A DNA stretch of 64,000 nucleotides, from NCBI RefSeq assembly GCF_001598915.1, contig NZ_BDAP01000004.1:1-64000 (forward strand). Direction: 5' to 3'. A model generated the notes under the pieces. That model saw only the letters and a program-made list of their open reading frames with translations. It did no database searches and had not been told where the DNA came from. The DNA comes from Williamsia muralis NBRC 105860. Its GTDB lineage: Bacteria; Actinomycetota; Actinomycetes; Mycobacteriales; Mycobacteriaceae. The first letter of the stretch is position 1. Each line of letters opens with the position of its first letter. The position numbers were made by a program, and so were the translations under genes. Of the stretch, positions 1 through 64,000 are shown in pieces.

Positions 1-91
1 CCCGTTTGGACCAAACTCAGGTGGTCTGGACTGCGAGGGACCTATATTGCGGTCACCGGCTCTGTCTGCGCTGCGGGGTCCTACCCCAGGG

Positions 92-748
92 GTGTTGACC
101 AACTACAGTCCAGGCGTGGCCTTTGTGAACACTCTGCTGGTCGGCATCCTCACAATTCTCGGTGTGTGGTTTGCGTGGCGTCAGCTGGTGATCGCGCAGG
201 CTGAGTCGGTCGGCCGGACCACCATGATCAGTTCGATACCGCAGCGACAGGCAGACGGTGCCGTCGATCGTGAGTATGCGATCAAGGTGTGGTCGCATGG
301 TCCGGGCAAATTGCACGCTGCTCGGTTGGATATCACTCACGCGGGTCTCGAGGACCTGCACTCGGATCGTGTCGCCTTGCTCGACTCCACTACACCGCCG
401 ATCGAGTGGAACGTCCGGCTGACCGAGGAGCAGGCCGCGAACGCGTGGCTGGTGTTGTCGTGGGGTGCCACGCGCACAACGTTGTTCGGCCGCCCAATGT
501 TGGTAAGCGAGGCGGTGCGGACCCGGTTGAACCTGTGGGATGAGATTGGCCGGCGTCCAGCGATGGAGGTGTGGCGGTACCGGATGCCGTTCTGGTTCTG
601 GAACTCTTACGAGAACCATCGTCGGCGTTGGCTGTTGGGCAGCGGCCGGCAACGGCAGCTCGGTAAGTACAAGACGTTGGCGGTCCGGCCGCGCAAGCTC
701 TCGCAGGGCCCGTTCGTTGACCCCACGGTCCCGAACCGGAGTGAATGA
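92..748 (+). CDS. membrane-anchored hypothetical protein
   Basis: I do not recognise the family. The product is about 218 residues with one hydrophobic segment near the N-terminus (VNTLLVGILTILGVWFAWRQL), followed by a soluble, Trp- and Arg-rich domain. This suggests a single-pass membrane protein with a cytoplasmic or surface domain. The frame is open from a TTG at 47, but the GTG at 92 directly after a CAGGG stretch is a more believable start, and a TTG at 95 is also possible. It lies left of the att-like repeat at 1167 and next to an integrase remnant, so it is probably cargo of the left integrated element. No regulator or partner gene is visible. Confidence 0.5.
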   Translation: MLTNYSPGVAFVNTLLVGILTILGVWFAWRQLVIAQAESVGRTTMISSIPQRQADGAVDREYAIKVWSHGPGKLHAARLDITHAGLEDLHSDRVALLDSTTPPIEWNVRLTEEQAANAWLVLSWGATRTTLFGRPMLVSEAVRTRLNLWDEIGRRPAMEVWRYRMPFWFWNSYENHRRRWLLGSGRQRQLGKYKTLAVRPRKLSQGPFVDPTVPNRSE

Positions 749-956
749 CCGGTCGTAGTGCTCGATTCCGACACCGAAGTTCTTGATGGCAGGTAGCTGT
801 CGTTGCGCGTCGGTAAAGGCGCCCCAACCATCGCCGTGATTGTGGGGTGCGGCCGCGGCGAGCATGTGCAGTTGGTTGTCCAGGAGAGCGGCGCAGAACG
901 CCGATCCGAGCCTGGCCGGGAAGCTGCTCAGTGGCCCGGTAGTTCGCTTCGTGTTT

Positions 957-1157
957 GATCTGAGACGGGCTGGCTGCGGCATCGTGAGCGTTCAGTGCGC
1001 GCTCGGGCACGGCACCGCGACCCTCACGCTAAACACATACAGCCACCTGCGGGACGACGCCAACGATCACACTCGCAAGGCCTCTGAGGCCATGTTCGCA
1101 GAGGCTCTCAAATCTGCTGCGGGACGCCCTGACGGTGGGCCAAGGTCGGCCCTATGA
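957..1157 (+). pseudogene. tyrosine integrase, 3' remnant (left element)
   Basis: Only the C-terminal end of a phage-type tyrosine recombinase survives. It keeps the LGHGTATLTLNTYSHL stretch, which holds the late His/Gly motif and the nucleophilic Tyr, and then the RKASEAMFAEALK tail. The segment that should carry the HxxR motif is collapsed to DLRRAGCG, consistent with an internal deletion, and no upstream catalytic Arg region can be read in the preceding 200 bases. The stop lies 10 bp before the 18-bp repeat at 1167, the usual position of an integrase next to its attachment site. The tail closely matches the integrase remnant that ends near 4800, so the two elements carried related recombinases. 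Confidence 0.75.
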
Positions 1158-1166
1158 CCCGCAGTG

Positions 1167-1184
1167 TCAAACGTTGAAGCGGAA
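1167..1184. repeat. att-like direct repeat, left copy
   Basis: The sequence TCAAACGTTGAAGCGGAA is identical to 4829-4846, where it is the end of ychF. It sits 10 bp after an integrase 3' end. I interpret it as the junction between two tandemly integrated elements. The core-site role is inferred from position and identity. Confidence 0.8.
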
Positions 1185-1301
1185 TCCCCTATTGCGCGTT
1201 TGCTCCGGCGATTGCTGTTAGTCGTATTGAATCAAAGCAGGTCAACGCCGTTTGTCGCGTTTGTTTGTAATGAGCCGTAACGAAACTCCTGCGGACGCGT
1301 C

Positions 1302-2042
1302 TCAGTTCTGCCAGTCGTCCGGGATCTGCCAAGTCTCGTCTGTTGTAGTCGTCGTGGAATCGACGATCATGCCGATCGTGAGAGTCGACGCAACCCGGAC
1401 GCGCTCAACGTCGTCAGTGGGACTGCTTGAGGCACCACGTGACACATCGCGGAATCCGAACCATTCCCGGTCCGGGAAATAGGCGGCGATGTACGCCCCA
1501 TCCGGGAAGTAGTGACCGAGGCGGTCGGTAATTGCTTCATCTACGGTGTCGTTCTCAACGGCAACCACCGTGTTGATGTGGCCGGGATAGTTCTCATGGA
1601 ACGACGACGGCCGCTCAACGTTCGCATAGCCGAAGATCGCCACCTGGTGGGGGTCTGGCGTGGGTCCGATCCGCTTTGCCCACTGTTCGCTAACAGCGCG
1701 GAGTTGAAGGTCGTAGAGCTCATCGGGCTCGGCTGGCTCGCCAGACATGATGTGAAGCTCGGTCACCGTCGGGGGTCCGCCTTCCGGGTTGAACTGCTGC
1801 CGGATTAGCCGACCGCCGAGAGTCCGGACTCGCTCCATCACCTTGCGGGGACGTCGTTGCCGAAGGCGCCGGACCTCAGAGACTGGACCCCGGCACATGA
1901 CGATAGAGATTGACCAGTCGACATAGTTGCCATCCAGGTCCGCCCCATAACTGACATGCAGCTCGACGTCTTGCTCTGGGAGTCCGAGATCTCCGACAAA
2001 TTGCCTACGGGTGAGATCGGTTCGATCGCTCGTGTCGCTCAT
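1302..2042 (-). CDS. hypothetical protein, element cargo
   Basis: This is an acidic soluble protein of 246 residues with no signal peptide, membrane segment or motif I recognise. It is rich in Tyr/Phe and charged residues and ends in a Thr run (STTTTTDETW). Its ATG overlaps the stop of the upstream 119-residue gene by four bases (ATGA), so the two are probably translationally coupled and work together. It lies inside the element bounded by the repeats at 1167 and 4829, which suggests accessory cargo. Function is unknown; nothing in the sequence shows an enzymatic site. Confidence 0.6.
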   Translation of the reverse strand: MSDTSDRTDLTRRQFVGDLGLPEQDVELHVSYGADLDGNYVDWSISIVMCRGPVSEVRRLRQRRPRKVMERVRTLGGRLIRQQFNPEGGPPTVTELHIMSGEPAEPDELYDLQLRAVSEQWAKRIGPTPDPHQVAIFGYANVERPSSFHENYPGHINTVVAVENDTVDEAITDRLGHYFPDGAYIAAYFPDREWFGFRDVSRGASSSPTDDVERVRVASTLTIGMIVDSTTTTTDETWQIPDDWQN

Positions 2043-2398
2043 GACTTGCCCGACTGCAGAAAGTCCTTCAGATCCTGATCAGACGACGACGTCGAGAGCG
2101 GCCGCTGTGCGTGGGCGGCGTACCTGGCGTACTTCGCATATCGCGCGTATTTCGCATACTTCGCCGGTTCGGCGTATGTGGCACTGGGGCACTTCGCCCG
2201 GGTGAATCCCACCCTCAGACCGCGCCCGTCGTACAAGACGCCGTCCTTGAACCAACCAAGATGGCGGCCATTCCAGCCGTAGAGTCGGTCCGATTCGATG
2301 TAGCAGACTGCCTGACCGGTCCACAGATGAATCGCGCCGTCTTCGACGACGTACGCAACGGGTCGGCCTTTGCGGTCATACAGGGTAGTTTCGCTCAT
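2039..2398 (-). CDS. small protein with beta-flower-like repeats and a YAKYARYA tract
   Basis: The product has 119 residues. The first 70 contain short repeated units such as GRPVAYVVEDGAIHLW, GWNGRHLGWFKDGVLYD and GRGLRVGF. They resemble the small fourfold beta-flower domains in which Gly-x-x-[LV]-[GA]-[WF]-x-x-[DG]-x-[LI]-Y-D units repeat. A low-complexity Ala/Tyr/Lys/Arg tract (about residues 77-95) follows, then a charged tail. The gene is coupled to the 246-residue gene downstream by a 4-bp overlap. Comparable domains occur in small bacterial proteins of unknown role, sometimes with effector-like partners, but no function can be assigned here. The family match is from memory of the pattern. 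Confidence 0.6.
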   Translation of the reverse strand: MSETTLYDRKGRPVAYVVEDGAIHLWTGQAVCYIESDRLYGWNGRHLGWFKDGVLYDGRGLRVGFTRAKCPSATYAEPAKYAKYARYAKYARYAAHAQRPLSTSSSDQDLKDFLQSGKS

Positions 2399-2635
2399 TC
2401 CACGATTGTGATTCGTTGGGCTCGGAGTAAATCGGGCGTTCGCTCAGGGCGGACGAACCGTCCCAGAATATTGAGGGGGCGGGCGGGTGCGAGACTGCCC
2501 GGTAGGCTCAATTTTTTTCTCTCTCCCCGGCGGATCCGCGCTAGAAAATCGGGCTTGGCGCAAAAGAATATTCTGACTACCCGGGCAGTCAGGCGCGAGG
2601 GGGGTAACCCCGGTATTTTCCGGGGTGCCGGGCGG
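2399..2635. other. intergenic region with inverted repeats inside the element
   Basis: No gene is seen. A hairpin CCCCGG-TATTTT-CCGGGG at 2608-2625 lies just beyond the stop of the minus-strand gene at 2636 and may end its transcription, although no T-run follows. A longer imperfect inverted repeat pairs GACTGCCCGG-TAG (2493-2505) with GACTACCCGGGCAGTC (2575-2590) across about 70 bases. A T-run at about 2512-2518 and a 10-bp palindrome AGAATATTCT near 2565 lie between the arms. Confidence 0.45.
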
Positions 2636-3136
2636 TCAGGCGAACGCAAGTAGCTGTCCCAGGAGGGTCAGCACGACGCCACCGACTGCTATCCACAGAT
2701 CGCGCACCAGCTGCTTACGGTTCTTCACATTGATCGAGGCTAGGGCTGCGCCGATCCGCTCATCGACCATGTTCGGTTCCCCGTCCAGTCTCGATTCCAG
2801 CGTTTTGACCTTGGCGGCGAAGTCGACTAGGTGCCGCTGAAGTTCAGCTTCTACCTCCTCGACCCCCCGGGCAAGGCGTCGTAGCGCGGCATCGACGGTC
2901 GGCTGTTGATCGATCGAGATGGTTCTTATCATCGCCGCTGGCGTCTCGGCCGTCACCGTGGTGGTTGCCGCTCCCCCAACAGCAATGTTCTGGTGTCGGC
3001 GAAATGCGTTCCGGAACTTGTCCCACATCTTCGTCACGATCCATAGGGACCGGCCGAGGCCGAACAGGGTGGCTACCGTGCCCAGCACTTGGATGACGTT
3101 CCCCGTGGTGTTCATGTTTCGGGAGCCTAGCGACAT
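2636..3136 (-). CDS. two-TM coiled-coil hypothetical protein
   Basis: About 166 residues are predicted from the ATG at 3136; an internal ATG at 3115 is also possible. A hydrophobic segment near the N-terminus (VIQVLGTVATLFGLGRSLWIV) and a second at the C-terminus (LWIAVGGVVLTLLGQLLAFA) flank a charged, probably coiled-coil middle (LARGVEEVEAELQRHLVDFAAKVKTLESRL). This layout fits a membrane protein with both ends anchored and a helical soluble linker. Small proteins of this build occur in phages as holins or membrane modulators, but nothing specific identifies it. It lies inside the repeat-bounded element, alone on its strand between the beta-flower gene and capsid debris. Confidence 0.55.
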   Translation of the reverse strand: MSLGSRNMNTTGNVIQVLGTVATLFGLGRSLWIVTKMWDKFRNAFRRHQNIAVGGAATTTVTAETPAAMIRTISIDQQPTVDAALRRLARGVEEVEAELQRHLVDFAAKVKTLESRLDGEPNMVDERIGAALASINVKNRKQLVRDLWIAVGGVVLTLLGQLLAFA

Positions 3137-3329
3137 GCACAGCGCCCCTGACCGGGACTGGTGGTAAGGGCGCTGGCGAGGTCTCTGGGCTTCTCTCAAG
3201 GGTGGCCCGTGGCCGGCCCTGCTCGCCATACCTCCGCCTCACGGCGGTGAGCTTGACGCCAAGATCAGGCGGTCAGCGGAACCAGTCAGCTTCCTCTGTG
3301 GTGTCGCCGGTCTCGGTGCTGTGGCCGAG

Positions 3330-3685
3330 TTCGGACAGCGGTACCGCGGCGCAGCTCGAAGCTGACCTGGAAGAGCTTGGCGTGATCCATGACCTGCTGA
3401 TCACCCACCCAGAGCAGGCGCACAACTTGCGCGTGGCGTACGGCGACAATCTCGACGCCATGCTCAAATCCGCTGGTGTCGAGCTGTATTCGAACCCGCG
3501 CATCGAGCCCGGAGTCGCCTGGGCCGTGCAGGCGGGCGAGGTCGGGACCGTGGGGTTCGAGTTCCCGCTGACCAGCGAGAGCTGGGACGACCGTTCCACC
3601 CGATCGAAATGGGTCCAGTCCTACGCGGTGCCAGCGTTCGCCGTCGACAAGCCATTCGCCGCCAAAAGATCACCGCGCTCGCCTG
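3330..3685 (+). pseudogene. phage major capsid protein, C-terminal fragment (frameshifted end)
   Basis: The translation from about TAAQLEADLEELG onward resembles the C-terminal half of HK97-fold phage capsid proteins: a DLLITHPEQAHNLRVAYGD stretch, a NPRIEPGVAWAVQAGEVGTVGFE strand pair, then WVQSYAVPAFAVDKPFAAK. No N-terminal half is present. Near the end, reading one frame over at the AAAA run (about 3663-3667) gives AKKITALA and a TGA at 3683-3685. The uncorrected frame instead runs on to 3705. A one-base deletion in the A-run is the simplest explanation. The fragment is open upstream to 3202, but that part does not look capsid-like. The family call rests on recalled patterns. Confidence 0.5.
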
Positions 3686-3701
3686 ACCCGAAAGGACCAT
3701 C

Positions 3702-4145
3702 ATGACGATCACATTCAACGACGAGCAACAGGCACAGTTGTTCGAGCTACTCGGACTGCCGGCCGATGCGAAGCCCGAAGACATTCCCGCGATCCTCGCG
3801 GTGATCGAAGACCTCGCGAAACTGGCGGCCGACGGCGCTAAGCCATCTGAGATTGCCGCAGCGGCCAAACGGATCGGACTCGACACCATCGACGCCGCGA
3901 GCCTCGAGGCACTGCACCGAGACGCCACCGAGGGCCGGACCATCAAGGCGGCAGCCGTCAAGGAGAAGATCGAGCAGTCGGTCGATGACGCGATCGGCAA
4001 GGGCAAGATCACCGCCGCTCGCCGCAAGCACTGGGTCGACCTCATCACCGCCGACCCCGGCATGGGTGAAGTCCTCGCGTCCGTGCCGAACGAAACCGCG
4101 CGGTGCGTGACCGCGTCCTGGCCCGCGATGTCAGCGACACAGTGA
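3702..4145 (+). CDS. phage-like helical protein, 3' end fused to other sequence
   Basis: An ATG follows a GAAAGGA ribosome-binding site. The product is mostly helical and acidic; residues 60-130 read KAAAVKEKIEQSVDDAIGKGKITAARRKHWVDLI and DPGMGEVLASVPNETA. This resembles a region of Mu-type protease/scaffold (protein I-like) phage proteins. After about residue 132 the frame enters DNA that, in another frame, encodes the middle of a tyrosine integrase. The last 15 residues are therefore probably not native and the gene is likely truncated by a deletion that fused it to int. It directly follows the capsid fragment, consistent with a former structural module. Product identity is tentative. Confidence 0.45.
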   Translation: MTITFNDEQQAQLFELLGLPADAKPEDIPAILAVIEDLAKLAADGAKPSEIAAAAKRIGLDTIDAASLEALHRDATEGRTIKAAAVKEKIEQSVDDAIGKGKITAARRKHWVDLITADPGMGEVLASVPNETARCVTASWPAMSATQ

Positions 4146-4816
4146 CACTCCCCCGCCAACGCAAGCAGGCGGCCGCAATGTCCATACCGACGCCCGCCGA
4201 GGTGGGCTCACTCCTCAACCTGGCTGACGGCCAGTTCGTCGCGTTCGTGGCGCTGTGTGCGTTCGGCGGTCTGCGGCTCGGTGAAGCTGCGGCGCTGCGT
4301 GTGTCAGACATCGATTTCATCCGGAGAGAGATCCACGTGCGTCGCCAGGTGCAGCGGGCGAACGGCGGCGACGTCGAGATCCGGCTACCCAAGTACGGCA
4401 GTGAGCGGACGATCTATGCGTCACGACGACTCATCGAAACGTTGTCCGAACATGTTCGGTTGCATTGCTACGGAGGCGATCCCGACCGCTGGCTGTATTC
4501 AGGCATCGGTGGCCATCCATGGCAACAAGGCACGGTCTGCTATTGGTGGCGCGGAGCGCATGACAAAGCGTCACTGACTTACCGGTTGCACGACCTGAGG
4601 CACTTCTACGCTTCTGGCCTAATCGCCGCCGGCTGCGACGTCGTCACCGTTCAGCACGCACCCGGCCACGGCACCGCGACCGTCGCGCTGAACACGTACA
4701 GCCACCTGTGGCCCGACGGCCAACGATCGCACGCGTAAGGCCACTGAGGCGATGTTCGCGGAAGCGATCAAAACCGCTGTGGACGCACTGCGAACGGAGG
4801 ACCCGAATGAAGCCCC
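4099..4816 (+). pseudogene. tyrosine integrase, N-terminally truncated and frameshifted
   Basis: This is the catalytic domain of a phage integrase. The first Arg motif (FGGLRLGEAAALR), the HxxR motif (LHDLRHFYASG), HAPGHGTA and the nucleophile region NTYSHL are all readable. The N-terminal DNA-binding half is missing and the frame begins abruptly at VRDRVLARDVSDTV. After NTYSHLWPD an extra G near 4717 shifts the frame to a stop at 4738. Removing it restores ANDRTRKATEAMFAEAIK, as in the remnant ending at 1157. In place of the usual Leu in the late His motif there is Pro (APGHG). It abuts the att copy at 4829. It is probably inactive. Confidence 0.8.
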
Positions 4817-4828
4817 CTGGCTGCACTC

Positions 4829-4846
4829 TCAAACGTTGAAGCGGAA
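4829..4846. repeat. att-like direct repeat, right copy, in ychF
   Basis: The sequence TCAAACGTTGAAGCGGAA is identical to 1167-1184. Read on the minus strand it is the last codons FRFNV and the stop of ychF, so this copy is part of the host gene. It lies about 90 bp past the frameshifted stop of the neighbouring integrase. Confidence 0.85.
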
Positions 4847-5908
4847 CTCCACGACATCCCCGTCGGCCATCACGTAGTCCTTGCCTTCCATCCGGACCTT
4901 GCCTGCAGCTTTCGCCGCAGCCATCGAGCCGGCGGCGTCGAGGTCGTCGAATGACACGATCTCGGCTTTGATGAAGCCTTTTTCGAAGTCGGTGTGGATG
5001 ACACCTGCAGCCTTGGGTGCGGTGTCGCCCTTGTGGATTGTCCACGCGCGCGACTCTTTTGGTCCGGCGGTTAGGTAGGTCTGCAGCCCGAGGGTGTGGA
5101 ATCCCGCGCGAGCCAGCGAATGCAAGCCGGGCTCGTCCTGGCCGATGGAGTCGAGAAGTTCCTGGGCATCCTCGGCGTCGAGTTCGAGCAACTCGCTCTC
5201 CACCTTGGCGTCCAGGAACACGGCGTCTGCCGGGGCCACAACAGCTTTCAGTTCAGCGATGCGGTCGGCGTCGGTGAGCACGGACTCATCGGCGTTGAAC
5301 ACGTAAAGGAACGGCTTGGTGGTCATCAGATGCAGCTCACGAAGTTTCGCGAAGTCCAGCGAGTCCTTCTGTGAGAACAGGGTCTTGCCTTCGTCGAGTA
5401 CCTTCTGCGCGGCCTGGGCAGCCGCCACGACCTCGACGAGGTCCTTGTTCTTCCGAGAATCCTTCTCCAGCCGCGGCAGCGCCTTCTCGAGCGTCTGCAT
5501 GTCGGCGAGGATGAGCTCGGTCTCGATCACCTCGATGTCGGACACCGGATCGACCCGGCCGTCGACGTGCACCACATCGTCATCGGCGAACACACGCACC
5601 ACCTGGCAGATGGCTTCGGCTTCTCGGATGTTGGCGAGGAACTGGTTACCCATCCCCTCGCCCTCCGAGGCCCCCTTGACGATGCCCGCGATGTCGACGA
5701 ACGACACCGTGGCCGGCAGGATCCGCTCGCTGGAGAAGATCTCCGCGAGCCGGGCCAGCCGCGAGTCGGGCAACTCCACCACACCGATGTTGGGCTCGAT
5801 CGTGGCGAACGGGTAGTTCGCGGCGAGCACATCGTTGCGGGTCAGCGCATTGAAAAGGGTGGATTTGCCGACGTTGGGCAGTCCGACGATACCGAGGGTA
5901 AGACTCAC
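4829..5908 (-). CDS. ychF: redox-regulated ATPase YchF (Obg-family)
   Basis: This Obg-family P-loop protein of 359 residues belongs to the branch that prefers ATP over GTP and associates with ribosomes. The Walker A motif GLPNVGKST is at residues 9-17, the switch and G3 region is VDIAGIVKGASEGEGMGNQFL, and FNADES stands where classical GTPases have NKxD. The C-terminal TGS domain spans about residues 275-357 and ends in GDVVEFRFNV, which is typical. Length is normal for the family. The start is GTG at 5908. The final 18 bases are the attachment core of the adjacent integrated element, and the coding sequence remains intact. Confidence 0.97.
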   Translation of the reverse strand: MSLTLGIVGLPNVGKSTLFNALTRNDVLAANYPFATIEPNIGVVELPDSRLARLAEIFSSERILPATVSFVDIAGIVKGASEGEGMGNQFLANIREAEAICQVVRVFADDDVVHVDGRVDPVSDIEVIETELILADMQTLEKALPRLEKDSRKNKDLVEVVAAAQAAQKVLDEGKTLFSQKDSLDFAKLRELHLMTTKPFLYVFNADESVLTDADRIAELKAVVAPADAVFLDAKVESELLELDAEDAQELLDSIGQDEPGLHSLARAGFHTLGLQTYLTAGPKESRAWTIHKGDTAPKAAGVIHTDFEKGFIKAEIVSFDDLDAAGSMAAAKAAGKVRMEGKDYVMADGDVVEFRFNV

Positions 5909-5976
5909 AACCGACCAGTCTAGTTGCCGCCCGGAGCACGTCAGCGCGCCGTACGTCCCCGGCGCCGTGCGAGTGC

Positions 5977-7203
5977 TTACGCGGGTTCGGGATCGGTGGG
6001 CAATTCGCCCTTGGGAACCACCAGATCATCGTCCTCTTCGTCCGCTTCCACCGTCTCGCCGGCGCGGATGGCGATCTGCTCGTCGAGGTACCGCAGGATC
6101 ACCGTGCCGACCGCCGCGACCGGGACCGCCAGGAAGGCACCGACGATGCCGAACAGCGATCCACCGAGTGACACCGACAGCAAGACGATGACCGCATGCA
6201 TGTTCATCGACCGCGATTGCAGCCACGGCTGCAGCACGTTTCCTTCCAACTGCTGGACGGCCACGATGATGCCCAGCACGATCAGGGCAGTCCACACACC
6301 GTTGCCCACCAAGGCCACCAACACCGCCAGAGCGCCGGCCACAAACGCACCGACAATCGGGATGAACCCGCCCATGAACGTGATGATGGCCAGCGCATAC
6401 GCAAGTGGCACACCGAGAATCACCAGGCCGAGCCCGATCAGCACGGCGTCGATCAAGCTGACCAGCGCCTGGGTCCGGATGAAGGCACCCAGCGTCGACC
6501 ACACCCTCGTCATCACCTCTGCGAGGTGCTCGGCGACCGGCTGGCCGCTCGCCCGGCGGAGCCACGGCACAAAACGCGGTCCGTCCTTGAGGAAGAAGAA
6601 CACCAGGAAGATCACCGTGAAGAGCGTGATCAGAACAGACGTCGCCGCGGTGACGCCGGAGAAGACGCCCGAGGCGATGGTCGCACTGGAGTCCTGGATG
6701 CGGCTGGTGATGGCGTCCACGCCGTCGTTGAGCTGATCCTCGCTGAACCGGAACGGCGGACCGTGCAGCCACTCCTGCACCTTCTCGACACCCTCGGTGG
6801 CCTGGTTCGCCAGGTCGGTGGACTGGTCGACGACCGACGGTGCGATCGCTCCCATCACCCCGGACACCACCGCCAACGCCAGGACCAGGACCAAACCGGA
6901 GGCTGCGGCAGGCGCGACACCCTTGGACCGCAACCAACGCACGGGCGGCCACAGCACCGTGCAGATGATGATCGCAATGGCAATGGGCAACAGAATCGTC
7001 CACAACTTGCCGATGACCCATGCCGCGATCCACGCGGCAATAGTGATCAGGATGATCCGGAGGCTGTGCTTGGCCGTCCACGCCATGCCGTTCCCGATCA
7101 CCCTGCCGCGGGTGGGGTGCGACCGGCGGCGTGGGCCGGTCACGGACTTGGTGACCTTGGGCCGAACTTGCTCCGACGCGTCGTCCGACGGTGTTGTTGC
7201 CAT
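5977..7203 (-). CDS. AI-2E family transporter (PerM-like permease)
   Basis: This integral membrane protein of about 408 residues has roughly eight hydrophobic segments. A cytoplasmic Arg/Lys-rich N-terminus is followed by paired TMs (LRIILITIAAWIAAWVIGKL, LLPIAIAIIICTVLW). A soluble loop carries EGVEKVQEWLHGP, and a C-terminal block has the family-typical GGFIPIVGAFVAGALAVLVAL and QQLEGNVLQPWLQSRSMNMHAVIVLLSVSLGG. Substrates of actinobacterial members are unknown; some relatives export autoinducer-2 or act as Na+/H+ antiporters. I chose the ATG at 7203; a GTG at 7260 would add 19 residues. It is divergent from the gene at 7305. Confidence 0.88.
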   Translation of the reverse strand: MATTPSDDASEQVRPKVTKSVTGPRRRSHPTRGRVIGNGMAWTAKHSLRIILITIAAWIAAWVIGKLWTILLPIAIAIIICTVLWPPVRWLRSKGVAPAAASGLVLVLALAVVSGVMGAIAPSVVDQSTDLANQATEGVEKVQEWLHGPPFRFSEDQLNDGVDAITSRIQDSSATIASGVFSGVTAATSVLITLFTVIFLVFFFLKDGPRFVPWLRRASGQPVAEHLAEVMTRVWSTLGAFIRTQALVSLIDAVLIGLGLVILGVPLAYALAIITFMGGFIPIVGAFVAGALAVLVALVGNGVWTALIVLGIIVAVQQLEGNVLQPWLQSRSMNMHAVIVLLSVSLGGSLFGIVGAFLAVPVAAVGTVILRYLDEQIAIRAGETVEADEEDDDLVVPKGELPTDPEPA

Positions 7204-7304
7204 GGTGTGATCGTCACATATGACGCCGACCGGGACCGAACTCGACATCGAACGGCTCACAGGATGTCGCCGGTGCTCCGTACGGTTGTCACGAGGAGGT
7301 CATC

Positions 7305-8417
7305 ATGCAGTCGATTCGTCGCGAACAGGTTCTTGCTGCCCGGTGGTTCGCTCAGCAACTCGAACGCCCTGAGGCAACCGGCGAGGACTGCGATCTGCTC
7401 GACTTCGGAGTGCAGGACACGGGACCCGACGGCGCCCCTTGGGCTTTGACGATCCGGGGGATGTCAGCGGCCGCGATGGATGGTCTCACCGTGGCCTGGA
7501 CGGTGCGTGGAGCGCCACACTATTACCGGCGGGCCGACCTCGGTGATGTCGCGGTGGCCGTCAGCCCCTACTCGTCACCCGATGCCGCCAAACGGATCTT
7601 CGACGCCAACAAGAAGTTCAAGGACGCAGGCGTCGACACCCTGGTGGCTCTGCGCGAGCTGGCCACCACGATGCGCGCCATCGTCACCGACACGATGGTG
7701 AAAGGCGAGATGTCGAGCCGGTTGACCACCGAGCTGCCCGAGCACCACCTACGGGACTGCAAACCGTGCGGTGCGGTGCACCCACATGAGCAGACGTTTC
7801 GCCTCGCGGCTCTGCAGGCCGGTCTCGAACTGGTCCCGAACACCAGCCCACCGGTGTTGCACAGGGTGAAAGGTCTGCGCCCCAACGAATTCCGTAGGCC
7901 TGACGCCTACGCGTCCCCACAATTCGACCTCATCCGCAACTATCTGCGGTTCTACGGTCCTTCCACGGCCCAAGAGGTGGCGGCGTTTGTGGACGCACCG
8001 GTGAAAGAGGTCAAGGCGCACTGGCCCGATGACGTTCTCGATGTCGACGTCGAAGGTCAGGGCAAATCGGCGTTGATCGAGGCGATCGACGTCCTGACCG
8101 ATCCCCCACAGCCGACGGCTGTCCGGCTCGCCGGACCGTATGACGCTCTACTGCAAGGACGCGACCGAGAGATGCTGGTCCCTGAGGTTGATCGCCGTAA
8201 AACCGTGTGGCCGGTCCTCGGTAGACCGGGAGTGATTTTTGCGGCAGCCGAACCGGTGGGCACCTGGCGTCCCGCCAAGGCGGGCAAGAAATTACGGATC
8301 AAGGTCGAGCCGTGGGTCCGTCACACCACGAAAGTGCAGAAGGCCATCGCTGTCGAGGCCGAGAGATTGGCGCGGTTTCGCGGCGTCGAACTCGCCGGCA
8401 TCGACACCGTGGAGTGA
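7305..8417 (+). CDS. winged-helix DNA-binding protein, AlkZ/YcaQ-like (HTH_42)
   Basis: The protein has 370 residues, starting at an ATG behind a strong GAGGAGG site. The C-terminal motif LAGPYDALLQGRDREMLVP and the preceding winged-helix repeats (NYLRFYGPSTAQEVAAFVDAPVKEVKAHW) match the HTH_42 superfamily. That superfamily includes DNA glycosylases AlkZ/YcaQ, which unhook interstrand crosslinks or azinomycin adducts. The glycosylase QxQ/QxD motif is not certain here, so activity is inferred only at family level. It lies close to the Ada-AlkA, Ogt and RmuC genes on the same strand, which supports a role in DNA damage handling. It is convergent with the small gene at 8422. Confidence 0.8.
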   Translation: MQSIRREQVLAARWFAQQLERPEATGEDCDLLDFGVQDTGPDGAPWALTIRGMSAAAMDGLTVAWTVRGAPHYYRRADLGDVAVAVSPYSSPDAAKRIFDANKKFKDAGVDTLVALRELATTMRAIVTDTMVKGEMSSRLTTELPEHHLRDCKPCGAVHPHEQTFRLAALQAGLELVPNTSPPVLHRVKGLRPNEFRRPDAYASPQFDLIRNYLRFYGPSTAQEVAAFVDAPVKEVKAHWPDDVLDVDVEGQGKSALIEAIDVLTDPPQPTAVRLAGPYDALLQGRDREMLVPEVDRRKTVWPVLGRPGVIFAAAEPVGTWRPAKAGKKLRIKVEPWVRHTTKVQKAIAVEAERLARFRGVELAGIDTVE

Positions 8418-8421
8418 TGCC

Positions 8422-8676
8422 CTAGGCGCGTCGACGCTGCAGCCAGCGGAACATCCCGCCGACCGCGTCGAGGTCTTGCTGCACCGGATCCACGTCTTTC
8501 GGCTGCGGCAGATCCGTACCCGCGGCGGGCCGGACCGACCCGGCAGAAGCGTTCTTCTCGGCCTCGATCGCCGACCGCACCGACTGTTCGCCGTAGAGAC
8601 CCATCATGATCTCGACACCCCAGCCGGGAAACTGCGACAACGGCGCCTCTTTGCGTCCCCATCGTGTTACGTACAT
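8422..8676 (-). CDS. small conserved hypothetical protein
   Basis: The product has 84 residues from an ATG at 8676 with a weak purine-rich site (AGAGTGGA) upstream. The N-terminus MYVTRWGRKEAPLSQFPGWGVEIMMG is followed by a charged helix, an Ala/Pro linker and a basic C-terminus ending WLQRRRA. It has no signal peptide or transmembrane segment. I recognise no domain. It ends 4 bp from the stop of the convergent AlkZ-like gene and is divergent from the Ada-AlkA gene. The longer open frame to 8901 overlaps the start of that gene and is not needed. Confidence 0.6.
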   Translation of the reverse strand: MYVTRWGRKEAPLSQFPGWGVEIMMGLYGEQSVRSAIEAEKNASAGSVRPAAGTDLPQPKDVDPVQQDLDAVGGMFRWLQRRRA

Positions 8677-8893
8677 ATTTCCACTCTGGCACGGGTTGGA
8701 CGTTTTGTCCGCCTTTTCCTGCGCAAAGAGCCTGAAAGTCGGCAGTTTCAGGCTAACCGCCACAGCTTCCACGTGATCTGGGACACAGCGTCTCACGCGG
8801 GCCGCCGGGCTCGCGTGAGCGGCCCAGAACCCCCGTGACGGCCGCGTCCGATTCCCGCTAGTAAGAGTGCCGGAATACTGCCAGAGTGGTGCC

Positions 8894-10411
8894 ATGCCCA
8901 CTACCGCGATCAGTGCGAGCCAACTCGACTTCGACCGTTGCTTCCGCGCGCTACAGGCACGCGACGCCCGGTTCGACGGTCAGTTCTTCGTGGCGGTGCG
9001 CACCACCGGCATCTATTGCCGGCCATCGTGCCCGGCCATCACGCCCAAGCCCGGCAATGTCTCGTTTGTCCTGACCGCCGCGGCCGCCCAGCAGAACGGC
9101 TATCGCGCCTGCCGTCGCTGCCTCCCCGATGCCGTCCCGGGTTCGCCGCGCTGGAACATCAACTCCGACCTTGCCTCGCGTGCCATGCGACTGATCGAGG
9201 ACGGCATCGTGGACAGGGGCGGGGTGAACGGCCTGGCCCAGCACCTCGGGTACTCCCCACGCCAACTCGGGCGGGTTCTCGGTGAACAGATCGGCGCCGG
9301 ACCACTCGCCCTGGCCAGGGCCTACCGGGCCACCACCGCGCGGATGCTCATTCAATGCACCACGATGCCGATGTCGGACATCGCTTTCGCCGCCGGCTTC
9401 GCCAGCATCCGGCAGTTCAACGACACGGTGCGCGAGGTGTTCGCCCAGACGCCCACCGCTCTGCGTGCCAAAGGTGCCACCAACGCACCAGGTGCCACCG
9501 GCAGTGCCGTCACACTCAAACTCGCTGTCCGCCAGCCGTTCACACCACCCTGGTTGCGGTGGTTCCTGTCCGGACACGCCGTGGCGGGTGTGGAGAGCTG
9601 GGATGGCCGTATCTACCGGCGTTCGATGTCGTTGCCGCACGGGCCGGTGATCGTCGGCCTGGAGATACTGTCCGACCATGTCCGCGCCGACCTCCGGTTG
9701 CACGACATGCGCGACCTGGGAGTGGCGGTGCACCGCGTCCGGCAGTTGCTGGATCTGGACGCCGACGTGGCCGCAGCCAACGAGGTCCTCGCAGCAGATC
9801 CTGCTCTCGCACCCCTGATCGTCGAACGCCCGGGCATACGAGCCCCCGGATGTACCGACGCCTTCGAAGTTCTCCTTCGTACGATGATCGGCCAGCAGAT
9901 CTCCTTACCTGCCGCACGGACCCACGCCGCCAAACTGGTTGCGGCCCTGGGGGAACCTCTGGCCGAGCCGGACGGCGACATCACCCACCTCTTCCCCACG
10001 GCCGACGCGGTGGCCGAGCGAGGGACGCAGGTGCTCACCGGGCCGGCCGCCCGCACCTCGGCCATCGTCGACGTGAGCCGAGCCGTAGCCGACGGCCACC
10101 TCACCATCCATCCCGGGATGCCGGCAGCAGAGGTGCGTACCCAGCTGCTCGCCCAGCGCGGAATCGGTTCGTGGACCGCAGACTACGTGACGATGCGACT
10201 GCTCAACAATCCCGATGTGTTGCTCAGTACCGACCTGGTGCTCAAACGCTCGGCTCAGGACCTGGGGATCGACCTCGGCGCCACCGGGCACTGGTCGCCG
10301 TGGCGCTCGTACGCATCGATGCACCTGTGGGCCCATGCTCTCGCGCGAACGGTTCCGATGCTGGCGCCCACACCCACCTCCATCCCTGCACCCACAAGAG
10401 AGAAGATCTGA
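8894..10411 (+). CDS. Ada regulatory domain / AlkA DNA-3-methyladenine glycosylase II fusion
   Basis: The fused alkylation-repair protein has 505 residues. At the N-terminus is the Ada zinc domain with Cys42, Cys46, Cys73 and Cys76 (YCRPSC and CRRC), which accepts methyl groups from phosphotriesters and turns the protein into an activator. An AraC-type helix-turn-helix follows at about residues 95-185 (FAAGFASIRQFNDTVREVF). The C-terminal half is an AlkA-type HhH glycosylase with IGSWTADYVTMR and catalytic Asp447 in LLSTDLVLK. The O6-methyltransferase domain of E. coli Ada is absent, but ogt follows with a 1-bp overlap (TGATG). GTG at 8867 is an alternative start. Autoregulation of the operon by methylated Ada is expected from family knowledge. 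Confidence 0.95.
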   Translation: MPTTAISASQLDFDRCFRALQARDARFDGQFFVAVRTTGIYCRPSCPAITPKPGNVSFVLTAAAAQQNGYRACRRCLPDAVPGSPRWNINSDLASRAMRLIEDGIVDRGGVNGLAQHLGYSPRQLGRVLGEQIGAGPLALARAYRATTARMLIQCTTMPMSDIAFAAGFASIRQFNDTVREVFAQTPTALRAKGATNAPGATGSAVTLKLAVRQPFTPPWLRWFLSGHAVAGVESWDGRIYRRSMSLPHGPVIVGLEILSDHVRADLRLHDMRDLGVAVHRVRQLLDLDADVAAANEVLAADPALAPLIVERPGIRAPGCTDAFEVLLRTMIGQQISLPAARTHAAKLVAALGEPLAEPDGDITHLFPTADAVAERGTQVLTGPAARTSAIVDVSRAVADGHLTIHPGMPAAEVRTQLLAQRGIGSWTADYVTMRLLNNPDVLLSTDLVLKRSAQDLGIDLGATGHWSPWRSYASMHLWAHALARTVPMLAPTPTSIPAPTREKI

Positions 10412-10914
10412 TGAGTACAGCTGCCTGGTCCACCATCTCGACACCCACCGGACCGTTCACCATGATCGTCGACAGCGACGGTCAGGTGCTCGCCTCCGGA
10501 TGGTCCGACGATCCCGAATACCTCAAAGCCCTTGTACACAAGTCGATCCGCCCGCTGACATTGGTGGACAAGCCCGATCTGGGTGAGGTCACCACTGCCG
10601 CGAAGACCTACCACCAAGGCGACCTGACGGCCATCGACAACATCCCTGTCCGGCAACGATCGGGTGAGTTCCTCGAACATGCCTGGGACGTGCTGCGAGA
10701 AGTCCCCGCCGGGGCTCCGGTCAGCTACACGGAGTACGCGGCCCGCAGCGGCAGGCCCGCCGCGATCCGCGCTGCTGCGAGCGCATGTGCCCGCAACGCC
10801 GCGGCCCTGTTCGTCCCTTGTCATCGAGTGCTGCGTACCGACAAGACCCTCGGGGGTTTCCGGTACGGCCTCGACGTCAAACGATGGCTGATCGCCCACG
10901 AAGAACGGGCCTGA
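10411..10914 (+). CDS. ogt: methylated-DNA--[protein]-cysteine S-methyltransferase
   Basis: This suicide enzyme of 167 residues transfers the methyl group from O6-methylguanine (and O4-methylthymine) to its own cysteine. The acceptor Cys137 lies in VPCHRVLRTDKTLGGFRYGLDVK, the family signature, and the wing/recognition region is YTEYAARSGRPAAIRAAASACARN. The normally variable N-terminal domain is present. The ATG shares its A with the TGA of the Ada-AlkA gene, so the two are co-translated and probably induced together by alkylation damage. The enzyme acts in the cytoplasm on DNA and replaces the methyltransferase domain missing from the upstream fusion. Confidence 0.95.
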   Translation: MSTAAWSTISTPTGPFTMIVDSDGQVLASGWSDDPEYLKALVHKSIRPLTLVDKPDLGEVTTAAKTYHQGDLTAIDNIPVRQRSGEFLEHAWDVLREVPAGAPVSYTEYAARSGRPAAIRAAASACARNAAALFVPCHRVLRTDKTLGGFRYGLDVKRWLIAHEERA

Positions 10915-10965
10915 GACCACCGCGCCTCCCCGACGATGTCCGACCCCTGATGCACCATCAACACC

Positions 10966-12117
10966 ATGGGTACCACCGCAGTTCTACTGCTCGTCCTCGG
11001 GCTGGTGATCGGATTCGCGCTCGGATGGTTTGTGCACGCCGGCCGATCCAACACCGAAGTGGCTGTCGCGCGGGCGGAGGCCGAAGCCGCGCATGCCAAT
11101 CACGATCTACTGGTCCGATCGTTGTCGGCAGCCAGCGAGGATGCCGCCCGCCGCCAGTCCGGGGCGATCGGACAGCAGGTCTCGCACATCGTCGGCCCGC
11201 TGCGTGACACGCTCGACTCGCTTGCGGGCGAACTGCGCCGTACCGAACGCAACCGCATCGCGGCCTATGCGGGCCTTTCCGAGCAGGTCACCGGAATGCG
11301 CCAGACCACAGCACATCTGGGGTCGCAGGCCGAACAATTGGCCGGAGCGCTGCGTTCCCCACAAGCCCGCGGAAGGTGGGGCGAACTGCACCTCGAGCGC
11401 GTGATCGAGGCGGCGGGTCTGCAGCGGCACTGCGACTTCACGACGCAGGCCGCCGGGACCACAAACGACTCGAGCCGCGTCCGGCCCGACCTCGTGGTGC
11501 ACCTTCCCGGAGGCAAAGACATCGTCATCGATGCCAAGGTGCCGTTGTCGGCATATCTGGAAGCCGCTGAGAGCACCGACCCGACCGCACGCGCGCAGGG
11601 TTACCGCGCACACGCCCGCGCCCTGCGCGCTCACGTGCAGCAGCTGTCGTCGAAGTCCTATTGGGAATCTGTCGGCAACTCACCCGAGTTCGTGGTGCTG
11701 TTCGTCCCGGGTGAGGCCATCTTGGAGATGGCGTGCCGCGCCGACCCAGACCTCCTCGACTTCGGATTCGACCAGAACGTCGTGATCGCCACCCCCACCA
11801 ATCTGGTGGCCCTGCTCCGGACGATCGCGCTGGGCTGGCGTCAGGAAGCTCTGACCCGAGATGCCCAGCAGATCCACCATCTCGGCAAAGAGTTGTATCA
11901 ACGCATCGGGATGGTCACCCGCCACCTGGACAAGCTCGGGGGTTCGCTGTCCAAGGCCGTGGACTCCTACAACGGTGCGATCGGCACCATCGATTCACGG
12001 ATCACCGTCACCGCTCGCAAATTGTCCGAACTCGACGCATTCGCCGACCTCGACGACCTCGCCCCGCCGGTTCCGATCGACTCCCAGCCCAGACGCACCG
12101 GTGCCGGCCTCGTCTGA
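10966..12117 (+). CDS. rmuC: DNA recombination protein RmuC
   Basis: This RmuC-family protein has 383 residues. It has one N-terminal membrane anchor (TAVLLLVLGLVIGFALGWFVHAG), a coiled-coil helix, and then the RmuC nuclease-like core with GRWGELHLERVIEAAGL, VIDAKVPLSAYLEA and WESVGNSPEFVVLFVPGEAI. RmuC was found in E. coli as a factor limiting short inverted-repeat rearrangements and is predicted to be an endonuclease-fold protein. It follows ogt by 51 bp on the same strand and may be read through from that operon. The C-terminal tail is Pro- and Arg-rich and probably disordered. Confidence 0.93.
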   Translation: MGTTAVLLLVLGLVIGFALGWFVHAGRSNTEVAVARAEAEAAHANHDLLVRSLSAASEDAARRQSGAIGQQVSHIVGPLRDTLDSLAGELRRTERNRIAAYAGLSEQVTGMRQTTAHLGSQAEQLAGALRSPQARGRWGELHLERVIEAAGLQRHCDFTTQAAGTTNDSSRVRPDLVVHLPGGKDIVIDAKVPLSAYLEAAESTDPTARAQGYRAHARALRAHVQQLSSKSYWESVGNSPEFVVLFVPGEAILEMACRADPDLLDFGFDQNVVIATPTNLVALLRTIALGWRQEALTRDAQQIHHLGKELYQRIGMVTRHLDKLGGSLSKAVDSYNGAIGTIDSRITVTARKLSELDAFADLDDLAPPVPIDSQPRRTGAGLV

Positions 12118-12257
12118 CGTGCACCGACGGGCCCTCTTGGAATGGACAACACGACTTGGAAGTCCCGGTCGCGTGGCTTCCTAGTCATCTTCAAGCCCAG
12201 TCCAAGCGGCAGGCGACACAGTGATTCCAGTTCCCTTCAAAACCTGGAGTCAGCCAC

Positions 12258-12746
12258 ATGTATGTCAGCCGCGTTCCTCAGACACCGTCATCCGGAACTC
12301 TTCGCAGCGCCGGCGTGGTCAGTGGCTGGCTCCTCACCACCGCAGCCGTGGGAGCATTCGCATTCGCAGTCGGAGACAACGCCGACCGCGAGCTGGCCGG
12401 CCAGGTGATCACACCTGCGGCCACCGTGGCTGTAGAAACTGCGAACACCGGCTCCCTCGGGGGTGTCCTCACACACGCGAAGGTCACCGCGGCCGTCGTG
12501 AACGCGACTCGGACCACCGGGCAACAGCCGGGCTGCAGCAGAGTCGGATCGGCCGACCACGTGCGTAGCCTGCTGATTCGGGAACGAGCCGTCCAGTCAT
12601 CCAACCGGCGCGGACCACGGACGCTGGCGCGGGCGGCGGACTTCACGTGCCCGAATGCCATCACCGCCACGTTCACGGGAACCCGCGTGGGAAGCGTTCC
12701 CGGGTCGGGTCTGCCGGGCCGGGCCTCGCTCGACGGCCCCCGTTAG
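12258..12746 (+). CDS. hypothetical membrane or exported protein
   Basis: An open frame of 162 residues starts at an ATG with a CTGGAGT site about 9 bases upstream. One hydrophobic segment near the N-terminus (VVSGWLLTTAAVGAFAFAVG) could be a signal anchor. The rest is Thr/Val-rich with two Cys (QPGCSRV, FTCPNAI). I recognise no family. It lies between rmuC and the DUF6542-type gene on the same strand. The C-terminal part is compositionally weak (GSVPGSGLPGRASLDGPR), so the gene could be shorter or decayed. Confidence 0.45.
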   Translation: MYVSRVPQTPSSGTLRSAGVVSGWLLTTAAVGAFAFAVGDNADRELAGQVITPAATVAVETANTGSLGGVLTHAKVTAAVVNATRTTGQQPGCSRVGSADHVRSLLIRERAVQSSNRRGPRTLARAADFTCPNAITATFTGTRVGSVPGSGLPGRASLDGPR

Positions 12747-12817
12747 CGATACTCGCCACAGTTCGATCCAACGGGTTCGTTACCGGGTTTCTCAGGGTTT
12801 ACCGGTACGGTCGACAT

Positions 12818-13636
12818 GTGATTTCTGGCCCGCGCTCTCGCTCGGGGGTTCCCCTCGATGAGCAATCCGCACTTCCCACCGCACCCGGGGTTCCGTGGTG
12901 GGGCGCGGTGTTGCTCGCCGGTGGCCTGACGGTGTTGGGTGCGGTCCTCGCGCTCGCCGGTGACGAAACCAGTCTTGGGTTCGGATTCCGGGCCCTCTAC
13001 GTGATCGGCTGCATCGCCGCGGTACTCGCGGTACGTCGCCGCGCGCTGTTCACCGCCGTCACACAACCTCCGCTCATCCTGTTCGGCGTCGCGGTGGTGA
13101 CCCTCTACTTCCTGGTGTCGGACAGTGACTCCGGCGTGAAGCGGCTGATCTTCAACGTGGCCCTTCCGGTTGCCAAGCTCTTTCCTCTGATGGGCTGGAC
13201 CTTTGCCGCGGTGCTCGCGATCGCGGCGGCCCGGGTATGGCTGACCCATCCCAAGAAGACAGTGGTCCTCACCAAGAGCGATCGTCGCCCGGCCACGGGA
13301 CGACGCCCTGCCGCATCCGCGGACACTCCGACGCGAACCCGTGCGAGCCGGTCCGACGAACGGACGCCACCCGCAGCCACCACCTCGCGGTCGCGAAGTG
13401 GCCAAGCGCCTCGCGCCGGCACCGCCCGATCCACCGAGCCGCGCGACCGCGCTGCCAACCGGGCATCGGATCCGGCCGCGGCCCCCCGCCGCCGCCGGGC
13501 CGTCCCGGAAGCCCCCGAGCCGCGTCGCCGGCGTGCATCGTCGTATGACGACCCACCGCCGCCGGGCGCACGGGCCTACCGGGCACCCGATGATCTGACC
13601 AACGCCCCCCGGCTCCGGTACCGCGAACCCAGCTGA
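12818..13636 (+). CDS. DUF6542-type membrane protein with basic disordered tail
   Basis: The product has about 272 residues from a GTG at 12818. Four hydrophobic segments occupy roughly residues 27-140 (VPWWGAVLLAGGLTVLGAVLALAG, ALYVIGCIAAVLAV, LILFGVAVVTLYFLV, WTFAAVLAIAAARVWL). The remaining half is low-complexity, rich in Arg, Pro, Ala and Thr. This matches the DUF6542 membrane proteins that sit near ychF and isoprenoid genes in Mycobacteriales; here ychF is about 7 kb upstream. Function is unknown. The extended basic tail could contact nucleic acid or the envelope, but that is speculation. Confidence 0.75.
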   Translation: MISGPRSRSGVPLDEQSALPTAPGVPWWGAVLLAGGLTVLGAVLALAGDETSLGFGFRALYVIGCIAAVLAVRRRALFTAVTQPPLILFGVAVVTLYFLVSDSDSGVKRLIFNVALPVAKLFPLMGWTFAAVLAIAAARVWLTHPKKTVVLTKSDRRPATGRRPAASADTPTRTRASRSDERTPPAATTSRSRSGQAPRAGTARSTEPRDRAANRASDPAAAPRRRRAVPEAPEPRRRRASSYDDPPPPGARAYRAPDDLTNAPRLRYREPS

Positions 13637-13645
13637 GTCCTCCGA

Positions 13646-14206
13646 TCAGCACGCGACCGCGACGTGGGTTCTGAGCCAGTCGCCGAGGAGTCCTGCCACC
13701 GCATCCACCCTGGCGGGCCAGTCCATGGCCTGCGCATCTGCCTCGTCGCTGACGACCTTGACCAGGCGGCAGAGCGCCCCGAACTCTCCAGCAGCCCGGG
13801 CGATCGCGAAACCCTCCATGTCGACCAGCGCCGCCCGATGCGCCAGCGCATCGCGGTGAGCAGGGTCGGCCACAAAGGTGTCTCCGGTGGCCAGTTCGCT
13901 GCCGTCCCCGTCAGGCAGTTCGATCCGGTCCACCACCGGGTATCCCATCGCGGTGAGAGCGGCGCTGCTGATGTCGTGCTGATGCACCACCGATGGCACG
14001 TACAGGCCGGCCATCGAAGGCCGGAGAGCTCCGGCAGTGCCCACGTTGATCACGGTCACCGACGCGGGGTCGGGATGGGCCGCCAACGACCGGGTCACCG
14101 CGATCGAAGCAGCGACCTTGCCGATCCCACAGATGAGCAACGGCAGTTCGGCAGGTACGTGAGCCGCCTCTGATCGGGTGGCCGACACCACCAGGATGTT
14201 GCTCAA
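13646..14206 (-). CDS. nucleosidase (MTA/SAH or futalosine hydrolase-like)
   Basis: This phosphorylase-superfamily nucleosidase has 186 residues. The glycine-rich beta strand LPLLICGIGKVAASIAVTRSL, the region VINVGTAGALRPSMAGLYVPSVVHQHD, and the signature VDMEGFAIARAAGEF with VKVVSDEAD (catalytic Asp) are typical of MTA/SAH nucleosidase folds. The exact substrate, whether methylthioadenosine, S-adenosylhomocysteine or another nucleoside, cannot be fixed from sequence. The start is a TTG at 14206 that overlaps the stop of the upstream kinase-like gene (TTGA), so the pair is translationally coupled. The longer upstream frame lies entirely inside that gene and is rejected. Confidence 0.82.
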   Translation of the reverse strand: MSNILVVSATRSEAAHVPAELPLLICGIGKVAASIAVTRSLAAHPDPASVTVINVGTAGALRPSMAGLYVPSVVHQHDISSAALTAMGYPVVDRIELPDGDGSELATGDTFVADPAHRDALAHRAALVDMEGFAIARAAGEFGALCRLVKVVSDEADAQAMDWPARVDAVAGLLGDWLRTHVAVAC

Positions 14207-14970
14207 CGCGCCAGCTCCAGCGTGCGGCGGGCAGCCCGGCCCAGTTCGACCCCGTAATGCGGACCGTGGCCGGCCGCGTGCACAGCCAGCGGATGCAACT
14301 GATGCAACGCAATCCGCTCGCGCCAACCGGATTCCAGCGGGTGGGTGTCCTGGTACCCCTCGATGACCGACCCCAGTTCCGGGCAGCCGAACAACGCCAG
14401 CATCGCCAGATCTGTCTCACGGTGACCCCCGTGCGCGGCAGGATCGATCATCACCACCCCTTTCGATGTCCACATCACGTTCCCGTTCCACAGATCACCA
14501 TGGATTCGTGCCGGGCGCTCACCGTCGTCGAACGCCCCCGTGGCGATCAACTCACACGCCGCCCTGGTGTCCGACTCGTCGGCCGCACCAAGGTTTCCCG
14601 CAGACACCGCATCGTCGAGAAATGGGAGTACTCGCTGGCGGGCGTAGAAGTCGCCCCACGTGGCGGTCGGGTCTGACGGCATCGGACGCCGGCCGATGAA
14701 CATCTGCCCGTCGAAATCAGGTGGCCCGCTCCCGAACTGGTCGGCCCCCGCATCATGCATCCTCGCCAGAGCGGACCCGAAGTCGCGTGCGGCGGCCTTG
14801 CCGGGCGCCGATGTCACCACCCTGGCCAAGGTGATGTGATCGGCTCCCACATCCAACACTCGCACGACAGGAGCTCCGGCGGCGGCGAGCCACCGGAGAC
14901 CAGCCGCCTCGGCCATGAAGAAATCGGGATGCACTCCGGGCTGATGCTTGCGGTACTCGTCTGCGCTCAC
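14203..14970 (-). CDS. fructosamine kinase family protein
   Basis: This APH-fold small-molecule kinase has 255 residues. The catalytic loop [14 protein letters not shown] and the metal-binding loop [18 protein letters not shown] are clear, and [25 protein letters not shown] covers the nucleotide-lobe helix and strand. Family members phosphorylate fructosamines or ribulosamines on glycated amino groups so that the sugar is released, a protein-repair reaction. The actual substrate here is inferred. I chose the GTG at 14970; an ATG at 15009 would leave only a few bases to the divergent nadE start. Its stop overlaps the TTG of the nucleosidase gene. Confidence 0.87.
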
Positions 14971-15015
14971 CCGTCCAGCGTGCCGGATCACCGTAGGGCG
15001 CACTACCATCGCCTC

Positions 15016-15840
15016 ATGACCAGCCTGCAGAAGCGCATCATCACCGAGCTCGAGGTGTCGGACACCATCGACCCCGGAGCAGAAGTGGAACGGCGAGTGG
15101 CCTTTCTCAAGCAGTACCTGAAGGCTGCCGGCTCGGCAGGATTCATCCTCGGAATCAGCGGCGGTCAGGACTCCTGCCTCACCGGCAAACTGTGCCAGCT
15201 GGCAGTCGAGGGCCTGCGATCAGAAGGAACCGAAGCCACCTTCGTCGCGGTACGGCTTCCTTACGGCGAACAAGCCGATGAAGACGACGCCCAGATCGCA
15301 CTGACGTTCATCGCGCCCGACCGGTCGGTGGTGTGCAACGTCAAACCAGGATCAGACGCCACTGCCGAGGAAGTCGTCCAGACGATCGGCGAACCGCTCG
15401 AAGACCTGGTGCGCGGCAACATCAAGGCCCGCGAGCGGATGGTGCTGCAGTACGCCATCGCCGCCCACGACAACCTCCTGGTCGTCGGCACCGATCACGC
15501 GGCGGAGGCCGTCACCGGATTCTTCACCAAGTACGGCGACGGGGGCGTGGACATCACTCCCCTCACCGGATTGACCAAACGACAAGGGGCACAGATCCTC
15601 CGGCATCTCGGCGCACCCGACTCGGTGACCTCGAAGGTTCCCACCGCCGACCTGGAAGATGATCGGCCTGCGCTGCCGGACGAAGAGGTGCTGGGTGTCA
15701 CCTACAGCCAGATCGACGACTACCTCGAGGGCCACGAGGTGGACGGTCAGGTGGCCGAGCGGATCGAATCACTGTTTCTGCGCACCCGGCACAAGCGAAC
15801 GGTACCGGTCAGCCCTTTTGACGACTGGTGGACGAGCTAG
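15016..15840 (+). CDS. nadE: ammonia-dependent NAD(+) synthetase
   Basis: This enzyme of 274 residues catalyses the final step of NAD biosynthesis, amidation of deamido-NAD with ammonia and ATP. The N-type ATP pyrophosphatase P-loop SGGQDS is at residues 48-53. [37 protein letters not shown] and the C-terminal [14 protein letters not shown] complete the family pattern. No glutaminase domain is present, unlike the long NadE of M. tuberculosis, so it relates to the short E. coli or Bacillus type. Its last 32 bases overlap the convergent SDR gene. It is divergent from the fructosamine-kinase-like gene. Confidence 0.95.
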
Positions 15841-16759
15841 TATTCGAATCCGACTGCACGGCAAGAGCTTCGAGGTTACGACCACTCACTCTCGCCAGCT
15901 GGTCGAATCGGTTGTTGGCAATACGCATGACCACCTCGTACGGCAAGGCGAACTTGCGGGCCACCCAGTAACCGAATCGGATGTCCAGCGAGGTGTACAC
16001 CATGAACTGGTTTTTGCGCACCCCACGCAAAATGGCCTGGGCGGCACGCTCGGGAGAGACGGCCACTTTGTGGAAGTGTTCGATCTGCCGCTGAACCTTC
16101 GGGTTGTCCCGGTCGATGCCGGCGATGTCCACGGTGTTGACCAGTGGTGTGTCGACACCGCCGGGGCACACCAGCGAGACCCCGATCCTGTGGCGGCGCA
16201 GGTCCATTCGTAGTACCTCGGACACGCCGCGCACCCCGAACTTGCTGGCGCTGTATGCCGCGTGCCAGGGCAATGCGAGCAGGCCCGCCGCCGACGACAC
16301 GTTGACGAGATGGCCCCCACGGCCACGGCGCACGATCTGCGGAACGAAACACTCGATGATGTGGATCGGGCCCATCAAGTTGACGTCGACCATCTTCTTC
16401 CAGTGACGGTGCTCCAGGTTTTCCACTGTGCCCCAAGCAGATACACCGGCGATGTTCATCACCACGTCCATCACACCGACCTCGGCGTCCACCTGCTGGG
16501 CGAACCGGCGAACCCACTCGTAGTCCGAGACGTCACCGGGACGATGGAACAGGATCTTGCCGTCGGCGCGCTTGATCTCGGCGACTGTCTCGTCGAGATT
16601 GTCGGCGGCGATGTCGGTGAGCACGAGCGCTGCACCCTCACGCGCGGCCGCCACGGCAGTGGCTTTGCCGATCCCGCTCCCCGCACCGGTAATCAGGACC
16701 CGCTTGCCCTGCAAGGTGGGCACTGGAGCCTTCATCACCAACAGATCTCGAACACTCAT
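15809..16759 (-). CDS. SDR family NAD(P)-dependent oxidoreductase
   Basis: This classical short-chain dehydrogenase has 316 residues. The cofactor motif TGAGSGIG is at residues 24-31, MNIAG at about 101, the catalytic Ser near 155, and the catalytic YSASK with Tyr169 and Lys173. LTDI after the second strand suggests NAD(H) preference, because an acidic residue follows beta-2. A C-terminal extension beyond the core ([20 protein letters not shown]) is common in mycobacterial SDRs thought to act on lipids or sterols. The substrate is unknown. Its 3' end overlaps nadE by 32 bases, tail to tail. Confidence 0.9.
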
Positions 16760-16787
16760 GACCCAACCCTACGGGTCACGTCCGTAC

Positions 16788-18098
16788 TCAGATAGGGAGT
16801 TTGCCGCCAAACATCTCGTAGACGATCGACAACATCGCCTGCAGTACCTGCGACGCGGCGTCACTTCCCTCGCTCGACAGCAGACCCTCGATGGCCTCGG
16901 GATCGTCGGTCTGCGTCAGCTGTCCGAGCAGCGGCAGGATCGCCTGCAGGCCACTCAGATCGATTCCCTCACTCTGCTCGGTGGTGGGTGTAGTGGACTG
17001 CTGACCGGCCAGAGGCAACTGCGGGAACCCGATACCCGGCGAGGGAGTCGTGGTGGTCGTCTTCGGTGTGGTCGAGGGCGTGGTTGCCTTCGGGGTGCTC
17101 GTCGAGGGTGTCGTCGTCGATCGCGCAGGTGTTGACGGGGTGGTGGTGGAAGGTGCGGTCGGGGCGACCGTCGATGCCGCCGGCGTGGTCGGCTGTGTAC
17201 CCGCGGCGGAGGGCGCGGCCGTCGTCGGTGAGGTTCCGGTCGTCGGCGCCGTAGCGGTGGTAGGTGTGGTGCCTGTGGTGGGGGCGGTTGTCGGGGTCGG
17301 TGCGGTGGCACCGGTCAGCAAGTACCTGATGGCGCCGTCGACGATGGCGATGGCGTACTTGAGCTGGCCCTCGGCACCCGACAACGCGGCGGCATCAGCC
17401 GGGTTCGACAGGTTGCCCAGCTCGGCGAAGACGTCCGGCACCTTCGTCAGGTTGACGGCCGCAATGTCCGCGCGGGTCTGCAGTCCGTCCTGCGCGCCGG
17501 CGTAGTTCGCGGGTGCAAACCCCGCACTCTTGAACGCGTCACGCATCTGCTCGGCGGCCTTGCGCCCCTTGCCCGACTGCACCTCGTTCACAGCCGCGTC
17601 AGGAATGGGCAGTTCGGGGACGATGATGTGGAAGCCGCTCTTACCCGCATCGGTGCCGGGCGAGGTCGAGTCCGCGTGGATGTTCACGGCCAGGTCGGCG
17701 TTCGAGGCGTTGGCCGCGTTGGCCCGCTCATCGATGCACCCTCCCCACCCGGTGTCATCCTGGCGACTCAGGACAACCTTGGCGCCCTGGCTCTCGAGTC
17801 CGGCCTTGACCAGCTGGGTGATGTCCCAGTTGACCTTGTGCTCAGGCACCCCATCGGGGCTGGTGGCTCCGGTGGTCTGGCAGGGCTTAGTGCCTCCACG
17901 CCCGTCGGGAACCGGTTTGTTCAGGTCGTTGCCCGCAGCCGATCCCTGATGTCCGGGATCGAGGAAAACAGTCTTGCCTGCCAGAGTGTTCCCTTGTGCC
18001 GGTGCAGGTTCGGCATGGGCCGCAGTGGGCATCGCGATCAGGGAGGCCGCAACCGCCAGGGAGGTGAGCCCGGCGACGCGGAGGTTCTTCTTGGTCAC
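16788..18098 (-). CDS. secreted N-acetylmuramoyl-L-alanine amidase with Thr/Pro-rich stalk
   Basis: The product has 436 residues from a GTG behind GAAAGGAA. A signal peptide ends at PTAAHA (about residue 29). An amidase_3 catalytic domain follows (about 40-265): zinc His50 in VFLDPGHQGS, Glu in PEHKVNWD, His in AVNIHADS, and ELGNLSNPADAAAL near the end. It hydrolyses the bond between muramic acid and the stem peptide, as in mycobacterial Rv3717/Ami1. Residues about 268-375 are a Thr/Pro/Ala repeat resembling a wall-spanning linker, and a short hydrophobic C-terminal helical region follows. The long linker is not part of compact Rv3717 and may position the enzyme in the wall. Confidence 0.92.
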   Translation of the reverse strand: MTKKNLRVAGLTSLAVAASLIAMPTAAHAEPAPAQGNTLAGKTVFLDPGHQGSAAGNDLNKPVPDGRGGTKPCQTTGATSPDGVPEHKVNWDITQLVKAGLESQGAKVVLSRQDDTGWGGCIDERANAANASNADLAVNIHADSTSPGTDAGKSGFHIIVPELPIPDAAVNEVQSGKGRKAAEQMRDAFKSAGFAPANYAGAQDGLQTRADIAAVNLTKVPDVFAELGNLSNPADAAALSGAEGQLKYAIAIVDGAIRYLLTGATAPTPTTAPTTGTTPTTATAPTTGTSPTTAAPSAAGTQPTTPAASTVAPTAPSTTTPSTPARSTTTPSTSTPKATTPSTTPKTTTTTPSPGIGFPQLPLAGQQSTTPTTEQSEGIDLSGLQAILPLLGQLTQTDDPEAIEGLLSSEGSDAASQVLQAMLSIVYEMFGGKLPI

Positions 18099-18315
18099 GG
18101 TGTTCCTTTCGAGTACGCCTGAAATCGAGTCCGAGTTCCACCCAATGGGCGCAACATCAGTCACAATATTCACTTCAGTAACAGTCAAGCAGTAGTTGAG
18201 ACTTTTGGGAAATTGCCGACCTGCAGCTCAGAAACCGTTGTTGGCTTGTGATCTGGTCGATGCGTAACTGTGCGGCGGCACAGGTCGTGACAGGCAGATC
18301 CGCAGGTACCCTGCG

Positions 18316-19353
18316 CTACCGCAGGTAGCGGGTGAGGCTGAGCATGGCCTGCTTGTCGACGTCGCCGTCTGCGCGAGCCTCCAGCAGGACCCGGCGCACC
18401 TGCTCCTCGTCGATACCCACCCCTATGACCACGAGTTCGGTACGCCGTGGCTCGTCTTTCTCCCAGCGCTGGGCGTGGACCGTCACGTAGTTCCCCACGG
18501 TGTGCAGGACGTACTTCTGCCGATGCCCCACCACGTCGAACCAGACGAATCCCTTGATACGGAACACACCCGCAGGCGGTTGTTCGAGAAAGGCCGCCAG
18601 CGCCCGCGGGTTCATCGGGGCGCTCTCGGTCACGGACACCGACTGGTAGTCGTGGTGCAGATGACCACAGTGCTCCTCGTCGCTGTCTTCGTCGCCCAGA
18701 TCCTCGGCCAGCAGCAGCTCGTCGAGACCCAGCTGCCGCGGAGCCTTGTCATCCACAGGCTTCTCGTCAGCATCCAACAGCAGCCCGACGTCGATCGCGG
18801 AGTCGCTGGTCGCGACAATCGGGGCCGTGGCGTTTCGCTCGCGTAGCCGGTCGCGCACGGCGTCGACAGACGATTCCTGGGCCAGGTCCACCTTGTTAAT
18901 CACGATCATGTCGGCGAGCGCCACATGCTGATCGATCTGCGGATGACGCTCCCGTGTGGCCTCATAATTCGCCGCATCGACAAGGTAGACGAGACCGCCG
19001 TACTCGATTCGCGGATGAGTGCTCGCCGCGACCATCCGCACCAGATTGCGCGGCTCGGCCAGGCCGCTCGCCTCCACCACGATCAGGTCCAGAGCGGCGC
19101 GCGGAGTGGTCAGCGCAGCAAAGGTGGCCTCGAGTCCCTCGTCGTCGACCGTGCAGCACATGCAGCCATTGCCGAGCGCCACCGTGCCGTCGACCTGACC
19201 CGCCACCAGCATGGCGTCGATGTTCACCGCTCCGAAGTCGTTGACCACCACCCCGATTCGCAGACCGGCGCGGTTGCGGAGAAGGTGGTTGAGCAGTGTT
19301 GTCTTGCCGGCACCCAGGAACCCCGCGACTATCAGAACAGGAACGGTCGTCAT
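18316..19353 (-). CDS. CobW/COG0523 family GTP-binding metallochaperone
   Basis: This G3E-family P-loop GTPase has 345 residues. Walker [10 protein letters not shown] is at residues 11-19, the metal-binding CxCC motif CMCC at 64-67, and the GTP specificity motif NKVD in [11 protein letters not shown] His/acid-rich linker ([15 protein letters not shown]) fits metal binding. The C-terminal CobW_C domain includes RIKGFVWFD. These proteins deliver zinc or other metals, often under zinc limitation. The ATG at 19353 overlaps the stop of trhO by ATGA, so translation is coupled. No Zur site was identified. Metal identity is not determinable. Confidence 0.92.
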
Positions 19354-20207
19354 CGCTCCGGTCCGGCGAGGCAGTCGGGGCAGACGACAACAAGGTCTCT
19401 GCCGTCGGCGTCGGGATAGTTGGCGACGTTCTTGGTGGCTGCGCCACACTGCGCGCAATGGCCGATGACCTTCGCATGGTCGGAGAAGTCGACGCTCATC
19501 CGCTTGTCGAAGACGTAGAGCGAGCCCTCCCACAAGCCGTCGTCGCCGAATTGTTCGCCGTACCGGACGATTCCGCCGTCCAGCTGATAGACCTCACCGA
19601 ACCCGCGGTTGCGCATCAGCACCGACAGCACCTCGCACCGCACACCGCCGGTGCAGTAGGTCACCACGGGCTTGTCCTTGAGGTGGTCGTAGTCACCGCG
19701 GTCGATGACTTCCAGGAAGTCGCGGGTTGTCTGCGTCGGCGGCACCACCGCGTCGCGGAAACGACCGATCTGCGCCTCGATCGCGTTTCGGCCATCGAAG
19801 AACACGACGTCGTCTCCGCGGTCCGCGACCAGCTGATGGAGAGCCTCGGGCGTGAGGTGCGCGCCCCCGCCGACGACGCCGCTGTCATCGACCTGCACTT
19901 CGTTCGGCGCCCCGAATGTGACGATCTCCGGACGCACCTTGACACTGAGGCGAGGAAAATCGTCGCCGGCGCCGTCGGACCACTTGATGTCTGCATTTTT
20001 GAACGCCGGATATGCCCGGGTGCCGCGGACGTAGCGCTTCACCGCGGTGATGTCGCCGCCGACGGTGCTGTTGATGCCGTGCTCGGAGATGATGATCCGG
20101 CCCGTCACGCCCGCCGACTCGCATAAAGTTTGCTGCCATAGGCGGATTGCCTCTGGATCGGCCAGCGGCGTGAAGACGTAGAAAAGCACGATCTTGGGTG
20201 TCGACAC
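19350..20207 (-). CDS. trhO: tRNA uridine(34) hydroxylase TrhO (rhodanese family, UPF0176)
   Basis: The protein has 285 residues from a GTG at 20207. It contains an N-terminal acylphosphatase-like region ([36 protein letters not shown]), a central rhodanese domain with the active-site loop [10 protein letters not shown], and a C-terminal zinc-like cysteine region ([15 protein letters not shown]). TrhO uses oxygen to make 5-hydroxyuridine at the tRNA wobble position in bacteria. The CAQC/CPDC pair at the end probably binds a metal, which fits its coupling to the CobW-type gene downstream. Divergent from the lipoprotein gene at 20226. Confidence 0.92.
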
Positions 20208-20225
20208 ACGGGTAAGGGTACGGAC

Positions 20226-20921
20226 ATGTGGAACAGATCGATCGCCGTGGCCATCGCAGCCGTCGCGACCGCGGTGGTGCTCGGCGGCTGCTTTCCGGAG
20301 GACGGCCCCACCCGCACGGAACTGCCGCCCACCGACGAATTGTCCACCGAGCAATCGGCGACCTCCACCACCACGACCACACGGAGCACCACGGCCGGGC
20401 GATCACAGGGCTTCACCGTGGCCACCGCGATCAGCACCGCGCCCCGCGTCGACAACAGCATGTATCACCAGGCCGCGCAGACACAGGACGGTCCGATAGA
20501 GGACACCTCGCAGTTTCATTTCGCGACCGCAGACGGTGCGGTCAACTGCTCCACCGTGCAGCGGGACCGGCCGACCCTTGCGTGCGAACCCACCAACCCC
20601 GCCGGCGGCTCCACGACCACCCGCGACTATTGCAATTGGGAGGCCGACTACGTTGTCCTCACCGACACCCCCACCCAGGGGACCTGTGCCGACACACCGT
20701 GGGTGTGGGTTCGAGGCTCGGTGTTGCCCACCGGCTCCACGATCTCCGTCGGCACCTTCCAATGCCTGAACGACGACTCCGGCCTGTACTGCCTGAACAC
20801 CCGATCACTCAACGGGTTTGCCCTGCGCGACGGCGAGTACCGCGCATTGTCCGGCGCCGACCCGGCTCCGGCCGCACTGACCGTAGGCGGCGAGGAATCC
20901 ACCGCCACACCCGGGCGCTAG
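20226..20921 (+). CDS. putative lipoprotein
   Basis: The product has 231 residues. A lipoprotein signal runs [22 protein letters not shown], with LGGC as the lipobox and Cys22 as the lipidation site. A Ser/Thr-rich linker ([18 protein letters not shown]) leads into a Cys-containing domain ([46 protein letters not shown]), probably disulfide-bonded and outside the membrane. Similar small Cys-rich lipoproteins are common in Gordonia and mycobacteria; the function is unknown. It is followed by a DUF4190-type membrane protein on the same strand. Confidence 0.8.
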
Positions 20922-21010
20922 CCGGATACACTCGGCACACGAATCGGGCCGCTGCCTGACCAACTCCAGCTGAGCCCGTGCGCTCCAGTCGAGCCTGAAA
21001 GGTGACGGCC

Positions 21011-21541
21011 ATGACCTATCCCCCGCCGTACGAGCCACCCTCCAACGATCCGCTGCGCAAACAGGATCCGGGCGCCGGCGACAATCCGCCGCCCGCGGAC
21101 CCCGGATTCGGCTACCAGCAGCCCGACTACGGTCAGCCCAACTATGGCCAGCCCGACTACGGTCAACCCAACTACGGTCAGCAGGGCTACGGCCAGCCGA
21201 ACTATGGGCAACAGGGCTACGGCCAGCCGGGTTACGGTCAGGTGCCCGGGTACAACCCCGCGGGATATCCCTACACCCCCGTCGCACAGACCAACACCAG
21301 TGCGGTGATCTCGCTGGTGCTGGGCATCGGCGCATTTGTGCTCGTGTGCGGCCTGGTCAGCATTCCCGCGGTGATCTTCGGCAACAAGGCGATCAAAGAG
21401 ATTGACCAATCTCAGGGAACGCAGAGCGGCAAGGGCATGGCGCAGGCCGGACAGATCCTCGGCTGGATCGGAATCGCGATCTCGGTGATCGGGATCATCG
21501 GCTTTGTCATCCTGGTCGCGGCAAGCTCCGGATCGAGCTGA
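21011..21541 (+). CDS. DUF4190 membrane protein with YGQPN repeats
   Basis: The product has 176 residues from an ATG at 21011 behind GAAAGGTGA. The N-terminal half is Pro/Tyr/Gln-rich, with about ten tandem units of the type [15 protein letters not shown]. Two transmembrane helices follow ([27 protein letters not shown] and [20 protein letters not shown]), with GNKAIKEI and [13 protein letters not shown] between them, the DUF4190 signature. Such proteins are common in actinobacterial envelopes; their role is unknown. The repeat is likely disordered and cytoplasmic, and its copy number may vary between strains. Confidence 0.85.
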
Positions 21542-21559
21542 CCACCGCTACTGCCGCGG

Positions 21560-22195
21560 TCAGTTGCTCGGCAGTCCTGAGAACTCGATGACCGCGATCA
21601 GGTCGTCGAGGGCCTGGCAGAGTGCATCGATACGCTCTGCAGTCGTCGGGGCCGACAGAATGCGCAGTCGGTCGGCCGGGCCGAGACCCAACCGCACGGC
21701 GGTGCCGTAGACCTTCGTCTCCACCGTCTCGTCGTTGTCGAGCGGTTCGATGAGGCGATCGCCGACCGCGATTCCCCGGATCCGCATCAGCGCTTCGGCC
21801 AACGAGTCGAGTCGGTGGACCACCGGTTGGAGGTCGAGGTTCAGGTCATCAGTCTGCGGCGACGGCCACAGCTCGATGTCGGCCTTCGGATACGGGTCGT
21901 CGGGCAGCCACGACCTCACCCGGAATCGTTCGGTACCCACGCACGACAGGTGGTAGCGACCGTCGGGACGTGGACTGCATTCCTCGATGGAGGCAAGTGT
22001 GCCGACGTCCACGCGTTCCTCGCCGCCGCCCACCTCGTGGCCTCGAGCGATCAGGACGACGCCAAACGTGTTGTCGCCGTCCGCGGACGTGCAGTCGGCG
22101 ACCATTGTCCGGTAGCGAGGTTCGAACACCTGCAAGCTCAACGGTTCGCCGGGCAGCAGCGTCATCCCCAGCGGAAACATCGGGTGTGCGCTCAT
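21560..22195 (-). CDS. LON peptidase substrate-binding domain protein
   Basis: The product has 211 residues from an ATG at 22195 behind GGGTGAC. The N-terminus MFPLGMTLLPGEPLSLQVFEPRYRTM is the hallmark of the Lon N-terminal (PUA-like) substrate-binding domain. GVVLIARGHEVGGGE and VGTLASIEECSPRPDGRYHLSCVGTERFRV continue it. No ATPase or protease domain follows, so it is a stand-alone LON domain protein, a family with unknown partners. The C-terminal helices (LDSLAEALMRIRG) complete the domain. It ends 20 bp from the convergent DUF4190 gene. Confidence 0.9.
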   Translation of the reverse strand: MSAHPMFPLGMTLLPGEPLSLQVFEPRYRTMVADCTSADGDNTFGVVLIARGHEVGGGEERVDVGTLASIEECSPRPDGRYHLSCVGTERFRVRSWLPDDPYPKADIELWPSPQTDDLNLDLQPVVHRLDSLAEALMRIRGIAVGDRLIEPLDNDETVETKVYGTAVRLGLGPADRLRILSAPTTAERIDALCQALDDLIAVIEFSGLPSN

Positions 22196-22224
22196 GTCAC
22201 CCAGCATGCCTGGCTGCCGGCACC

Positions 22225-23052
22225 TCAGAACACTCGGATCCCAGCGCGTCGCCGCAGCCGCACGTCCAACACTTGCGCCCGCATCATCAGCTTCAGCACG
22301 GGCGCGACACGGTCGACCACTGCCACCATCCGCCGGATGTCGTCGAAGGCACGCTGCTGCGCGGGCGACCACCGGAAGCCCATCTCGTCTCGGAACGGCT
22401 GGGGCAGGCTACCTGTGGTCATGAACAGGTAGGGCTTTCCCAGCGTCAAGTGGAGCAAGGTGCCCACCGGACCCACGTGACCTCGCAGGAAACTGAGGTC
22501 CGCGATGGCCAGCAGATGCTCGCGCACCGCCGGGTCGATGTGGATCGACCCGAGCTGCTCCTCCCAGTAGCGCTCGAACTGTTCTCGGTCGGCCGGCCAC
22601 ATGTGCGGTCGCACATTGAGAGTTGTCGCCAATGTGGCGGCGTCTTGGTAAATGGCATCAGCCTGGTCAGGAGGTATGGGTCCGTATAGGAACTCGTATT
22701 GGTCGACGAACCAGCGGTACAGGCACGCAGCAACCCAGAGTTGCAGGCGTGGATCATTCGCGCTGTATTTCACGGGACTGGCTGCCGTGGACACCACTTG
22801 GTGATGAACCGACCGAAGTTGCTCCCGCACGAACTCTTTGTCCTCGTCGTCGCCCATCAACGCGACTGCGAGAAAGGAAAAGGTTGTCCGTGCCCGCTTC
22901 ACGGGGTGGATGAAGACATTCCCGGAGTCGACCCGACTTTCCCGAACGCCGTGGCCCACAGGCGCCATCGCCAATTGCATGATGACGTTCGCCGTGTTGT
23001 TCGCGCTCCCCATGAGGGTCAGCAAATCCGCGGTCTTCGTGGGTGTTCGCAC
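22225..23052 (-). CDS. oxygenase MpaB-like (DUF2236) family protein
   Basis: The product has 275 residues, mostly helical, with the DUF2236 pattern: early MQLAMAPVGHGV, then AVALMGDDEDKEFVREQLRSVHHQVV, WVAACLYRWFVDQYEFLYGPI, and a C-terminal WSPAQQRAFDDIRRM. The family includes latex-clearing protein Lcp and fungal MpaB, b-type heme oxygenases. HHQVV is a candidate region for heme His ligation but I cannot confirm it. Many mycobacterial homologues have no known substrate. It is single and monocistronic here, between the LON-domain and DJ-1/PfpI genes. Confidence 0.87.
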   Translation of the reverse strand: MRTPTKTADLLTLMGSANNTANVIMQLAMAPVGHGVRESRVDSGNVFIHPVKRARTTFSFLAVALMGDDEDKEFVREQLRSVHHQVVSTAASPVKYSANDPRLQLWVAACLYRWFVDQYEFLYGPIPPDQADAIYQDAATLATTLNVRPHMWPADREQFERYWEEQLGSIHIDPAVREHLLAIADLSFLRGHVGPVGTLLHLTLGKPYLFMTTGSLPQPFRDEMGFRWSPAQQRAFDDIRRMVAVVDRVAPVLKLMMRAQVLDVRLRRRAGIRVF

Positions 23053-23086
23053 GGTTCCCCTTACTTCAGGGTGATGATGCCCGATG

Positions 23087-23650
23087 TCACCTGTTGTCGG
23101 CGGCGAACTCCCGGATCAGCGCCTCACAGAATGCGGGTAGATCGTCTGGCTTGCGGCTGGTGATCAGCGTGTTCGAACCGGCATTGTCGACAACCACCTC
23201 CTCATCGGTCCACTGCCCACCGGCGTTGGTGATGTCGGTGCGCAGGCTGGGCCACGATGTCAGCGTGCGGTCGGACACCACACGGGCCTCGATGAGCGTC
23301 CACGGGGCATGACAGATCGCGGCGACCGGTTTGCCCTCGGTGAAGAAGCCGGAGATGAACTTGACGGCTTCGTCGTTCATCCGCAGATTGTCGGGATTGG
23401 CGACACCGCCCGGCAGGACCAACGCGTCGAAGTCCGCAGAGGGGACTTCGGCGACCACCTTGTCGACCGGGAATTGGTCAGCTTTGTCGAGATGGTTGAA
23501 AGCCTGGATCTGTCCTGATTCAAGCGAGACCAGAGACGGTGTACCGCCCGCTTTCTTGACCGCCTCCCAGGGTTCGGTGAGTTCCACCTGTTCGACACCC
23601 TCCGGCGCCACCAAGAATGCGATCTTCTGACCACTCAGTTCGTTTGCCAT
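23087..23650 (-). CDS. DJ-1/PfpI family protein (type 1 glutamine amidotransferase-like)
   Basis: The product has 187 residues from an ATG behind a strong GGAGGT site. A DJ-1/PfpI fold is clear: KIAFLVAPEGVEQVELTEPWEAVKKAG, FDALVLPGGVANPDNLRMN, and the nucleophile elbow VAAICHAPWTLIEA with the reactive Cys. Members act as protein deglycases, glyoxalases or stress proteases; the exact activity is uncertain. ITSRKPDDLPAFCEALIREF ends the protein in the usual way. The gene stands alone, facing a small zinc-ribbon gene across about 160 bp. Confidence 0.93.
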   Translation of the reverse strand: MANELSGQKIAFLVAPEGVEQVELTEPWEAVKKAGGTPSLVSLESGQIQAFNHLDKADQFPVDKVVAEVPSADFDALVLPGGVANPDNLRMNDEAVKFISGFFTEGKPVAAICHAPWTLIEARVVSDRTLTSWPSLRTDITNAGGQWTDEEVVVDNAGSNTLITSRKPDDLPAFCEALIREFAADNR

Positions 23651-23811
23651 TGCAACCTCCAGGTCAAAGTGTTGTGCACGTGTGCTTTTGACGCGTTCTG
23701 CACTCGCCGATCCGGATACCCGGCGCACCTCCCCAACAAACAGGCGACCATCGGGAAACTCTCTGCCGATTTGGCCTAGACGTGAGCTACATCACAGTCT
23801 TACGGTGGGGC

Positions 23812-23976
23812 ATGGCAACCAAGACCTATAGCAAACCAGTGATTCACCATTGTCCAGCCTGCGGCCAGCAGATGGAGGTCGAGGTGAAAGAGTTCCGGAC
23901 TTTCGGGGGCGACATCCACAAGACCAAGACAGAGCCGCACTGCATCAATCCGAATTGCGTCGCCAAACAGCATTGA
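23812..23976 (+). CDS. small zinc-ribbon protein
   Basis: The product has 54 residues, starting MATKTYSKPVIHHCPACGQQM. Cys pairs in CPAC and CINPNC, with a Thr/Lys-rich turn between them, form a likely zinc ribbon. No other domain is present. The open frame begins 30 bases earlier, but the inner ATG is preferred because that earlier part is not ribbon-like. The role is unknown; small zinc ribbons act in transcription, translation or as adaptors. It is flanked by the divergent PfpI gene and the sigma factor gene. Confidence 0.6.
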   Translation: MATKTYSKPVIHHCPACGQQMEVEVKEFRTFGGDIHKTKTEPHCINPNCVAKQH

Positions 23977-24165
23977 GAGCGACGTTCAGGTCGGTCGAAT
24001 CCACTTCTACTGACGAGTAGTACCGGCTACACCGGGCAGCGCGATTGCCAGCGGTTCGCGAAAGCCCTTGCTCGACTTCTCCACACACAATTCAAACCCG
24101 TCTCGGGGCCGGGCGATGGACAGCTGCGACTGTAACGGACTGAGAACATGTTCCTATACGGAAAT

Positions 24166-24738
24166 ATGACCGACGCACCCGAGACGGACTCAGAGGAGGA
24201 CCTCGGCCAACTTCTCCAGCGTGTCTCCACAGGAGACGAAGCGGCGTTTCGGCGCTTGCACGACGCCACCCGAGCACGTCTGTTCGGGTTGATCTATAAG
24301 ACCGTTCGAGACCTCGGGTACGCCGAGGAAACCCTGCAAGAGGTCTACATCGAGGTATGGCAGAAGGCCGGTCAGTATCAGCCGGAGATGGGCAGGCCGC
24401 TGTCGTGGCTCATGATGATCTGTCACCGGCGGGCGATCGACCGGGTGAGGGCAGAAGAACGGTTGCGCAAGAAGACCGCGGTCCTCGCGATGTTCTCGGT
24501 CGACATCCCGCAGGGGGGAGCCGATGAGCCCCTCCTGCTGCGCGAGGAGCACCTTCAGATCCGGCGGCACCTCAGCAAGCTGTCGAGTCGCCAGCGTCAG
24601 AGCATCGACATGGTGTATTTCGCCAACCTGACGCACGGAGAGACCGCAAAGCGTCTCGGAATCCTGGTGCCGACTCTCAAGACGCGCCTCCGCGACGGGA
24701 TCCTGCGTCTGAGGTCGCAAATCCACGCCGAGGCGTGA
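24166..24738 (+). CDS. ECF-type RNA polymerase sigma factor (SigK-like)
   Basis: The product has 190 residues. Sigma region 2 (AAFRRLHDATRARLFGLIYKTVRDLGYAEETLQEVYIEVW and HRRAIDRVRAEERLR) and region 4 (LSKLSSRQRQSIDMVYFANLTHGETAKRLGILVPTLKTRLRDGILRLR) are complete. The overall pattern is closest in memory to SigK of M. tuberculosis. I chose the ATG at 24166; an in-frame ATG at 24148 would add six residues. SigK is usually paired with the membrane anti-sigma RskA, but no anti-sigma gene is adjacent: the next gene is an antiporter. The regulon is unknown. Confidence 0.9.
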   Translation: MTDAPETDSEEDLGQLLQRVSTGDEAAFRRLHDATRARLFGLIYKTVRDLGYAEETLQEVYIEVWQKAGQYQPEMGRPLSWLMMICHRRAIDRVRAEERLRKKTAVLAMFSVDIPQGGADEPLLLREEHLQIRRHLSKLSSRQRQSIDMVYFANLTHGETAKRLGILVPTLKTRLRDGILRLRSQIHAEA

Positions 24739-24864
24739 TCTCGCCCATCTGATCCGTCGCTGAAAATCGGTACTGAGGTTCGGTACCGGCCCTTCGGGGT
24801 ACGGAGTGGTCATGGTCAGACCACACACCCCGGAGCGCCCGCGCTGAACGTCGAAATCGTCTAC

Positions 24865-26124
24865 GTGTCGGCCGGCGTCGCACTGCTACTCGCTGCGACC
24901 GTTCCCCGACTTTTCCGCGACCGCGCCTTGTCGGCCCCGATGATCGTCCTTGCGATCGGAGCGATCACCGGACTCATCGTCGGGGACACCGGAACCGACC
25001 CGGTCTCCCCCCTCTCCCATCCGGCCGTGACCGAGTACCTCACCGAAGCCTGCGTCATCGTGGCGTTGATGGGTGTGGGACTGGCCATCGACCGCCCACT
25101 CAACTGGCGCACCTGGAGTTCCACCTGGCGCCTCTTGCTCATCGCGATGCCGCTGTGCATCGCGGGGGTCGCGGTACTCGGTTGGTGGGCCGCAGCCCTC
25201 ACCCCCGCCGCTGCGGTCCTGCTCGGAGCGGCCCTGGCGCCCACCGACCCGGTGCTGGCCTCAGACGTCCAGGTCGAGGGACCGACCTCGGGCGAGGGCT
25301 CCCACCAGGAAGACGATGAGGTCCGATTCGCGCTGACATCCGAGGCCGGCCTGAACGACGCACTCGCATTTCCGTTCGTGTACCTGGCGATATTCCTGGC
25401 GACCAAGGGGCCGATCGAGGACTGGATCGTGCCGTGGCTGGCGTGGGAGCTGGTCGGCAAGATCGTGATCGGTGGTCTGGTCGGCTGGTTCGCCGGTGAC
25501 CTGCTCGGCCGCGGATTCTTCCGTTTCCCGATCAAACACGCGCGGCTGGCCGATCGCGGTGAGCCGATCGTGGCACTGGCCGCGACCTTCGCGGTGTACG
25601 GCATCACCGAACTCGTCGGCGGTTACGGCTTCCTGGCGGTGTTCGCCTGCGCATTGGCCATCCGCAACGTCGAACGGTCCAGCGGTTACCACGAGGAGAT
25701 GCACAGTCTCATCGAACAACTCGAGCACGTCCTGACTTTGGTTGTGCTGCTTCTCGTGGGCGCTGCCCTCACCTCCGGACTGCTGGCCGAACTGACCTGG
25801 GGCGGCGTCTTGGTGGGTGTGGCCCTGGTGTTTGTCATTCGACCCGTGGTCGGGTGGCTGTCGCTGCAGGGTTGCGCCGACCTCGGCCCCAAAGAACGCA
25901 GGGCCACCGCGTTCTTCGGGGTCCGGGGCATCGGCTCGATCTACTACCTCGCCTACGCGGTCGCCGAAACCGACCTGCCACAGGCGAACATGCTCTGGGC
26001 CACACTGTCTTTCACGATCGTCCTGTCGGTGGTGGTGCACGGCGTGAGTGCCGCGAGGGTGATGCGTCTGCTCGAAGGGGAACGCGATGACGCTGCCGCC
26101 GCGGACCGGGATCCGAAGCAGTGA
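24865..26124 (+). CDS. cation:proton antiporter (CPA1/NhaP-type)
   Basis: This integral membrane protein of about 419 residues has around 12 hydrophobic segments. The antiporter core shows LGAALAPTDPVLASDVQV and the motif FALTSEAGLNDALAFPFVYLAIF, with the Glu-Ala-Gly-Leu-Asn-Asp ion-binding residues of CPA1 exchangers. IRNVERSSGYHEEMHSLIEQLEHVL and FFGVRGIGSIYYLAYA follow. It exchanges Na+ or K+ for H+ across the inner membrane and so helps pH and salt balance. The start is GTG at 24865; a CTG at 24844 could extend it by seven residues. It ends 15 bp from the convergent rtcB. Confidence 0.92.
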   Translation: MSAGVALLLAATVPRLFRDRALSAPMIVLAIGAITGLIVGDTGTDPVSPLSHPAVTEYLTEACVIVALMGVGLAIDRPLNWRTWSSTWRLLLIAMPLCIAGVAVLGWWAAALTPAAAVLLGAALAPTDPVLASDVQVEGPTSGEGSHQEDDEVRFALTSEAGLNDALAFPFVYLAIFLATKGPIEDWIVPWLAWELVGKIVIGGLVGWFAGDLLGRGFFRFPIKHARLADRGEPIVALAATFAVYGITELVGGYGFLAVFACALAIRNVERSSGYHEEMHSLIEQLEHVLTLVVLLLVGAALTSGLLAELTWGGVLVGVALVFVIRPVVGWLSLQGCADLGPKERRATAFFGVRGIGSIYYLAYAVAETDLPQANMLWATLSFTIVLSVVVHGVSAARVMRLLEGERDDAAAADRDPKQ

Positions 26125-26139
26125 ACCACCCCCGCGGAC

Positions 26140-27348
26140 TCAGGTTCCCTTGACGTTGAGTACCTGACGCAGTTCGAACTCGATGTCCACGAGCTCCTGC
26201 GCGTCACGCATGACAACGTCGATGTCCTTGTAAGCCGCCGGGATCTCGTCGATCCAGTCGGGTCCGTGCCGGTATTCGATGCCGACCATCGCCTTGTCCA
26301 GATCTGCCTCGGTGAACCGGCGCTTGGCTTCGGTGCGGGAGAACCGGCGACCGGCCCCGTGCGGAGCCGAGCACAAGCCCGCCGAATTTCCCTTGCCGCG
26401 CACGACATATGAGCGGGTGCCCATGGAACCGGGGATCACACCACGCACACCCTCGTGTGCATCGATGGCTCCCTTGCGGGTCAGCCACACGTCCTTACCC
26501 GCGTGGCGTTCCTGAACGGTGTAGTTGTGGTGGCAGTTCACCGAGTCCGTCGCGATGTCGGCAGGATCGCCGTCGTGTCCGATCCACTGCGCGAACACCT
26601 GTCGGAAGCGATCCATCATCTCCGCGCGGTTCTCGAACGCGAATCGCTGGGCCCACGACAGTTCGGTGAGGTATGCGTCGAACTGCGGTGTCTGCGCCGG
26701 CAGGTAGGCGAGATCGGCGTTGGGTAGCCCGATATGCCACTGCTTGCACAACTTCTGAGCGATCTTGATGTGCTTCTGGGCAATCTTGTTGCCGACGCCC
26801 CGCGAACCCGAGTGGAGAAACAGCCAGACGCCGCCGACGTTGTCGATGCACAACTCGATGAAGTGGTTGCCGCCTCCGAGCGAGCCGAGTTGCTCACGCC
26901 ACTTGGGTGAGTGGGACAGGTCCACGCGATCGCTCGCGGCGTCCGCGGCCAGCGACGCCACCCGTTGCGCGGTGAACGGGAACCGGTCCAGCGAGCGGTT
27001 GTAGTTACCCGGCGACAGCGGGATGGCCGATTCGATCGATGCCCGCAGCACCGACAGATCACGGCCGGCGAGGTCGTCCTCGCTGTATCGGGTTCGCAGT
27101 GCGATCATTCCGCAGCCGATGTCGACGCCGACTGCTGCGGGGATCACCGCGTCGATGGTGGGGATGACAGTGCCCACGGCAGAACCCTTGCCTGAGTGTG
27201 CATCTGGCATGAGGGCGACGTGTGGGTGGACAAACGGCATCGACGCGGTCTCTTTCGCCTGCTCGATCGTGTTGTCGTCGACGTGCGACGCGAACGACAA
27301 GAGTTTGAACGAGTCGATACGTCGGGGCTTTCCCGCATTGCTGTCCAT
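26140..27348 (-). CDS. rtcB: RNA-splicing ligase RtcB
   Basis: The enzyme has 402 residues and joins 2',3'-cyclic phosphate or 3'-phosphate ends to 5'-OH RNA using GTP and Mn2+. Metal ligands are seen in VGVDIGCGM (Asp and Cys), LGGGNHFIEL and FLHSGSRGVGNK, and the guanylylation region is SAPHGAGRRFSR with the nucleophilic His. It is short like other bacterial RtcB proteins. No archease or RtcA/RtcR neighbours exist, so it is an orphan, perhaps used in RNA repair. The ATG at 27348 has no Shine-Dalgarno, which suggests leaderless translation. It is divergent from the cupin gene. Confidence 0.94.
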   Translation of the reverse strand: MDSNAGKPRRIDSFKLLSFASHVDDNTIEQAKETASMPFVHPHVALMPDAHSGKGSAVGTVIPTIDAVIPAAVGVDIGCGMIALRTRYSEDDLAGRDLSVLRASIESAIPLSPGNYNRSLDRFPFTAQRVASLAADAASDRVDLSHSPKWREQLGSLGGGNHFIELCIDNVGGVWLFLHSGSRGVGNKIAQKHIKIAQKLCKQWHIGLPNADLAYLPAQTPQFDAYLTELSWAQRFAFENRAEMMDRFRQVFAQWIGHDGDPADIATDSVNCHHNYTVQERHAGKDVWLTRKGAIDAHEGVRGVIPGSMGTRSYVVRGKGNSAGLCSAPHGAGRRFSRTEAKRRFTEADLDKAMVGIEYRHGPDWIDEIPAAYKDIDVVMRDAQELVDIEFELRQVLNVKGT

Positions 27349-27458
27349 ATGTCGGACACTATCGCCGGGGTCAAGGCGTTTGTGGTTGTCGCATTGTGAC
27401 AACCACTTGTCACGCCTCACCTGATGAAAGGCAATCCATCACTTCGTCAGGAGTCGCC

Positions 27459-27851
27459 ATGCACATCACCAAGAGTGAGATCCCGGTCAAGATCGATGTA
27501 CCCGGGGCCAAGGCACGTCAGTTGCCCGATTTTGGGTCGGCGTCCGCCGGACCCGTGGGCGCAGAGTACTTCAGCCTCGGCGCGGGGACCGACATCGCGC
27601 CGCTACTCGAAGGTTTGGCCGACGACGCTTGCCACTCGCCTCACTGGGGTTACCTGATCTCTGGCGAGGTGGTCGTCAGCTTCACTGACGGTGCTGCCGA
27701 GACGTGCGTCGGCGGCGATATGTACTACTGGCCACCGGGACACTCGGTACGCGTTGTGCGTGACACAGAGGTTGTCATGTTCAGCCCACAGGTCGAGCAC
27801 GGCGCCGTGATGGATCACATGCTCACCAAGCTGGCCGCCGCGACGCCCTAG
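27459..27851 (+). CDS. cupin domain protein
   Basis: The product has 130 residues from an ATG behind CAGGAG. A single cupin domain is visible: CHSPHWGYLISGEVVVSFTDGAAETCVGGDMYYWPPGHSVRVVRDTEVVMFSP contains the two conserved beta-barrel motifs, with His residues (HSPHWG, GHSVRV) that could bind a metal. The open frame begins at 27396, inside the divergent rtcB upstream region, and is not needed. The function is unknown; it could be an isomerase, dioxygenase or sensor. Confidence 0.75.
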   Translation: MHITKSEIPVKIDVPGAKARQLPDFGSASAGPVGAEYFSLGAGTDIAPLLEGLADDACHSPHWGYLISGEVVVSFTDGAAETCVGGDMYYWPPGHSVRVVRDTEVVMFSPQVEHGAVMDHMLTKLAAATP

Positions 27852-27873
27852 AAAAGGCCTTGCCATGGACCAC

Positions 27874-29865
27874 TCAACGAAGCACCGTCCACGTGATCGG
27901 CGCAACGGTGTCCGGTGAATAGCTGCAGCAGCTTCCGGTTCGTACGGTCTTCTTGAGGTGGTCTCCCAACACGGGGTCGTGCTCGGCGACACGGTCGAGC
28001 GCATACCGCAATGATCTGGTGACGCTGGTCCGGGCTCGTTCGGCGGCCCCACCGGAGTGGCGCAGCCGCCCGCCGAGTCCGACTGCGCCACTCAATTCGG
28101 CGAGCAGGAACTCGCGGTCGCGTTGCGCCAGATCGACCCGCCCGATGTCGTTGTTGTGCTCCGCCTCCGCGATGTCCTGATCGACCTCGTTCAATCGCCG
28201 GAGATACGCGGCACGGGCCTGTTCATCGATGATCGGGACCGGCTCGGCCACCTCATGGCCACCACACAGGTCCATCGCCCGAAACTCGTGACCGGGCCGC
28301 GACACCAATGTTGCCAAATATCGGAGGCCTCTGAGGTCGGCGAGAACCGTCTCGGTGTGACGGAACGCGAGCCGCCACCGGTCACCGGTCCACGCCATCG
28401 TCGCCGTCAGGGGTTCCGCGGTCGTCGCCGAGGAGTCCCCGGCCAGCAGCGCGGCCACTTCTGCCGACCGCCTGACCGCTCCGAACGACTCGAACTCGGC
28501 GTGAGCAGCCTGCCAGTCCAGACGACTTCGCACCGTGTCGCCCGCAGCTGCACAGGCAGTCCCCAGCATTACGCGGGCCACGGCCGCCTCATAAGGTGCG
28601 TCCAGCTCACACCACTGCACCACGGCGATGCCGGCTTCACCGACGGCGAGCTCCGGGATGCCGGCCAACAGGTGTGCCCGAGCTGTGGCCAGCGCCGCGC
28701 AGGCAGCCAGACCCTGACCGACGAACTGTTCGCTGATGCTGCGCAGGCGCGCAGCAGCCAGCGTTGCCGTAGCGGCGTCGCCACCGGCGTAGGCGATCTC
28801 GGACTGGGCGTCGAGTAACGGTACGAGCCGCAGGTCTCCGAACGGTGGCCGTTCCTTCCACGGCAGATCCGGCGGGTTGTTCACGGCGTCAGCGATGAGT
28901 TTCGTCGCCGCGCCGATCTCGCCCTGCTCCAGCCGCAGCAGCGCGAGGCCCGGCAGTGACGGCCATGCCCGTCGATGCGCCTCCAAGAACGCATCCTCTG
29001 CGCCATTCAGATCACCGAGGCGGAGCCTGATGTTGCCGAGTTCGACCAGCGGCCAGCCGAATTCGCGACGCATCCAGGGACGGAGTTCGTCACAGGCCGC
29101 GAGGGCCTCGCGTTCGGCCGCGGCGCCGGGGCCGCTGACTCGCAGTAGTTCGGCGCGGTGCACGCGGCATCGCCCATGTAAGCCCCCGTACGCGTGACCG
29201 TGGCGCCAGTGGTCCATGACGTCGGTCCATTCGCGGGCCCGGTCGTAGGCGAGCAATCCCTGCGCGGCGCAGATGAGTTCGCAGTAGAGCATCCCCGTGG
29301 TGAACGGATCCACGGCGCCCGACATGAGCTGCAGTGCAGCATCGTCGAGAATGGCGAGGCCCGGTTCCACCTCGCCGTCAGCGATGAGCAGACGTGCGGT
29401 CGCCACCTGCCCGAGGAGTACGGCAGGCGAGACATCCAGCTGTGCGCCGAGTTCCATCGATCGCTGAGCTTGCCGACGTGCTCCGTCCGGGTCACCGCAC
29501 ATGAAACGTTCGTACGTTCTCACCATCGCGAGCAACGCGTGAGCCGGCACCTCACCGAGCCCCGCGAGCTCGCGCTCGGCTCGCGCGACCCAGCCGCGAA
29601 CCGGTGCCATCAAGCCGGTGTCGACCAGAAGGTGAAGTGCCACATGTGCTGCAGCCCAGCCCGCACCCGCATGCTCGCCTGCATCGCGTCGACGCTCGTA
29701 CAACGACTCCCACACGCCGACAGCAACTTCGAACTCGCCGTTTCCGTAGTGCGCCATCGCGCGGGCCTCATCGGCCTCGGAGGATGTCTCGTGGGCGAGC
29801 AGAGCCAGCGCGGCGGTCCATTCGTCGCGCGCCATGGCCGCCTTGGCGTCGGAGAGGCCGGTCAT
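27874..29865 (-). CDS. large TPR-repeat regulatory protein (adenylate-cyclase/LuxR-associated C-terminus)
   Basis: The product has 663 residues and no membrane segment. Residues 1-470 are an all-helical array of TPR-like units (repeated Ala/Leu-rich helices such as AALALLAHETSSEADEARAM and AEDAFLEAHRRAWPSLPGLALLRLEQGE). Residues about 470-660 form a separate domain (GLRYLATLVSRPGHEFRAMDLCGG, AYLRRLNEVDQDIAEAEHNNDIGRVDLAQRDREFLLAELSGAVG, and VRTGSCCSYSPD near the end). That domain resembles the C-terminus of large actinobacterial cyclase and LuxR-type ATP-binding regulators, here without the catalytic or ATPase parts. It is probably a signalling scaffold. It faces the cupin gene and stands alone. 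Confidence 0.75.
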   Translation of the reverse strand: MTGLSDAKAAMARDEWTAALALLAHETSSEADEARAMAHYGNGEFEVAVGVWESLYERRRDAGEHAGAGWAAAHVALHLLVDTGLMAPVRGWVARAERELAGLGEVPAHALLAMVRTYERFMCGDPDGARRQAQRSMELGAQLDVSPAVLLGQVATARLLIADGEVEPGLAILDDAALQLMSGAVDPFTTGMLYCELICAAQGLLAYDRAREWTDVMDHWRHGHAYGGLHGRCRVHRAELLRVSGPGAAAEREALAACDELRPWMRREFGWPLVELGNIRLRLGDLNGAEDAFLEAHRRAWPSLPGLALLRLEQGEIGAATKLIADAVNNPPDLPWKERPPFGDLRLVPLLDAQSEIAYAGGDAATATLAAARLRSISEQFVGQGLAACAALATARAHLLAGIPELAVGEAGIAVVQWCELDAPYEAAVARVMLGTACAAAGDTVRSRLDWQAAHAEFESFGAVRRSAEVAALLAGDSSATTAEPLTATMAWTGDRWRLAFRHTETVLADLRGLRYLATLVSRPGHEFRAMDLCGGHEVAEPVPIIDEQARAAYLRRLNEVDQDIAEAEHNNDIGRVDLAQRDREFLLAELSGAVGLGGRLRHSGGAAERARTSVTRSLRYALDRVAEHDPVLGDHLKKTVRTGSCCSYSPDTVAPITWTVLR

Positions 29866-29963
29866 CGCCCCAGATCGCTCATCGGCCCAGTATGACCGGG
29901 CACGATGTTCATTTGGGCGAAGTCACAAACCTCCGACTTTCGGGCGCGAACTGTTCACCCGTG

Positions 29964-30365
29964 TCAGGTGGCCCGCGTCGGCTGATACCGGCGTATCAAG
30001 CCGACCACGAGTGCAGCCGCTCCGGCCAATCCGAAGATCACGACCTCGCTGGTCTGGTCTCCGCGCGCGGACTCGCATGCCTGCACTTGGCTGGTGTTGT
30101 CGCTGAGCCCGAGACTGTTGGCGGAGTTGTCGCCGAGATACCGATCGGCCAGCGCCCGGGTCAAGTCCTTGGTGGTGTCGCCCAAGTTGAACTCGGCGTC
30201 CTTCGACACCGCCGACGAGTCGTCTTTGAGTGCCCAGCTCCCGCAGCCCGTGCCCTGCGAGTTGTCGACCGGCCAGAACGCGAACGCCGCAGCCACGACG
30301 AGCAGTATCGCCGCCGCGATGAGGAACACCCGACCCGGTTGCCCAGATCTCTTCGGCAGGTTCAC
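29964..30365 (-). CDS. small two-TM membrane protein
   Basis: The product has 133 residues from a GTG behind GAAAGGA. One TM near the N-terminus (VFLIAAAILLVVAAAFAFWPV) and one at the C-terminus (VVIFGLAGAAALVVGLIRR) flank an extracytoplasmic loop with two Cys (GTGCGSWALK and VQACESARG) that may form a disulfide. I recognise no family. Nearby are the TPR protein and tRNA-Ala. It is probably monocistronic. Confidence 0.7.
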   Translation of the reverse strand: MNLPKRSGQPGRVFLIAAAILLVVAAAFAFWPVDNSQGTGCGSWALKDDSSAVSKDAEFNLGDTTKDLTRALADRYLGDNSANSLGLSDNTSQVQACESARGDQTSEVVIFGLAGAAALVVGLIRRYQPTRAT

Positions 30366-30460
30366 AGCAGCGGGGTCCTTTCACGAACGAACGTCTTCTT
30401 TGATTCCTCGTTCATGACGCAAAGTTGTTACCGGTGGGCTTCGCGGCCCACAAACGAACA

Positions 30461-30499
30461 ATCCACCTGCCGACGACGTATGTCGTGGACAGGTGGATC
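30461..30499 (-). terminator. hairpin downstream of tRNA-Ala
   Basis: ATCCACCTG at 30461 pairs with CAGGTGGAT ending at 30499, with an inner GACGAC/GTCGT stem. On the minus strand it is followed by a T-rich stretch (TTGTTCGTTTG), so it is likely the intrinsic terminator of tRNA-Ala. Confidence 0.6.
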
Positions 30500-30514
30500 A
30501 TCTTGTTTCAACGG

Positions 30515-30587
30515 TGGAGCTAAGGGGACTCGAACCCCTGACCCCCACACTGCCAGTGTGGTGCGCTACCAGCTGCGCCATAGCCCC
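30515..30587 (-). tRNA. tRNA-Ala (anticodon GGC)
   Basis: A standard cloverleaf is readable on the minus strand. The acceptor stem is GGGGCTA with TAGCTCC, the D arm is GCGCAGCTGGTAGCGC, the anticodon loop is CTGGCAG, and the T arm contains GGTTCGAGTCC. The anticodon GGC decodes GCC/GCU. The discriminator base is A; the CCA end is not fully encoded (the next bases are CCG). A hairpin follows at 30461-30499. Confidence 0.95.
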
Positions 30588-30734
30588 GTATTCGGTTTTT
30601 GCACCCGCGCCAGGTTGTTTGCCCTGGTGCTGCGTGCTCGATCGAAATTACACCATCGGCGCGAACCCGGCCAAATCCGCTGTAGCGGCGACTTCGGCCG
30701 GGTTCGTTCCCGGGTTCACCGGGGTGCGATGTTG

Positions 30735-31481
30735 TCAGTTGTTTGCGCCACCGAGGATCTGATCGACCCAGCCGGTTCCGTTGGTGATGGTGACCTTCTT
30801 ACCGTCTTGCAACACACTGGGAGTTCCGACCTGACCGTCGAGCGCCTTGGCAAGCTGGGTCTGAGACTCGTCAGCGATGGACTCGGCAGCCTGGACCTGA
30901 GTGCCGTCGGCGATGCACTGCTGGGTGGCATCCGATGCGCCGACTTCCTTGGCGAACCCGGCCAGCGTCTGGTTGTCGTGGTCGTCGCCGCCCTCCTTCG
31001 GCTGCACCGCGAAGAGCTTGGAATGGAACGCAAGTTTCACGTCCTGGTTCTCGGCGTCGGCCACGCACTTCATCGCGCCCGCTGCCCGAGAGCTGTAGTC
31101 ACCCGACCCCGACTGCTCGTTGAGGAAGGTCAGCATGTGGAACCGCACCTGCAGCTGGCCACTGTTGACGGCGTCGGTGATCGTCTGGCCGGATTGCTTT
31201 TCAACGCTGGCGCACGCCGGGCACTGGAAGTCCTCGAACATGTCGATGGTGTGCGGCGCTGTCGGGCTGCCCACCACGAAGGTCGCAGAGTTGGACAACA
31301 CGGCGCTGTCGGCGCCGCCCTTGTTGCGCTGGCTGTTCCAGATGATGCCGCCGATGACCACCGCCGCGATCACCAACACCGCGAGGCCGGCGAGCACATA
31401 CGTGGTGGTGCTCGACTGCGCCTGGGGCTGGTACTTCGACTTCGCCGTCTTGGGAGCGGGCCGTTTGTTGTTGCTACTCAA
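30735..31481 (-). CDS. DsbA/thioredoxin-fold disulfide oxidoreductase, membrane-anchored
   Basis: The product has 248 residues, starting at a TTG (TTGAGT) after GAGGAAA. A cytoplasmic basic tail and one TM (YVLAGLAVLVIAAVVIGGIIW) anchor an extracytoplasmic thioredoxin-like domain. Its active site CPAC sits in FEDFQCPACASVEKQ and cis-Pro in VGTPSVL. Mycobacterial relatives are DsbA/DsbG-like thiol oxidoreductases that help exported proteins fold. The TTG overlaps the stop of the MauE/DoxX gene (TTGA), so the two are coupled. MauE/DoxX proteins are often linked to thiol-redox chemistry, which supports a shared role. Confidence 0.9.
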   Translation of the reverse strand: MSSNNKRPAPKTAKSKYQPQAQSSTTTYVLAGLAVLVIAAVVIGGIIWNSQRNKGGADSAVLSNSATFVVGSPTAPHTIDMFEDFQCPACASVEKQSGQTITDAVNSGQLQVRFHMLTFLNEQSGSGDYSSRAAGAMKCVADAENQDVKLAFHSKLFAVQPKEGGDDHDNQTLAGFAKEVGASDATQQCIADGTQVQAAESIADESQTQLAKALDGQVGTPSVLQDGKKVTITNGTGWVDQILGGANN

Positions 31482-32041
31482 TGCTTTTCCTCGGTTGCCA
31501 TTTCATCATCTACACCCGCGGCCGTCGCGGGGTCGTTGGAGTCATCGTCGTGGTCGTCGCGGGCCGCCCGTGGTCGAGAGCCCGGGCCGAGCGCCAGGTG
31601 GCTTCGCGGGAAAACGATCAGCCACGCTGCGAGTGCCAGGAACCCGACATCCCGAAGGATCTCGGTGAGGTAGTTCCGCCACGACACATCGGCTTCCCCA
31701 CCGCCTCCGAAACAACCGCAGTCGATCGTGTAACCCCGTGCCCACACCGACACGATGGCCGCGATCAGCAGCACCAGCAACACCGCCGAGGCGATGGCCG
31801 CCGGACGTACGGCCAACCCGATCAACAGAAGCAGTCCCAACGCGATCTCAGCCATGGGTAGCACCAGCGACACCGCGTACGCGGTCGAATCCGGAAACAG
31901 GTGATACGCCTTCACCGCGATCTCGGACTGGTCGGGATCAACCGCCTTGATGCCACCGGCGATCAGCCATACCGCCGCCAAGCCGATACGGACCGGCACG
32001 CTCACGACGTATCTCCACACGCGCACCAGCCTAACGACCAC
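31478..32041 (-). CDS. MauE/DoxX-like redox membrane protein
   Basis: The product has 187 residues and four TM segments (SVPVRIGLAAVWLIAGGIKA, AVSLVLPMAEIALGLLLLIGLA, AIASAVLLVLLIAAIVSVWARG, EILRDVGFLALAAWLIVF). DCGCFGG carries the CxC pair expected between TM3 and TM4 in MauE-like proteins. Members help mature or reduce disulfides in periplasmic proteins. The C-terminal tail is charged and Asp-rich. The start is GTG at 32041. Its last codon overlaps the DsbA-like gene, and together they look like one disulfide-exchange unit. Confidence 0.87.
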   Translation of the reverse strand: MVVRLVRVWRYVVSVPVRIGLAAVWLIAGGIKAVDPDQSEIAVKAYHLFPDSTAYAVSLVLPMAEIALGLLLLIGLAVRPAAIASAVLLVLLIAAIVSVWARGYTIDCGCFGGGGEADVSWRNYLTEILRDVGFLALAAWLIVFPRSHLALGPGSRPRAARDDHDDDSNDPATAAGVDDEMATEEKH

Positions 32042-32123
32042 CGCCTGAGAGGTCGCTTAGCAAATCAGCAAGCTTCAGACACGTGCGGAGCAGAGGTCGA
32101 CAGGTGTCGGCCGATACCATCTC

Positions 32124-32876
32124 GTGGTGACCATTCCAGGTTCCCCGGACCAGACACCGCACCCTGCTGACGTGGGTGTGGAAGAGGTCGGGCACACCCA
32201 CGCCAACGTGGCAGGCGGTCGACTCCGTGCCGCGACATTCGGCGCGATGGACGGCTTGGTCACCAACATCAGCCTCGTCGCCGGTGTCGGCGCGTCAGGC
32301 GCCAGCGGGCACACGATCGTGCTCAGCGGAGTCGCCGGGCTGGTGGCCGGAGCGTTCTCCATGGCCCTTGGTGAGTTCGCCTCGGTCTCCACCCAGAACG
32401 AGCAGGTGGACGCCGAGGTACTCGTCGAGCGTCGGGAGATGCGCAAGCACCCTCGAGAAGAACTGCACGAGCTGGTCGAGGCGTTCATCGACATGGGGAT
32501 GTCGGAGCAGACCGCGACGGCGGCGGCCGCTGAGATCCACCAGGACACCGACAAAGCTGTGAGCCTGCACCTGACGCAGGAACTCGGCGTGGATCCCGAT
32601 GAGAAGCCGTCACCGAAGGTGGCCGCGGTCTCGTCGTTCGTGATGTTCTCGATCGGCGCGGTGCTCCCGCTGATCCCTTATCTGCTCGGGTTTGAATCGC
32701 TCACTGCAGGATTGCTTGTGGGTGCCGCCGGCCTGATCCTGGTCGGCGGGCTGGCTGCCCGGATCACCGGCCGACCGATCTGGAAAGGCGCGCTGCGACA
32801 ACTCCTTTTCGGTGTCATCGCAGCCGGCGCCACCTATCTCGTCGGATTCTTGATCGGGGTGCCCGCGGGCGGCTGA
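32124..32876 (+). CDS. VIT1/CCC1 family iron/manganese transporter
   Basis: The product has 250 residues. TM1 begins with AATFGAMDGLVTNISLVAGV, the family signature, followed by GVAGLVAGAFSMALGEFASVSTQNE. A cytosolic helical metal-binding domain (REMRKHPREELHELVEAF and MSEQTATAAAAEIHQD) lies between TM2 and TM3. Three C-terminal TMs follow (VMFSIGAVLPLIPYLLG, GLLVGAAGLILVGGL, FGVIAAGATYLVGFLIG). It moves Fe2+ or Mn2+ out of the cytosol; actinobacterial members have not been well tested. GTG codons at 32124 and 32127 are both possible starts. Confidence 0.92.
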   Translation: MVTIPGSPDQTPHPADVGVEEVGHTHANVAGGRLRAATFGAMDGLVTNISLVAGVGASGASGHTIVLSGVAGLVAGAFSMALGEFASVSTQNEQVDAEVLVERREMRKHPREELHELVEAFIDMGMSEQTATAAAAEIHQDTDKAVSLHLTQELGVDPDEKPSPKVAAVSSFVMFSIGAVLPLIPYLLGFESLTAGLLVGAAGLILVGGLAARITGRPIWKGALRQLLFGVIAAGATYLVGFLIGVPAGG

Positions 32877-32886
32877 CCCAGTCCAC

Positions 32887-32944
32887 GCACGGTCTTGCGT
32901 GTCGCGCTTCGGTTCGAACCGGAGCGGGGCGCACAAGACCGTGC
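32887..32944. terminator. large bidirectional hairpin between convergent genes
   Basis: GCACGGTCTTG at 32887 pairs with CAAGACCGTGC ending at 32944. An inner stem GCTTCGGTTC/GAACCGGAGC allows one G-T pair. It lies between the convergent VIT1 and pgm genes and likely ends both transcripts. Confidence 0.6.
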
Positions 32945-32957
32945 GGCGTCTGGTCTC

Positions 32958-34604
32958 TCAGCTCGATCCGAGCACACCGTCCACCAGTTCCTGGGCCTCG
33001 TTCTGAACCTGAGCCAGATGGTCTGCGCCGTTGAAGGATTCGGCATAGATCTTGTACACGTCTTCGGTACCCGAAGGCCGGGCCGCAAACCACGCGTTCT
33101 TGGTGGTCACCTTCAGACCACCGATCTTTGCGCCGTTCCCCGGCGCCTCGGTGAGCACTGCGGTGATCTCCTCGCCGGCCAGCTCGGTCGCCTTGACCTG
33201 CTCGGCCGACAGCTTGCCGAGCACCGCTTTCTGCTCGCGGGTGGCCGGGGCATCGCGACGCGCGTACGCGGGCGACCCGCCGTATTGCTCGGCCAGCTGC
33301 GCATACCGTTCGGACGGTGAGATGCCGGTGACGGCAAGGATTTCCGAGGCCAACAGCGCCATGATGATGCCGTCCTTGTCGGTGGTCCACACCTGCCCGT
33401 TCTTGCGAAGGAATGACGCGCCCGCGCTTTCCTCACCACCGAAACCGACCGAACCGTCGAGCAGGCCGGGCACAAACCACTTGAAACCCACCGGCACCTC
33501 TACGAGCTGTCGGCCGATCCCCGCGACCACCCGATCGATCATCGACGAGGACACGAGGGTCTTCCCCACTGCCGCATCCTTCGGCCAATCGGGCCGGTGG
33601 GTGAACAGGTAGTCGATGGCAACCGCCAGGAAGTGGTTCGGATTCATCAGGCCGCCGTCGGGCGTGACAATGCCGTGCCGGTCAGAGTCGGCGTCGTTGC
33701 CAGTGGCGATCTGGAAAGAATCCCGCGCGTCGATCAGCGATGCCATTGCGTTCGCGGAACTGCAATCCATCCGGATCTTGCCGTCGGTGTCGAGGGTCAT
33801 GAACGAAAACGTCGGATCCACAATGGGATTGACGACAGTCAATCGTTCCAGCGTGTAACGGGCACCCAGCTCGGCCCAGTACCCAACTGACGCGCCGCCC
33901 ATCGGATCGGCACCGATACGCACACCGGAGTTCCTGATGATGTCCATGTCGACCACAGAATTGAGGTCGTCCACATAATTGGCGCCGAAGTCATAGGTCC
34001 CGTAGAACTCGGACTCCTTGGCCCGTTCGAACGGGATTCGTCTGACGCTGCCCAGACCGCTCTGCAACAACTCGTTGGCGCGAGCGGCGACCTGAGAGGT
34101 GATGTCGGTGTCCGCAGGTCCACCGTTGGGCGGGTTGTACTTGAAGCCGCCGTCGCGTGGAGGGTTGTGGGACGGCGTCACGACGATCCCATCGGCACTC
34201 GGTCCCCCGCCGCGGTTGTGCGTGAGAATCGCATGACTCAACGCCGGTGTCGGAGTGAATCGGTCTTTGTTGTCCACCAGCACATGGACGTCGTTGGCCA
34301 CCAGGACTTCGATGGCCGTCTGCCATGCGGGCAGCGACAACGCGTGGGTGTCGCGTGCGATGAAGAGCGGTCCGGTGATGCCGGCGACGGTGCGGTACTC
34401 GACGATCGCCTGGGTGGTCGCAATGATGTGGTCCTCGTTGAACGCACCGTCGAGACTGGAGCCGCGATGGCCCGACGTGCCGAAAACGACTTGCTGGGCC
34501 GGATTTTCCGGGTCAGGCTTTTCCGAGTAGTAGGCGTCGATCACCGCCGACACATCAATCAGATCTTCCGGTAGTGCCAGGGTCCCCGCACGCGGGTGAG
34601 CCAT
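32958..34604 (-). CDS. pgm: phosphoglucomutase (alpha-D-glucose-phosphate-specific)
   Basis: The enzyme has 548 residues and interconverts glucose-1-phosphate and glucose-6-phosphate. The phosphoserine loop is [23 protein letters not shown] covers the N-terminal substrate region, and the metal loop is [10 protein letters not shown] with three Asp ligands. Later come [12 protein letters not shown] (sugar-binding) and [15 protein letters not shown] (phosphate-binding). Length matches the long bacterial PGM class. The ATG sits behind AAGGA. It supplies glucose-1-phosphate for glycogen, trehalose and arabinogalactan precursor synthesis. Confidence 0.96.
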
Positions 34605-34793
34605 TGAAAATCCTTCCGGTTGTCTGCGACCGGCCGGCGGGCGGCGGTCACAATCCTCGGCGTCTTTGACTGGACCATCCGAATTCTGCCACCGATCGCG
34701 GTCGCCATGGGGTTGGCGCGGGTTACACTCCTCCCGAACACCGCTCCAAACGTCTGGGCGGACGACCTCGGTCGGGGTGACGGAGGCACAACA

Positions 34794-35999
34794 ATGCGCG
34801 TTCACACGTTGTTTCGGCGTGGGCTGGGAGTGAAGGTCGCGGCCGCCGTCTTCGCAACCGCCGCTGCCATCGGGTTCACCGCTGCGCCCGCAAGCGCTGC
34901 CCCGTTCATGCCGGCCACCGACTCGGATCCGTTTTATGCAGAGCCCGCGGGCATCGAGGGTGTTGCCAACGGTGACGTGCTCCGAGTGCAATCGCTGCCG
35001 AGTCCGTTCCCCGGATCCAGTGCACAGAAGGTGTTGTTCCGCAGCACCAATTCGCAGGGCGAGCCGATCGCCGCTGTCACGACGGTCATCGTTCCCGACG
35101 GTGGAGCCCGCCACGACCTGCTGTCGTATCAGCCGTTCACCAACTCGCTCGGGCCGCAGTGCGCGCCGTCGCATCAGATCTTCCGTGGCGGTTTGCAGGA
35201 GCAGCAACTCATCGGTCTGGCGCTGGCGCGTGGCGTCGCGGTGAACATTCCCGACCACCTCGGACCGACCAGCGCATACGGGGCGGCCCGACTCGGCGGC
35301 ACCATCACGCTGGACTCCATCAGGGCCGTCCAGTCGAGCCCCGGATTCCGGGTCGGCGATTCTCGCACGGTCCTGGCCGGGTATTCGGGTGGCGCCATGG
35401 CCACTGCCTACGCAGGCGTGTTGGCACCCACGTACGCCCCGGAACTCGATCTCGTCGGTCTGTCCGCAGGTGGCACACCGGTGAACCTCGAAGCGATCGC
35501 CCGCACGCTGGGGGTGGCCCCGAACCCGCTGTTCGGCCTGGGCTTCGCAGCCTCCCTCGGCCTCGAACGCGAGTACCCGAACGAGGTGTCATTGTCTGAG
35601 CAACTGAACGATCGGGGGGCCGCGCTGGCCAACCAGATCCGCAACGCGTGCACCGACCAGATCGTCGATGCCGGTGCCAACATGAAGATCGCCGACGTCG
35701 TCAACTCGGGCACCCTGGCCAACACTCAGGCCGGTGTCGATGCCCTCAACCGCAACAGCGTCCAGATGTTCCCAGGCGCGCCGCGGATGCCGGTGCTGCT
35801 CTACCAGGGTGCCGATGATCAGCTCACTCCCACGTCCCGGGTGCTGGCCACCGCTGCACACTGGTGCCGCCAGGGAACGCGGGTACAGACGGTGATCGTC
35901 CCGGGTGACCACGGCTCCACCATCGCGTCCGGTGTCCCGATCGCATTGAGCTACCTCAACGACCGCGTGGCAGGGGCGCCGGCACCCAGCACATGCTGA
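34794..35999 (+). CDS. secreted lipase (LIP family)
   Basis: The product has 401 residues from an ATG behind GACGGAGG. A signal peptide ends near TAAPASA. The mature domain is an alpha/beta hydrolase of the secretory lipase family: [24 protein letters not shown], nucleophile elbow [16 protein letters not shown] (Ser), catalytic Asp in [12 protein letters not shown] and catalytic His in VPGDHGSTI. Cys residues may form disulfides (PQCAPS, RNACTD, HWCRQ, PSTC). It likely splits extracellular lipids or polyesters. Its end overlaps the next hydrolase gene by seven bases, which suggests co-expression. Confidence 0.92.
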
Positions 36000-36577
36000 T
36001 ACCCGGTTTGCCGGTGGCGGCATCGGTCTTGGTGTTGCCCGGTGGCACCGACAACTCCACGACGCCGTTCAGCCGGCGTCAACCCGCGCCGATGCGGATG
36101 TACCCGTTCACGTTGTCGCTGCGTGCGCTTCCGCGAGTAGTGGTGCACCAGGCCGTCTACGACGTCCACGGGTGGAACGGCGAGCACAACAGTCCCCTCG
36201 CTCCGGCCCAAGCCGCCTTTGACCACCTCATCGACGCGCACCCGGATTCCCCGGTGATCCTGGTCGGGCATTCGATGGGCGGCAGGGTTGCCGCGCACCT
36301 CGCCGCCGACAAGCGGGTGGCCGGCGTTCTCGCCTTGGCGCCATGGTGGCAGCACGCGGATTGGGAGTACATCCACGGCGAGGCACGGGTCTTGGCGCTG
36401 CACGGGACTGCCGACCAGCGAACGTATTCGGCCCGGACGGAAAAGGGCATCACCCAACTCCGCGAACGTGGGGTCGACGCCGAGTTCGTGCCGATCGAGG
36501 GCGGCGGTCACGCCATGCTCGACCACGTCTGGACGTGGCAATCGACTGCCCTGACTTTCGTCCGCAGCTTCCTGTAG
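35993..36577 (+). CDS. alpha/beta hydrolase
   Basis: The product has 194 residues with no signal peptide. VLVLPGGTDNSTTPF includes the oxyanion region, VILVGHSMGGRVAAHLAAD carries the nucleophilic Ser, VLALHGTADQRTYS the acidic residue, and EGGGHAMLDH the catalytic His. It is small for the family, with no lid domain. It overlaps the secreted lipase by seven bases and probably works in the same lipid- or ester-degrading path, inside the cell. The substrate is unknown. Confidence 0.87.
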   Translation: MLIPGLPVAASVLVLPGGTDNSTTPFSRRQPAPMRMYPFTLSLRALPRVVVHQAVYDVHGWNGEHNSPLAPAQAAFDHLIDAHPDSPVILVGHSMGGRVAAHLAADKRVAGVLALAPWWQHADWEYIHGEARVLALHGTADQRTYSARTEKGITQLRERGVDAEFVPIEGGGHAMLDHVWTWQSTALTFVRSFL

Positions 36578-36599
36578 TCGAAGTTCGCGCCACCTACGA

Positions 36600-36631
36600 C
36601 GAAACGCCCCGGTTGCAACCGGAGCGTTTCG
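36600..36631. terminator. hairpin terminator between convergent genes
   Basis: The inverted repeat CGAAACGCCCCGGTTG with CAACCGGAGCGTTTCG pairs with one mismatch. It lies between the convergent hydrolase and aldo-keto reductase genes. Its core CGGTT-loop-AACCGGAGCG resembles the hairpin at 32887-32944. Confidence 0.6.
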
Positions 36632-36649
36632 AAGTGAGCGGAGCGAATT

Positions 36650-36690
36650 TCGGCCTGAGGGGTCGGCCTGAGGGGTCGGCCTGAGCGGTC
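36650..36690. repeat. 13-bp tandem repeat, three copies
   Basis: GGCCTGAGGGGTC is repeated twice and followed by a third copy, GGCCTGAGCGGTC, right at the 3' end of the aldo-keto reductase gene (stop at 36689). It may vary by slippage. No function is seen. Confidence 0.6.
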
Positions 36691-37534
36691 AGCCGACGTA
36701 GTCGAACGTGTCGGGATTCGGGCCGACCCGACCGTCCTCGCCCTTGTCGAGCGCGTCGATCTTGGCAACTGCGTCGCTGTCGAGTTCGAAGTCGAACAGC
36801 GCGAAGTTCTCTTGCACCCGCTTGGGGGTCACCGACTTCGGGAAGATGATGTCGCCGCGCTGAATGTGCCAGCGCAACACAACCTGTGCCGGGCTCTTGC
36901 TGACCTCGGCGGCCAGGTCGGTGATCACCGGATCGTCGAGAACCTTGCCCTGCGCGATCGGTGACCAAGCCTCGGTCGCGATGCCGTGGTCCCTGCCGTA
37001 CTTGCGCACGGTGTCGTTGGACAGATACGGGTGAACCTCGATCTGATTGACCGCCGGCACCAGTTCGGTCTCCTTGGCGAGCCGCTCGAGGTGCTCCACC
37101 TGGAAGTTCGACACACCCACGGACTTCGAACGGCCCGACTTCGCGAACTCGATCATCGTGTTCCAGGTGGAGACGTAATCGCCGCCGTACTGGGTGGGCA
37201 GCGGCCAGTGAATGAGGAACAGGTCGATGTAGTCGAACCCGAGATCGGACAGGGTGGTGTCGAACGCTTTACGCGCAGCATCGGGCTCGTGGAACGAGTT
37301 GTTCAGTTTGCTCGTCACGAAGATCTCGTCGCGCGGGATGCCCGAGGCGCGAATGCCTTCGCCCACCTCTTTTTCGTTGCCGTACATCTCTGCGGTGTCG
37401 ATGTGCCGGTAACCGATGTCGAGTGCCGTCTTGACCGCATCGGCGGTGTCCTCGGGTTTGATCTGGAAGACACCGAAGCCCAGCTGCGGAATGGTGTTCC
37501 CGCCGTTGAGAGTGATGTTCGGAACCTGAGTCAT
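36689..37534 (-). CDS. aldo/keto reductase
   Basis: The product has 281 residues from an ATG behind GAGGAGAG. It is an NADPH-dependent TIM-barrel reductase. Motifs are DIGYRHIDTAEMYGNEKEVGEG (catalytic Asp and Tyr), VTSKLN (Lys), DLFLIHWPLP (His) and FPKSVTPKRVQENFALFDFEL (the cofactor region). It resembles 2,5-diketo-D-gluconate reductase A and mycobacterial methylglyoxal/aldehyde reductases. The substrate is not determinable. It is probably monocistronic. Confidence 0.94.
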   Translation of the reverse strand: MTQVPNITLNGGNTIPQLGFGVFQIKPEDTADAVKTALDIGYRHIDTAEMYGNEKEVGEGIRASGIPRDEIFVTSKLNNSFHEPDAARKAFDTTLSDLGFDYIDLFLIHWPLPTQYGGDYVSTWNTMIEFAKSGRSKSVGVSNFQVEHLERLAKETELVPAVNQIEVHPYLSNDTVRKYGRDHGIATEAWSPIAQGKVLDDPVITDLAAEVSKSPAQVVLRWHIQRGDIIFPKSVTPKRVQENFALFDFELDSDAVAKIDALDKGEDGRVGPNPDTFDYVG

Positions 37535-37574
37535 CGTCGTACTCTCCTCATTGGTTGTGCCCTGGACACAGAAA

Positions 37575-37609
37575 CGGGGAGAGAACCATTGTTTGGTTCT
37601 CCCCCCGTA
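37575..37609 (-). terminator. terminator of tmRNA gene
   Basis: ACGGGGAGAGAACC (37575-37588) pairs with GGTTCTCCCCCCGT (37596-37609) with one mismatch, followed on the minus strand by TTTCTGTG. It lies 15 bases past the tmRNA 3' end. Confidence 0.7.
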
Positions 37610-37624
37610 TCCGTGATCTGACGG

Positions 37625-37989
37625 TGGAGCTGCCGGGAATCGAACCCGGGTCCTTCGCCGTTTCAGCAGGGCTTCTCCGTGTGCAGTTCGCTAAGCCTCT
37701 ACTCGGATCTCTCGGTCACGCGAACAAGCCGAGATGACGATCCCAGTCGCTGTTTGATGTCCCATTGCGGTCCGCGACCGCCCGCAACGGTTAGCTCTCT
37801 GAATGATGCCGGTACCCGGGGCGAGAGCTCACCCGGGCCGACAGACCAGCCGTCGCTTAGGCAGCGAGGGCGTAGTCGCGCTGATTCTTATCGGCGCTTA
37901 ATTGGTTGCTATGACGCTTACGGTGGTCTCTAGCCTGCACCGACACGCTTCCCCTACCTTGACGCACGCAGTCGAAACCGTTCAGCCCC
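37625..37989 (-). ncRNA. ssrA: transfer-messenger RNA (tmRNA)
   Basis: The minus strand shows the tRNA-like ends: 5' GGGGCTGAACGG at 37989 pairs with the 3' AGCTCC, and the T arm region contains GGTTCGATTCCCGGC. The encoded tag, read from GCC at 37895 to TAA at 37857, is ADKNQRDYALAA. It differs from the M. tuberculosis tag ADSHQRDYALAA at two or three positions and ends in the ALAA degron. It rescues stalled ribosomes with SmpB and marks the products for Clp proteases. The length is about 365 nt. The 3' CCA is encoded. Confidence 0.96.
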
Positions 37990-38039
37990 TCGATAGGTTC
38001 CACCGCACCGAAGTACGGCAGACATACATCGTAACAAGC

Positions 38040-38080
38040 ACTGCGGCCCGAATCATTCCCATTTCGATTCGGGCCGCAGT
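38040..38080 (-). terminator. 14-bp perfect hairpin past the esterase gene
   Basis: ACTGCGGCCCGAAT (38040-38053) and ATTCGGGCCGCAGT (38067-38080) form a perfect stem. It lies 26 bases past the stop of the minus-strand esterase gene at 38106 and shields ssrA from readthrough. No clear T-run is present. Confidence 0.65.
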
Positions 38081-38105
38081 GTCGTCACCCTCTCGGGTGC
38101 TGTGA

Positions 38106-39575
38106 TCAGGCCGGTTGCACGGCTGTACCGATCACTGCCAGTGCCTCGGCGAGCGGGTCGCGCGAGTTGATCACCTTCTCTGCCGAGTCCAGCACCACGT
38201 CGACCACCTCGGGAAGCTGCGGTGCCACCACGCCCACACTCTCGACGACGGCGGTTGCGATCTCGACTGCGTCCGGTGCCTGATCGGCCAACGAAACCGA
38301 CCCTTGCTCGACCGTCGAATCGAAGGACGCCACCGGAGTGTCGCCAGCCGGCGAGTCGTTCACCGCCGACTCCCGCAACCACGTGCTCACGTATTCCGAG
38401 CCCGTACGCCCCGACGAATCGGCAGGCTGGTCGAAATAGCTGACGTGGCTCGGCCCCGGGTACCAGTAGCTGGGTTCGGTTGCCATCGTCACGAGCCCGA
38501 GATTGTCGCGGAGGCCGGCCTCCCTCTCGTACTGGAGTCTCGCCTCCCAGGAGACGGGAAGATCCACCACGAAGCCGAGCACTCCGGAGACAGACAGATC
38601 GTCCGGGGTGGGCACGGCCACTGATGGCGAACTGTTCTTCTCCACCGCCTGGCCGAGCGATTCCGAACCCGACAGCCAGTCCGGCGTGGCGAGTACGTAC
38701 GCACCGGTCCGCAGTGCCGTACGGACTAATGCGTTCCCGAGATCAGACGCAATGCCTGACGGGTCGGTGGTGTCGATGTGCATCTGTTCGGCGATGTTCG
38801 CGCCCGTCCGGACCACCTGTGCATCCTCGGGAATCGAGCACGCGAAGTCGCCTGTCTCACAGAGAGATACGACCCGACCGGTGAGCGCACCGAATCCGGC
38901 CGATCCAACCGACCCGATGCCACCGCCGACCGCGACCTCAGTGGTACCGGACAACGTGCGAGCCCCGTTCAGCGGTGCCCGAAGACCCGGTGCCCCGGGT
39001 ACGAGACCCGTACCGGCGGCGCGGTTGGGATCGGAGATCAGGTACACGCCGCGTACCCGATCGGGCGCCACAGGCCCCCGGTTCTCGCCGATGTCCGCGG
39101 CGACCTTGTGTGCGATATCGGCGCCCTGGCTGTAACCGACGATCGCGATGTCGGTGCCCGGTCCGCACTGTGCCCCGATCTGGCGGATCTGGGCGTTGGT
39201 GGCCTCGACTCCTCGCGCGGAGGAATCGGCGTATGTGGTCCCGTCGGCGGTGTAGCCGAAGTCTGCCGGGTACGGAACGTAGGTGGTTTGCATTTCCCCT
39301 GGTGGCACCCCACGCCCGGCTTCTTCGATCGTGGGGGCCAGAACTCCGGCCTGCTGGTGCGGGTCCCGGTTGACGCTCGAGTCGAGCGTGCCCGGTACCA
39401 CCACCACGTGCAGGTCCGGGCAGTCACTGATCGGCCGGGCCGATGCGACCTGCGGTGCTGCGGTCAGCGAGATCGCCGCTGCCGCTACAGCGGCAGCGCC
39501 CAGCACAGAACCCCGTAAACGGCGTCTGGCCGGTGAAGAGGTGAGGCCACCGGTGTGGCCTCGCGTTCGATTCAT
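38106..39575 (-). CDS. secreted cutinase-fold / PE-PPE-domain-like esterase
   Basis: The product has 489 residues from an ATG behind CAGGAGCAACC. A signal peptide ends near PQVASA. The mature domain starts CPDLHVVVVPGTLDSS and carries the nucleophile region IAIVGYSQGADIAHKVAADIG, typical of cutinase-like serine esterases and the C-terminal domain of mycobacterial PE-PPE proteins. Cys pairs occur (SDCPD/AQCGP and LCETGDFACS). A possible catalytic His is in PGPSHVSYFDQ. A low-complexity tail of about 90 residues follows the domain. It probably acts on lipids or polyesters at the cell surface. It lies between ssrA and smpB. Confidence 0.87.
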   Translation of the reverse strand: MNRTRGHTGGLTSSPARRRLRGSVLGAAAVAAAAISLTAAPQVASARPISDCPDLHVVVVPGTLDSSVNRDPHQQAGVLAPTIEEAGRGVPPGEMQTTYVPYPADFGYTADGTTYADSSARGVEATNAQIRQIGAQCGPGTDIAIVGYSQGADIAHKVAADIGENRGPVAPDRVRGVYLISDPNRAAGTGLVPGAPGLRAPLNGARTLSGTTEVAVGGGIGSVGSAGFGALTGRVVSLCETGDFACSIPEDAQVVRTGANIAEQMHIDTTDPSGIASDLGNALVRTALRTGAYVLATPDWLSGSESLGQAVEKNSSPSVAVPTPDDLSVSGVLGFVVDLPVSWEARLQYEREAGLRDNLGLVTMATEPSYWYPGPSHVSYFDQPADSSGRTGSEYVSTWLRESAVNDSPAGDTPVASFDSTVEQGSVSLADQAPDAVEIATAVVESVGVVAPQLPEVVDVVLDSAEKVINSRDPLAEALAVIGTAVQPA

Positions 39576-40108
39576 GCTCGGTTGCTCCTGTTTTGACACG
39601 CACCACAAAGGGCGACATGTTCTTTACGATGTGCCCGAAAACGGCCGATTGGCCACCCGCATCAACGAGGGCTTTCCAGAAATGACACATGGCGATCATC
39701 TGTCATCCGATTGAACGGCGCGCGGCGAGAAAGGCACGCGCACACAAATTGCTGGGCGCGACAGGTGAACGAAATGGTCCACGTCGGCTCAGCACTTGAG
39801 GTTTGGGCCACCGAGGCACGTGAATGTGATCTTCATCGCTCAATGCGGTCCGGGGACACGGCGGACCGTGCGATGAGGTAGTTCGTGTCCGCTTGCGGCC
39901 GAGCGACTCTCGGCCGGCGCCCGATCACCCGCCGGGCGAAGAGCCATGGCTCTCAACTCGAAAGTCCGGCACAGTGTCCGATCGGCGATTCGAACGGAAC
40001 CTGTGCGCGCGGACCCACGAACAAATCGCAGAAGAAAGCACGGTGGACAAATAGATGAATTGTCCAAGATCAATTCAGGCGGCGACGCCGAATATGCGGT
40101 GGGTGTTT
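39576..40108. other. intergenic region upstream of the esterase and after smpB
   Basis: No credible gene is seen in these 533 bases. A 77-codon open frame on the minus strand (39840-40073) has no ribosome-binding site or recognisable composition. The region probably holds the promoter of the esterase gene and the terminator of smpB. No clear hairpin with a T-run is visible. Confidence 0.5.
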
Positions 40109-40582
40109 TTAACGCATTCCCTTGACGCGCCGGCCCAATTCACGAGTGACCTCGCGTTCGGCGTCTCGACGGGCCAGATCATGCCGTTTATCGTGAGCCT
40201 GTTTACCGCGCGCCAGCGCCAATTCCACTTTGACCTTGCCATCGCTGAAATACATCGACAGCGGTACCAGGGTCAGGTTGCCGTCACGGATTTTCCCGAT
40301 CAGGCCATCGATCTCACGGCGGTGCAGAAGCAGTTTGCGATTGCGGCGGGGGGCATGGTTTGTCCACGAACCGTTGCCGTACTCCGGGATGTGTAGGCCC
40401 CGCAACCACACCTCGCCGTTGTCGACGGTGGCGAAGGCATCGACCAGTGACGCCTTACCATCGCGCAGGCTCTTCACCTCGGTGCCCAGCAACGCGACGC
40501 CCGCCTCGTAGGTGTCGAGAATGGCGTAGTTGTGCCGCGCCTTACGGTTCGTCGCAATCGCCTTGCGACCTTTTTCCTTCAT
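40109..40582 (-). CDS. smpB: SsrA-binding protein SmpB
   Basis: The protein has 157 residues and binds the tRNA-like end of tmRNA to start trans-translation. The family pattern is complete: [65 protein letters not shown], and the C-terminal basic tail [29 protein letters not shown]. The partner ssrA is 2.1 kb downstream on the same strand. It is the last gene after ftsX, with a gap of about 130 bp. Confidence 0.97.
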
Positions 40583-40714
40583 CGATTCACCTACCTTCGT
40601 CCCGTCTTCATGCGCTTGTGGTGCGCCGAGCTGTTCATTTCACCGAGCCACGCAACACTACACACGCTGCGTCCGGACGTCGCGTGATTTGTCTACCGGC
40701 CGAGAACGGCGGTG

Positions 40715-41620
40715 TCACTCGCGGACGTAGTACCGCAGCGTGCCGTATGCCGTCACGCTCGAGAGCACCACACCGATGATGATCAGCCACGGGGCCACGA
40801 ACAACACGTCGGCCGTCTGGATCTTGGCCAGGATGTTCACCCCGTAGAGGTCTTGCAGTGCCCGGTCGAAGAACAACGCCTTGGCTCCGAATAGTCCCGC
40901 GATGGCCAGCAGTGAACCCACCACGGTCGCGACCACCGCTTCGAGGAGGAACGGCAACTGGGTGTACCAGCGGGTCGCACCCACCAGGCGCATGATGCCC
41001 ACTTCCGTGCGTCGGGTGTAGGCAGCCACCTGAACAGTGTTGGCGATCAACAAGATCGCGGCGATCGCCTGCACCAGCGCGATGGCGAAGGCGGCATTAC
41101 GTGCCCCGTCGAGGACGCTGAAGATCCGTTTGACCAGCTCGCGTTGATCGAGGACGCCGTCCACTCCGTCGGCGTCCTTGAACTGATCGAGGACCGCACC
41201 GAACTGATTCGGGTCCGCCATCCTGACCTTGAACGATGCGGGAAGAGTGTTCTCCCGCACCAGCGCGGCGATGTCCGGGTTGTTCGCGAACGTCGTGGTC
41301 TTGGCGTCTTTGAACGCCTCGGCGCGGTCGATGTACTGCACCGACTCCACGCCACGGGCAGCTTCGATCTGCTCACGCAGCGGCGCACACGGCGCGGCCT
41401 TGCAGTCGGGGTCGGCGTCGGTCACCGGATCGGAGATGAAGATCTGCATCTCCACCCGGTCGAGGAAGATGTCCTGGGTCTTGTCGGCCATCTGCACCAC
41501 CAGCAACCCGGCGCCGAACATGCCCAGCGTGATCGCGGTGGTGATGGTCATCGCCATGGTCATCGTGACGTTGCGGCGCAGTCCGTTCAGGACCTCGCTC
41601 AATATGAAACTCGCGCGCAT
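40715..41620 (-). CDS. ftsX: cell division ABC transporter permease FtsX
   Basis: The protein has 301 residues and four TM segments (TITTAITLGMFGAGLLVVQMA, AFAIALVQAIAAILLIANTVQ, LEAVVATVVGSLLAIAGLFGA, FVAPWLIIIGVVLSSVTAYG). The large extracellular loop (about residues 45-165) activates cell-wall hydrolases at the septum, in mycobacteria RipC-type. VAAYTRRTEVGIMRLVGATRWYTQLPFLLEA is the FtsX signature. It is downstream of ftsE with 66 bp between. The two proteins form an ABC-type complex that couples FtsZ to peptidoglycan cleavage. Confidence 0.96.
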   Translation of the reverse strand: MRASFILSEVLNGLRRNVTMTMAMTITTAITLGMFGAGLLVVQMADKTQDIFLDRVEMQIFISDPVTDADPDCKAAPCAPLREQIEAARGVESVQYIDRAEAFKDAKTTTFANNPDIAALVRENTLPASFKVRMADPNQFGAVLDQFKDADGVDGVLDQRELVKRIFSVLDGARNAAFAIALVQAIAAILLIANTVQVAAYTRRTEVGIMRLVGATRWYTQLPFLLEAVVATVVGSLLAIAGLFGAKALFFDRALQDLYGVNILAKIQTADVLFVAPWLIIIGVVLSSVTAYGTLRYYVRE

Positions 41621-41686
41621 GTGAGTTCGGGTGTCCTCCCGGTCGGGACTACAGAAGTAGGTGAAGGTCGAAGGGTCGGAGTCGGC

Positions 41687-42376
41687 TCAGCCGCCGAGCC
41701 CGTAGACGCCATGGGCGTCGTCACGGGTGAGACGGCCGTTGCTGAACTCGAGCACACGGCGCCGCATCGCATCGACGATCTGGCGGTCGTGTGTTGCCAT
41801 CACCACCGTGGTCCCGCGTCGGTTCACCCGATCGAGCACCTCGACGATCTCCCGGCTGGTGTCGGGATCCAGGTTGCCGGTGGGCTCGTCGGCGAGCAGC
41901 AGCAGCGGCCGGTTCGCGATGGCGCGGGCGATGGCAACGCGCTGCATCTCACCGCCCGACAGCTCGTAAGGCATGCGGTCCGCTTTGCCGGACAGCCCGA
42001 CGTACTCGAGGACTTCCGGAACCACCTTCGACACGGTGCTCTTCGGCTTCCCGATCACCTCGAGGGCAAACGCGACGTTCTCGGCCACCGACTTCTGCTG
42101 CAGCAAACGGAAGTCCTGGAAAACACATCCGATGGACTGGCGAAGCTTCGGCACGCGTCTGCCCGGCAATTTGTTCACGTGGAAATCGCCCACATACACA
42201 TCACCCGAGGTGGGTTTGTCTTCCTTCAACAGGAGCCGGAAGAAGGTGGATTTACCTGATCCGGAGGGGCCGATGAGAAACGCGAAATCGCCCTTGTCCA
42301 CCTCGAGAGAAAGATCTCGCAAGGCGGGCCTGGTCGATGCCTTGTATTGCATCGTCACATTCTTGACGCTGATCAC
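41687..42376 (-). CDS. ftsE: cell division ATP-binding protein FtsE
   Basis: The ABC ATPase has 229 residues. Walker A is GPSGSGKST, the signature is [14 protein letters not shown], and Walker B is [12 protein letters not shown], with a His switch in VMATHD. It partners FtsX at the division site. The start is GTG at 42376. It is the second gene after mscS and the 162-residue membrane protein in this minus-strand cluster, an order also seen in M. tuberculosis (Rv3102c). Confidence 0.97.
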
Positions 42377-42442
42377 GGTCTGCCAGTGTAACCACGGATC
42401 CTGGCCATCCGGCTCAGACTTGCCCGGGCCCGGGCACCGAGA

Positions 42443-42931
42443 TCACCTCGCGATGCTGGGGGTGGGGATCTCCAATCCCGGGATCAGCCCGCCCCGGGGC
42501 TGCTCGGTCTGCGTGGGGACCGTGGTCTCGAGGGTCGACGAGCTCGAGGGTGGCTCGACCTCCACGGACGACTCGGTGGTCTCGGGTGTGGTCGTCGTAG
42601 CGGTTGTTGTCGTCTCCTCGGTGGTCTCCGGAGGCGGCGGTGTGGTGGTGGGGACCTGTTGCTGCCGGCTGGTCGTCGCCTGCGCCTTCTCGTCGTCGAG
42701 ATTGCTGTAGTACTCCGACCGCTGGCCGTACAGGAGCATGGCGCCGATGAACAGCAACACCAACGCTGCTGTGGTGGTACGAACCCTGCCGCCGAAGAGT
42801 GTGCGCGGGATCCGGTGCCACCACGCTGGGCGGTCCTCGGTCTCTGCGGCGGCCGGCGTGGGCGCACCGCCGGCGGGGATGTTCGCCGAGTTCAACGGCT
42901 CGTTGTCCGGGTTCTGTTGGTTGTCGGTCAT
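42443..42931 (-). CDS. single-pass membrane protein with Thr/Glu/Pro-rich tail
   Basis: The product has 162 residues. A Pro-rich cytoplasmic tail of about 45 residues leads into a TM (TTAALVLLFIGAMLLYGQ) and then YYSNLDDEKAQATTSRQQ. A Thr/Glu/Pro-rich low-complexity tail follows (TTPPPPETTEETTTTATTTTPETTE), with a more conserved end PRGGLIPGLEIPTPS. It sits between mscS and ftsE, where M. tuberculosis has a similarly placed Rv3103c. Its ATG overlaps the mscS stop (ATGA), so it is coupled to MscS. It may be a cell-wall-proximal partner in division or osmotic response; no function is proven. Confidence 0.8.
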   Translation of the reverse strand: MTDNQQNPDNEPLNSANIPAGGAPTPAAAETEDRPAWWHRIPRTLFGGRVRTTTAALVLLFIGAMLLYGQRSEYYSNLDDEKAQATTSRQQQVPTTTPPPPETTEETTTTATTTTPETTESSVEVEPPSSSSTLETTVPTQTEQPRGGLIPGLEIPTPSIAR

Positions 42932-43866
42932 CGGCTTCCCTCCTCGGCTGCGACGGGTGACACGGAATCGGTTTCGATGACGCTGCCCGGGGCCAGTGCG
43001 ATACCGGCGCGACCGAATGCCCGGACGATGCGCGAGCGGAGGTCGCGGCTCACCTCGAACTGTTTGCCCGGCAGGGTGCGGGCGACGATGCGGACCGTCA
43101 TGGTGTCCACCTCGATGTCGATCACGCCCATCGCGGTCGGCTCATCGAGCAGCAGGTTGCGGGTGCGCGAGTCGGTGAACGCCTGGTGCCCGATCTGGGC
43201 GATGAGGTCGTTCACCTTGCTCATGTCGGCACCGATCGGCAACGGGATGTCCACCACCGACCGCGCCCAGTCCTTCGACAGGTTGATGGCCTTGACGATC
43301 TGGCCGTTGGGGATGGTGATCATCTCGCCATCGGCGGAGCGCAGTTTGGTGATGCGCAGTGTGACGTCCTCCACCGTTCCCTCGGCGGGTTCGGTCGCGC
43401 CGACGATGGCCAGGCTGACCACGTCTCCGAATCCGTACTGCTTCTCGGTGATGATGAAGAATCCGGACAGCAGGTCCTGCACGATGCGCTGCGCACCGAA
43501 ACCGAGTGCCGCACCGAGCACTGTCGCGGGCGCGACGAATCCGGTGATGGGGACGTTGAACTGCCGCACGATGTTGAAGCCGGCGATGATGTACACGATT
43601 GCGATCGCCGCCCAGGCGAGGATCTGCGCCACCGAATGGCGATGCTTGATCGCCTCCGAGCGCACGAGGGCATCGGATTCGGTGAACTGCGAGTCGATGC
43701 GCGCGGTGATCCGTCCGACCACCCACTGGATGAATCGGGTCGCGAGCAGGGCGCCGAGCACCCAGAGAACGATGGAGAGTCCCTGTAGGGACAGCCATCG
43801 GACGAAGCGGCTGGTGCCGGCCGGGGTTTCCGGCGCTGCGGTCACGAGCGCGACGAGGTCTTGCAT
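42928..43866 (-). CDS. mechanosensitive ion channel MscS family
   Basis: The product has 312 residues. Two N-terminal TMs precede the pore-lining TM3 (FVAPATVLGAALGFGAQRIVQDLLSGFFIITE), which is the hallmark glycine/alanine-rich helix. The beta domain follows (YGFGDVV, GTVEDVTLRITKLRSADGEMITIPNGQIVKAINLSKDWAR). It releases solutes under osmotic downshift. The ATG at 43866 has GGAGGAG upstream; a TTG at 43869 is also possible. The position matches Rv3104c next to prfB. Confidence 0.92.
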   Translation of the reverse strand: MQDLVALVTAAPETPAGTSRFVRWLSLQGLSIVLWVLGALLATRFIQWVVGRITARIDSQFTESDALVRSEAIKHRHSVAQILAWAAIAIVYIIAGFNIVRQFNVPITGFVAPATVLGAALGFGAQRIVQDLLSGFFIITEKQYGFGDVVSLAIVGATEPAEGTVEDVTLRITKLRSADGEMITIPNGQIVKAINLSKDWARSVVDIPLPIGADMSKVNDLIAQIGHQAFTDSRTRNLLLDEPTAMGVIDIEVDTMTVRIVARTLPGKQFEVSRDLRSRIVRAFGRAGIALAPGSVIETDSVSPVAAEEGSR

Positions 43867-43989
43867 CAAATCGGGTTGCTCCTCCGGGTCGTGTGTTGGG
43901 ATCGAGCCAATACCGTCCGGCGCCTACTCGAAGCACGCGGCCGGTGGACACCGGTTCAGGCGGGTGGTGCGGTCAGGCGTTGTGCGGCC

Positions 43990-45102
43990 TCAGGCGTTCT
44001 GTGCCATCCGCCAGCGAATACCGGATTCGATGAACCCGTCGATGTCGCCGTCGAGAACCGCGGTGGGGTTGTTCACCTCGAACTCGGTCCGTAGGTCTTT
44101 GACCATCTGATAGGGATGCAGCACATATGACCGCATCTGGTTGCCCCAGCTGGATCCGCCGTCTCCCTTGAGGGCGTCCATCTCGGCGCGTTCTTCCTTG
44201 CGTTTGCGCTCGAGCAGCTTGGCCTGCAGCACGCGCATGGCGGCTACCTTGTTCTGCAACTGACTCTTCTCGTTCTGACAGGTCACCACGATACCGGTGG
44301 GAATGTGTGTCAGACGCACAGCGGAGTCCGTGGTGTTCACCGACTGTCCACCAGGGCCGGATGAACGGTAAACGTCAACGCGCAGTTCGGTTTCCGGGAT
44401 CTCGATGTGGTCTGTGGTTTCCACCACAGGGAGCACCTCGACCTCTGCGAACGACGTCTGCCTACGACCCTGGTTGTCGAACGGACTGATCCGCACCAAC
44501 CGGTGGGTGCCCATCTCGATGGACAACGTGCCGTACATGTACGGTCCCTTGACCGCGAAGGTGGCCGACTTGAGTCCGGCTTCTTCGGCGTAGGAGGTGT
44601 CGTACACCTCGACCTTGTAGTTGTGCTTCTCCGCCCAGCGGATGTACATGCGCATCAGCATCTCGGCCCAGTCCGCGGCATCCACTCCACCGGCGCCGGA
44701 TCGGATGTTGACCAGCGCGTCACGGTGGTCGTATTCACCCGCCAGCATCGTCTTGACCTCCATCGCCTCGATGTCGGCCCGCAGTGCGATGCGCTCGGCG
44801 TCGGCGTCGGCCATCGCCTCGGTCTGGGACGCGCCTTCCTCGGATTCGGCCAATTCGTAGAGGAGTGGCACGTCTTCCAGTCGCTGCCTCAGCTCGGAGA
44901 CGCGCCGCAGCTCGCCCTGGGCGTGGGACAGCTCGCTGGTGACCTGCTGGGCGTGTTCCTGGTTGTTCCACAGCTCTGGATCGGCGGCCTGGTGTTCGAG
45001 TTCGTCGATCCGTCGCCGGAGCTCCTCGAGGTCGAGCACCTTCTCCACTGTGGTGAGGGTCGAGTCGAGGGCGTCGAGGTCTGCTGAAACGTCTGGATGC
45101 AC
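43990..45102 (-). CDS. prfB: peptide chain release factor 2
   Basis: The protein has 370 residues and recognises UGA and UAA. The stop-codon recognition motif SPF is in [18 protein letters not shown], and the GGQ motif that hydrolyses peptidyl-tRNA is in [25 protein letters not shown]. The start is GTG at 45102, giving the usual [16 protein letters not shown]. The gene is a single uninterrupted frame: the programmed +1 frameshift found in E. coli prfB is absent, as is common in actinobacteria. Confidence 0.97.
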
Positions 45103-45166
45103 GGTCACCCAGGCTACCGGTCCTTCGAGACCATGGCGGCGACCGCCGCAGCGGGACTCTCGAGGA

Positions 45167-45577
45167 TCAGTGCTTACGCAGGTCCGGGCCCGACGTGCCC
45201 GGACCACCGCCGATCGACCCGGCGATCTGCCAGGTCGATTCGGCCTTACCCGGTTTGTAGGTGACCGGGACCTGGTCGCCGATCTGCGGCCACGCCGACG
45301 ACATCGGCATCACGAACCGGCCGTAGACATCGGTCGGCGCTGTGTCCGGCCCGGTGATCGTGCCCGAGACAGTGCAGAAGGCCTGGTGGTTCTTGTCACC
45401 TTCGATGGGTTTGTCCGCCACCCCGGTCAGCGTGAGGGTGCCGGGCACCCGATCGGTGAACGCGGCGTTGCCCTCGCGAGGGGCAGCGGCGCCACCGGAC
45501 CGTCCGCGTTGCCACTGGATCAACAGCACCGCGAGCAACCCGGCGAGCATCAGCGTGATGATGATCGAGAACCACAT
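45167..45577 (-). CDS. membrane-anchored hypothetical protein
   Basis: About 136 residues are predicted from an ATG with GGAG 10 bases upstream. The first 22 residues are one TM or signal anchor ([22 protein letters not shown]). A soluble beta-rich domain follows ([46 protein letters not shown]). I do not recognise the family. It is upstream of prfB on the same strand and divergent from hisN. Confidence 0.75.
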
Positions 45578-45709
45578 GAAAATCGCACTCCTGGGGTCGG
45601 AAGCGGTCGCCGGTCCGGTCGTTCGCGGCACGCCTGTCGGTTGTCATCAGGTTAGCCGGACGACCTGGCGACAATGGCCGGCAAGCAGGTGTCTGTAGTT
45701 TTAGCGTCC

Positions 45710-46513
45710 ATGAACTCGCCGACGCAGTCCGACCTCGACGTGGCGCTGACGCTGGCCGACGCCGCCGACGCCATCACCATCGACCGTTTCGGCGCGGTGG
45801 ATCTGCGCGTCGACTCCAAACCCGATCTGACCCCGGTGTCCGACGCCGACCTCGCCGTCGAGACGACGCTGCGTGAGAGGCTCGCGGACCTGCGTCCCGA
45901 CGACGCGGTTCTCGGCGAAGAGTTCGGGGGCGAGGCGCAGATCAGCGGTCGTCAGTGGGTGATCGATCCGATCGACGGCACAAAGAACTTCGTGCGCGGG
46001 GTGCCGGTGTGGGCCACCCTGGTCGCGCTCCTCGTCGACGGGGTGCCGCAGGTGGGTGTGATCAGCGCGCCCGCTCTCGCGCGCCGGTGGTGGGCTTCGG
46101 CGGGCGAGGGCGCGTTCGCGCAGCGTCCGGACGGCTCGGCGCGGCCGATCACGGTGTCGCAGGTGACCGAACTCGACGCGGCGAGCCTCGCGTTCTCGAG
46201 CCTGTCGGGGTGGCGCGACCGCGGGATCCGGGATCAGTTCATCGCCTTGACCGACGCTGTCTGGCGGGTCCGCGGTTATGGCGACTTCTACAACTACTGC
46301 CTCGTGGCCGAGGGCGCGGTCGACATCACCGCGGAGCCGGAGGTGTCTTTGTGGGACCTCGCGCCGCTGGACATCCTGGTGCGTGAGGCGGGCGGGACGT
46401 TCACCTCGCTCGACGGAACGGCCGGCCCCCACGGCGGGAGTGCGATCGCCACGAACGGCGCCTTGCATACGGCCGTTCTCTCGTCGCTACGGCCGCGCGA
46501 CGGCGCATACTGA
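45710..46513 (+). CDS. hisN: histidinol-phosphatase HisN (inositol monophosphatase fold)
   Basis: The product has 267 residues. Metal-binding motifs are [25 protein letters not shown] and [17 protein letters not shown], as in inositol-monophosphatase-type HisN. The protein aligns along its length with my recall of M. tuberculosis Rv3137 (HisN), which removes phosphate from histidinol phosphate in histidine synthesis. I chose the ATG at 45710, which matches that protein; a TAGTTT about 12 bases upstream suggests a leaderless transcript. ATG 45674 is an alternative. Downstream lie the MBL-fold gene and, about 1.8 kb further, the fadE24/fadE23-type genes. Confidence 0.93.
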
Positions 46514-46517
46514 CACC

Positions 46518-47180
46518 ATGCAGATCACACACTTCGGGCACTCCTGCATCCTGGTCGAAAACGACGGCACCACAATCCTTTTCGATCCCGGCAACTTCTC
46601 GCACGGGTTCACCGGGCTCACCGGGCTCGACGCCATCCTGATCACGCACCAGCACCCCGATCACGTTGATGTCGCGGCGTTGCCCGATCTGGTCGCCGGC
46701 AATCCCGACGCGGTGCTGTACGCGGATCCGCAGACAACCCGTCAGCTCAACGACGACGATGTCGCAGGCTCGTGGACCGCAGCCCACCCGGGCGACGAGT
46801 TCGCCGTCGGCGGCCTCACGGCCCGCATCACCGGCGGCACCCACGCGGTGATCCACCCCGACATCCCCACCATCGACAACGTGGCCTACCTGTTGGGCGA
46901 CGATGCCGGTGGGGCACAACTGATGCACCCCGGGGACTCGCTGTTCGTGCCTGAGGTGGAGGTGGACGTGCTGGCCATGCCGACCATGGCGCCGTGGATG
47001 AAGATCAGCGAGGCGATCGACTATCTGCGCGCAGTCTCGCCGAGGGTGGCCTTCCCCATCCACCAAGGCCTACTCGGCGATGCGGGCCTCAAGATGCACT
47101 ACAGCCGGTTGTCCGAGATGAGTGATCCCGCAACCGACTTCATTGTCCTGCCCGGGGAGGACGCGCTCGACCTGACGTGA
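46518..47180 (+). CDS. metallo-beta-lactamase fold hydrolase
   Basis: The product has 220 residues. The metal motif HQHPDHVD (HxHxDH) is at about residues 43-50, and further ligands are in GGTHAVIHPDIP, MHPGDSLFVPE (Asp) and PIHQG (His). The N-terminus MQITHFGHSCILVEND and the overall size fit the UPF0173/L-ascorbate-6-phosphate lactonase-like branch. The substrate is unknown. It starts five bases after the hisN stop, so the two are probably co-transcribed. Confidence 0.9.
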   Translation: MQITHFGHSCILVENDGTTILFDPGNFSHGFTGLTGLDAILITHQHPDHVDVAALPDLVAGNPDAVLYADPQTTRQLNDDDVAGSWTAAHPGDEFAVGGLTARITGGTHAVIHPDIPTIDNVAYLLGDDAGGAQLMHPGDSLFVPEVEVDVLAMPTMAPWMKISEAIDYLRAVSPRVAFPIHQGLLGDAGLKMHYSRLSEMSDPATDFIVLPGEDALDLT

Positions 47181-47193
47181 CGGCTCCAGCCGA

Positions 47194-47637
47194 TCACGAG
47201 ACGTCGGGGAACAGACCACCACCGACTACCTGGTCGACGACGCGCACGATTCCGTACGCGATCCACAGGGCGATCACCGCCCAGAGAACGGGATGCTTGA
47301 CGGCTCGCGCGAGACCGACCACCGATCGTCGCCTCGCCAGCAGTACGCCGGCGAGCGCAACGAACACCATGGTCGCGGCAAGGCTGATCGGGCCGAAAAA
47401 GTTGTAGGCGAAGGCATCAGAGAACTGGCCGTGGGCGGTAGCCGTCCAGCTGCGGGTGAGCCCGCAACCGGGGCAAGGCAGCCCGGTGACCAGTCGTACC
47501 GGGCACAGCGTGGGCCCCGATGTGCTGAGAGCTGGGCTGATCAGGAACGCTGCAGCGACCGCACCCAGACCGAGACCGGCGGCAATCCGAACATTCCGTT
47601 CGGACTGCCGCCGGTCTGCGGTGGGCGGGGCCGCCAC
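47194..47637 (-). CDS. DUF2752 membrane protein
   Basis: The product has 147 residues from a GTG. Three TMs are present (IAAGLGLGAVAAAFLISPAL, NFFGPISLAATMVFVALAGVLLA, HPVLWAVIALWIAYGIVRVV). CPVRLVTGLPCPGCGLTRSW is the DUF2752 signature, with its conserved Cys pattern CPxCGxTR. The function is unknown. The TM2-domain gene lies just upstream on the same strand. Confidence 0.9.
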   Translation of the reverse strand: MAAPPTADRRQSERNVRIAAGLGLGAVAAAFLISPALSTSGPTLCPVRLVTGLPCPGCGLTRSWTATAHGQFSDAFAYNFFGPISLAATMVFVALAGVLLARRRSVVGLARAVKHPVLWAVIALWIAYGIVRVVDQVVGGGLFPDVS

Positions 47638-47646
47638 GTCAAGCCA

Positions 47647-48066
47647 TCACTTCAGGGGGACACCGTTGGAGTCGGGGAGCTTGCGCATCGCGATCAAGAC
47701 TATGTCGATGAGTGTCCAGATGCCGAGGCCACCGCAGGTGAGCAGCTTGGCGATACCGAGGCCGGTGTAGCCGAGGTAGAAGCGGTCGATGCCGAGACCG
47801 CCGACGAATACGGAGATCAGCAGGGCGGTGAGCCATTCCTTGTCCGAGAACAGGCCGGGCACCTGAGAAACCGGGAACCAGTTGCTCGACTGGGTGCGCA
47901 CCTGCGTCTCCGGCTTGACCTGTCCGGAGCGGACAAGCCCGGCGAGGTCTTGGTACCCCATCGGGCCCTGCTCCTGGCCGAAGATCGAAGCGTAGAAGGT
48001 GTCGTTGTACGGGCCGCCCTGCGGCTGGGGTGGCGGTGCCGGATACCCGGGAGGAGGTTGTGTCAT
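47647..48066 (-). CDS. GYF/DUF4339 and TM2 domain membrane protein
   Basis: The product has 139 residues. A Pro-rich N-terminus leads to a GYF_2-like domain (FYASIFGQEQGPMGYQDLAGLVRSGQVKPETQVRTQSSNWFPVSQVPGLF). A TM2 domain follows (WLTALLISVFVGGLGIDRFYLGYTGLGIAKLLTCGGLGIWTLIDIVLI). The function is unknown; TM2 proteins of this type often accompany DUF2752 proteins, as here. It ends 9 bp before the DUF2752 gene, so they form an operon. Confidence 0.92.
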   Translation of the reverse strand: MTQPPPGYPAPPPQPQGGPYNDTFYASIFGQEQGPMGYQDLAGLVRSGQVKPETQVRTQSSNWFPVSQVPGLFSDKEWLTALLISVFVGGLGIDRFYLGYTGLGIAKLLTCGGLGIWTLIDIVLIAMRKLPDSNGVPLK

Positions 48067-48242
48067 GAGGAGCAGGATATGGCACGGCACCAGACTTCGG
48101 CTGGTCCTGGACCATTTTCTGAACATTTGAATGACGGCCGGAGAAATCCCCGTGAGCTGCGCAAACAGTAGTTCGCATTGCTAATCGGTTGGTAGTCGCA
48201 CCCATCTGTGACCGGCGGCCCGAACGGGCGCGTGACAACCGA

Positions 48243-48294
48243 CCTTACTGAGTAGTAAGGTCCGTGCTGTCCGCTTTCTTACCGACCGGTAAGA
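48243..48294. promoter_or_regulatory. two TetR-type palindromes upstream of fadE operon
   Basis: CCTTACT-GAGT-AGTAAGG (48243-48260) and TCTTACCG-AC-CGGTAAGA (48277-48294) are both perfect inverted repeats and share the half-site YTTAC. Centres are 34 bp apart, about three helical turns. They lie about 65-115 bp before the first acyl-CoA dehydrogenase ATG, where a TetR-family fatty-acid repressor is expected to bind. The regulator itself is not identified. Confidence 0.7.
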
Positions 48295-48358
48295 TCGGTG
48301 AGACGCGGTCGTCCGACCGACACCTCACGCCCAACACGTAGAAGACAAGCTGGTGAGA

Positions 48359-49726
48359 ATGAGCACTCATACCGAGCCCCGCGACACCTCCGCTGTGGGC
48401 AAGAACCCCCACCGCCGTAGCGCCATCGGAGCAGCGATGCGAGTCCTGACCACGGTGACCGGCTCCGACTTCGCCGACAAGTACAAGATTCGCGAGCCGC
48501 TGAACCGCATCGCGTACGAGGGAACCAAGACCGGGTTCAAGACGATCGGCGCCGCAACCCGCGCCTTCTCCCGCGCCCAGGGTGGCGACAAGGCGAAGCG
48601 TTTGTCCACCACCCCCAAGGACTACTTCAACCTGTTCCCCGACGACGAACAGAAGATGATCGCGGACACCGTCAAGGAGTTCGCGGGCGAGATCTTGCGC
48701 CCGGCAGCCCACGACGCCGACGCCGCAGCCGCAGCCCCACCCGAGATCCTCGCTCGCAGTGCCGAACTCGGCATCACGATGATCAATGTGCCCGAAGAGT
48801 TCGAGGGCGCCGCCACCGAGCGTGGCGTGGTCACCAACTCGCTCGTCGCCGAAGCGATGGCTTATGGCGACATGGGCTTGGCACTGCCGCTACTGGCACC
48901 CAGCGGTGTCGCCACCACGCTCACCCAGTTCGGCAGCGACGCGCAGCAGAAGACCTACCTGCCGGACTTCGCGGGCGAGAACGTGCCCCAGGCCGCCGTC
49001 GTCATCGCCGAGCCACGCCCGCTCTTCGACGCAATGTCGCTGCAGACCAAGGCAACCCGGGTACCCAGCGGCTACCGCCTCAACGGCGTCAAGTCGTTTG
49101 TGCCTGCTGCGGCGTCTTCGGAACTGTTCATCATCGGCGCACAGCTCGACGGCCGTCCCGCCCTGTTCATCGTCGAGTCGAATTCCAAAGGCCTTGTCGT
49201 GGAGGCAGATCCCGGCATGGGTGTGCGCGCTGCCGGTATCGGTCGGCTGCTGCTCACCGACGTGACCGTGCCCGCCACCGCATTGCTCGGTGAAGAAGAA
49301 GGCGACAGCGCTTTCACCGACTACCGCGACGTGGTCCGGCTGGCTCGGCTCGGTTGGTCCTCGCTGGCAGTCGGTACGGCCCATGCCGTCCTCGACTACG
49401 TCATCCCCTATGTGAACGAGCGCGAGGCGTTCGGGGAGCCGATCTCCAACCGTCAGGCCGTCGCATTCATGGTCGCGAACATGGCGACCGAGCTCGATTC
49501 GATCCGGCTTGTCACCCTGCGTGGAGCTGCCCGTGCCGAGCAGGGACTGTCTTTCGCCCGCGAAGCGGCGCTGGCCCGCAAGCTCACCGCCGACAAGGGT
49601 ATGCAAATCGGTTCGGACGGAGTGCAATTGCTCGGCGGACACGGCTTCACCAAGGAACATCCGGTCGAGCGCTGGTTCCGCGATCTGCGCGGTGCGGCCA
49701 TCGGCGAGGGCATCGTCGTCATCTGA
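48359..49726 (+). CDS. fadE24: acyl-CoA dehydrogenase FadE24-like
   Basis: The product has 455 residues. An N-terminal extension of about 90 residues precedes the acyl-CoA dehydrogenase helical domain. VPEEFEGAATERGVVTNSLVAEAMAYGDMGLALPLLAPSG, the middle beta domain and the C-terminal flavin region (QIGSDGVQLLGGHGFTKEHPVERWFRDLRGAAIGEGIVVI) are present. In M. tuberculosis fadE24 (Rv3139) is next to fadE23 (Rv3140), and this pair matches in order and type. These FADs are thought to form a heteromer acting in lipid or sterol side-chain oxidation. The catalytic Glu position reads RGAAIGEG. GTG 48353 is an alternative start. Confidence 0.9.
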   Translation: MSTHTEPRDTSAVGKNPHRRSAIGAAMRVLTTVTGSDFADKYKIREPLNRIAYEGTKTGFKTIGAATRAFSRAQGGDKAKRLSTTPKDYFNLFPDDEQKMIADTVKEFAGEILRPAAHDADAAAAAPPEILARSAELGITMINVPEEFEGAATERGVVTNSLVAEAMAYGDMGLALPLLAPSGVATTLTQFGSDAQQKTYLPDFAGENVPQAAVVIAEPRPLFDAMSLQTKATRVPSGYRLNGVKSFVPAAASSELFIIGAQLDGRPALFIVESNSKGLVVEADPGMGVRAAGIGRLLLTDVTVPATALLGEEEGDSAFTDYRDVVRLARLGWSSLAVGTAHAVLDYVIPYVNEREAFGEPISNRQAVAFMVANMATELDSIRLVTLRGAARAEQGLSFAREAALARKLTADKGMQIGSDGVQLLGGHGFTKEHPVERWFRDLRGAAIGEGIVVI

Positions 49727-49777
49727 CGACCGCTCCCCCATCCGACCCGACACTCTTGCACAGAAAGACATCAAGCC

Positions 49778-51001
49778 ATGGCAATCAATCTCGAACTTCC
49801 CCGGAAGCTGCATCAGACGGTCGACCAGGCCCATCAGGCTGCCGCGCAGATCTTCCGGCCCATCTCTCGTAAGTACGACCTCCGCGAACACGACTACCCG
49901 GTCGAGCTCGACACCCTGGCGAGTCTGTACGACGGACTCAATGAAGCCGGGGCCGCCGGAGCCGGCGCCGACGGCGGACGTAGCCAGCAGAAGAACAAGA
50001 AAGAACTGCCCGCAGGCGCAGTCGTCAACGGCGGCAACATGCAGTCGGTGCTCAACACGATGGAAACCTCGTGGGGCGACCTCGGTCTGATGCTGTCGAT
50101 CCCCTATCAGGGGCTGGGCAACGCCGCCATCGCGGCCGTCGCCTCCGAAGAGCAGCTCAAGAAGTTCGGCAAGGTCTGGGCGTCGATGGCCATCACCGAA
50201 CCCAGCTTCGGCTCCGACTCTGCCGCGGTCTCGACCACCGCGACCCGGGACGGCGACGATTACATCATCAACGGCGAAAAGATCTATGTGACAGCCGGAT
50301 CCCGTGCCGACCACATCGTCGTCTGGGCCACAGTGGACAAGAGCGCCGGCCGTGCGGCGATCAAGAGCTTCGTCGTTCCCCGTGAACACGAAGGTGTGAC
50401 GATCGAGCGTCTCGAGCACAAGCTCGGCATCAAGGCTTCCGACACTGCCGCGATCCGTTTCGAGAACTGCCGCGTTCCGGCCGAAAACCTCTTGGGGTCA
50501 CCGGAAGTCGACACCAAAAAGGGTTTCGGCGGGGTCATGCAGACCTTCGACAACACCCGCCCGATGGTCGCGGGAATGGCGGTCGGTGTGACGCGGGCGG
50601 CGCTCGAGGAGCTCCGAACGCTGCTCGAAGAAGCAGGCGTGGACATCGATTACGACAAACCGGCCAACAATCAGCACGCCGCTGCAGCAGAGTTCATCCG
50701 CATGGAATCGGATTTCGAAGCCGCATACCTGCATTCACTGCGGGCAGCGTGGATGGCGGACAACAAGGAGCCGAACTCCAAAGAGGCTTCGATGTCGAAG
50801 GCGAAGGCCGGGCGTACCGTCACCGACGTGACCACCAAGGCCGTGGAACTCGCGGGCAGCCTTGGCTATTCGGAACGCTCCCTTTTGGAGAAATGGGCCC
50901 GCGATTCGAAGATCCTCGATATCTTCGAGGGAACCCAGCAGATCCAGAACCTGATCATCGCACGTCGAGTTCTCGGGAAGACGAGCGCAGAACTCAAGTG
51001 A
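49778..51001 (+). CDS. fadE23: acyl-CoA dehydrogenase FadE23-like
   Basis: The product has 407 residues. WASMAITEPSFGSDSAAVSTTATRDGDDYIINGEKIYVTAGSRADHIVVWA is the classic FAD/substrate signature, and the C-terminal KWARDSKILDIFEGTQQIQNLIIARRVLG ends the flavin domain. It follows fadE24 by 51 bp on the same strand and is followed by a strong terminator, so the two form a closed operon. The likely partner is the FadE24 subunit; together they may make an alpha2-beta2-type dehydrogenase. Confidence 0.93.
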   Translation: MAINLELPRKLHQTVDQAHQAAAQIFRPISRKYDLREHDYPVELDTLASLYDGLNEAGAAGAGADGGRSQQKNKKELPAGAVVNGGNMQSVLNTMETSWGDLGLMLSIPYQGLGNAAIAAVASEEQLKKFGKVWASMAITEPSFGSDSAAVSTTATRDGDDYIINGEKIYVTAGSRADHIVVWATVDKSAGRAAIKSFVVPREHEGVTIERLEHKLGIKASDTAAIRFENCRVPAENLLGSPEVDTKKGFGGVMQTFDNTRPMVAGMAVGVTRAALEELRTLLEEAGVDIDYDKPANNQHAAAAEFIRMESDFEAAYLHSLRAAWMADNKEPNSKEASMSKAKAGRTVTDVTTKAVELAGSLGYSERSLLEKWARDSKILDIFEGTQQIQNLIIARRVLGKTSAELK

Positions 51002-51017
51002 TCTGATGGACGAAGGA

Positions 51018-51053
51018 CCCCGTCCGCATCGAGGGGTACGGACGGGGTTTTTT
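51018..51053 (+). terminator. intrinsic terminator after fadE operon
   Basis: CCCCGTCCG (51018-51026) and CGGACGGGG (51039-51047) form a perfect stem with a 12-base loop, followed by TTTTTT. It is 17 bp past the fadE23 stop. Confidence 0.92.
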
Positions 51054-51699
<646 letters not shown>

Positions 51700-51784
51700 C
51701 CCCCGTTTGAACCGATCTCGCCCGGACCGCACTCGCGGTCCGGGCGAGATGCATGTGGAGGCCCTCATTTCGAGGTAGCGCACG

Positions 51785-51813
51785 TTGACACGAAATGACT
51801 CTGCGGTTAGCGT
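51785..51813 (+). promoter_or_regulatory. sigma-70-type promoter for the TetR gene
   Basis: TTGACA (51785-51790) is separated by 17 bp from TAGCGT (51808-51813). A start site about seven bases further falls at the ATG at 51822, which suggests a leaderless transcript. Confidence 0.6.
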
Positions 51814-51821
51814 CGGATCCG

Positions 51822-52409
51822 ATGAAAACGACGCGAAACTACGTCATGCGTTCGCGTGCCGAGTCCGCCGGTCTGACCCGGCGGCGGGCACTGGAGGCCA
51901 CCGTCGCACTCGCCGGTGAGAAGCCGTTCGCAACGATTGTGCTCCCTGAGGTCGCCGCTCGCGCCGGCGTGAGTGTGCAGACCGTCCTGCGCCAATTCGG
52001 TAGCCGTGATGGTCTGCTGGATGCCGCCACCGAGTTCGTCGCCGAACAACTCCGATCACATCGATCCAGTCCTCCGGGCGACGTCCGGGCCGCTCTGGAG
52101 GTGCTGTTCGACCACTTCGACGACCACGGGGACGCGGTGATCATGCTCTTGGGTCAGGAGGGGTGGGACCGCCGCGCCGCCCAGCTCACCGAGTCCGAAC
52201 GGCAGGCCCACCGTGCGTGGGTGAGTACCGTCTTCGCCCCACAGCTGGCCGACCGGTCGGTTGCGGCACGGACCGAGCTCATCGACATGCTGGTGGTGGC
52301 GACCGATGTGTACACCTGGAAGTTGCTGTGCCGCGACCGCACGTTGTCGAGGAGCACAGCGCAGCGCCGGGTATCTCGAATGGTGTCGGCGATACTCGCG
52401 GCTGCATAA
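51822..52409 (+). CDS. TetR/AcrR family transcriptional regulator
   Basis: The product has 195 residues. The N-terminal helix-turn-helix is ALEATVALAGEKPFATIVLPEVAARAGVSVQTVLRQFGSRDGLLDAA, a typical TetR pattern. The C-terminal ligand-binding domain is diverged (ALEVLFDHFDDHGDAVIMLLGQEGWDRRAAQLTE). The effector is unknown. The ATG at 51795 lies inside the promoter spacer and is rejected in favour of 51822. It is 10 bp before the glycosyltransferase gene and probably controls it. Confidence 0.9.
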   Translation: MKTTRNYVMRSRAESAGLTRRRALEATVALAGEKPFATIVLPEVAARAGVSVQTVLRQFGSRDGLLDAATEFVAEQLRSHRSSPPGDVRAALEVLFDHFDDHGDAVIMLLGQEGWDRRAAQLTESERQAHRAWVSTVFAPQLADRSVAARTELIDMLVVATDVYTWKLLCRDRTLSRSTAQRRVSRMVSAILAAA

Positions 52410-52418
52410 GCTCAGGCC

Positions 52419-53534
52419 GTGCCGACGCCGACGCAGCCCGCCCGCATTCTGTTCGTGACCTTCGATGCGGGAGGGAACTTCCCGCCGGTCGTCACGCTGG
52501 GGCGGGAGTTCGCCCGGCGAGGACACCACGTAACCGTTCTCGGCCACGCACAGCAGCGGCGCAAGGTCGAGGCCGCCGGGTTCGAGTTCATCGCATACTC
52601 GAATGCGCCGTCGTGGTCGTCCAGCAGGCACAAGAGCGCCGCGTCCACGTTGCGGAGCTACCTCGCGCTCTTCACCACCCGGACTCTGGTCGATGACGCC
52701 GTCGCCGCCGCACGTGAGGCCGACCTGGTGGTTGTCGATTGCATGCTGTTGCCGGTGATGTCCGCGCTGAACGCTCTGCCACAGCCGACCATCGCCCTGT
52801 TCCACGCGTACTACGCCTATCTCGACGGGCCCTGGCGTCGCGGACCGATCGGAGTGGTCGCCCGGCTGCGCGGCTTGAGTTCACATCGGATCTGGGGTTC
52901 CACGGATCTGCAGGTGGTGATCTCCGACGAGGCACTCGATCCTGCCGGGCGCCACCGCCGCGCAGCAGGCAACATCTTCTGGGCCGGGCCCGCCGAACCG
53001 GCCGCCAGACCCCTCACCCCGCGGACTCCCCCAACGGTGTTGGCCAGCTTGAGCACCACCTATTTCCCGGCCCAGCAACAGACCATGCAGAACATCCTCG
53101 ACGCTGCTGCCACCCTGCCCATCCGGCTGATCGCCACCACCGGACCCGCCATCGACCCGTCCCGGTTGCGGGTGCCCGCCAATGCCGAGCTCCATGAGTA
53201 CGTTCCGCATGCCGACGTCCTGCCGGAGTGCGTCGCGGTCATCGGTCACGGCGGGCACTCGACAACTTCCCAGGCCCTCGCCCACGGACTCCCACTCGTC
53301 GTGATGCCGATGCACCCACTGTTGGACCAGCCGATGGTGGGTCGATCCGTGGCCAGAGCGGGTGCAGGCATCGTTCTGCGGAAAAAGGCGTCGGCCGCTC
53401 GTATCGCCTCGGCGTTGTCGCGCATCCTCGACGAGCCCGGCTATTCCACATCGGCGCGGGCGATCGGTGATCGCCTCGCGTCTGGCGACGGAACAACGCG
53501 AGCAGTAGAACGAATGCTCGCCGAACTGCCGTGA
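52419..53534 (+). CDS. GT1-family glycosyltransferase
   Basis: The product has 371 residues from a GTG. It is a GT-B fold enzyme: ILFVTFDAGGNFPPVVTLGREFARRGHHVTVLGHAQQRRKVEAAGFEF is the acceptor-side domain, and ELHEYVPHADVLPECVAVIGHGGHSTTSQALAHGLPLVVMPMHPLLDQP is the donor-binding signature of UGT/EryCIII-type enzymes (His and the HGG loop). It transfers a sugar to a small hydrophobic acceptor. The TetR gene 10 bp upstream suggests regulation by that ligand, as in macrolide- or xenobiotic-modifying systems. No resistance or transport gene is next to it. Confidence 0.9.
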   Translation: MPTPTQPARILFVTFDAGGNFPPVVTLGREFARRGHHVTVLGHAQQRRKVEAAGFEFIAYSNAPSWSSSRHKSAASTLRSYLALFTTRTLVDDAVAAAREADLVVVDCMLLPVMSALNALPQPTIALFHAYYAYLDGPWRRGPIGVVARLRGLSSHRIWGSTDLQVVISDEALDPAGRHRRAAGNIFWAGPAEPAARPLTPRTPPTVLASLSTTYFPAQQQTMQNILDAAATLPIRLIATTGPAIDPSRLRVPANAELHEYVPHADVLPECVAVIGHGGHSTTSQALAHGLPLVVMPMHPLLDQPMVGRSVARAGAGIVLRKKASAARIASALSRILDEPGYSTSARAIGDRLASGDGTTRAVERMLAELP

Positions 53535-53582
53535 CTGCCGCCGTTCGGGTTACCGTGCGTCGCAGACAATTCGCGCCCCGAG

Positions 53583-55403
53583 TCACTCATCCAGCTCGGT
53601 CGATCCCGGTGCTTCCTTAGCGCTCCCCTCGCTCTGCTCAGGGGCCGGAGACACCGACGGCAACGACGCCGACGGTGAGGTAGACGACGGTGAGGTGGGT
53701 GGCGGGAGCGGGGTCTCGGACGGCGTCGCCGACAGGATCGGCAGCGAAATCAGCCATCCAGCCGTGCCATTCGGTTGCCACAGCACGGGCGCGACCGGAT
53801 CGGGGACCTCGAAGATCACCCAGCCGGCCGCGGTGCGGCCCGGAGTCAAGGTGGAAAGCGTTTGCCCGAGTGATCCACACGGTTGACCCCAGCTCGAAAT
53901 CGGCGCGCCTGAACCGTTGCCCTGACTGAACTGAGATGACTCCACACCATTCAGCGCGTACTCACCGGTGTGCGTGGACGGGGTCACCGTCATCCGCACC
54001 GCCACGGTCACCGCGGGAGAAGTGTTGCAGCTCTGATCGATCAGGACCTCGTCGATCCGCGCTGCGCCCAGGTCAGCACCATCCGTTCCGACAAGGGCGA
54101 ACTCTTCCCCGGGTGAGGGTGTGGTGGGTCCGTCCGGGACCATCACCGGTGGTGACGGTTCTGCGGTGTCGGCCGCACCTTCCGGCGGTGGTCTCACCGG
54201 GATGGCCTCGGCTGTGTCGGATGTGGTTGTGGTCGAATCTGTTTCGTCAGGTGAGGGCGTGCTGGTCGGCGTACCGGTCGGGCTCGGATCAGCAGTAGAA
54301 GTTGTGGGGTCAGTACCACCGCACTCGGCTGTCCCGTCATCCACTGGCGCGTCGTCAACTGGCGCGTCGTCGGCGTCCACAGCGGGCGGGGCCGGCGTGG
54401 TGGTCGGGGTGCCTGTCTTCGTCACCCTGGTCGTCGTTGTATCGGGAACAGCCACCTCCTCGCCCCCATCTTGGGCAACGGCCGGACACGTGGCCTGCGC
54501 GGCCTGGCGCGCACTCAGCGCCGACGGGGCGCTCAGCGGCGGGGGCTGACCTGCGGTGCCGCATTCGGCGCGGGCGAGGACAACGTTGCGCAGATTTACC
54601 TCAGGCGTGGCCGGAAAGACGTACGGCTGGGTCCACGTCATGATCAGCTCCGACCGGATGGAGGTCGCTGTCTGATCGACTTTCCACCAGATCCACATCT
54701 CCCGTACCGTCCCTATCCCGTAGCTGGGCGGCCCGTTGGCAACAGTCGGAACAGGCACTTCGCGCACAAGGAATCCGTTGTAGAGAAACGTCACCCGCCC
54801 GCTGGGGGTCGGAGCCAGCAGCTGACCCGGTCGACAAGAAGCCGACAATCCAACGGGACTGCTCACCCCCAACAAGCTCACCCCGAGTAAACCGTCGCCT
54901 TCGTATTCGAAGTTCAGATTCGATGTCCTGGTGGCTGCGCTCGAAACGGCGTCGGCCGGCGCAGATCCACACTGGGTCCCGGCAGCGTGGCGTACACACT
55001 GCGAGGAAGTCAGGCTGAAGTCCACACTGCCCGGCCACGGCAACCCACCGTTCGCCGTGCTCGACGACGTCGAGCTTCCCTGTTGGGGAGCAGCGCGGGT
55101 CACCGAGCCACCCGAAAACGTTGCCACCGTGCTCAGTGGCGAACGGCTGGGGCGCTCGATGGTGCCGGCTCCCGCTGATGCCCGTGCCCACCCTGTGGGG
55201 ACGTATGCCGGGTCGACACCGAATGTGCTTGCCCCCCAGACCTTGTCTCCCCAGGCGGCCAGTGTCCGATCGGCGAACGCCCCGGTCAACGCGGATGCGC
55301 CAACGACCGCCAGGATTGCCAGTGCCGCCGCCCCGATGAGACGCCGGCGGTGCCGCTGCCCAGCGTCTCTGTTGCCGAGTGCCTTGCTGTGATGGCCACC
55401 CAC
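53583..55403 (-). CDS. large surface protein with SipW-type signal region and DUF4352-like domain
   Basis: The product has 606 residues from a GTG. The basic N-terminus and hydrophobic segment (LIGAAALAILAVVGASALTGAF) are followed by LAAWGDKVWGASTF, nearly the same as LAAWSDSVWGQSEF in the small gene at 56144. This marks it as a SipW-dependent substrate. A large middle domain has several Cys. A Thr/Pro/Asp linker with DDAPVDDAPVDD and SPTGTPTSTPSPDETD repeats leads to a C-terminal beta domain resembling DUF4352 (RTAAGWVIFEVPDPVAPVLW). It is probably a wall- or surface-exposed matrix protein. It is third in the sipW operon, starting four bases after sipW. Confidence 0.8.
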   Translation of the reverse strand: MGGHHSKALGNRDAGQRHRRRLIGAAALAILAVVGASALTGAFADRTLAAWGDKVWGASTFGVDPAYVPTGWARASAGAGTIERPSRSPLSTVATFSGGSVTRAAPQQGSSTSSSTANGGLPWPGSVDFSLTSSQCVRHAAGTQCGSAPADAVSSAATRTSNLNFEYEGDGLLGVSLLGVSSPVGLSASCRPGQLLAPTPSGRVTFLYNGFLVREVPVPTVANGPPSYGIGTVREMWIWWKVDQTATSIRSELIMTWTQPYVFPATPEVNLRNVVLARAECGTAGQPPPLSAPSALSARQAAQATCPAVAQDGGEEVAVPDTTTTRVTKTGTPTTTPAPPAVDADDAPVDDAPVDDGTAECGGTDPTTSTADPSPTGTPTSTPSPDETDSTTTTSDTAEAIPVRPPPEGAADTAEPSPPVMVPDGPTTPSPGEEFALVGTDGADLGAARIDEVLIDQSCNTSPAVTVAVRMTVTPSTHTGEYALNGVESSQFSQGNGSGAPISSWGQPCGSLGQTLSTLTPGRTAAGWVIFEVPDPVAPVLWQPNGTAGWLISLPILSATPSETPLPPPTSPSSTSPSASLPSVSPAPEQSEGSAKEAPGSTELDE

Positions 55404-55406
55404 TGT

Positions 55407-56033
55407 TCAGGCCTCGATCCGAGAATGGGTGCCTGCACCACGTTCGGGCACTGCTATTCGGCCGTCGGGAACGCCGTCATCGGGATCGACGTCGTCCTCG
55501 CTCTGTCGGGGCCAGAAGGCCCAGAGCACCAGCAACGCAGCGCCAATTGTGATCGCCAGTAGGACGATCGGATTCGACAGCCAGATGACACCCTTGGCAA
55601 GACCCGGTACCGACCACAGGACCTTGCGTACCTCCTTGACCTGATAGCCACCCGGGTCGTCGAATGAGTTGGCATCACCACGCATTTCGAGCATCGTTGT
55701 GCCGTCGGCGCCCGGCGAGGTCTTGATCACCCGGTGCGTGATCGGCAACTGGCCAGGTCGTTTGACGGTGACCACGTCGCCCACGTCCACAGACGCCGCC
55801 GGCACCGTCTGCACGACGGCCAGCGATCCCGCCGGGATGGATGGGGCCATCGACCCGGTCTTGAACATGATGAGCGAGACGTTGAACACCACGGCCAGGA
55901 CAACCATCACGATGCACGCGAGCCCGCCCACCGCGAGGAGGTTCATGATCACGCTGCTGACGACCGACAGCGCGGATCGCCGTCTCGGGGCCGAGGGAGG
56001 TTCGGCGTGGGTGACCGGATCAGCATGAAACAT
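55407..56033 (-). CDS. sipW: signal peptidase I, SipW (ER-type)
   Basis: The protein has 208 residues from an ATG behind GGAGTCTTTG. Two N-terminal TM spans and one near the C-terminus (LLAITIGAALLVLWAFW) anchor it. The catalytic Ser is in FKTGSMAPSIPAGSL (residue 61), and His100 in LPITHRVIKTS replaces the usual Lys, the mark of eukaryotic/archaeal ER-type SipW. The GDANSFDD motif follows. SipW trims matrix proteins such as TasA/CalY in bacilli. Here the two flanking genes encode proteins with the matching signal region. Confidence 0.92.
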   Translation of the reverse strand: MFHADPVTHAEPPSAPRRRSALSVVSSVIMNLLAVGGLACIVMVVLAVVFNVSLIMFKTGSMAPSIPAGSLAVVQTVPAASVDVGDVVTVKRPGQLPITHRVIKTSPGADGTTMLEMRGDANSFDDPGGYQVKEVRKVLWSVPGLAKGVIWLSNPIVLLAITIGAALLVLWAFWPRQSEDDVDPDDGVPDGRIAVPERGAGTHSRIEA

Positions 56034-56143
56034 CAAAGACTCCTATAAATTTCCGGACTTCACGACGCGGACGCGCAAGAGATCAGGGCTACCGGGCCGC
56101 CGGGGCTCTGCAATGAACCACTGGCCCGGCGGCCGGCAGATGC

Positions 56144-56749
56144 CTACGGTTCGACGCTGGTTGCCTTGAACTCCCAGAGAACCTGCCCTGTTGTCGACGT
56201 ATTGAGCAGCGCCGCGTCGGCCGGCAGCGTCACAGTGAAACAGAAGTGCCGCGGGGTCATGTCGCCGTTGAGGATGATCGGGGTGCTTCCGCCGGCCGTC
56301 GCCACGCTTCCACCTGCCGGCCAGCCTGCGGGCGTGGTACCCGCGACGCTGCAGCTGGCGGCCTCGGTGACGGTGAGTTCGAGTTCGCCGGCCAACGCGG
56401 ACGTGTTGCCGGACGGAGCGAGGGTCACCGATGCATTCAATGCCGATGCCGCCGGCCCGACCCGCAGCGACACCGGGGCTTTGACCGATTCACCGGGCGT
56501 GAGGCTCGTGGCATCGGCCAGCGGGAATGTGAAGGTGCCGGCCGTCGGTCCCGTTGCGAACTCACCCCAGCTGGTGCCACCGTTGAAACTGCCCTGAACG
56601 TTCCACTTGTCGGTGGCGAACTCGCTCTGGCCCCAGACAGAATCACTCCAGGCCGCAAGTGTCACCGCCGCTCCCACACCGAGCACCAAACCCGCCGCAA
56701 GAATCGCTCGGATCTTGCGGCGATTACGTTTTGTGACCGTCAAACTCAT
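56144..56749 (-). CDS. SipW-dependent alternate-type signal peptide protein (putative matrix/surface protein)
   Basis: The product has 201 residues from an ATG behind GAGGTTC. The signal region is KRNRRKIRAILAAGLVLGVGAAVTLAAWSDSVWGQSEF, matching the alternate-type signal peptides seen with SipW. The mature part is beta-rich and Ser/Thr/Ala-rich (GGTSWGEFATGPTAGTFTFPLADATSLTPGESVKAPVSLRVG) with two Cys (CSVAG, FCFTV). TasA/CalY-like fibres are a possible role by analogy only. It is the first gene of the sipW operon. Confidence 0.82.
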   Translation of the reverse strand: MSLTVTKRNRRKIRAILAAGLVLGVGAAVTLAAWSDSVWGQSEFATDKWNVQGSFNGGTSWGEFATGPTAGTFTFPLADATSLTPGESVKAPVSLRVGPAASALNASVTLAPSGNTSALAGELELTVTEAASCSVAGTTPAGWPAGGSVATAGGSTPIILNGDMTPRHFCFTVTLPADAALLNTSTTGQVLWEFKATSVEP

Positions 56750-57216
56750 AATTGAACCTCGCCTACACAAAAGGGCCAGCCAGTCCGACCCGCTTGCCCC
56801 GAGTATGAAAGTAAGGCACCAAAAAGTTTCGCGGAATGCGATTTTTATCTTCGATTTTCGAAAGCATCGCGCGCATTCTTTCAGCGCCATTACCCGAACA
56901 CATCAATTGGAAAGTGTGCGAGTCCATTAAAAGCCATGGCGTCAATTGGGCCAGTGCAGCTGCGACTGACATGCAGTTATCGGAGCGCCGGCGAAGTCAG
57001 TCGCGCATCTCAGACAAACAATGGGCGGACTTGGACCACTAACGCTCAGGCTCAGGCATAAAGGCGGCGACCGTTCGCCCGAAGGTTCACCGCAACAAGT
57101 TCAGCGGCAATTCCTGAACGTGACGATCATATCGACCGGTCTACGAATTACCCGACACGGCTGATCGACAATGACCGAATAGCCATTTGTGTCGATCCCA
57201 TCCTCAGAGGTGGCGA
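56750..57216. other. AT-richer intergenic region between amt and the sipW operon
   Basis: No convincing gene is seen. A 68-codon open frame at 56836-57042 lacks a good ribosome-binding site. The first 100 bases upstream of the sipW operon are AT-rich for this genome and carry the palindrome CTTCGATTTTCGAAAG. The operon promoter and regulator sites probably lie here. No clear T-run hairpin for amt was found. Confidence 0.5.
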
Positions 57217-58449
57217 TCAGCGCTCGAGGTCGGCGTAGGCCGTCTCGGCGTGCTCGGAGAAGTCGACCCCTTCTCGTTCATCTTTCGCCGACACCCTGAA
57301 CCCGATGGTCCAATCGATGACCTTTCCGATTCCGAATGACACCAAGAATGTGTAAAGAGCTACCGCAAAGATGGCGACCACTTGCTTACCCAGCAGCGCC
57401 AGTCCGCCGCCGTAGAAAAGTCCTTCGGCATCGGACGTCATCATCGAAGTCGCGAAGAGCCCGATGAGGAAGGTGCCGACCACACCACCGGTGAAGTGCA
57501 CGCCGACGACATCCAGTGAATCGTCGTAGCCGAACTTGAACTTCCACAACACCACGTAGGCACACACGATTCCGGCTGCGAGGCCGACAACGGCCGCGCC
57601 GAGGGGACCCACCGATCCACACGACGGCGTGATCGCCACCAGCCCGGCGACAATGCCCGACGCGGCGCCGAAACTGGTCGGGTGCCCATCACGATTGGTC
57701 TCGACCACAAGCCAGCCGACCATTCCCAGGCCGCCCGCGATCAAGGTGTTGAGCAGGACGGCTGCGGCCATGCCGTCGGCCGCGAGCGCGGAGCCGGCAT
57801 TGAAGCCGAACCATCCGAACCACAACAGTCCCGCGCCGAGCAGCACAAAAGGCAGATTGTGCGGGCGCATCGTGTCGTGGCGGAATCCCAGGCGCGGCCC
57901 CAAGACGAGTGCAAGTGCCAGCGCCGAGGCACCCGAGGTCACCTCCACCACCAGACCGCCCGCGAAGTCAAGCGCCCCGAGCTCTGCGATCCAGCCGCCG
58001 GGACCCCAGACCCAGTGCGCCACAGGCGCATAGACCAGTAGTGTCCAGATCGGTACGAACACGATCCAGGCGACGAAGCGGGCACGGTCGGCGATGGCCC
58101 CACTGATCAGTGCCGCGGTGATCACAGCGAACGTCAGCTGAAACGTCACGAACAACAAGGTCGGGATGGACCCGTGCAACGACTCCGGACCGATCCCGGC
58201 CAGCCCGAACGACTCCACGCCACCGATGAGGCCGAACCCCGCGTCGTCGGAGAACGCAAGGCTGTAGCCGGCGACCAGCCACGCGACCGCGACCAACGGG
58301 ATCGCGATGAAGCTCATCATCATCATGTTCAGCACGCTGAAGCTGCGCACCATGCCGCCGTAGAACAGCGCCAGCGCCGGAGTCATCAGAAGAACCATCG
58401 CGGTCGAGACAAGTACCAGCGCAGTGGCAGCACCATCGAGCTCGGGCAC
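57217..58449 (-). CDS. amt: ammonium transporter (Amt family)
   Basis: The protein has 410 residues from a GTG behind GGAGG. Eleven TM helices start with ATALVLVSTAMVLLMTPALALFYGGMV and SVLNMMMMSFIAIPLVAV. DFAGGLVVEVTSGASALALALVLG is the family signature with the conserved Asp and first pore His region, and VGVHFTGGVVGTFLIGLFA carries the second pore His. It imports NH4+/NH3. No glnK is adjacent, unlike the amt-glnK-glnD operon of mycobacteria, so this is a stand-alone Amt. The longer upstream frame is rejected. Confidence 0.95.
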   Translation of the reverse strand: MPELDGAATALVLVSTAMVLLMTPALALFYGGMVRSFSVLNMMMMSFIAIPLVAVAWLVAGYSLAFSDDAGFGLIGGVESFGLAGIGPESLHGSIPTLLFVTFQLTFAVITAALISGAIADRARFVAWIVFVPIWTLLVYAPVAHWVWGPGGWIAELGALDFAGGLVVEVTSGASALALALVLGPRLGFRHDTMRPHNLPFVLLGAGLLWFGWFGFNAGSALAADGMAAAVLLNTLIAGGLGMVGWLVVETNRDGHPTSFGAASGIVAGLVAITPSCGSVGPLGAAVVGLAAGIVCAYVVLWKFKFGYDDSLDVVGVHFTGGVVGTFLIGLFATSMMTSDAEGLFYGGGLALLGKQVVAIFAVALYTFLVSFGIGKVIDWTIGFRVSAKDEREGVDFSEHAETAYADLER

Positions 58450-58659
58450 AGGAGCCCTCCGTGTTCTGTGAAGAGGTGAGTGGTTGTGCTCGAAGGACAA
58501 TAACCGGCACCCGATTCGTCCCGACGGGCCGTGGCGAATCTGCCCGGAGGTATCGAATCGACAACACGCCCACACCGATCGCCGGACTTCGGTAGCTTCG
58601 TTGCGACAGTCCTTTCCCGGGCCCACAGGCCACGAGTCGAACAAGGGCGGACCGCGACA

Positions 58660-59820
58660 ATGAGCATCCCGATGACTGCGGGCGCCAACACTGCGTTGCA
58701 GTCCGCCGAAGTCCGCATCGAGGTCGGGGTGAGCGGACGGCAGCTCGACGTGTCGGCGCTGTTGGTGGCCCCGTCGGGCAAAGTGCGCAGCGACGCCGAC
58801 CTGATCTTCTTCAACGCGCCCGTCGGGCCGGGGCTGCGTCACATGCCCGGTACTGCGCACGGTCCCGATGCAGTCTGCATCACCCTGGCCGCCGTTCCGT
58901 CGGCCATCGACAAGGTGGTGATCACGGCCAGCCTCGATCCCCCGGCCACCACGTTCGCCGGGACGAATCCACATGCCCGCGTCATCGATGCGGCGAACGG
59001 TGACCTGCTCGCCACGTTCGACCCGGCAAATCTCTCCGGCGAGACCGCCCTGATCGTCTTCGAGGTCTATCGGCGCGGCGGGGGGTGGAAGCTACGTGCG
59101 GTCGGGCAGGGCTACGCAGACGGATTGGCCGGGATCGCAACAGATTTCGGTATCAGCGTGGACGACCCGGACGAGACTGCGGCGACGGTGGAGCCGGTGG
59201 CGGTTCCCGCCGTCCCGGCGGCGACCCCCACCAACTCGGCGAACCATCGGCCGAACCTCGACAAAGGTCACGTGGTCCTCGAAAAACGCCAGTCGGTGGT
59301 GCTGACGAAGTTCGGCAAGCCGCTGCTGAGCAAGGTCTGGATGGGACTCGGGTGGGATCCGGTCGCCGGCAAGGGCCGGATCGATCTCGACGCGTCGTGC
59401 ATCGCCTTCGATGCCAACCGAAAGGTCGTGGCGACCTGCTGGTTCTTGAAGTTGTCGATACTCGATGGCGCGGTGGCACATTCGGGTGACAACCTGACCG
59501 GCGCAGGTGAGGGCGACGACGAGGTGATCTCCGTGGACCTGGGGCGGTTGCCCCATTCGGTCACCGGCCTGGTGTTCACCGTGAACTCCTTCTCGGGCCA
59601 GCGATTCACCGACGTCGGGCGGGCCTTCTGCAGGCTCGTCGATCACGGGAGCGGCCAGGAGATGGTCCGATTCGAACTCTCCGACTCAGGCCCCACCACC
59701 GGCGTACTGATGTGCAAGATGGTTCGTGAACCATCTGGCTGGGTGATGACCGCGCTGGGCGAATACGCCGACGGGAAAACCGTGCGCAAGATGAAAAAGC
59801 CCGCAGCCGCGGCACTCTGA
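58660..59820 (+). CDS. double TerD-domain protein
   Basis: The product has 386 residues with two TerD-type domains. The first (about 1-165) has VRSDADLIFFNAPVGPG and ALIVFEVYRRGGGWKLRAVGQGYADGLAGIATDFGI. The second (about 200-380) has the canonical VVLEKRQSVVLTKFGKPLLSKVWMGLGWDP, IDLDASCIAFDANRKVV, GDNLTGAGEGDDEVISVDLGRLP and the C-terminal GWVMTALGEYADGKTVRKM. TerD domains bind calcium through acidic loops and take part in tellurite resistance, stress and membrane signalling. No other ter gene is adjacent. Divergent from amt. Confidence 0.92.
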   Translation: MSIPMTAGANTALQSAEVRIEVGVSGRQLDVSALLVAPSGKVRSDADLIFFNAPVGPGLRHMPGTAHGPDAVCITLAAVPSAIDKVVITASLDPPATTFAGTNPHARVIDAANGDLLATFDPANLSGETALIVFEVYRRGGGWKLRAVGQGYADGLAGIATDFGISVDDPDETAATVEPVAVPAVPAATPTNSANHRPNLDKGHVVLEKRQSVVLTKFGKPLLSKVWMGLGWDPVAGKGRIDLDASCIAFDANRKVVATCWFLKLSILDGAVAHSGDNLTGAGEGDDEVISVDLGRLPHSVTGLVFTVNSFSGQRFTDVGRAFCRLVDHGSGQEMVRFELSDSGPTTGVLMCKMVREPSGWVMTALGEYADGKTVRKMKKPAAAAL

Positions 59821-59953
59821 AGGGTCACATCGTCTTTTGTTCTTCGGTTTGCTCACATGTTGCCCGGGGTAACCACCGTCTGTCCGTGACTCGCGGCTCG
59901 GTAGGTCGGCTGAGCTGATCACTGCGTCGCAGCCCGCAGTCAAAGGAGGAACG

Positions 59954-60349
59954 ATGAATCAGCCCCCACCGACAGATCTCTCGACCGTCCAGTTGATCGA
60001 ACGCCTCTCCGAGCAGACCTCCACCCTCGTCAAGACCGAAGTGCGGAACGCACTCGATGAGGTGAAGACGAAAGGTACAAAACTCGGCATCGGCGTCGGC
60101 ATCTCCGGAGCAGGTGCCCTGTTGCTGCTGTTCGGATTCGGAACACTCATCGCAGCGGCCGTCCTGGGGTTGGCCACCGCGGTGGAACCATGGCTCGCCG
60201 CACTCATCGTCGCGGCCGTGCTGGTCGTCATCGGAGCCATCGCTGCCGCGATCGGCGCGTCTCGGGCCAAGAAGGCCGTGCCGCCGGCACCGCAGGCAAC
60301 CGTGCACAGCATCCAGAGGGACATCAACACCGTGAGGGAGCATCTCTGA
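59954..60349 (+). CDS. phage holin family protein (Actinobacterial Holin-X)
   Basis: The product has 131 residues from an ATG behind AAAGGAGG. An amphipathic N-terminal helix (VQLIERLSEQTSTLVKTEVRNALDEVKTKG) precedes two TM segments (ISGAGALLLLFGFGTLIAAAVLGLATAV and LAALIVAAVLVVIGAIAAAIGASRA). The family is a holin superfamily III relative that is widespread in actinobacterial genomes and is usually not linked to phages. It is first of three overlapping genes with DUF3618 and DUF4235. Confidence 0.92.
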   Translation: MNQPPPTDLSTVQLIERLSEQTSTLVKTEVRNALDEVKTKGTKLGIGVGISGAGALLLLFGFGTLIAAAVLGLATAVEPWLAALIVAAVLVVIGAIAAAIGASRAKKAVPPAPQATVHSIQRDINTVREHL

Positions 60350-60645
60350 TGAGCGAACCGACGTCGTCGGGCGCAACACCCGAACCCGGAGCCACTGCGC
60401 CCACCGATGTGCCTCCGGTCGAGGAACAGCGCGCCGAGTTGGCCCAGACCGTGGACGCGCTGGCGCAGAAGTTCGACGTACCCACCCGCGTCAAGACGGC
60501 TGCCGCAGACACCGCCCACACCGCGCAGATCAAAGCCAAAGACAACCAGCAGGTCCTGGCGACCTCCGGCGCGATCGGGGCAGTGCTGCTCGTCCTGCTC
60601 ATTGTTGTCCGTCGTCGCCGTTCGAAGAAGAGGGAGATCGTATGA
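60349..60645 (+). CDS. DUF3618 domain protein
   Basis: The product has 98 residues. EEQRAELAQTVDALAQKFDVPTRVKTAAADTA is the DUF3618 helix, followed by one TM (GAIGAVLLVLLIVVRRRRSKK) at the C-terminus. Its ATG overlaps the holin-family stop (TGATG) and its end overlaps the DUF4235 start (ATGA), so the three are translated as a unit. The function is unknown; a membrane- or envelope-linked role is likely. Confidence 0.9.
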   Translation: MSEPTSSGATPEPGATAPTDVPPVEEQRAELAQTVDALAQKFDVPTRVKTAAADTAHTAQIKAKDNQQVLATSGAIGAVLLVLLIVVRRRRSKKREIV

Positions 60646-60911
60646 GCGCCGTGTCCAAAGCCGCCTACAAGCCGCTGTCGATAGCCACCAGCGTCCTCGG
60701 TGGTGTCGTGGCGTCAGCCGCATTCGCTCAGGTCTGGAAGCGTCTGGGCAACGACGCCAAGGCGCCTGATCCCAAAGACCTCCAGAGGAGCAACACCGAA
60801 GTCCTGGTCGCCGCTGCACTGCAGGGCCTGATCTTCGGCCTCGTGAAAGCTGCGGTCGATCGGGCTGGTGCACGCGGCTACAAGGCGGTCACCCACGAAG
60901 ACCCATCCTGA
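60642..60911 (+). CDS. DUF4235 domain protein
   Basis: The product has 89 residues. Two hydrophobic segments (LSIATSVLGGVVASAAFAQVW and LVAAALQGLIFGLVKAAVDRAG) flank WKRLGNDAKAPDPKDLQRSN, the DUF4235 signature. It overlaps DUF3618 by ATGA and is followed by a strong hairpin at 60956. The function is unknown. Confidence 0.9.
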   Translation: MSAVSKAAYKPLSIATSVLGGVVASAAFAQVWKRLGNDAKAPDPKDLQRSNTEVLVAAALQGLIFGLVKAAVDRAGARGYKAVTHEDPS

Positions 60912-60955
60912 TCGGGGCCCCTTCGCCACCGACTGGAACACCACCCCGGATATAG

Positions 60956-60996
60956 CAAGAACCCGCGTTCTGCGTGATGCAGAACGCGGGTTCTTG
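60956..60996. terminator. 18-bp hairpin terminator
   Basis: CAAGAACCCGCGTTCTGC and its exact complement GCAGAACGCGGGTTCTTG flank a 5-base loop. It lies between the DUF4235 gene and the oppositely oriented tRNA-Met, so it can stop transcripts from both sides. Confidence 0.85.
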
Positions 60997-61002
60997 TCTT
61001 CG

Positions 61003-61076
61003 TAGCGGGGACAGGATTTGAACCTGCGACCTCTGGGTTATGAGCCCAGCGAGCTACCGAGCTGCTCCACCCCGCG
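61003..61076 (-). tRNA. initiator tRNA-Met (anticodon CAT)
   Basis: The minus strand gives acceptor CGCGGGG, anticodon loop CTCATAA within GGG...CCC stem pairs (three G-C pairs that mark initiator tRNA), and T arm GGTTCAAATCC. The first base pair is C1 with U72, a mismatch as expected for an initiator. CCA is not encoded. Confidence 0.93.
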
Positions 61077-61163
61077 GCGGTAAACACAACGTTACAGGCG
61101 GGCACCTGCGAAGTGCAAATCGCCCGCCTGTAACGCCGGTCACGCTTCTGAACTGGGCAAACG

Positions 61164-64000
61164 CTAGCCCGTCGGCAAAGCTTCGTAATCGCCGACGGCA
61201 GCCTGCAGATCCGTCTGAGCCTGACCGTAGGCGGTGAAGTTGCCCGACCTCAGCGCTTCCTGCATGGCGTTCAGGGCATCGTCCATCCGCTTGACGATCG
61301 CGTCTCGCTGGGGCGACGGCGGAACCACTGCCTGACCGTCGGCCGGCGGCGGCGTCGGGGTCTGTCCCTGTTGCGGTTGAGTACCGGGCTGCACCACAGG
61401 AGCGTTTTCAGCCCCCGGGATCTGCGTCACTGAGGACGGATCGATCCCGACACCTGCGAGCGCTGCCGCGACGGTGGGCGCATAACCCACCCGAGGCGGC
61501 TGGCCACTGCTGTCGTCGTACCGCACGATCACACGGACCAGACGCGGGAACGTACCCGCTGTCGACTTCGCCTGCGCGTACATCGGCACCACGTTCAGGA
61601 CCCCGTTGTCACCGACCGGCAACGTCAGCAGATTGCCGAAGGTGACATCCGCTGTGTTCTCGAGGTTCTTGCGGCTCTCTGCCACGCGGGTGTCGGTCTC
61701 CATCGCACTGAAGACCTGTTTGGGACCTTCACGCTGCGTGTTCGGCGGAAGATTCTTGATGGTGATCTGACCGTAGTTCTCCGGGTCGGAGGACACGGTC
61801 ACGTACGCCGCCAAGAACTCCTGCTTCAGGACGTTGAACACCGACGTCAACTGGAACGAGGACCTCTTCGTCTCAGGATCGGAGGCGACAAAGTAGTACG
61901 GCGGCTGATCGAGTCCCCGGGTGACCGCAGCGCTGTCCGTCGGATCGGCAGGCACCGACCAGAAGGCGTCTCCCTGGAAGAACGTCTGCGGGTTGGTCAC
62001 GTGGTACTTCGTCAGCAGCTGACGCTGGATCTTGAACAGATCCTCCGGGTAGCGCACGTGGTCACGCAGGTCTGCGTTCTCCGCGTTGTCGAACTCCGCG
62101 CGCGACTTCACCGAATCAGGGAACACCTTCATCCAGGTCTTCAGGACGGGGTCCTTGTCGTCGAACTGGTAGAGCGTGACCTCGCCCGAGTAGGCGTCCA
62201 CGGTGGCCTTCACCGAGTTGCGGACGTACGAGACCTGCCGGTTGACCTGAGTGCGTCCGGTCTGGCCCTGATTGAGCTGCTGCGCATCGGTGGTCGCATC
62301 TTCGAGCGACGTCTTCTGCGCGTAGGGGAATGCGTCGAGAGTCGTGTACCCGTCGACGATCCACTTGACCGAGCCGTCGGACATCACGGCCGGATAGGTC
62401 TTCGAGTCGACGGTCAGCCAAGGTGCGGCCTTCTTGACACGGTCACGAGGATCACGATTGTAGATGATCTTCGACTCTTCGTTGATGGCCCCCGAGAGCA
62501 GCAGGTTGCGCTCGGTGTACTTGACCGCGTAGGCAAATCGGTTGAACCAGTTGGACAACGGCACGCCGGCGTCGCCCTGGTAGGTGTACTTGGGTGTGTC
62601 CGCGGTGTCGAACTCCCGCGGCGCACCGGTGTTGCCGACGATGGCGTAGTCGGGATTCACCTTGGAGATCAGCTCACCGAAGTAGATGCGGGGCTGCGTC
62701 ACCTTGATGGGCGCGTTCGCCTTGTAGTCGTCGGTCTGATAATTGCTCAGGTCACTGACGTTGAAGACGGGCTCACCGCCACCGTTGACGTCGCTCTCAC
62801 TGGAGACGGCTTCGTTCACGGTGTTGGCAGGAGCGGCGATGAAGCCGTTGCCGTGGGTGTAGACGGTGTGCTTGTTCAGCCAGTTCTGCTGGTTCGCCTC
62901 GAACCTGGTGGGGTCGAGTTCCCTTGCGGCGACCACGAAGTCACGCATCTCGCCGTCGACTGTGTAACGGTCGAGGGCAAGTTGGGACGGGAAGCCGTAG
63001 AAGTTCTGCTGCCGCTTGAGCTGAGCGAAGGCCGGCGACACGATGTTGGGATCGAGGAGCCGGATGTTCGACAACGTCGGCGCGTCGGCGTCGACCTGAT
63101 CGGCATCGGCCGGTTCACCGGTCCAGTTCGCCTGGGTCTTCACCCTGTCGTCACCGATTCCGTAGGCCGCCTTGGTGGCCTCGATGTTCCGGTTGATGAA
63201 CTCGGCTTCCTTCTCGGCCGCGTTGGGCTTCACCGAGAACTGCTCCATGGCAGCGGGCCAGCCCACGCCGATGACCAGCGCCGACAACAACATCATGGCG
63301 GTGGCCAGGGCAGGGATACGAAGGTCGCGAAGGACCACACCGGCGAAGAACGCCAAAGCACAGATGACGGCGATCGCCATGAGGATCAACTTCGACGGCA
63401 GCACCGCGTTGATGTCGGTGTAGCTGGCGCCGTTGAAGATCTCTTGCTTACGGGTGCTGCTCAGCAGCGTGTACCGGTCGAGCCAGTACGCGATGGCCTT
63501 GAGCAACAGGAAGGTACCGGCGATGACCGCCAACTGGATTCGCGCCGCGTTGGTCAGCGTTCCGCCGCGTCCGGCGAGTCGGATCCCGCCGAAGATGTAG
63601 TGGGTCACCAAGCTGACGACAAACGCGATCACCACGACGACGAACAGGTAGTTCAGCACGAAGCGGTAGAACGGTAGATCAAACGCGTAGAAGCCGACAT
63701 CGAGGCCGAACTCCGGATCCTTGCTGCCAAAGCTCTCACCGTTGAGGAACATCTGCACGGTGGACCACGAGCCCTGCGCGACCAGGCCCGCGAGAAGGCC
63801 GACCAGCAACGTCGGGATGATGGCAAACCACCGGATGCGGCTCATCACCACGGTGCGGTAGCGCGCGATCGGATCGCCTGGCCCACTCGTCGGAACGAAC
63901 ACCGGCCGACTGCGATAGGCGAGCCACAACGCACCGAAGATGATCAGTCCGGCAATGGCGCCGCAGATGCCGAACAGCGCGATGCGCGTCCAGATGATCT
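61164..64000 (-). CDS. UPF0182 family membrane protein (5' end outside the window)
   Basis: The partial protein has about 945 residues in the window. Several TM segments lie near its N-terminal side (TRIALFGICGAIAGLIIFGALWLAYRSR, FAIIPTLLVGLLAGLVAQ, FVLNYLFVVVVIAFVVSLVTHYI, LAVIAGTFLLLKAIAYWLDRY, LILMAIAVICALAFFAGVVL, ALATAMMLLSALVIGVGWPAAM). A large extracytoplasmic domain follows (NFYGFPSQLALDRYTVDGEMRDFVVAARELD, YTHGNGFIAAPANTVN). The C-terminal tail is Pro/Gln-rich and ends in a helical segment (RMDDALNAMQEALRSGNFTAYGQAQTDLQAAVG). The function is unknown; the family is conserved in Mycobacteriales (Rv0064/Rv3193c type). The reading frame continues past 64000. Confidence 0.95.
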   Translation of the reverse strand, partial: IIWTRIALFGICGAIAGLIIFGALWLAYRSRPVFVPTSGPGDPIARYRTVVMSRIRWFAIIPTLLVGLLAGLVAQGSWSTVQMFLNGESFGSKDPEFGLDVGFYAFDLPFYRFVLNYLFVVVVIAFVVSLVTHYIFGGIRLAGRGGTLTNAARIQLAVIAGTFLLLKAIAYWLDRYTLLSSTRKQEIFNGASYTDINAVLPSKLILMAIAVICALAFFAGVVLRDLRIPALATAMMLLSALVIGVGWPAAMEQFSVKPNAAEKEAEFINRNIEATKAAYGIGDDRVKTQANWTGEPADADQVDADAPTLSNIRLLDPNIVSPAFAQLKRQQNFYGFPSQLALDRYTVDGEMRDFVVAARELDPTRFEANQQNWLNKHTVYTHGNGFIAAPANTVNEAVSSESDVNGGGEPVFNVSDLSNYQTDDYKANAPIKVTQPRIYFGELISKVNPDYAIVGNTGAPREFDTADTPKYTYQGDAGVPLSNWFNRFAYAVKYTERNLLLSGAINEESKIIYNRDPRDRVKKAAPWLTVDSKTYPAVMSDGSVKWIVDGYTTLDAFPYAQKTSLEDATTDAQQLNQGQTGRTQVNRQVSYVRNSVKATVDAYSGEVTLYQFDDKDPVLKTWMKVFPDSVKSRAEFDNAENADLRDHVRYPEDLFKIQRQLLTKYHVTNPQTFFQGDAFWSVPADPTDSAAVTRGLDQPPYYFVASDPETKRSSFQLTSVFNVLKQEFLAAYVTVSSDPENYGQITIKNLPPNTQREGPKQVFSAMETDTRVAESRKNLENTADVTFGNLLTLPVGDNGVLNVVPMYAQAKSTAGTFPRLVRVIVRYDDSSGQPPRVGYAPTVAAALAGVGIDPSSVTQIPGAENAPVVQPGTQPQQGQTPTPPPADGQAVVPPSPQRDAIVKRMDDALNAMQEALRSGNFTAYGQAQTDLQAAVGDYEALPTG

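Follow-up and report, generated by a model that had tools for sequence, protein, structure and literature searches.

A SipW signal peptidase locus encoding a candidate TasA-class fibre subunit and a possible TapA-like partner in an apparent mycolic-acid actinobacterium

The fibres that TasA forms in Bacillus have been characterised in detail (PMC9674648), and archaea have fibres related to them. The TasA donor strand is described in PMC9674648 as residues 28-38, with F29, I32 and F39, and PMC10151520 describes the proline box of TasA and a TapA N-terminus that matches that of TasA. The Bacillus subtilis tapA-sipW-tasA locus encodes a SipW-type peptidase with two SipW-type substrates that have an N-terminal strand in common (as reported in PMC9674648 and PMC10151520), and sipW-bsaA of Clostridium perfringens (TIGR04090) encodes a SipW-dependent secreted beta-rich polymer, as reported in PMC7395162. 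TasA and BsaA, the characterised relatives, are biofilm matrix polymers according to PMC9674648 and PMC7395162. The donor-strand principle is also that reported for chaperone-usher pilins and archaeal bundling pili. The models TIGR04088 and TIGR04089 name a type of signal or protein (SipW-dependent, alternate-type signal peptide), and neither names a fibre or a partner.

The window, a stretch of 64,000 nucleotides, was found to hold three consecutive genes on the minus strand: S1, then SipW, then BIG. S1 (56144..56749 including the stop codon, ATG start) encodes a 201-aa SipW-type secreted protein that passes TIGR04088 (26.6 bits against a cut-off of 19) and is proposed as the fibre subunit. 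SipW (55407..56033) encodes an ER-type signal peptidase of 208 aa from an ATG preceded by AGGAG. BIG (53583..55403) starts at a GTG 3 bases past the SipW stop codon and encodes a 606-aa secreted partner, the proposed TapA-like initiator; it lies outside TIGR04088 and was recognised by no model in NCBIfam. Both exported proteins bear LAAWxDxVWGxSxF, S1 as LAAWSDSVWGQSEF and BIG as LAAWGDKVWGASTF. The first-pass annotation had described a SipW between two proteins with this common motif, and the coordinates, the three genes and the motif were all confirmed. The mycolic-acid host that it assumed would fit as well, S1 being 98% identical to Williamsia muralis. The order here is subunit-sipW-partner, in contrast to tapA-sipW-tasA.

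The peptidase was also correctly described as a Ser-His enzyme. Ser61 lies in TGSMAP and His100 in ITHRV, which is the ER/archaeal type, in which His replaces the bacterial Lys. SipW passed TIGR02228 (60 bits, cut-off 51.85) and PF10502 (25.2 bits, cut-off 22.9), and did not reach the Bacillus SipW equivalog NF046067 (33.2 bits against 190). Two membrane segments were looked for in the SipW of one related locus (L095), where hydrophobic segments were found at about 34-50 and 150-176.

A GC-rich hairpin without a T-run lies directly after the S1 stop codon (56089..56139, minus strand; z -2.06 and -2.13 in two runs), and no terminator was called there. An earlier, favourable look at this element in related loci used ten hand-picked stretches, of which two were identical and one, from locus L116, is no gap between S1 and SipW. 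In the systematic run the hairpin was only partly reproduced: z was -2 or lower in 5 of 13 gaps, and in 2 of 13 controls taken from within S1. The idea of a conserved ratio-setting element was dropped.

With a degenerate DNA motif, a search of the genome returned BIG (1 mismatch), S1 (2 mismatches) and one more site (3 mismatches), the last level being noise because a control pattern read backwards gave 7 matches. TIGR04088 scored above its cut-off at 7 places in the genome, all of them within three SipW loci, one of which is the S1/BIG unit. The signal is therefore not limited to the S1 locus, yet it is SipW-linked at every above-cut-off place (7/7). Of the proteins scanned from the other two SipW loci, three passed TIGR04089, outside which S1 and BIG both fall; a protein of the second locus gave 23.3 bits against TIGR04090, under the cut-off of 60, and S1 was unmatched by that model.

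The family of S1 is spread broadly over the actinobacteria and was flagged earlier by NCBI as TIGR04088. Its distribution is patchy, positive genomes numbering 52 of 151 in the taxonomic family and 33 of 394 sampled in the class. A plasmid search with S1 gave a single match, of 34%, in Arthrobacter. All 20 of the relative loci fetched have a SipW gene in the same stretch, as do all 80 named loci, which are the best-scoring 80 of 187. Among these best 80, the SipW serine codon was at most 517 bases from an S1 stop codon in 79 and at 1939 bases in L116. The first-pass annotation would have been refuted by many motif proteins without a linked SipW, and none turned up among the places and loci covered here. 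The unit is not a single one: the genome has three SipW loci, and relatives occur across the actinobacteria. A 723-aa SipW-BIG ORF in Rhodococcus yananensis (L142) was rejected as a true fusion, its arginine-rich junction reading like out-of-frame sequence.

The predicted S1 signal peptide comprises residues 1-32 (56654..56749), with a cut at TLA|AW placed by alignment to mature TasA, whose start is seen in 8AUR. Mature residues 1-12 (AWSDSVWGQSEF; 56618..56653) are the proposed donor strand, on the basis of conservation, low pLDDT and TasA spacing. The motif had been described as a shared signal region; it is shared, but with the cut placed here the larger part would fall downstream, in the mature N-terminus. 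In the alignment of 76 rows, W2, F12, P53 and W160 of mature S1 never varied, and D4 was kept in 72. The constancy of W2 is partly selected, because a TLAAW pattern guided the scan and only rows with W, Y, F or L at that position were kept; that of F12 is not a product of row selection. The spacing of the motif equals that of F29/D31/F39 in the TasA donor strand, as read from the mature TasA sequence in 8AUR/5OF1.

The AlphaFold (AF2) model of mature S1 showed a confident all-beta domain (pLDDT 85.7), with residues 2-11 below 50 and the motif stretch unpacked. By AlphaFold and Foldseek, the domain spans mature residues 13-169 (56147..56617) and includes the invariant Pro53 in L-x-PG, the proposed counterpart of TasA Pro62. 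With this model, the first rank in Foldseek among 350,542 PDB chains was the fibre form of TasA, 8AUR (E 4.5e-5, probability 1.00), a match of modest extent with TM-scores of 0.48/0.38 and 8% identity. In ranks 2-50, 19 of 49 rows carried titles of chaperone-usher-type pili (CfaB, type 1, Csu, CS20), as judged by title and not by the chain matched, and these ranks also held many unrelated sandwiches or sortase-type pilins. The sandwich fold is a likeness to the chaperone-usher pilins, from which the locus differs in that no chaperone or usher gene was seen at it; neither these pilins nor archaeal bundling pili have a demonstrated sequence relation to S1. By the predicted model, then, S1 would fall in the TasA class, with a fold match to TasA and a free N-terminal strand.

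Sequence comparison with TasA gave less. S1 matched no family at E <= 1, PF12389 (TasA/camelysin) included; 2 of 76 S1 relatives gave weak PF12389 matches (best E 0.18), and PF12389 had no match in the window's own genome. A direct profile comparison of S1 with a single TasA sequence was not significant (probability 0.7) and aligned the L-x-PG stretch only. Two bridge ORFs, G018:C6 and G039:C2, exceeded the PF12389 cut-off and were also matched by S1, so the S1-TasA link rests on the fold and these bridge proteins. Against PDB sequences, the S1 profile found two chains up to E 10, collagen adhesin 1AMX (E 0.02) and a deacetylase (0.61).

The only part of BIG found in common with S1 is mature residues 1-12 (AWGDKVWGASTF; 55221..55256), which are donor-strand-like and lie in a region of low pLDDT (residues 1-3 and 7-16 below 50). 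When the two families were compared in hhalign, only columns 1-22 aligned (E 5.2e-5, probability 67), and the bodies are otherwise unrelated, as described for TapA and TasA. Of the 32 named BIG ORFs, 30 have W or F at position 2, the exceptions being L104 and L105, which were excluded from the 30-row alignment; every row of that alignment has a hydrophobic residue at position 12. BIG thus has an N-terminus of the TapA kind, donor-strand-like and common to the fibre subunit. An N-terminal beta domain (mature 21-240; 54537..55196), in which all 30 rows have C141 and C232, is followed by a Thr/Pro/Asp-rich linker (mature 245-365; 54162..54524) and a C-terminal beta domain (mature 370-510; 53727..54149). 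The linker of the first-pass annotation is real and predicted to be disordered; its DUF4352-like end was rejected, PF11611 giving 11.9 bits against 25.9 and a weak match in 4 of 12 BIG proteins (best E 0.16). A sortase signal (LPxTG-type motif, membrane segment, basic tail) was found in 0 of 32 named BIG ORFs; the BIG of the window ends EGSAKEAPGSTELDE and has no C-terminal membrane segment. The BIG profile found no chain in PDB sequences up to E 1. The fold of TapA, a V-set Ig domain, was looked for in the body of BIG, whose model had no match among PDB folds at E <= 0.001; the best hits, mostly outer-membrane barrels (probability at most 0.63, listed TM-scores <= 0.28), were taken as noise. 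In its two domains, disordered linker and lack of a PDB match, the 606-aa partner differs from that of B. subtilis; the direct sequence similarity of S1 to TasA is under significance.

The third partner tracks envelope type. Among the best 80 of 187 loci, BIG was present in 31 of 34 from mycolate bacteria, 32 of the 46 from other bacteria had a wall-anchored domain of the sortase type, and by the classification rules used the two never occurred in one locus. The wall-anchored partners read in other actinobacterial loci have ordinary leaders and lack the motif, though they are encoded with SipW or fused to it. Their similarity to S1 was suggestive only (hhalign probability 24, E 8.4e-4), and they were not accepted as S1 relatives; no relation to BIG was found.

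Computation gave the order of the genes, the family, the match in fold, the conservation of the motif and its disorder in the S1 model, and we infer the cleavage site, polymerisation, the role of BIG and any biofilm function. It is probable, on sequence and model analysis, that S1 forms a donor-strand-exchanged fibre with BIG as its TapA-like initiator. S1 would be a fibre subunit of the TasA/camelysin class. SipW would cleave S1 and BIG after TLA, exposing AWxDxVWGxSxF as the mature N-terminus; in S1 this strand would leave its own domain and fill the groove of the S1 subunit that follows; Trp2 and Phe12 would be its anchor side chains (Phe29 and Phe39 in TasA), and Pro53 would sit in the receiving pocket (Pro62 in TasA). 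BIG has the strand of S1 on a different body and so would take the part that TapA has for TasA, donating the first strand and starting or holding the fibre. With the linker and the C-terminal domain of BIG, the fibre would begin at the mycolate layer or outside it. The TasA/TapA/SipW-like unit of the first-pass annotation, with S1 as subunit, is thus supported by fold, donor-strand-like N-terminus, PF12389 bridge proteins and conserved gene order, though not as a singular unit.

The motif might instead be an extended SipW recognition site only, with S1 and BIG as separate, non-polymerising surface or secreted proteins. The TIGR04088 model describes a signal peptide and extends across the cut, the bodies of S1 and BIG are otherwise unrelated, and SipW recognition could equally preserve residues downstream of the cut. 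We regard this as improbable in view of F12, twelve residues into the mature protein and constant in all 76 rows without selection, of the unpacked motif stretch in the S1 model, and of the wall-anchored partners that go with SipW and lack the motif.

That S1 fibres form and BIG is a tip adhesin or cap, neither initiator nor anchor, is a reading we give real weight while thinking it the less probable one. The size of BIG, its two beta domains and long linker, and the lack of a sortase signal or C-terminal membrane segment all suit a tip; like TapA, it has a donor-strand-like N-terminus and is closely coupled to sipW, and positions 2 and 12 are kept as given above. An anchor or cap role, as proposed earlier, is something we only infer for a protein with the strand of a TapA-like initiator that lacks a sortase signal, a C-terminal membrane segment and any credible match in the PDB. 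Use of the locus outside biofilms, for example in an envelope layer or in cell-cell contact in liquid culture, seems rather unlikely, TasA and BsaA being described as biofilm matrix polymers (PMC9674648, PMC7395162); the three different SipW loci of this genome, which suggest a division of labour, and the patchy distribution speak for it.

The S1 family signal (TIGR04088) was already known; added here are the donor-strand reading of S1, the TasA fold match, the strand shared by S1 and BIG, and the envelope-linked partner. A wider proposal is tentative and may well not hold: mycolate actinobacteria would build TasA-class donor-strand fibres outside their second membrane, that of mycolates, where a strand-donating BIG would replace the sortase-held base of non-mycolate relatives and both start and hold the fibre, and two SipW genes of the same genome, each joined in frame to a further domain that has a SipW-type site of its own, would make a peptidase carrying its own substrate. 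If true, the presence of such an operon in mycolic-acid bacteria would carry the TasA mechanism over to cells that have an outer membrane-like layer, where the means of holding the fibre would become a question. The widespread actinobacterial S1 family would gain a candidate mechanism centred on the twelve residues after the cut, and the switch of partner with envelope, BIG or a wall-anchored domain, would offer a natural comparison between two ways of holding what may be one fibre.

The genes S1, SipW and BIG occupy positions 56749-53583 on the minus strand of the window, which lies within a 5.54-Mb genome (G000 contig 4). They encode a small exported protein proposed as a fibre subunit (S1, 201 aa), an ER-type signal peptidase (SipW, 208 aa) and a large exported partner (BIG, 606 aa). 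S1 and SipW are 110 bases apart, the SipW stop and the BIG start are separated by 3 bases, and a purine-rich stretch lies 5' of every start (GAGG for S1 and BIG, AGGAG for SipW). A glycosyltransferase-like gene and a TetR-type regulator lie on one flank and an ammonium transporter on the other. S1 is 98% identical in a named Williamsia muralis record and 100% identical in a record titled Kitasatospora arboriphila NRRL B-24581 (L095, NZ_JNYV01000004.1), probably a mislabelled assembly. S1-SipW-BIG is a real, conserved operon. The S1-SipW gap of the window contains a GC-rich hairpin (z = -2.06, and -2.13 in a second run). In a systematic run, which took only loci whose gap was long enough, hairpins with z <= -2 occurred in 5 of 13 gaps versus 2 of 13 control stretches within S1, and the hairpin is therefore not established as a conserved element. 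Elsewhere in the window, positions 51337-51699 encode a small, presumably secreted protein that resembles a resuscitation-promoting factor in its sequence features, and the ORF at 58531-59820 presumably resembles two TerD-type domains in tandem.

The first-pass annotation had described a Ser-His ER-type SipW, and this was borne out by Ser61, His100 and a score of 60 bits against TIGR02228 (cut-off 51.85). Since the score against the Bacillus SipW equivalog model was 33.2 bits, below the cut-off of 190, the enzyme is ER-type and not the Bacillus equivalog. S1 passes TIGR04088, the model for SipW-dependent signals (26.6 bits, cut-off 19); no NCBIfam model matches BIG. The genome holds three SipW loci: the one described here (A), locus B (G000 contig 2, 424-429 kb; L019:5583-10658) and locus C (G000 contig 4, 544-548 kb; L020:5661-9399). 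Every place above cut-off for TIGR02228 (six) and TIGR04088 (seven) lies within these loci, so that the genome search for the motif suggested in the first pass finds all 7 TIGR04088 places in SipW loci and none unlinked. TIGR04089 was passed by 3 of 10 proteins scanned from loci B and C. The last gene of both is a SipW continuing in frame into a further hydrophobic segment, which is followed by a TLAAL(N/T)DS site and then by another domain; the added domain has its own SipW-type site (TLAALNDS or TLAALTDS), as if the peptidase bore its own substrate.

The search of relatives gave the same answer, with a SipW gene in the same stretch as S1 in all 20 loci fetched, and likewise in all of the 80 named loci taken as the best of 187. 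Within this best 80 of 187, the SipW serine codon is at most 517 bases from the S1 stop in 79; the sole larger gap was observed in Gordonia polyisoprenivorans (L116), where SipW lies about 1.9 kb past S1. With the window's own genome counted, S1 relatives occur in 52 and BIG relatives in 17 of 151 family genomes. Among 394 genomes of the class, scored at up to 8 (S1) and 3 (BIG) candidates per genome, the S1 profile was found in 33 (3 inside the window's family, 30 outside), part of the matches falling in long, unlike frames, and the BIG profile in 2, both from the window's family.

The motif LAAWxDxVWGxSxF had been placed in the signal region of S1 and BIG. Both proteins do share it, and its location is revised: by alignment on the predicted cut (TLA|AW, from which mature residues are counted) with TasA of the fibre structure 8AUR, it is mostly mature N-terminus. 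The mature TasA chain in 8AUR begins AFNDIKSKDATF; S1 and BIG, aligned on the cut, begin AWSDSVWGQSEF and AWGDKVWGASTF, respectively. The TasA donor strand, which inserts into the neighbouring subunit, comprises residues 28-38 with hydrophobic contacts F29, I32 and F39, as given in PMC9674648, and W2, D4 and F12 of S1 match F29, D31 and F39 in position. PMC9674648 and PMC10151520 describe the TapA N-terminus as resembling this strand and as thought to supply the first one. In 76 aligned mature S1 sequences (the window protein and 75 of 134 retained ORFs, hand-picked for spread), W2, F12, P53 and W160 are invariant and D4 is kept in 72. The constancy of W2 is partly selected, since relatives were found with a scan pattern containing TLAAW and 134 of 146 ORFs were retained by a test under which position 2 could be W, Y, F or L; that of F12, P53 and W160 is unselected. 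P53 sits in L-x-PG and TasA P62 in LKPG, part of a 'proline box' to which PMC10151520 ascribes the strongest conservation within the TasA interface.

An AlphaFold2 model of mature S1 from the 76 rows (mean pLDDT 85.7) has eight strands and no helix of at least 4 residues, and pLDDT falls below 50 at residues 2-11 only. Foldseek against 350,542 PDB chains placed the TasA fibre 8AUR at rank 1 (E 4.5e-5, probability 1.00, TM 0.48/0.38, identity 8%), and the one other chain at E <= 0.001 was a fibrillar-adhesin domain. Ranks 2-50 (49 rows) include 19 chains titled as chaperone-usher-type pili and one Sulfolobus filament; among the remaining rows are the sortase-type pilin RrgB, glycoside hydrolases, arrestin-like domains, integrins and a toxin mutant. 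By sequence, S1 fell short of PF12389, the Pfam family of TasA, and hhalign against a single TasA sequence was not significant (probability 0.7). PF12389 matched in 6 of 101 family genomes (2 above cut-off), none of them the window's own. The ORFs above cut-off (G018:C6, G039:C2) and two weaker ones (G036, G081) coincide on the same strand with S1 search matches (E 4.2e-5, 2.6e-4, 4.0e-7 and 1.6e-7, respectively). A five-protein profile, built from three PF12389 matches plus one protein from locus B and one from locus C, scores 15.3 bits against TasA, with an E-value that is based on a nine-sequence set and says little alone. S1 is tied to TasA through these intermediates.

The S1 and BIG family alignments match in mature columns 1-22 only (E 5.2e-5, probability 67). 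Position 2 of BIG is W or F in 30 of 32 named ORFs, the exceptions being L104 and L105 (Rhodococcoides corynebacterioides). In the 30-row alignment (29 relatives and the window; L104, L105 and the cut-off L144 omitted), position 2 is W in 24 and F in 6, D occupies position 4 in 25, and all rows have F, V, I, L or Y at position 12. The BIG model (pLDDT 69.2, N-terminus of low confidence) predicts a beta domain (mature 21-240), a disordered linker (245-365) and a second beta domain (370-510), and matched no PDB chain at E <= 0.001. Our own tests for a wall-sorting end and for a C-terminal membrane segment were negative for each of the 32 named BIG ORFs. In a congener (G131 contig 5, 4103858-4105644) the BIG gene is in two pieces with an internal stop, alongside intact S1 and SipW.

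The best 80 of 187 loci were split by genus, from record titles and general taxonomy, into 34 of mycolate Mycobacteriales (the Kitasatospora-titled record counted with Williamsia) and 46 others. A BIG ORF longer than 300 aa is present in 31/34 versus 0/46. The mycolate exceptions are L114, where the contig ends (196-aa BIG match), L165, with an unmatched 570-aa ORF carrying AYTDSEFAKAG close to its start, and L142, with SipW and BIG in a single frame. This 723-aa frame of Rhodococcus yananensis (L142:5602-7773) is probably not a true fusion, because its arginine-rich junction looks out of frame. Three non-mycolate loci (L130, L137, L139) have short BIG-profile matches (158-215 aa). A wall-sorting end on SipW or a downstream ORF was found in 0 of 34 mycolate loci; among the 46 others it lies on a SipW-fused domain in 23 and on an ORF next to SipW in 9, and 14 have, by rough rules, neither. 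The same test passes 13 of 1606 other ORFs of at least 150 aa, of which 9 are the SipW-adjoining ORFs already counted and two more overlap the SipW end. In the 23 loci with the fused domain, which fall within L118-L171 (Brevibacterium, Leucobacter, Cellulomonas and others), the wall-sorting end of the extra domain after SipW is LPxTG/LAxTG-like. The wall-anchored domains examined start with ordinary leaders and lack the donor-strand motif; by profile comparison they may be distantly related to S1 (probability 24, E 8.4e-4). As the two groups differ in descent, the link to envelope type is correlative and involves few independent events.

Judged by titles and abstract openings, no paper on a SipW system in actinobacteria was found among those listed; a review describes TasA-like systems as phylogenetically widespread (PMC10903470). 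The BIG rows left out and the weaker hairpin result slightly reduce the support for the favoured explanation. We consider it fairly probable that the operon encodes a TasA-class fibre, predicted to form by donor-strand exchange, whose strand-donating partner would be of a new kind. Fibres of this class are already known; it is the variant that would be new.
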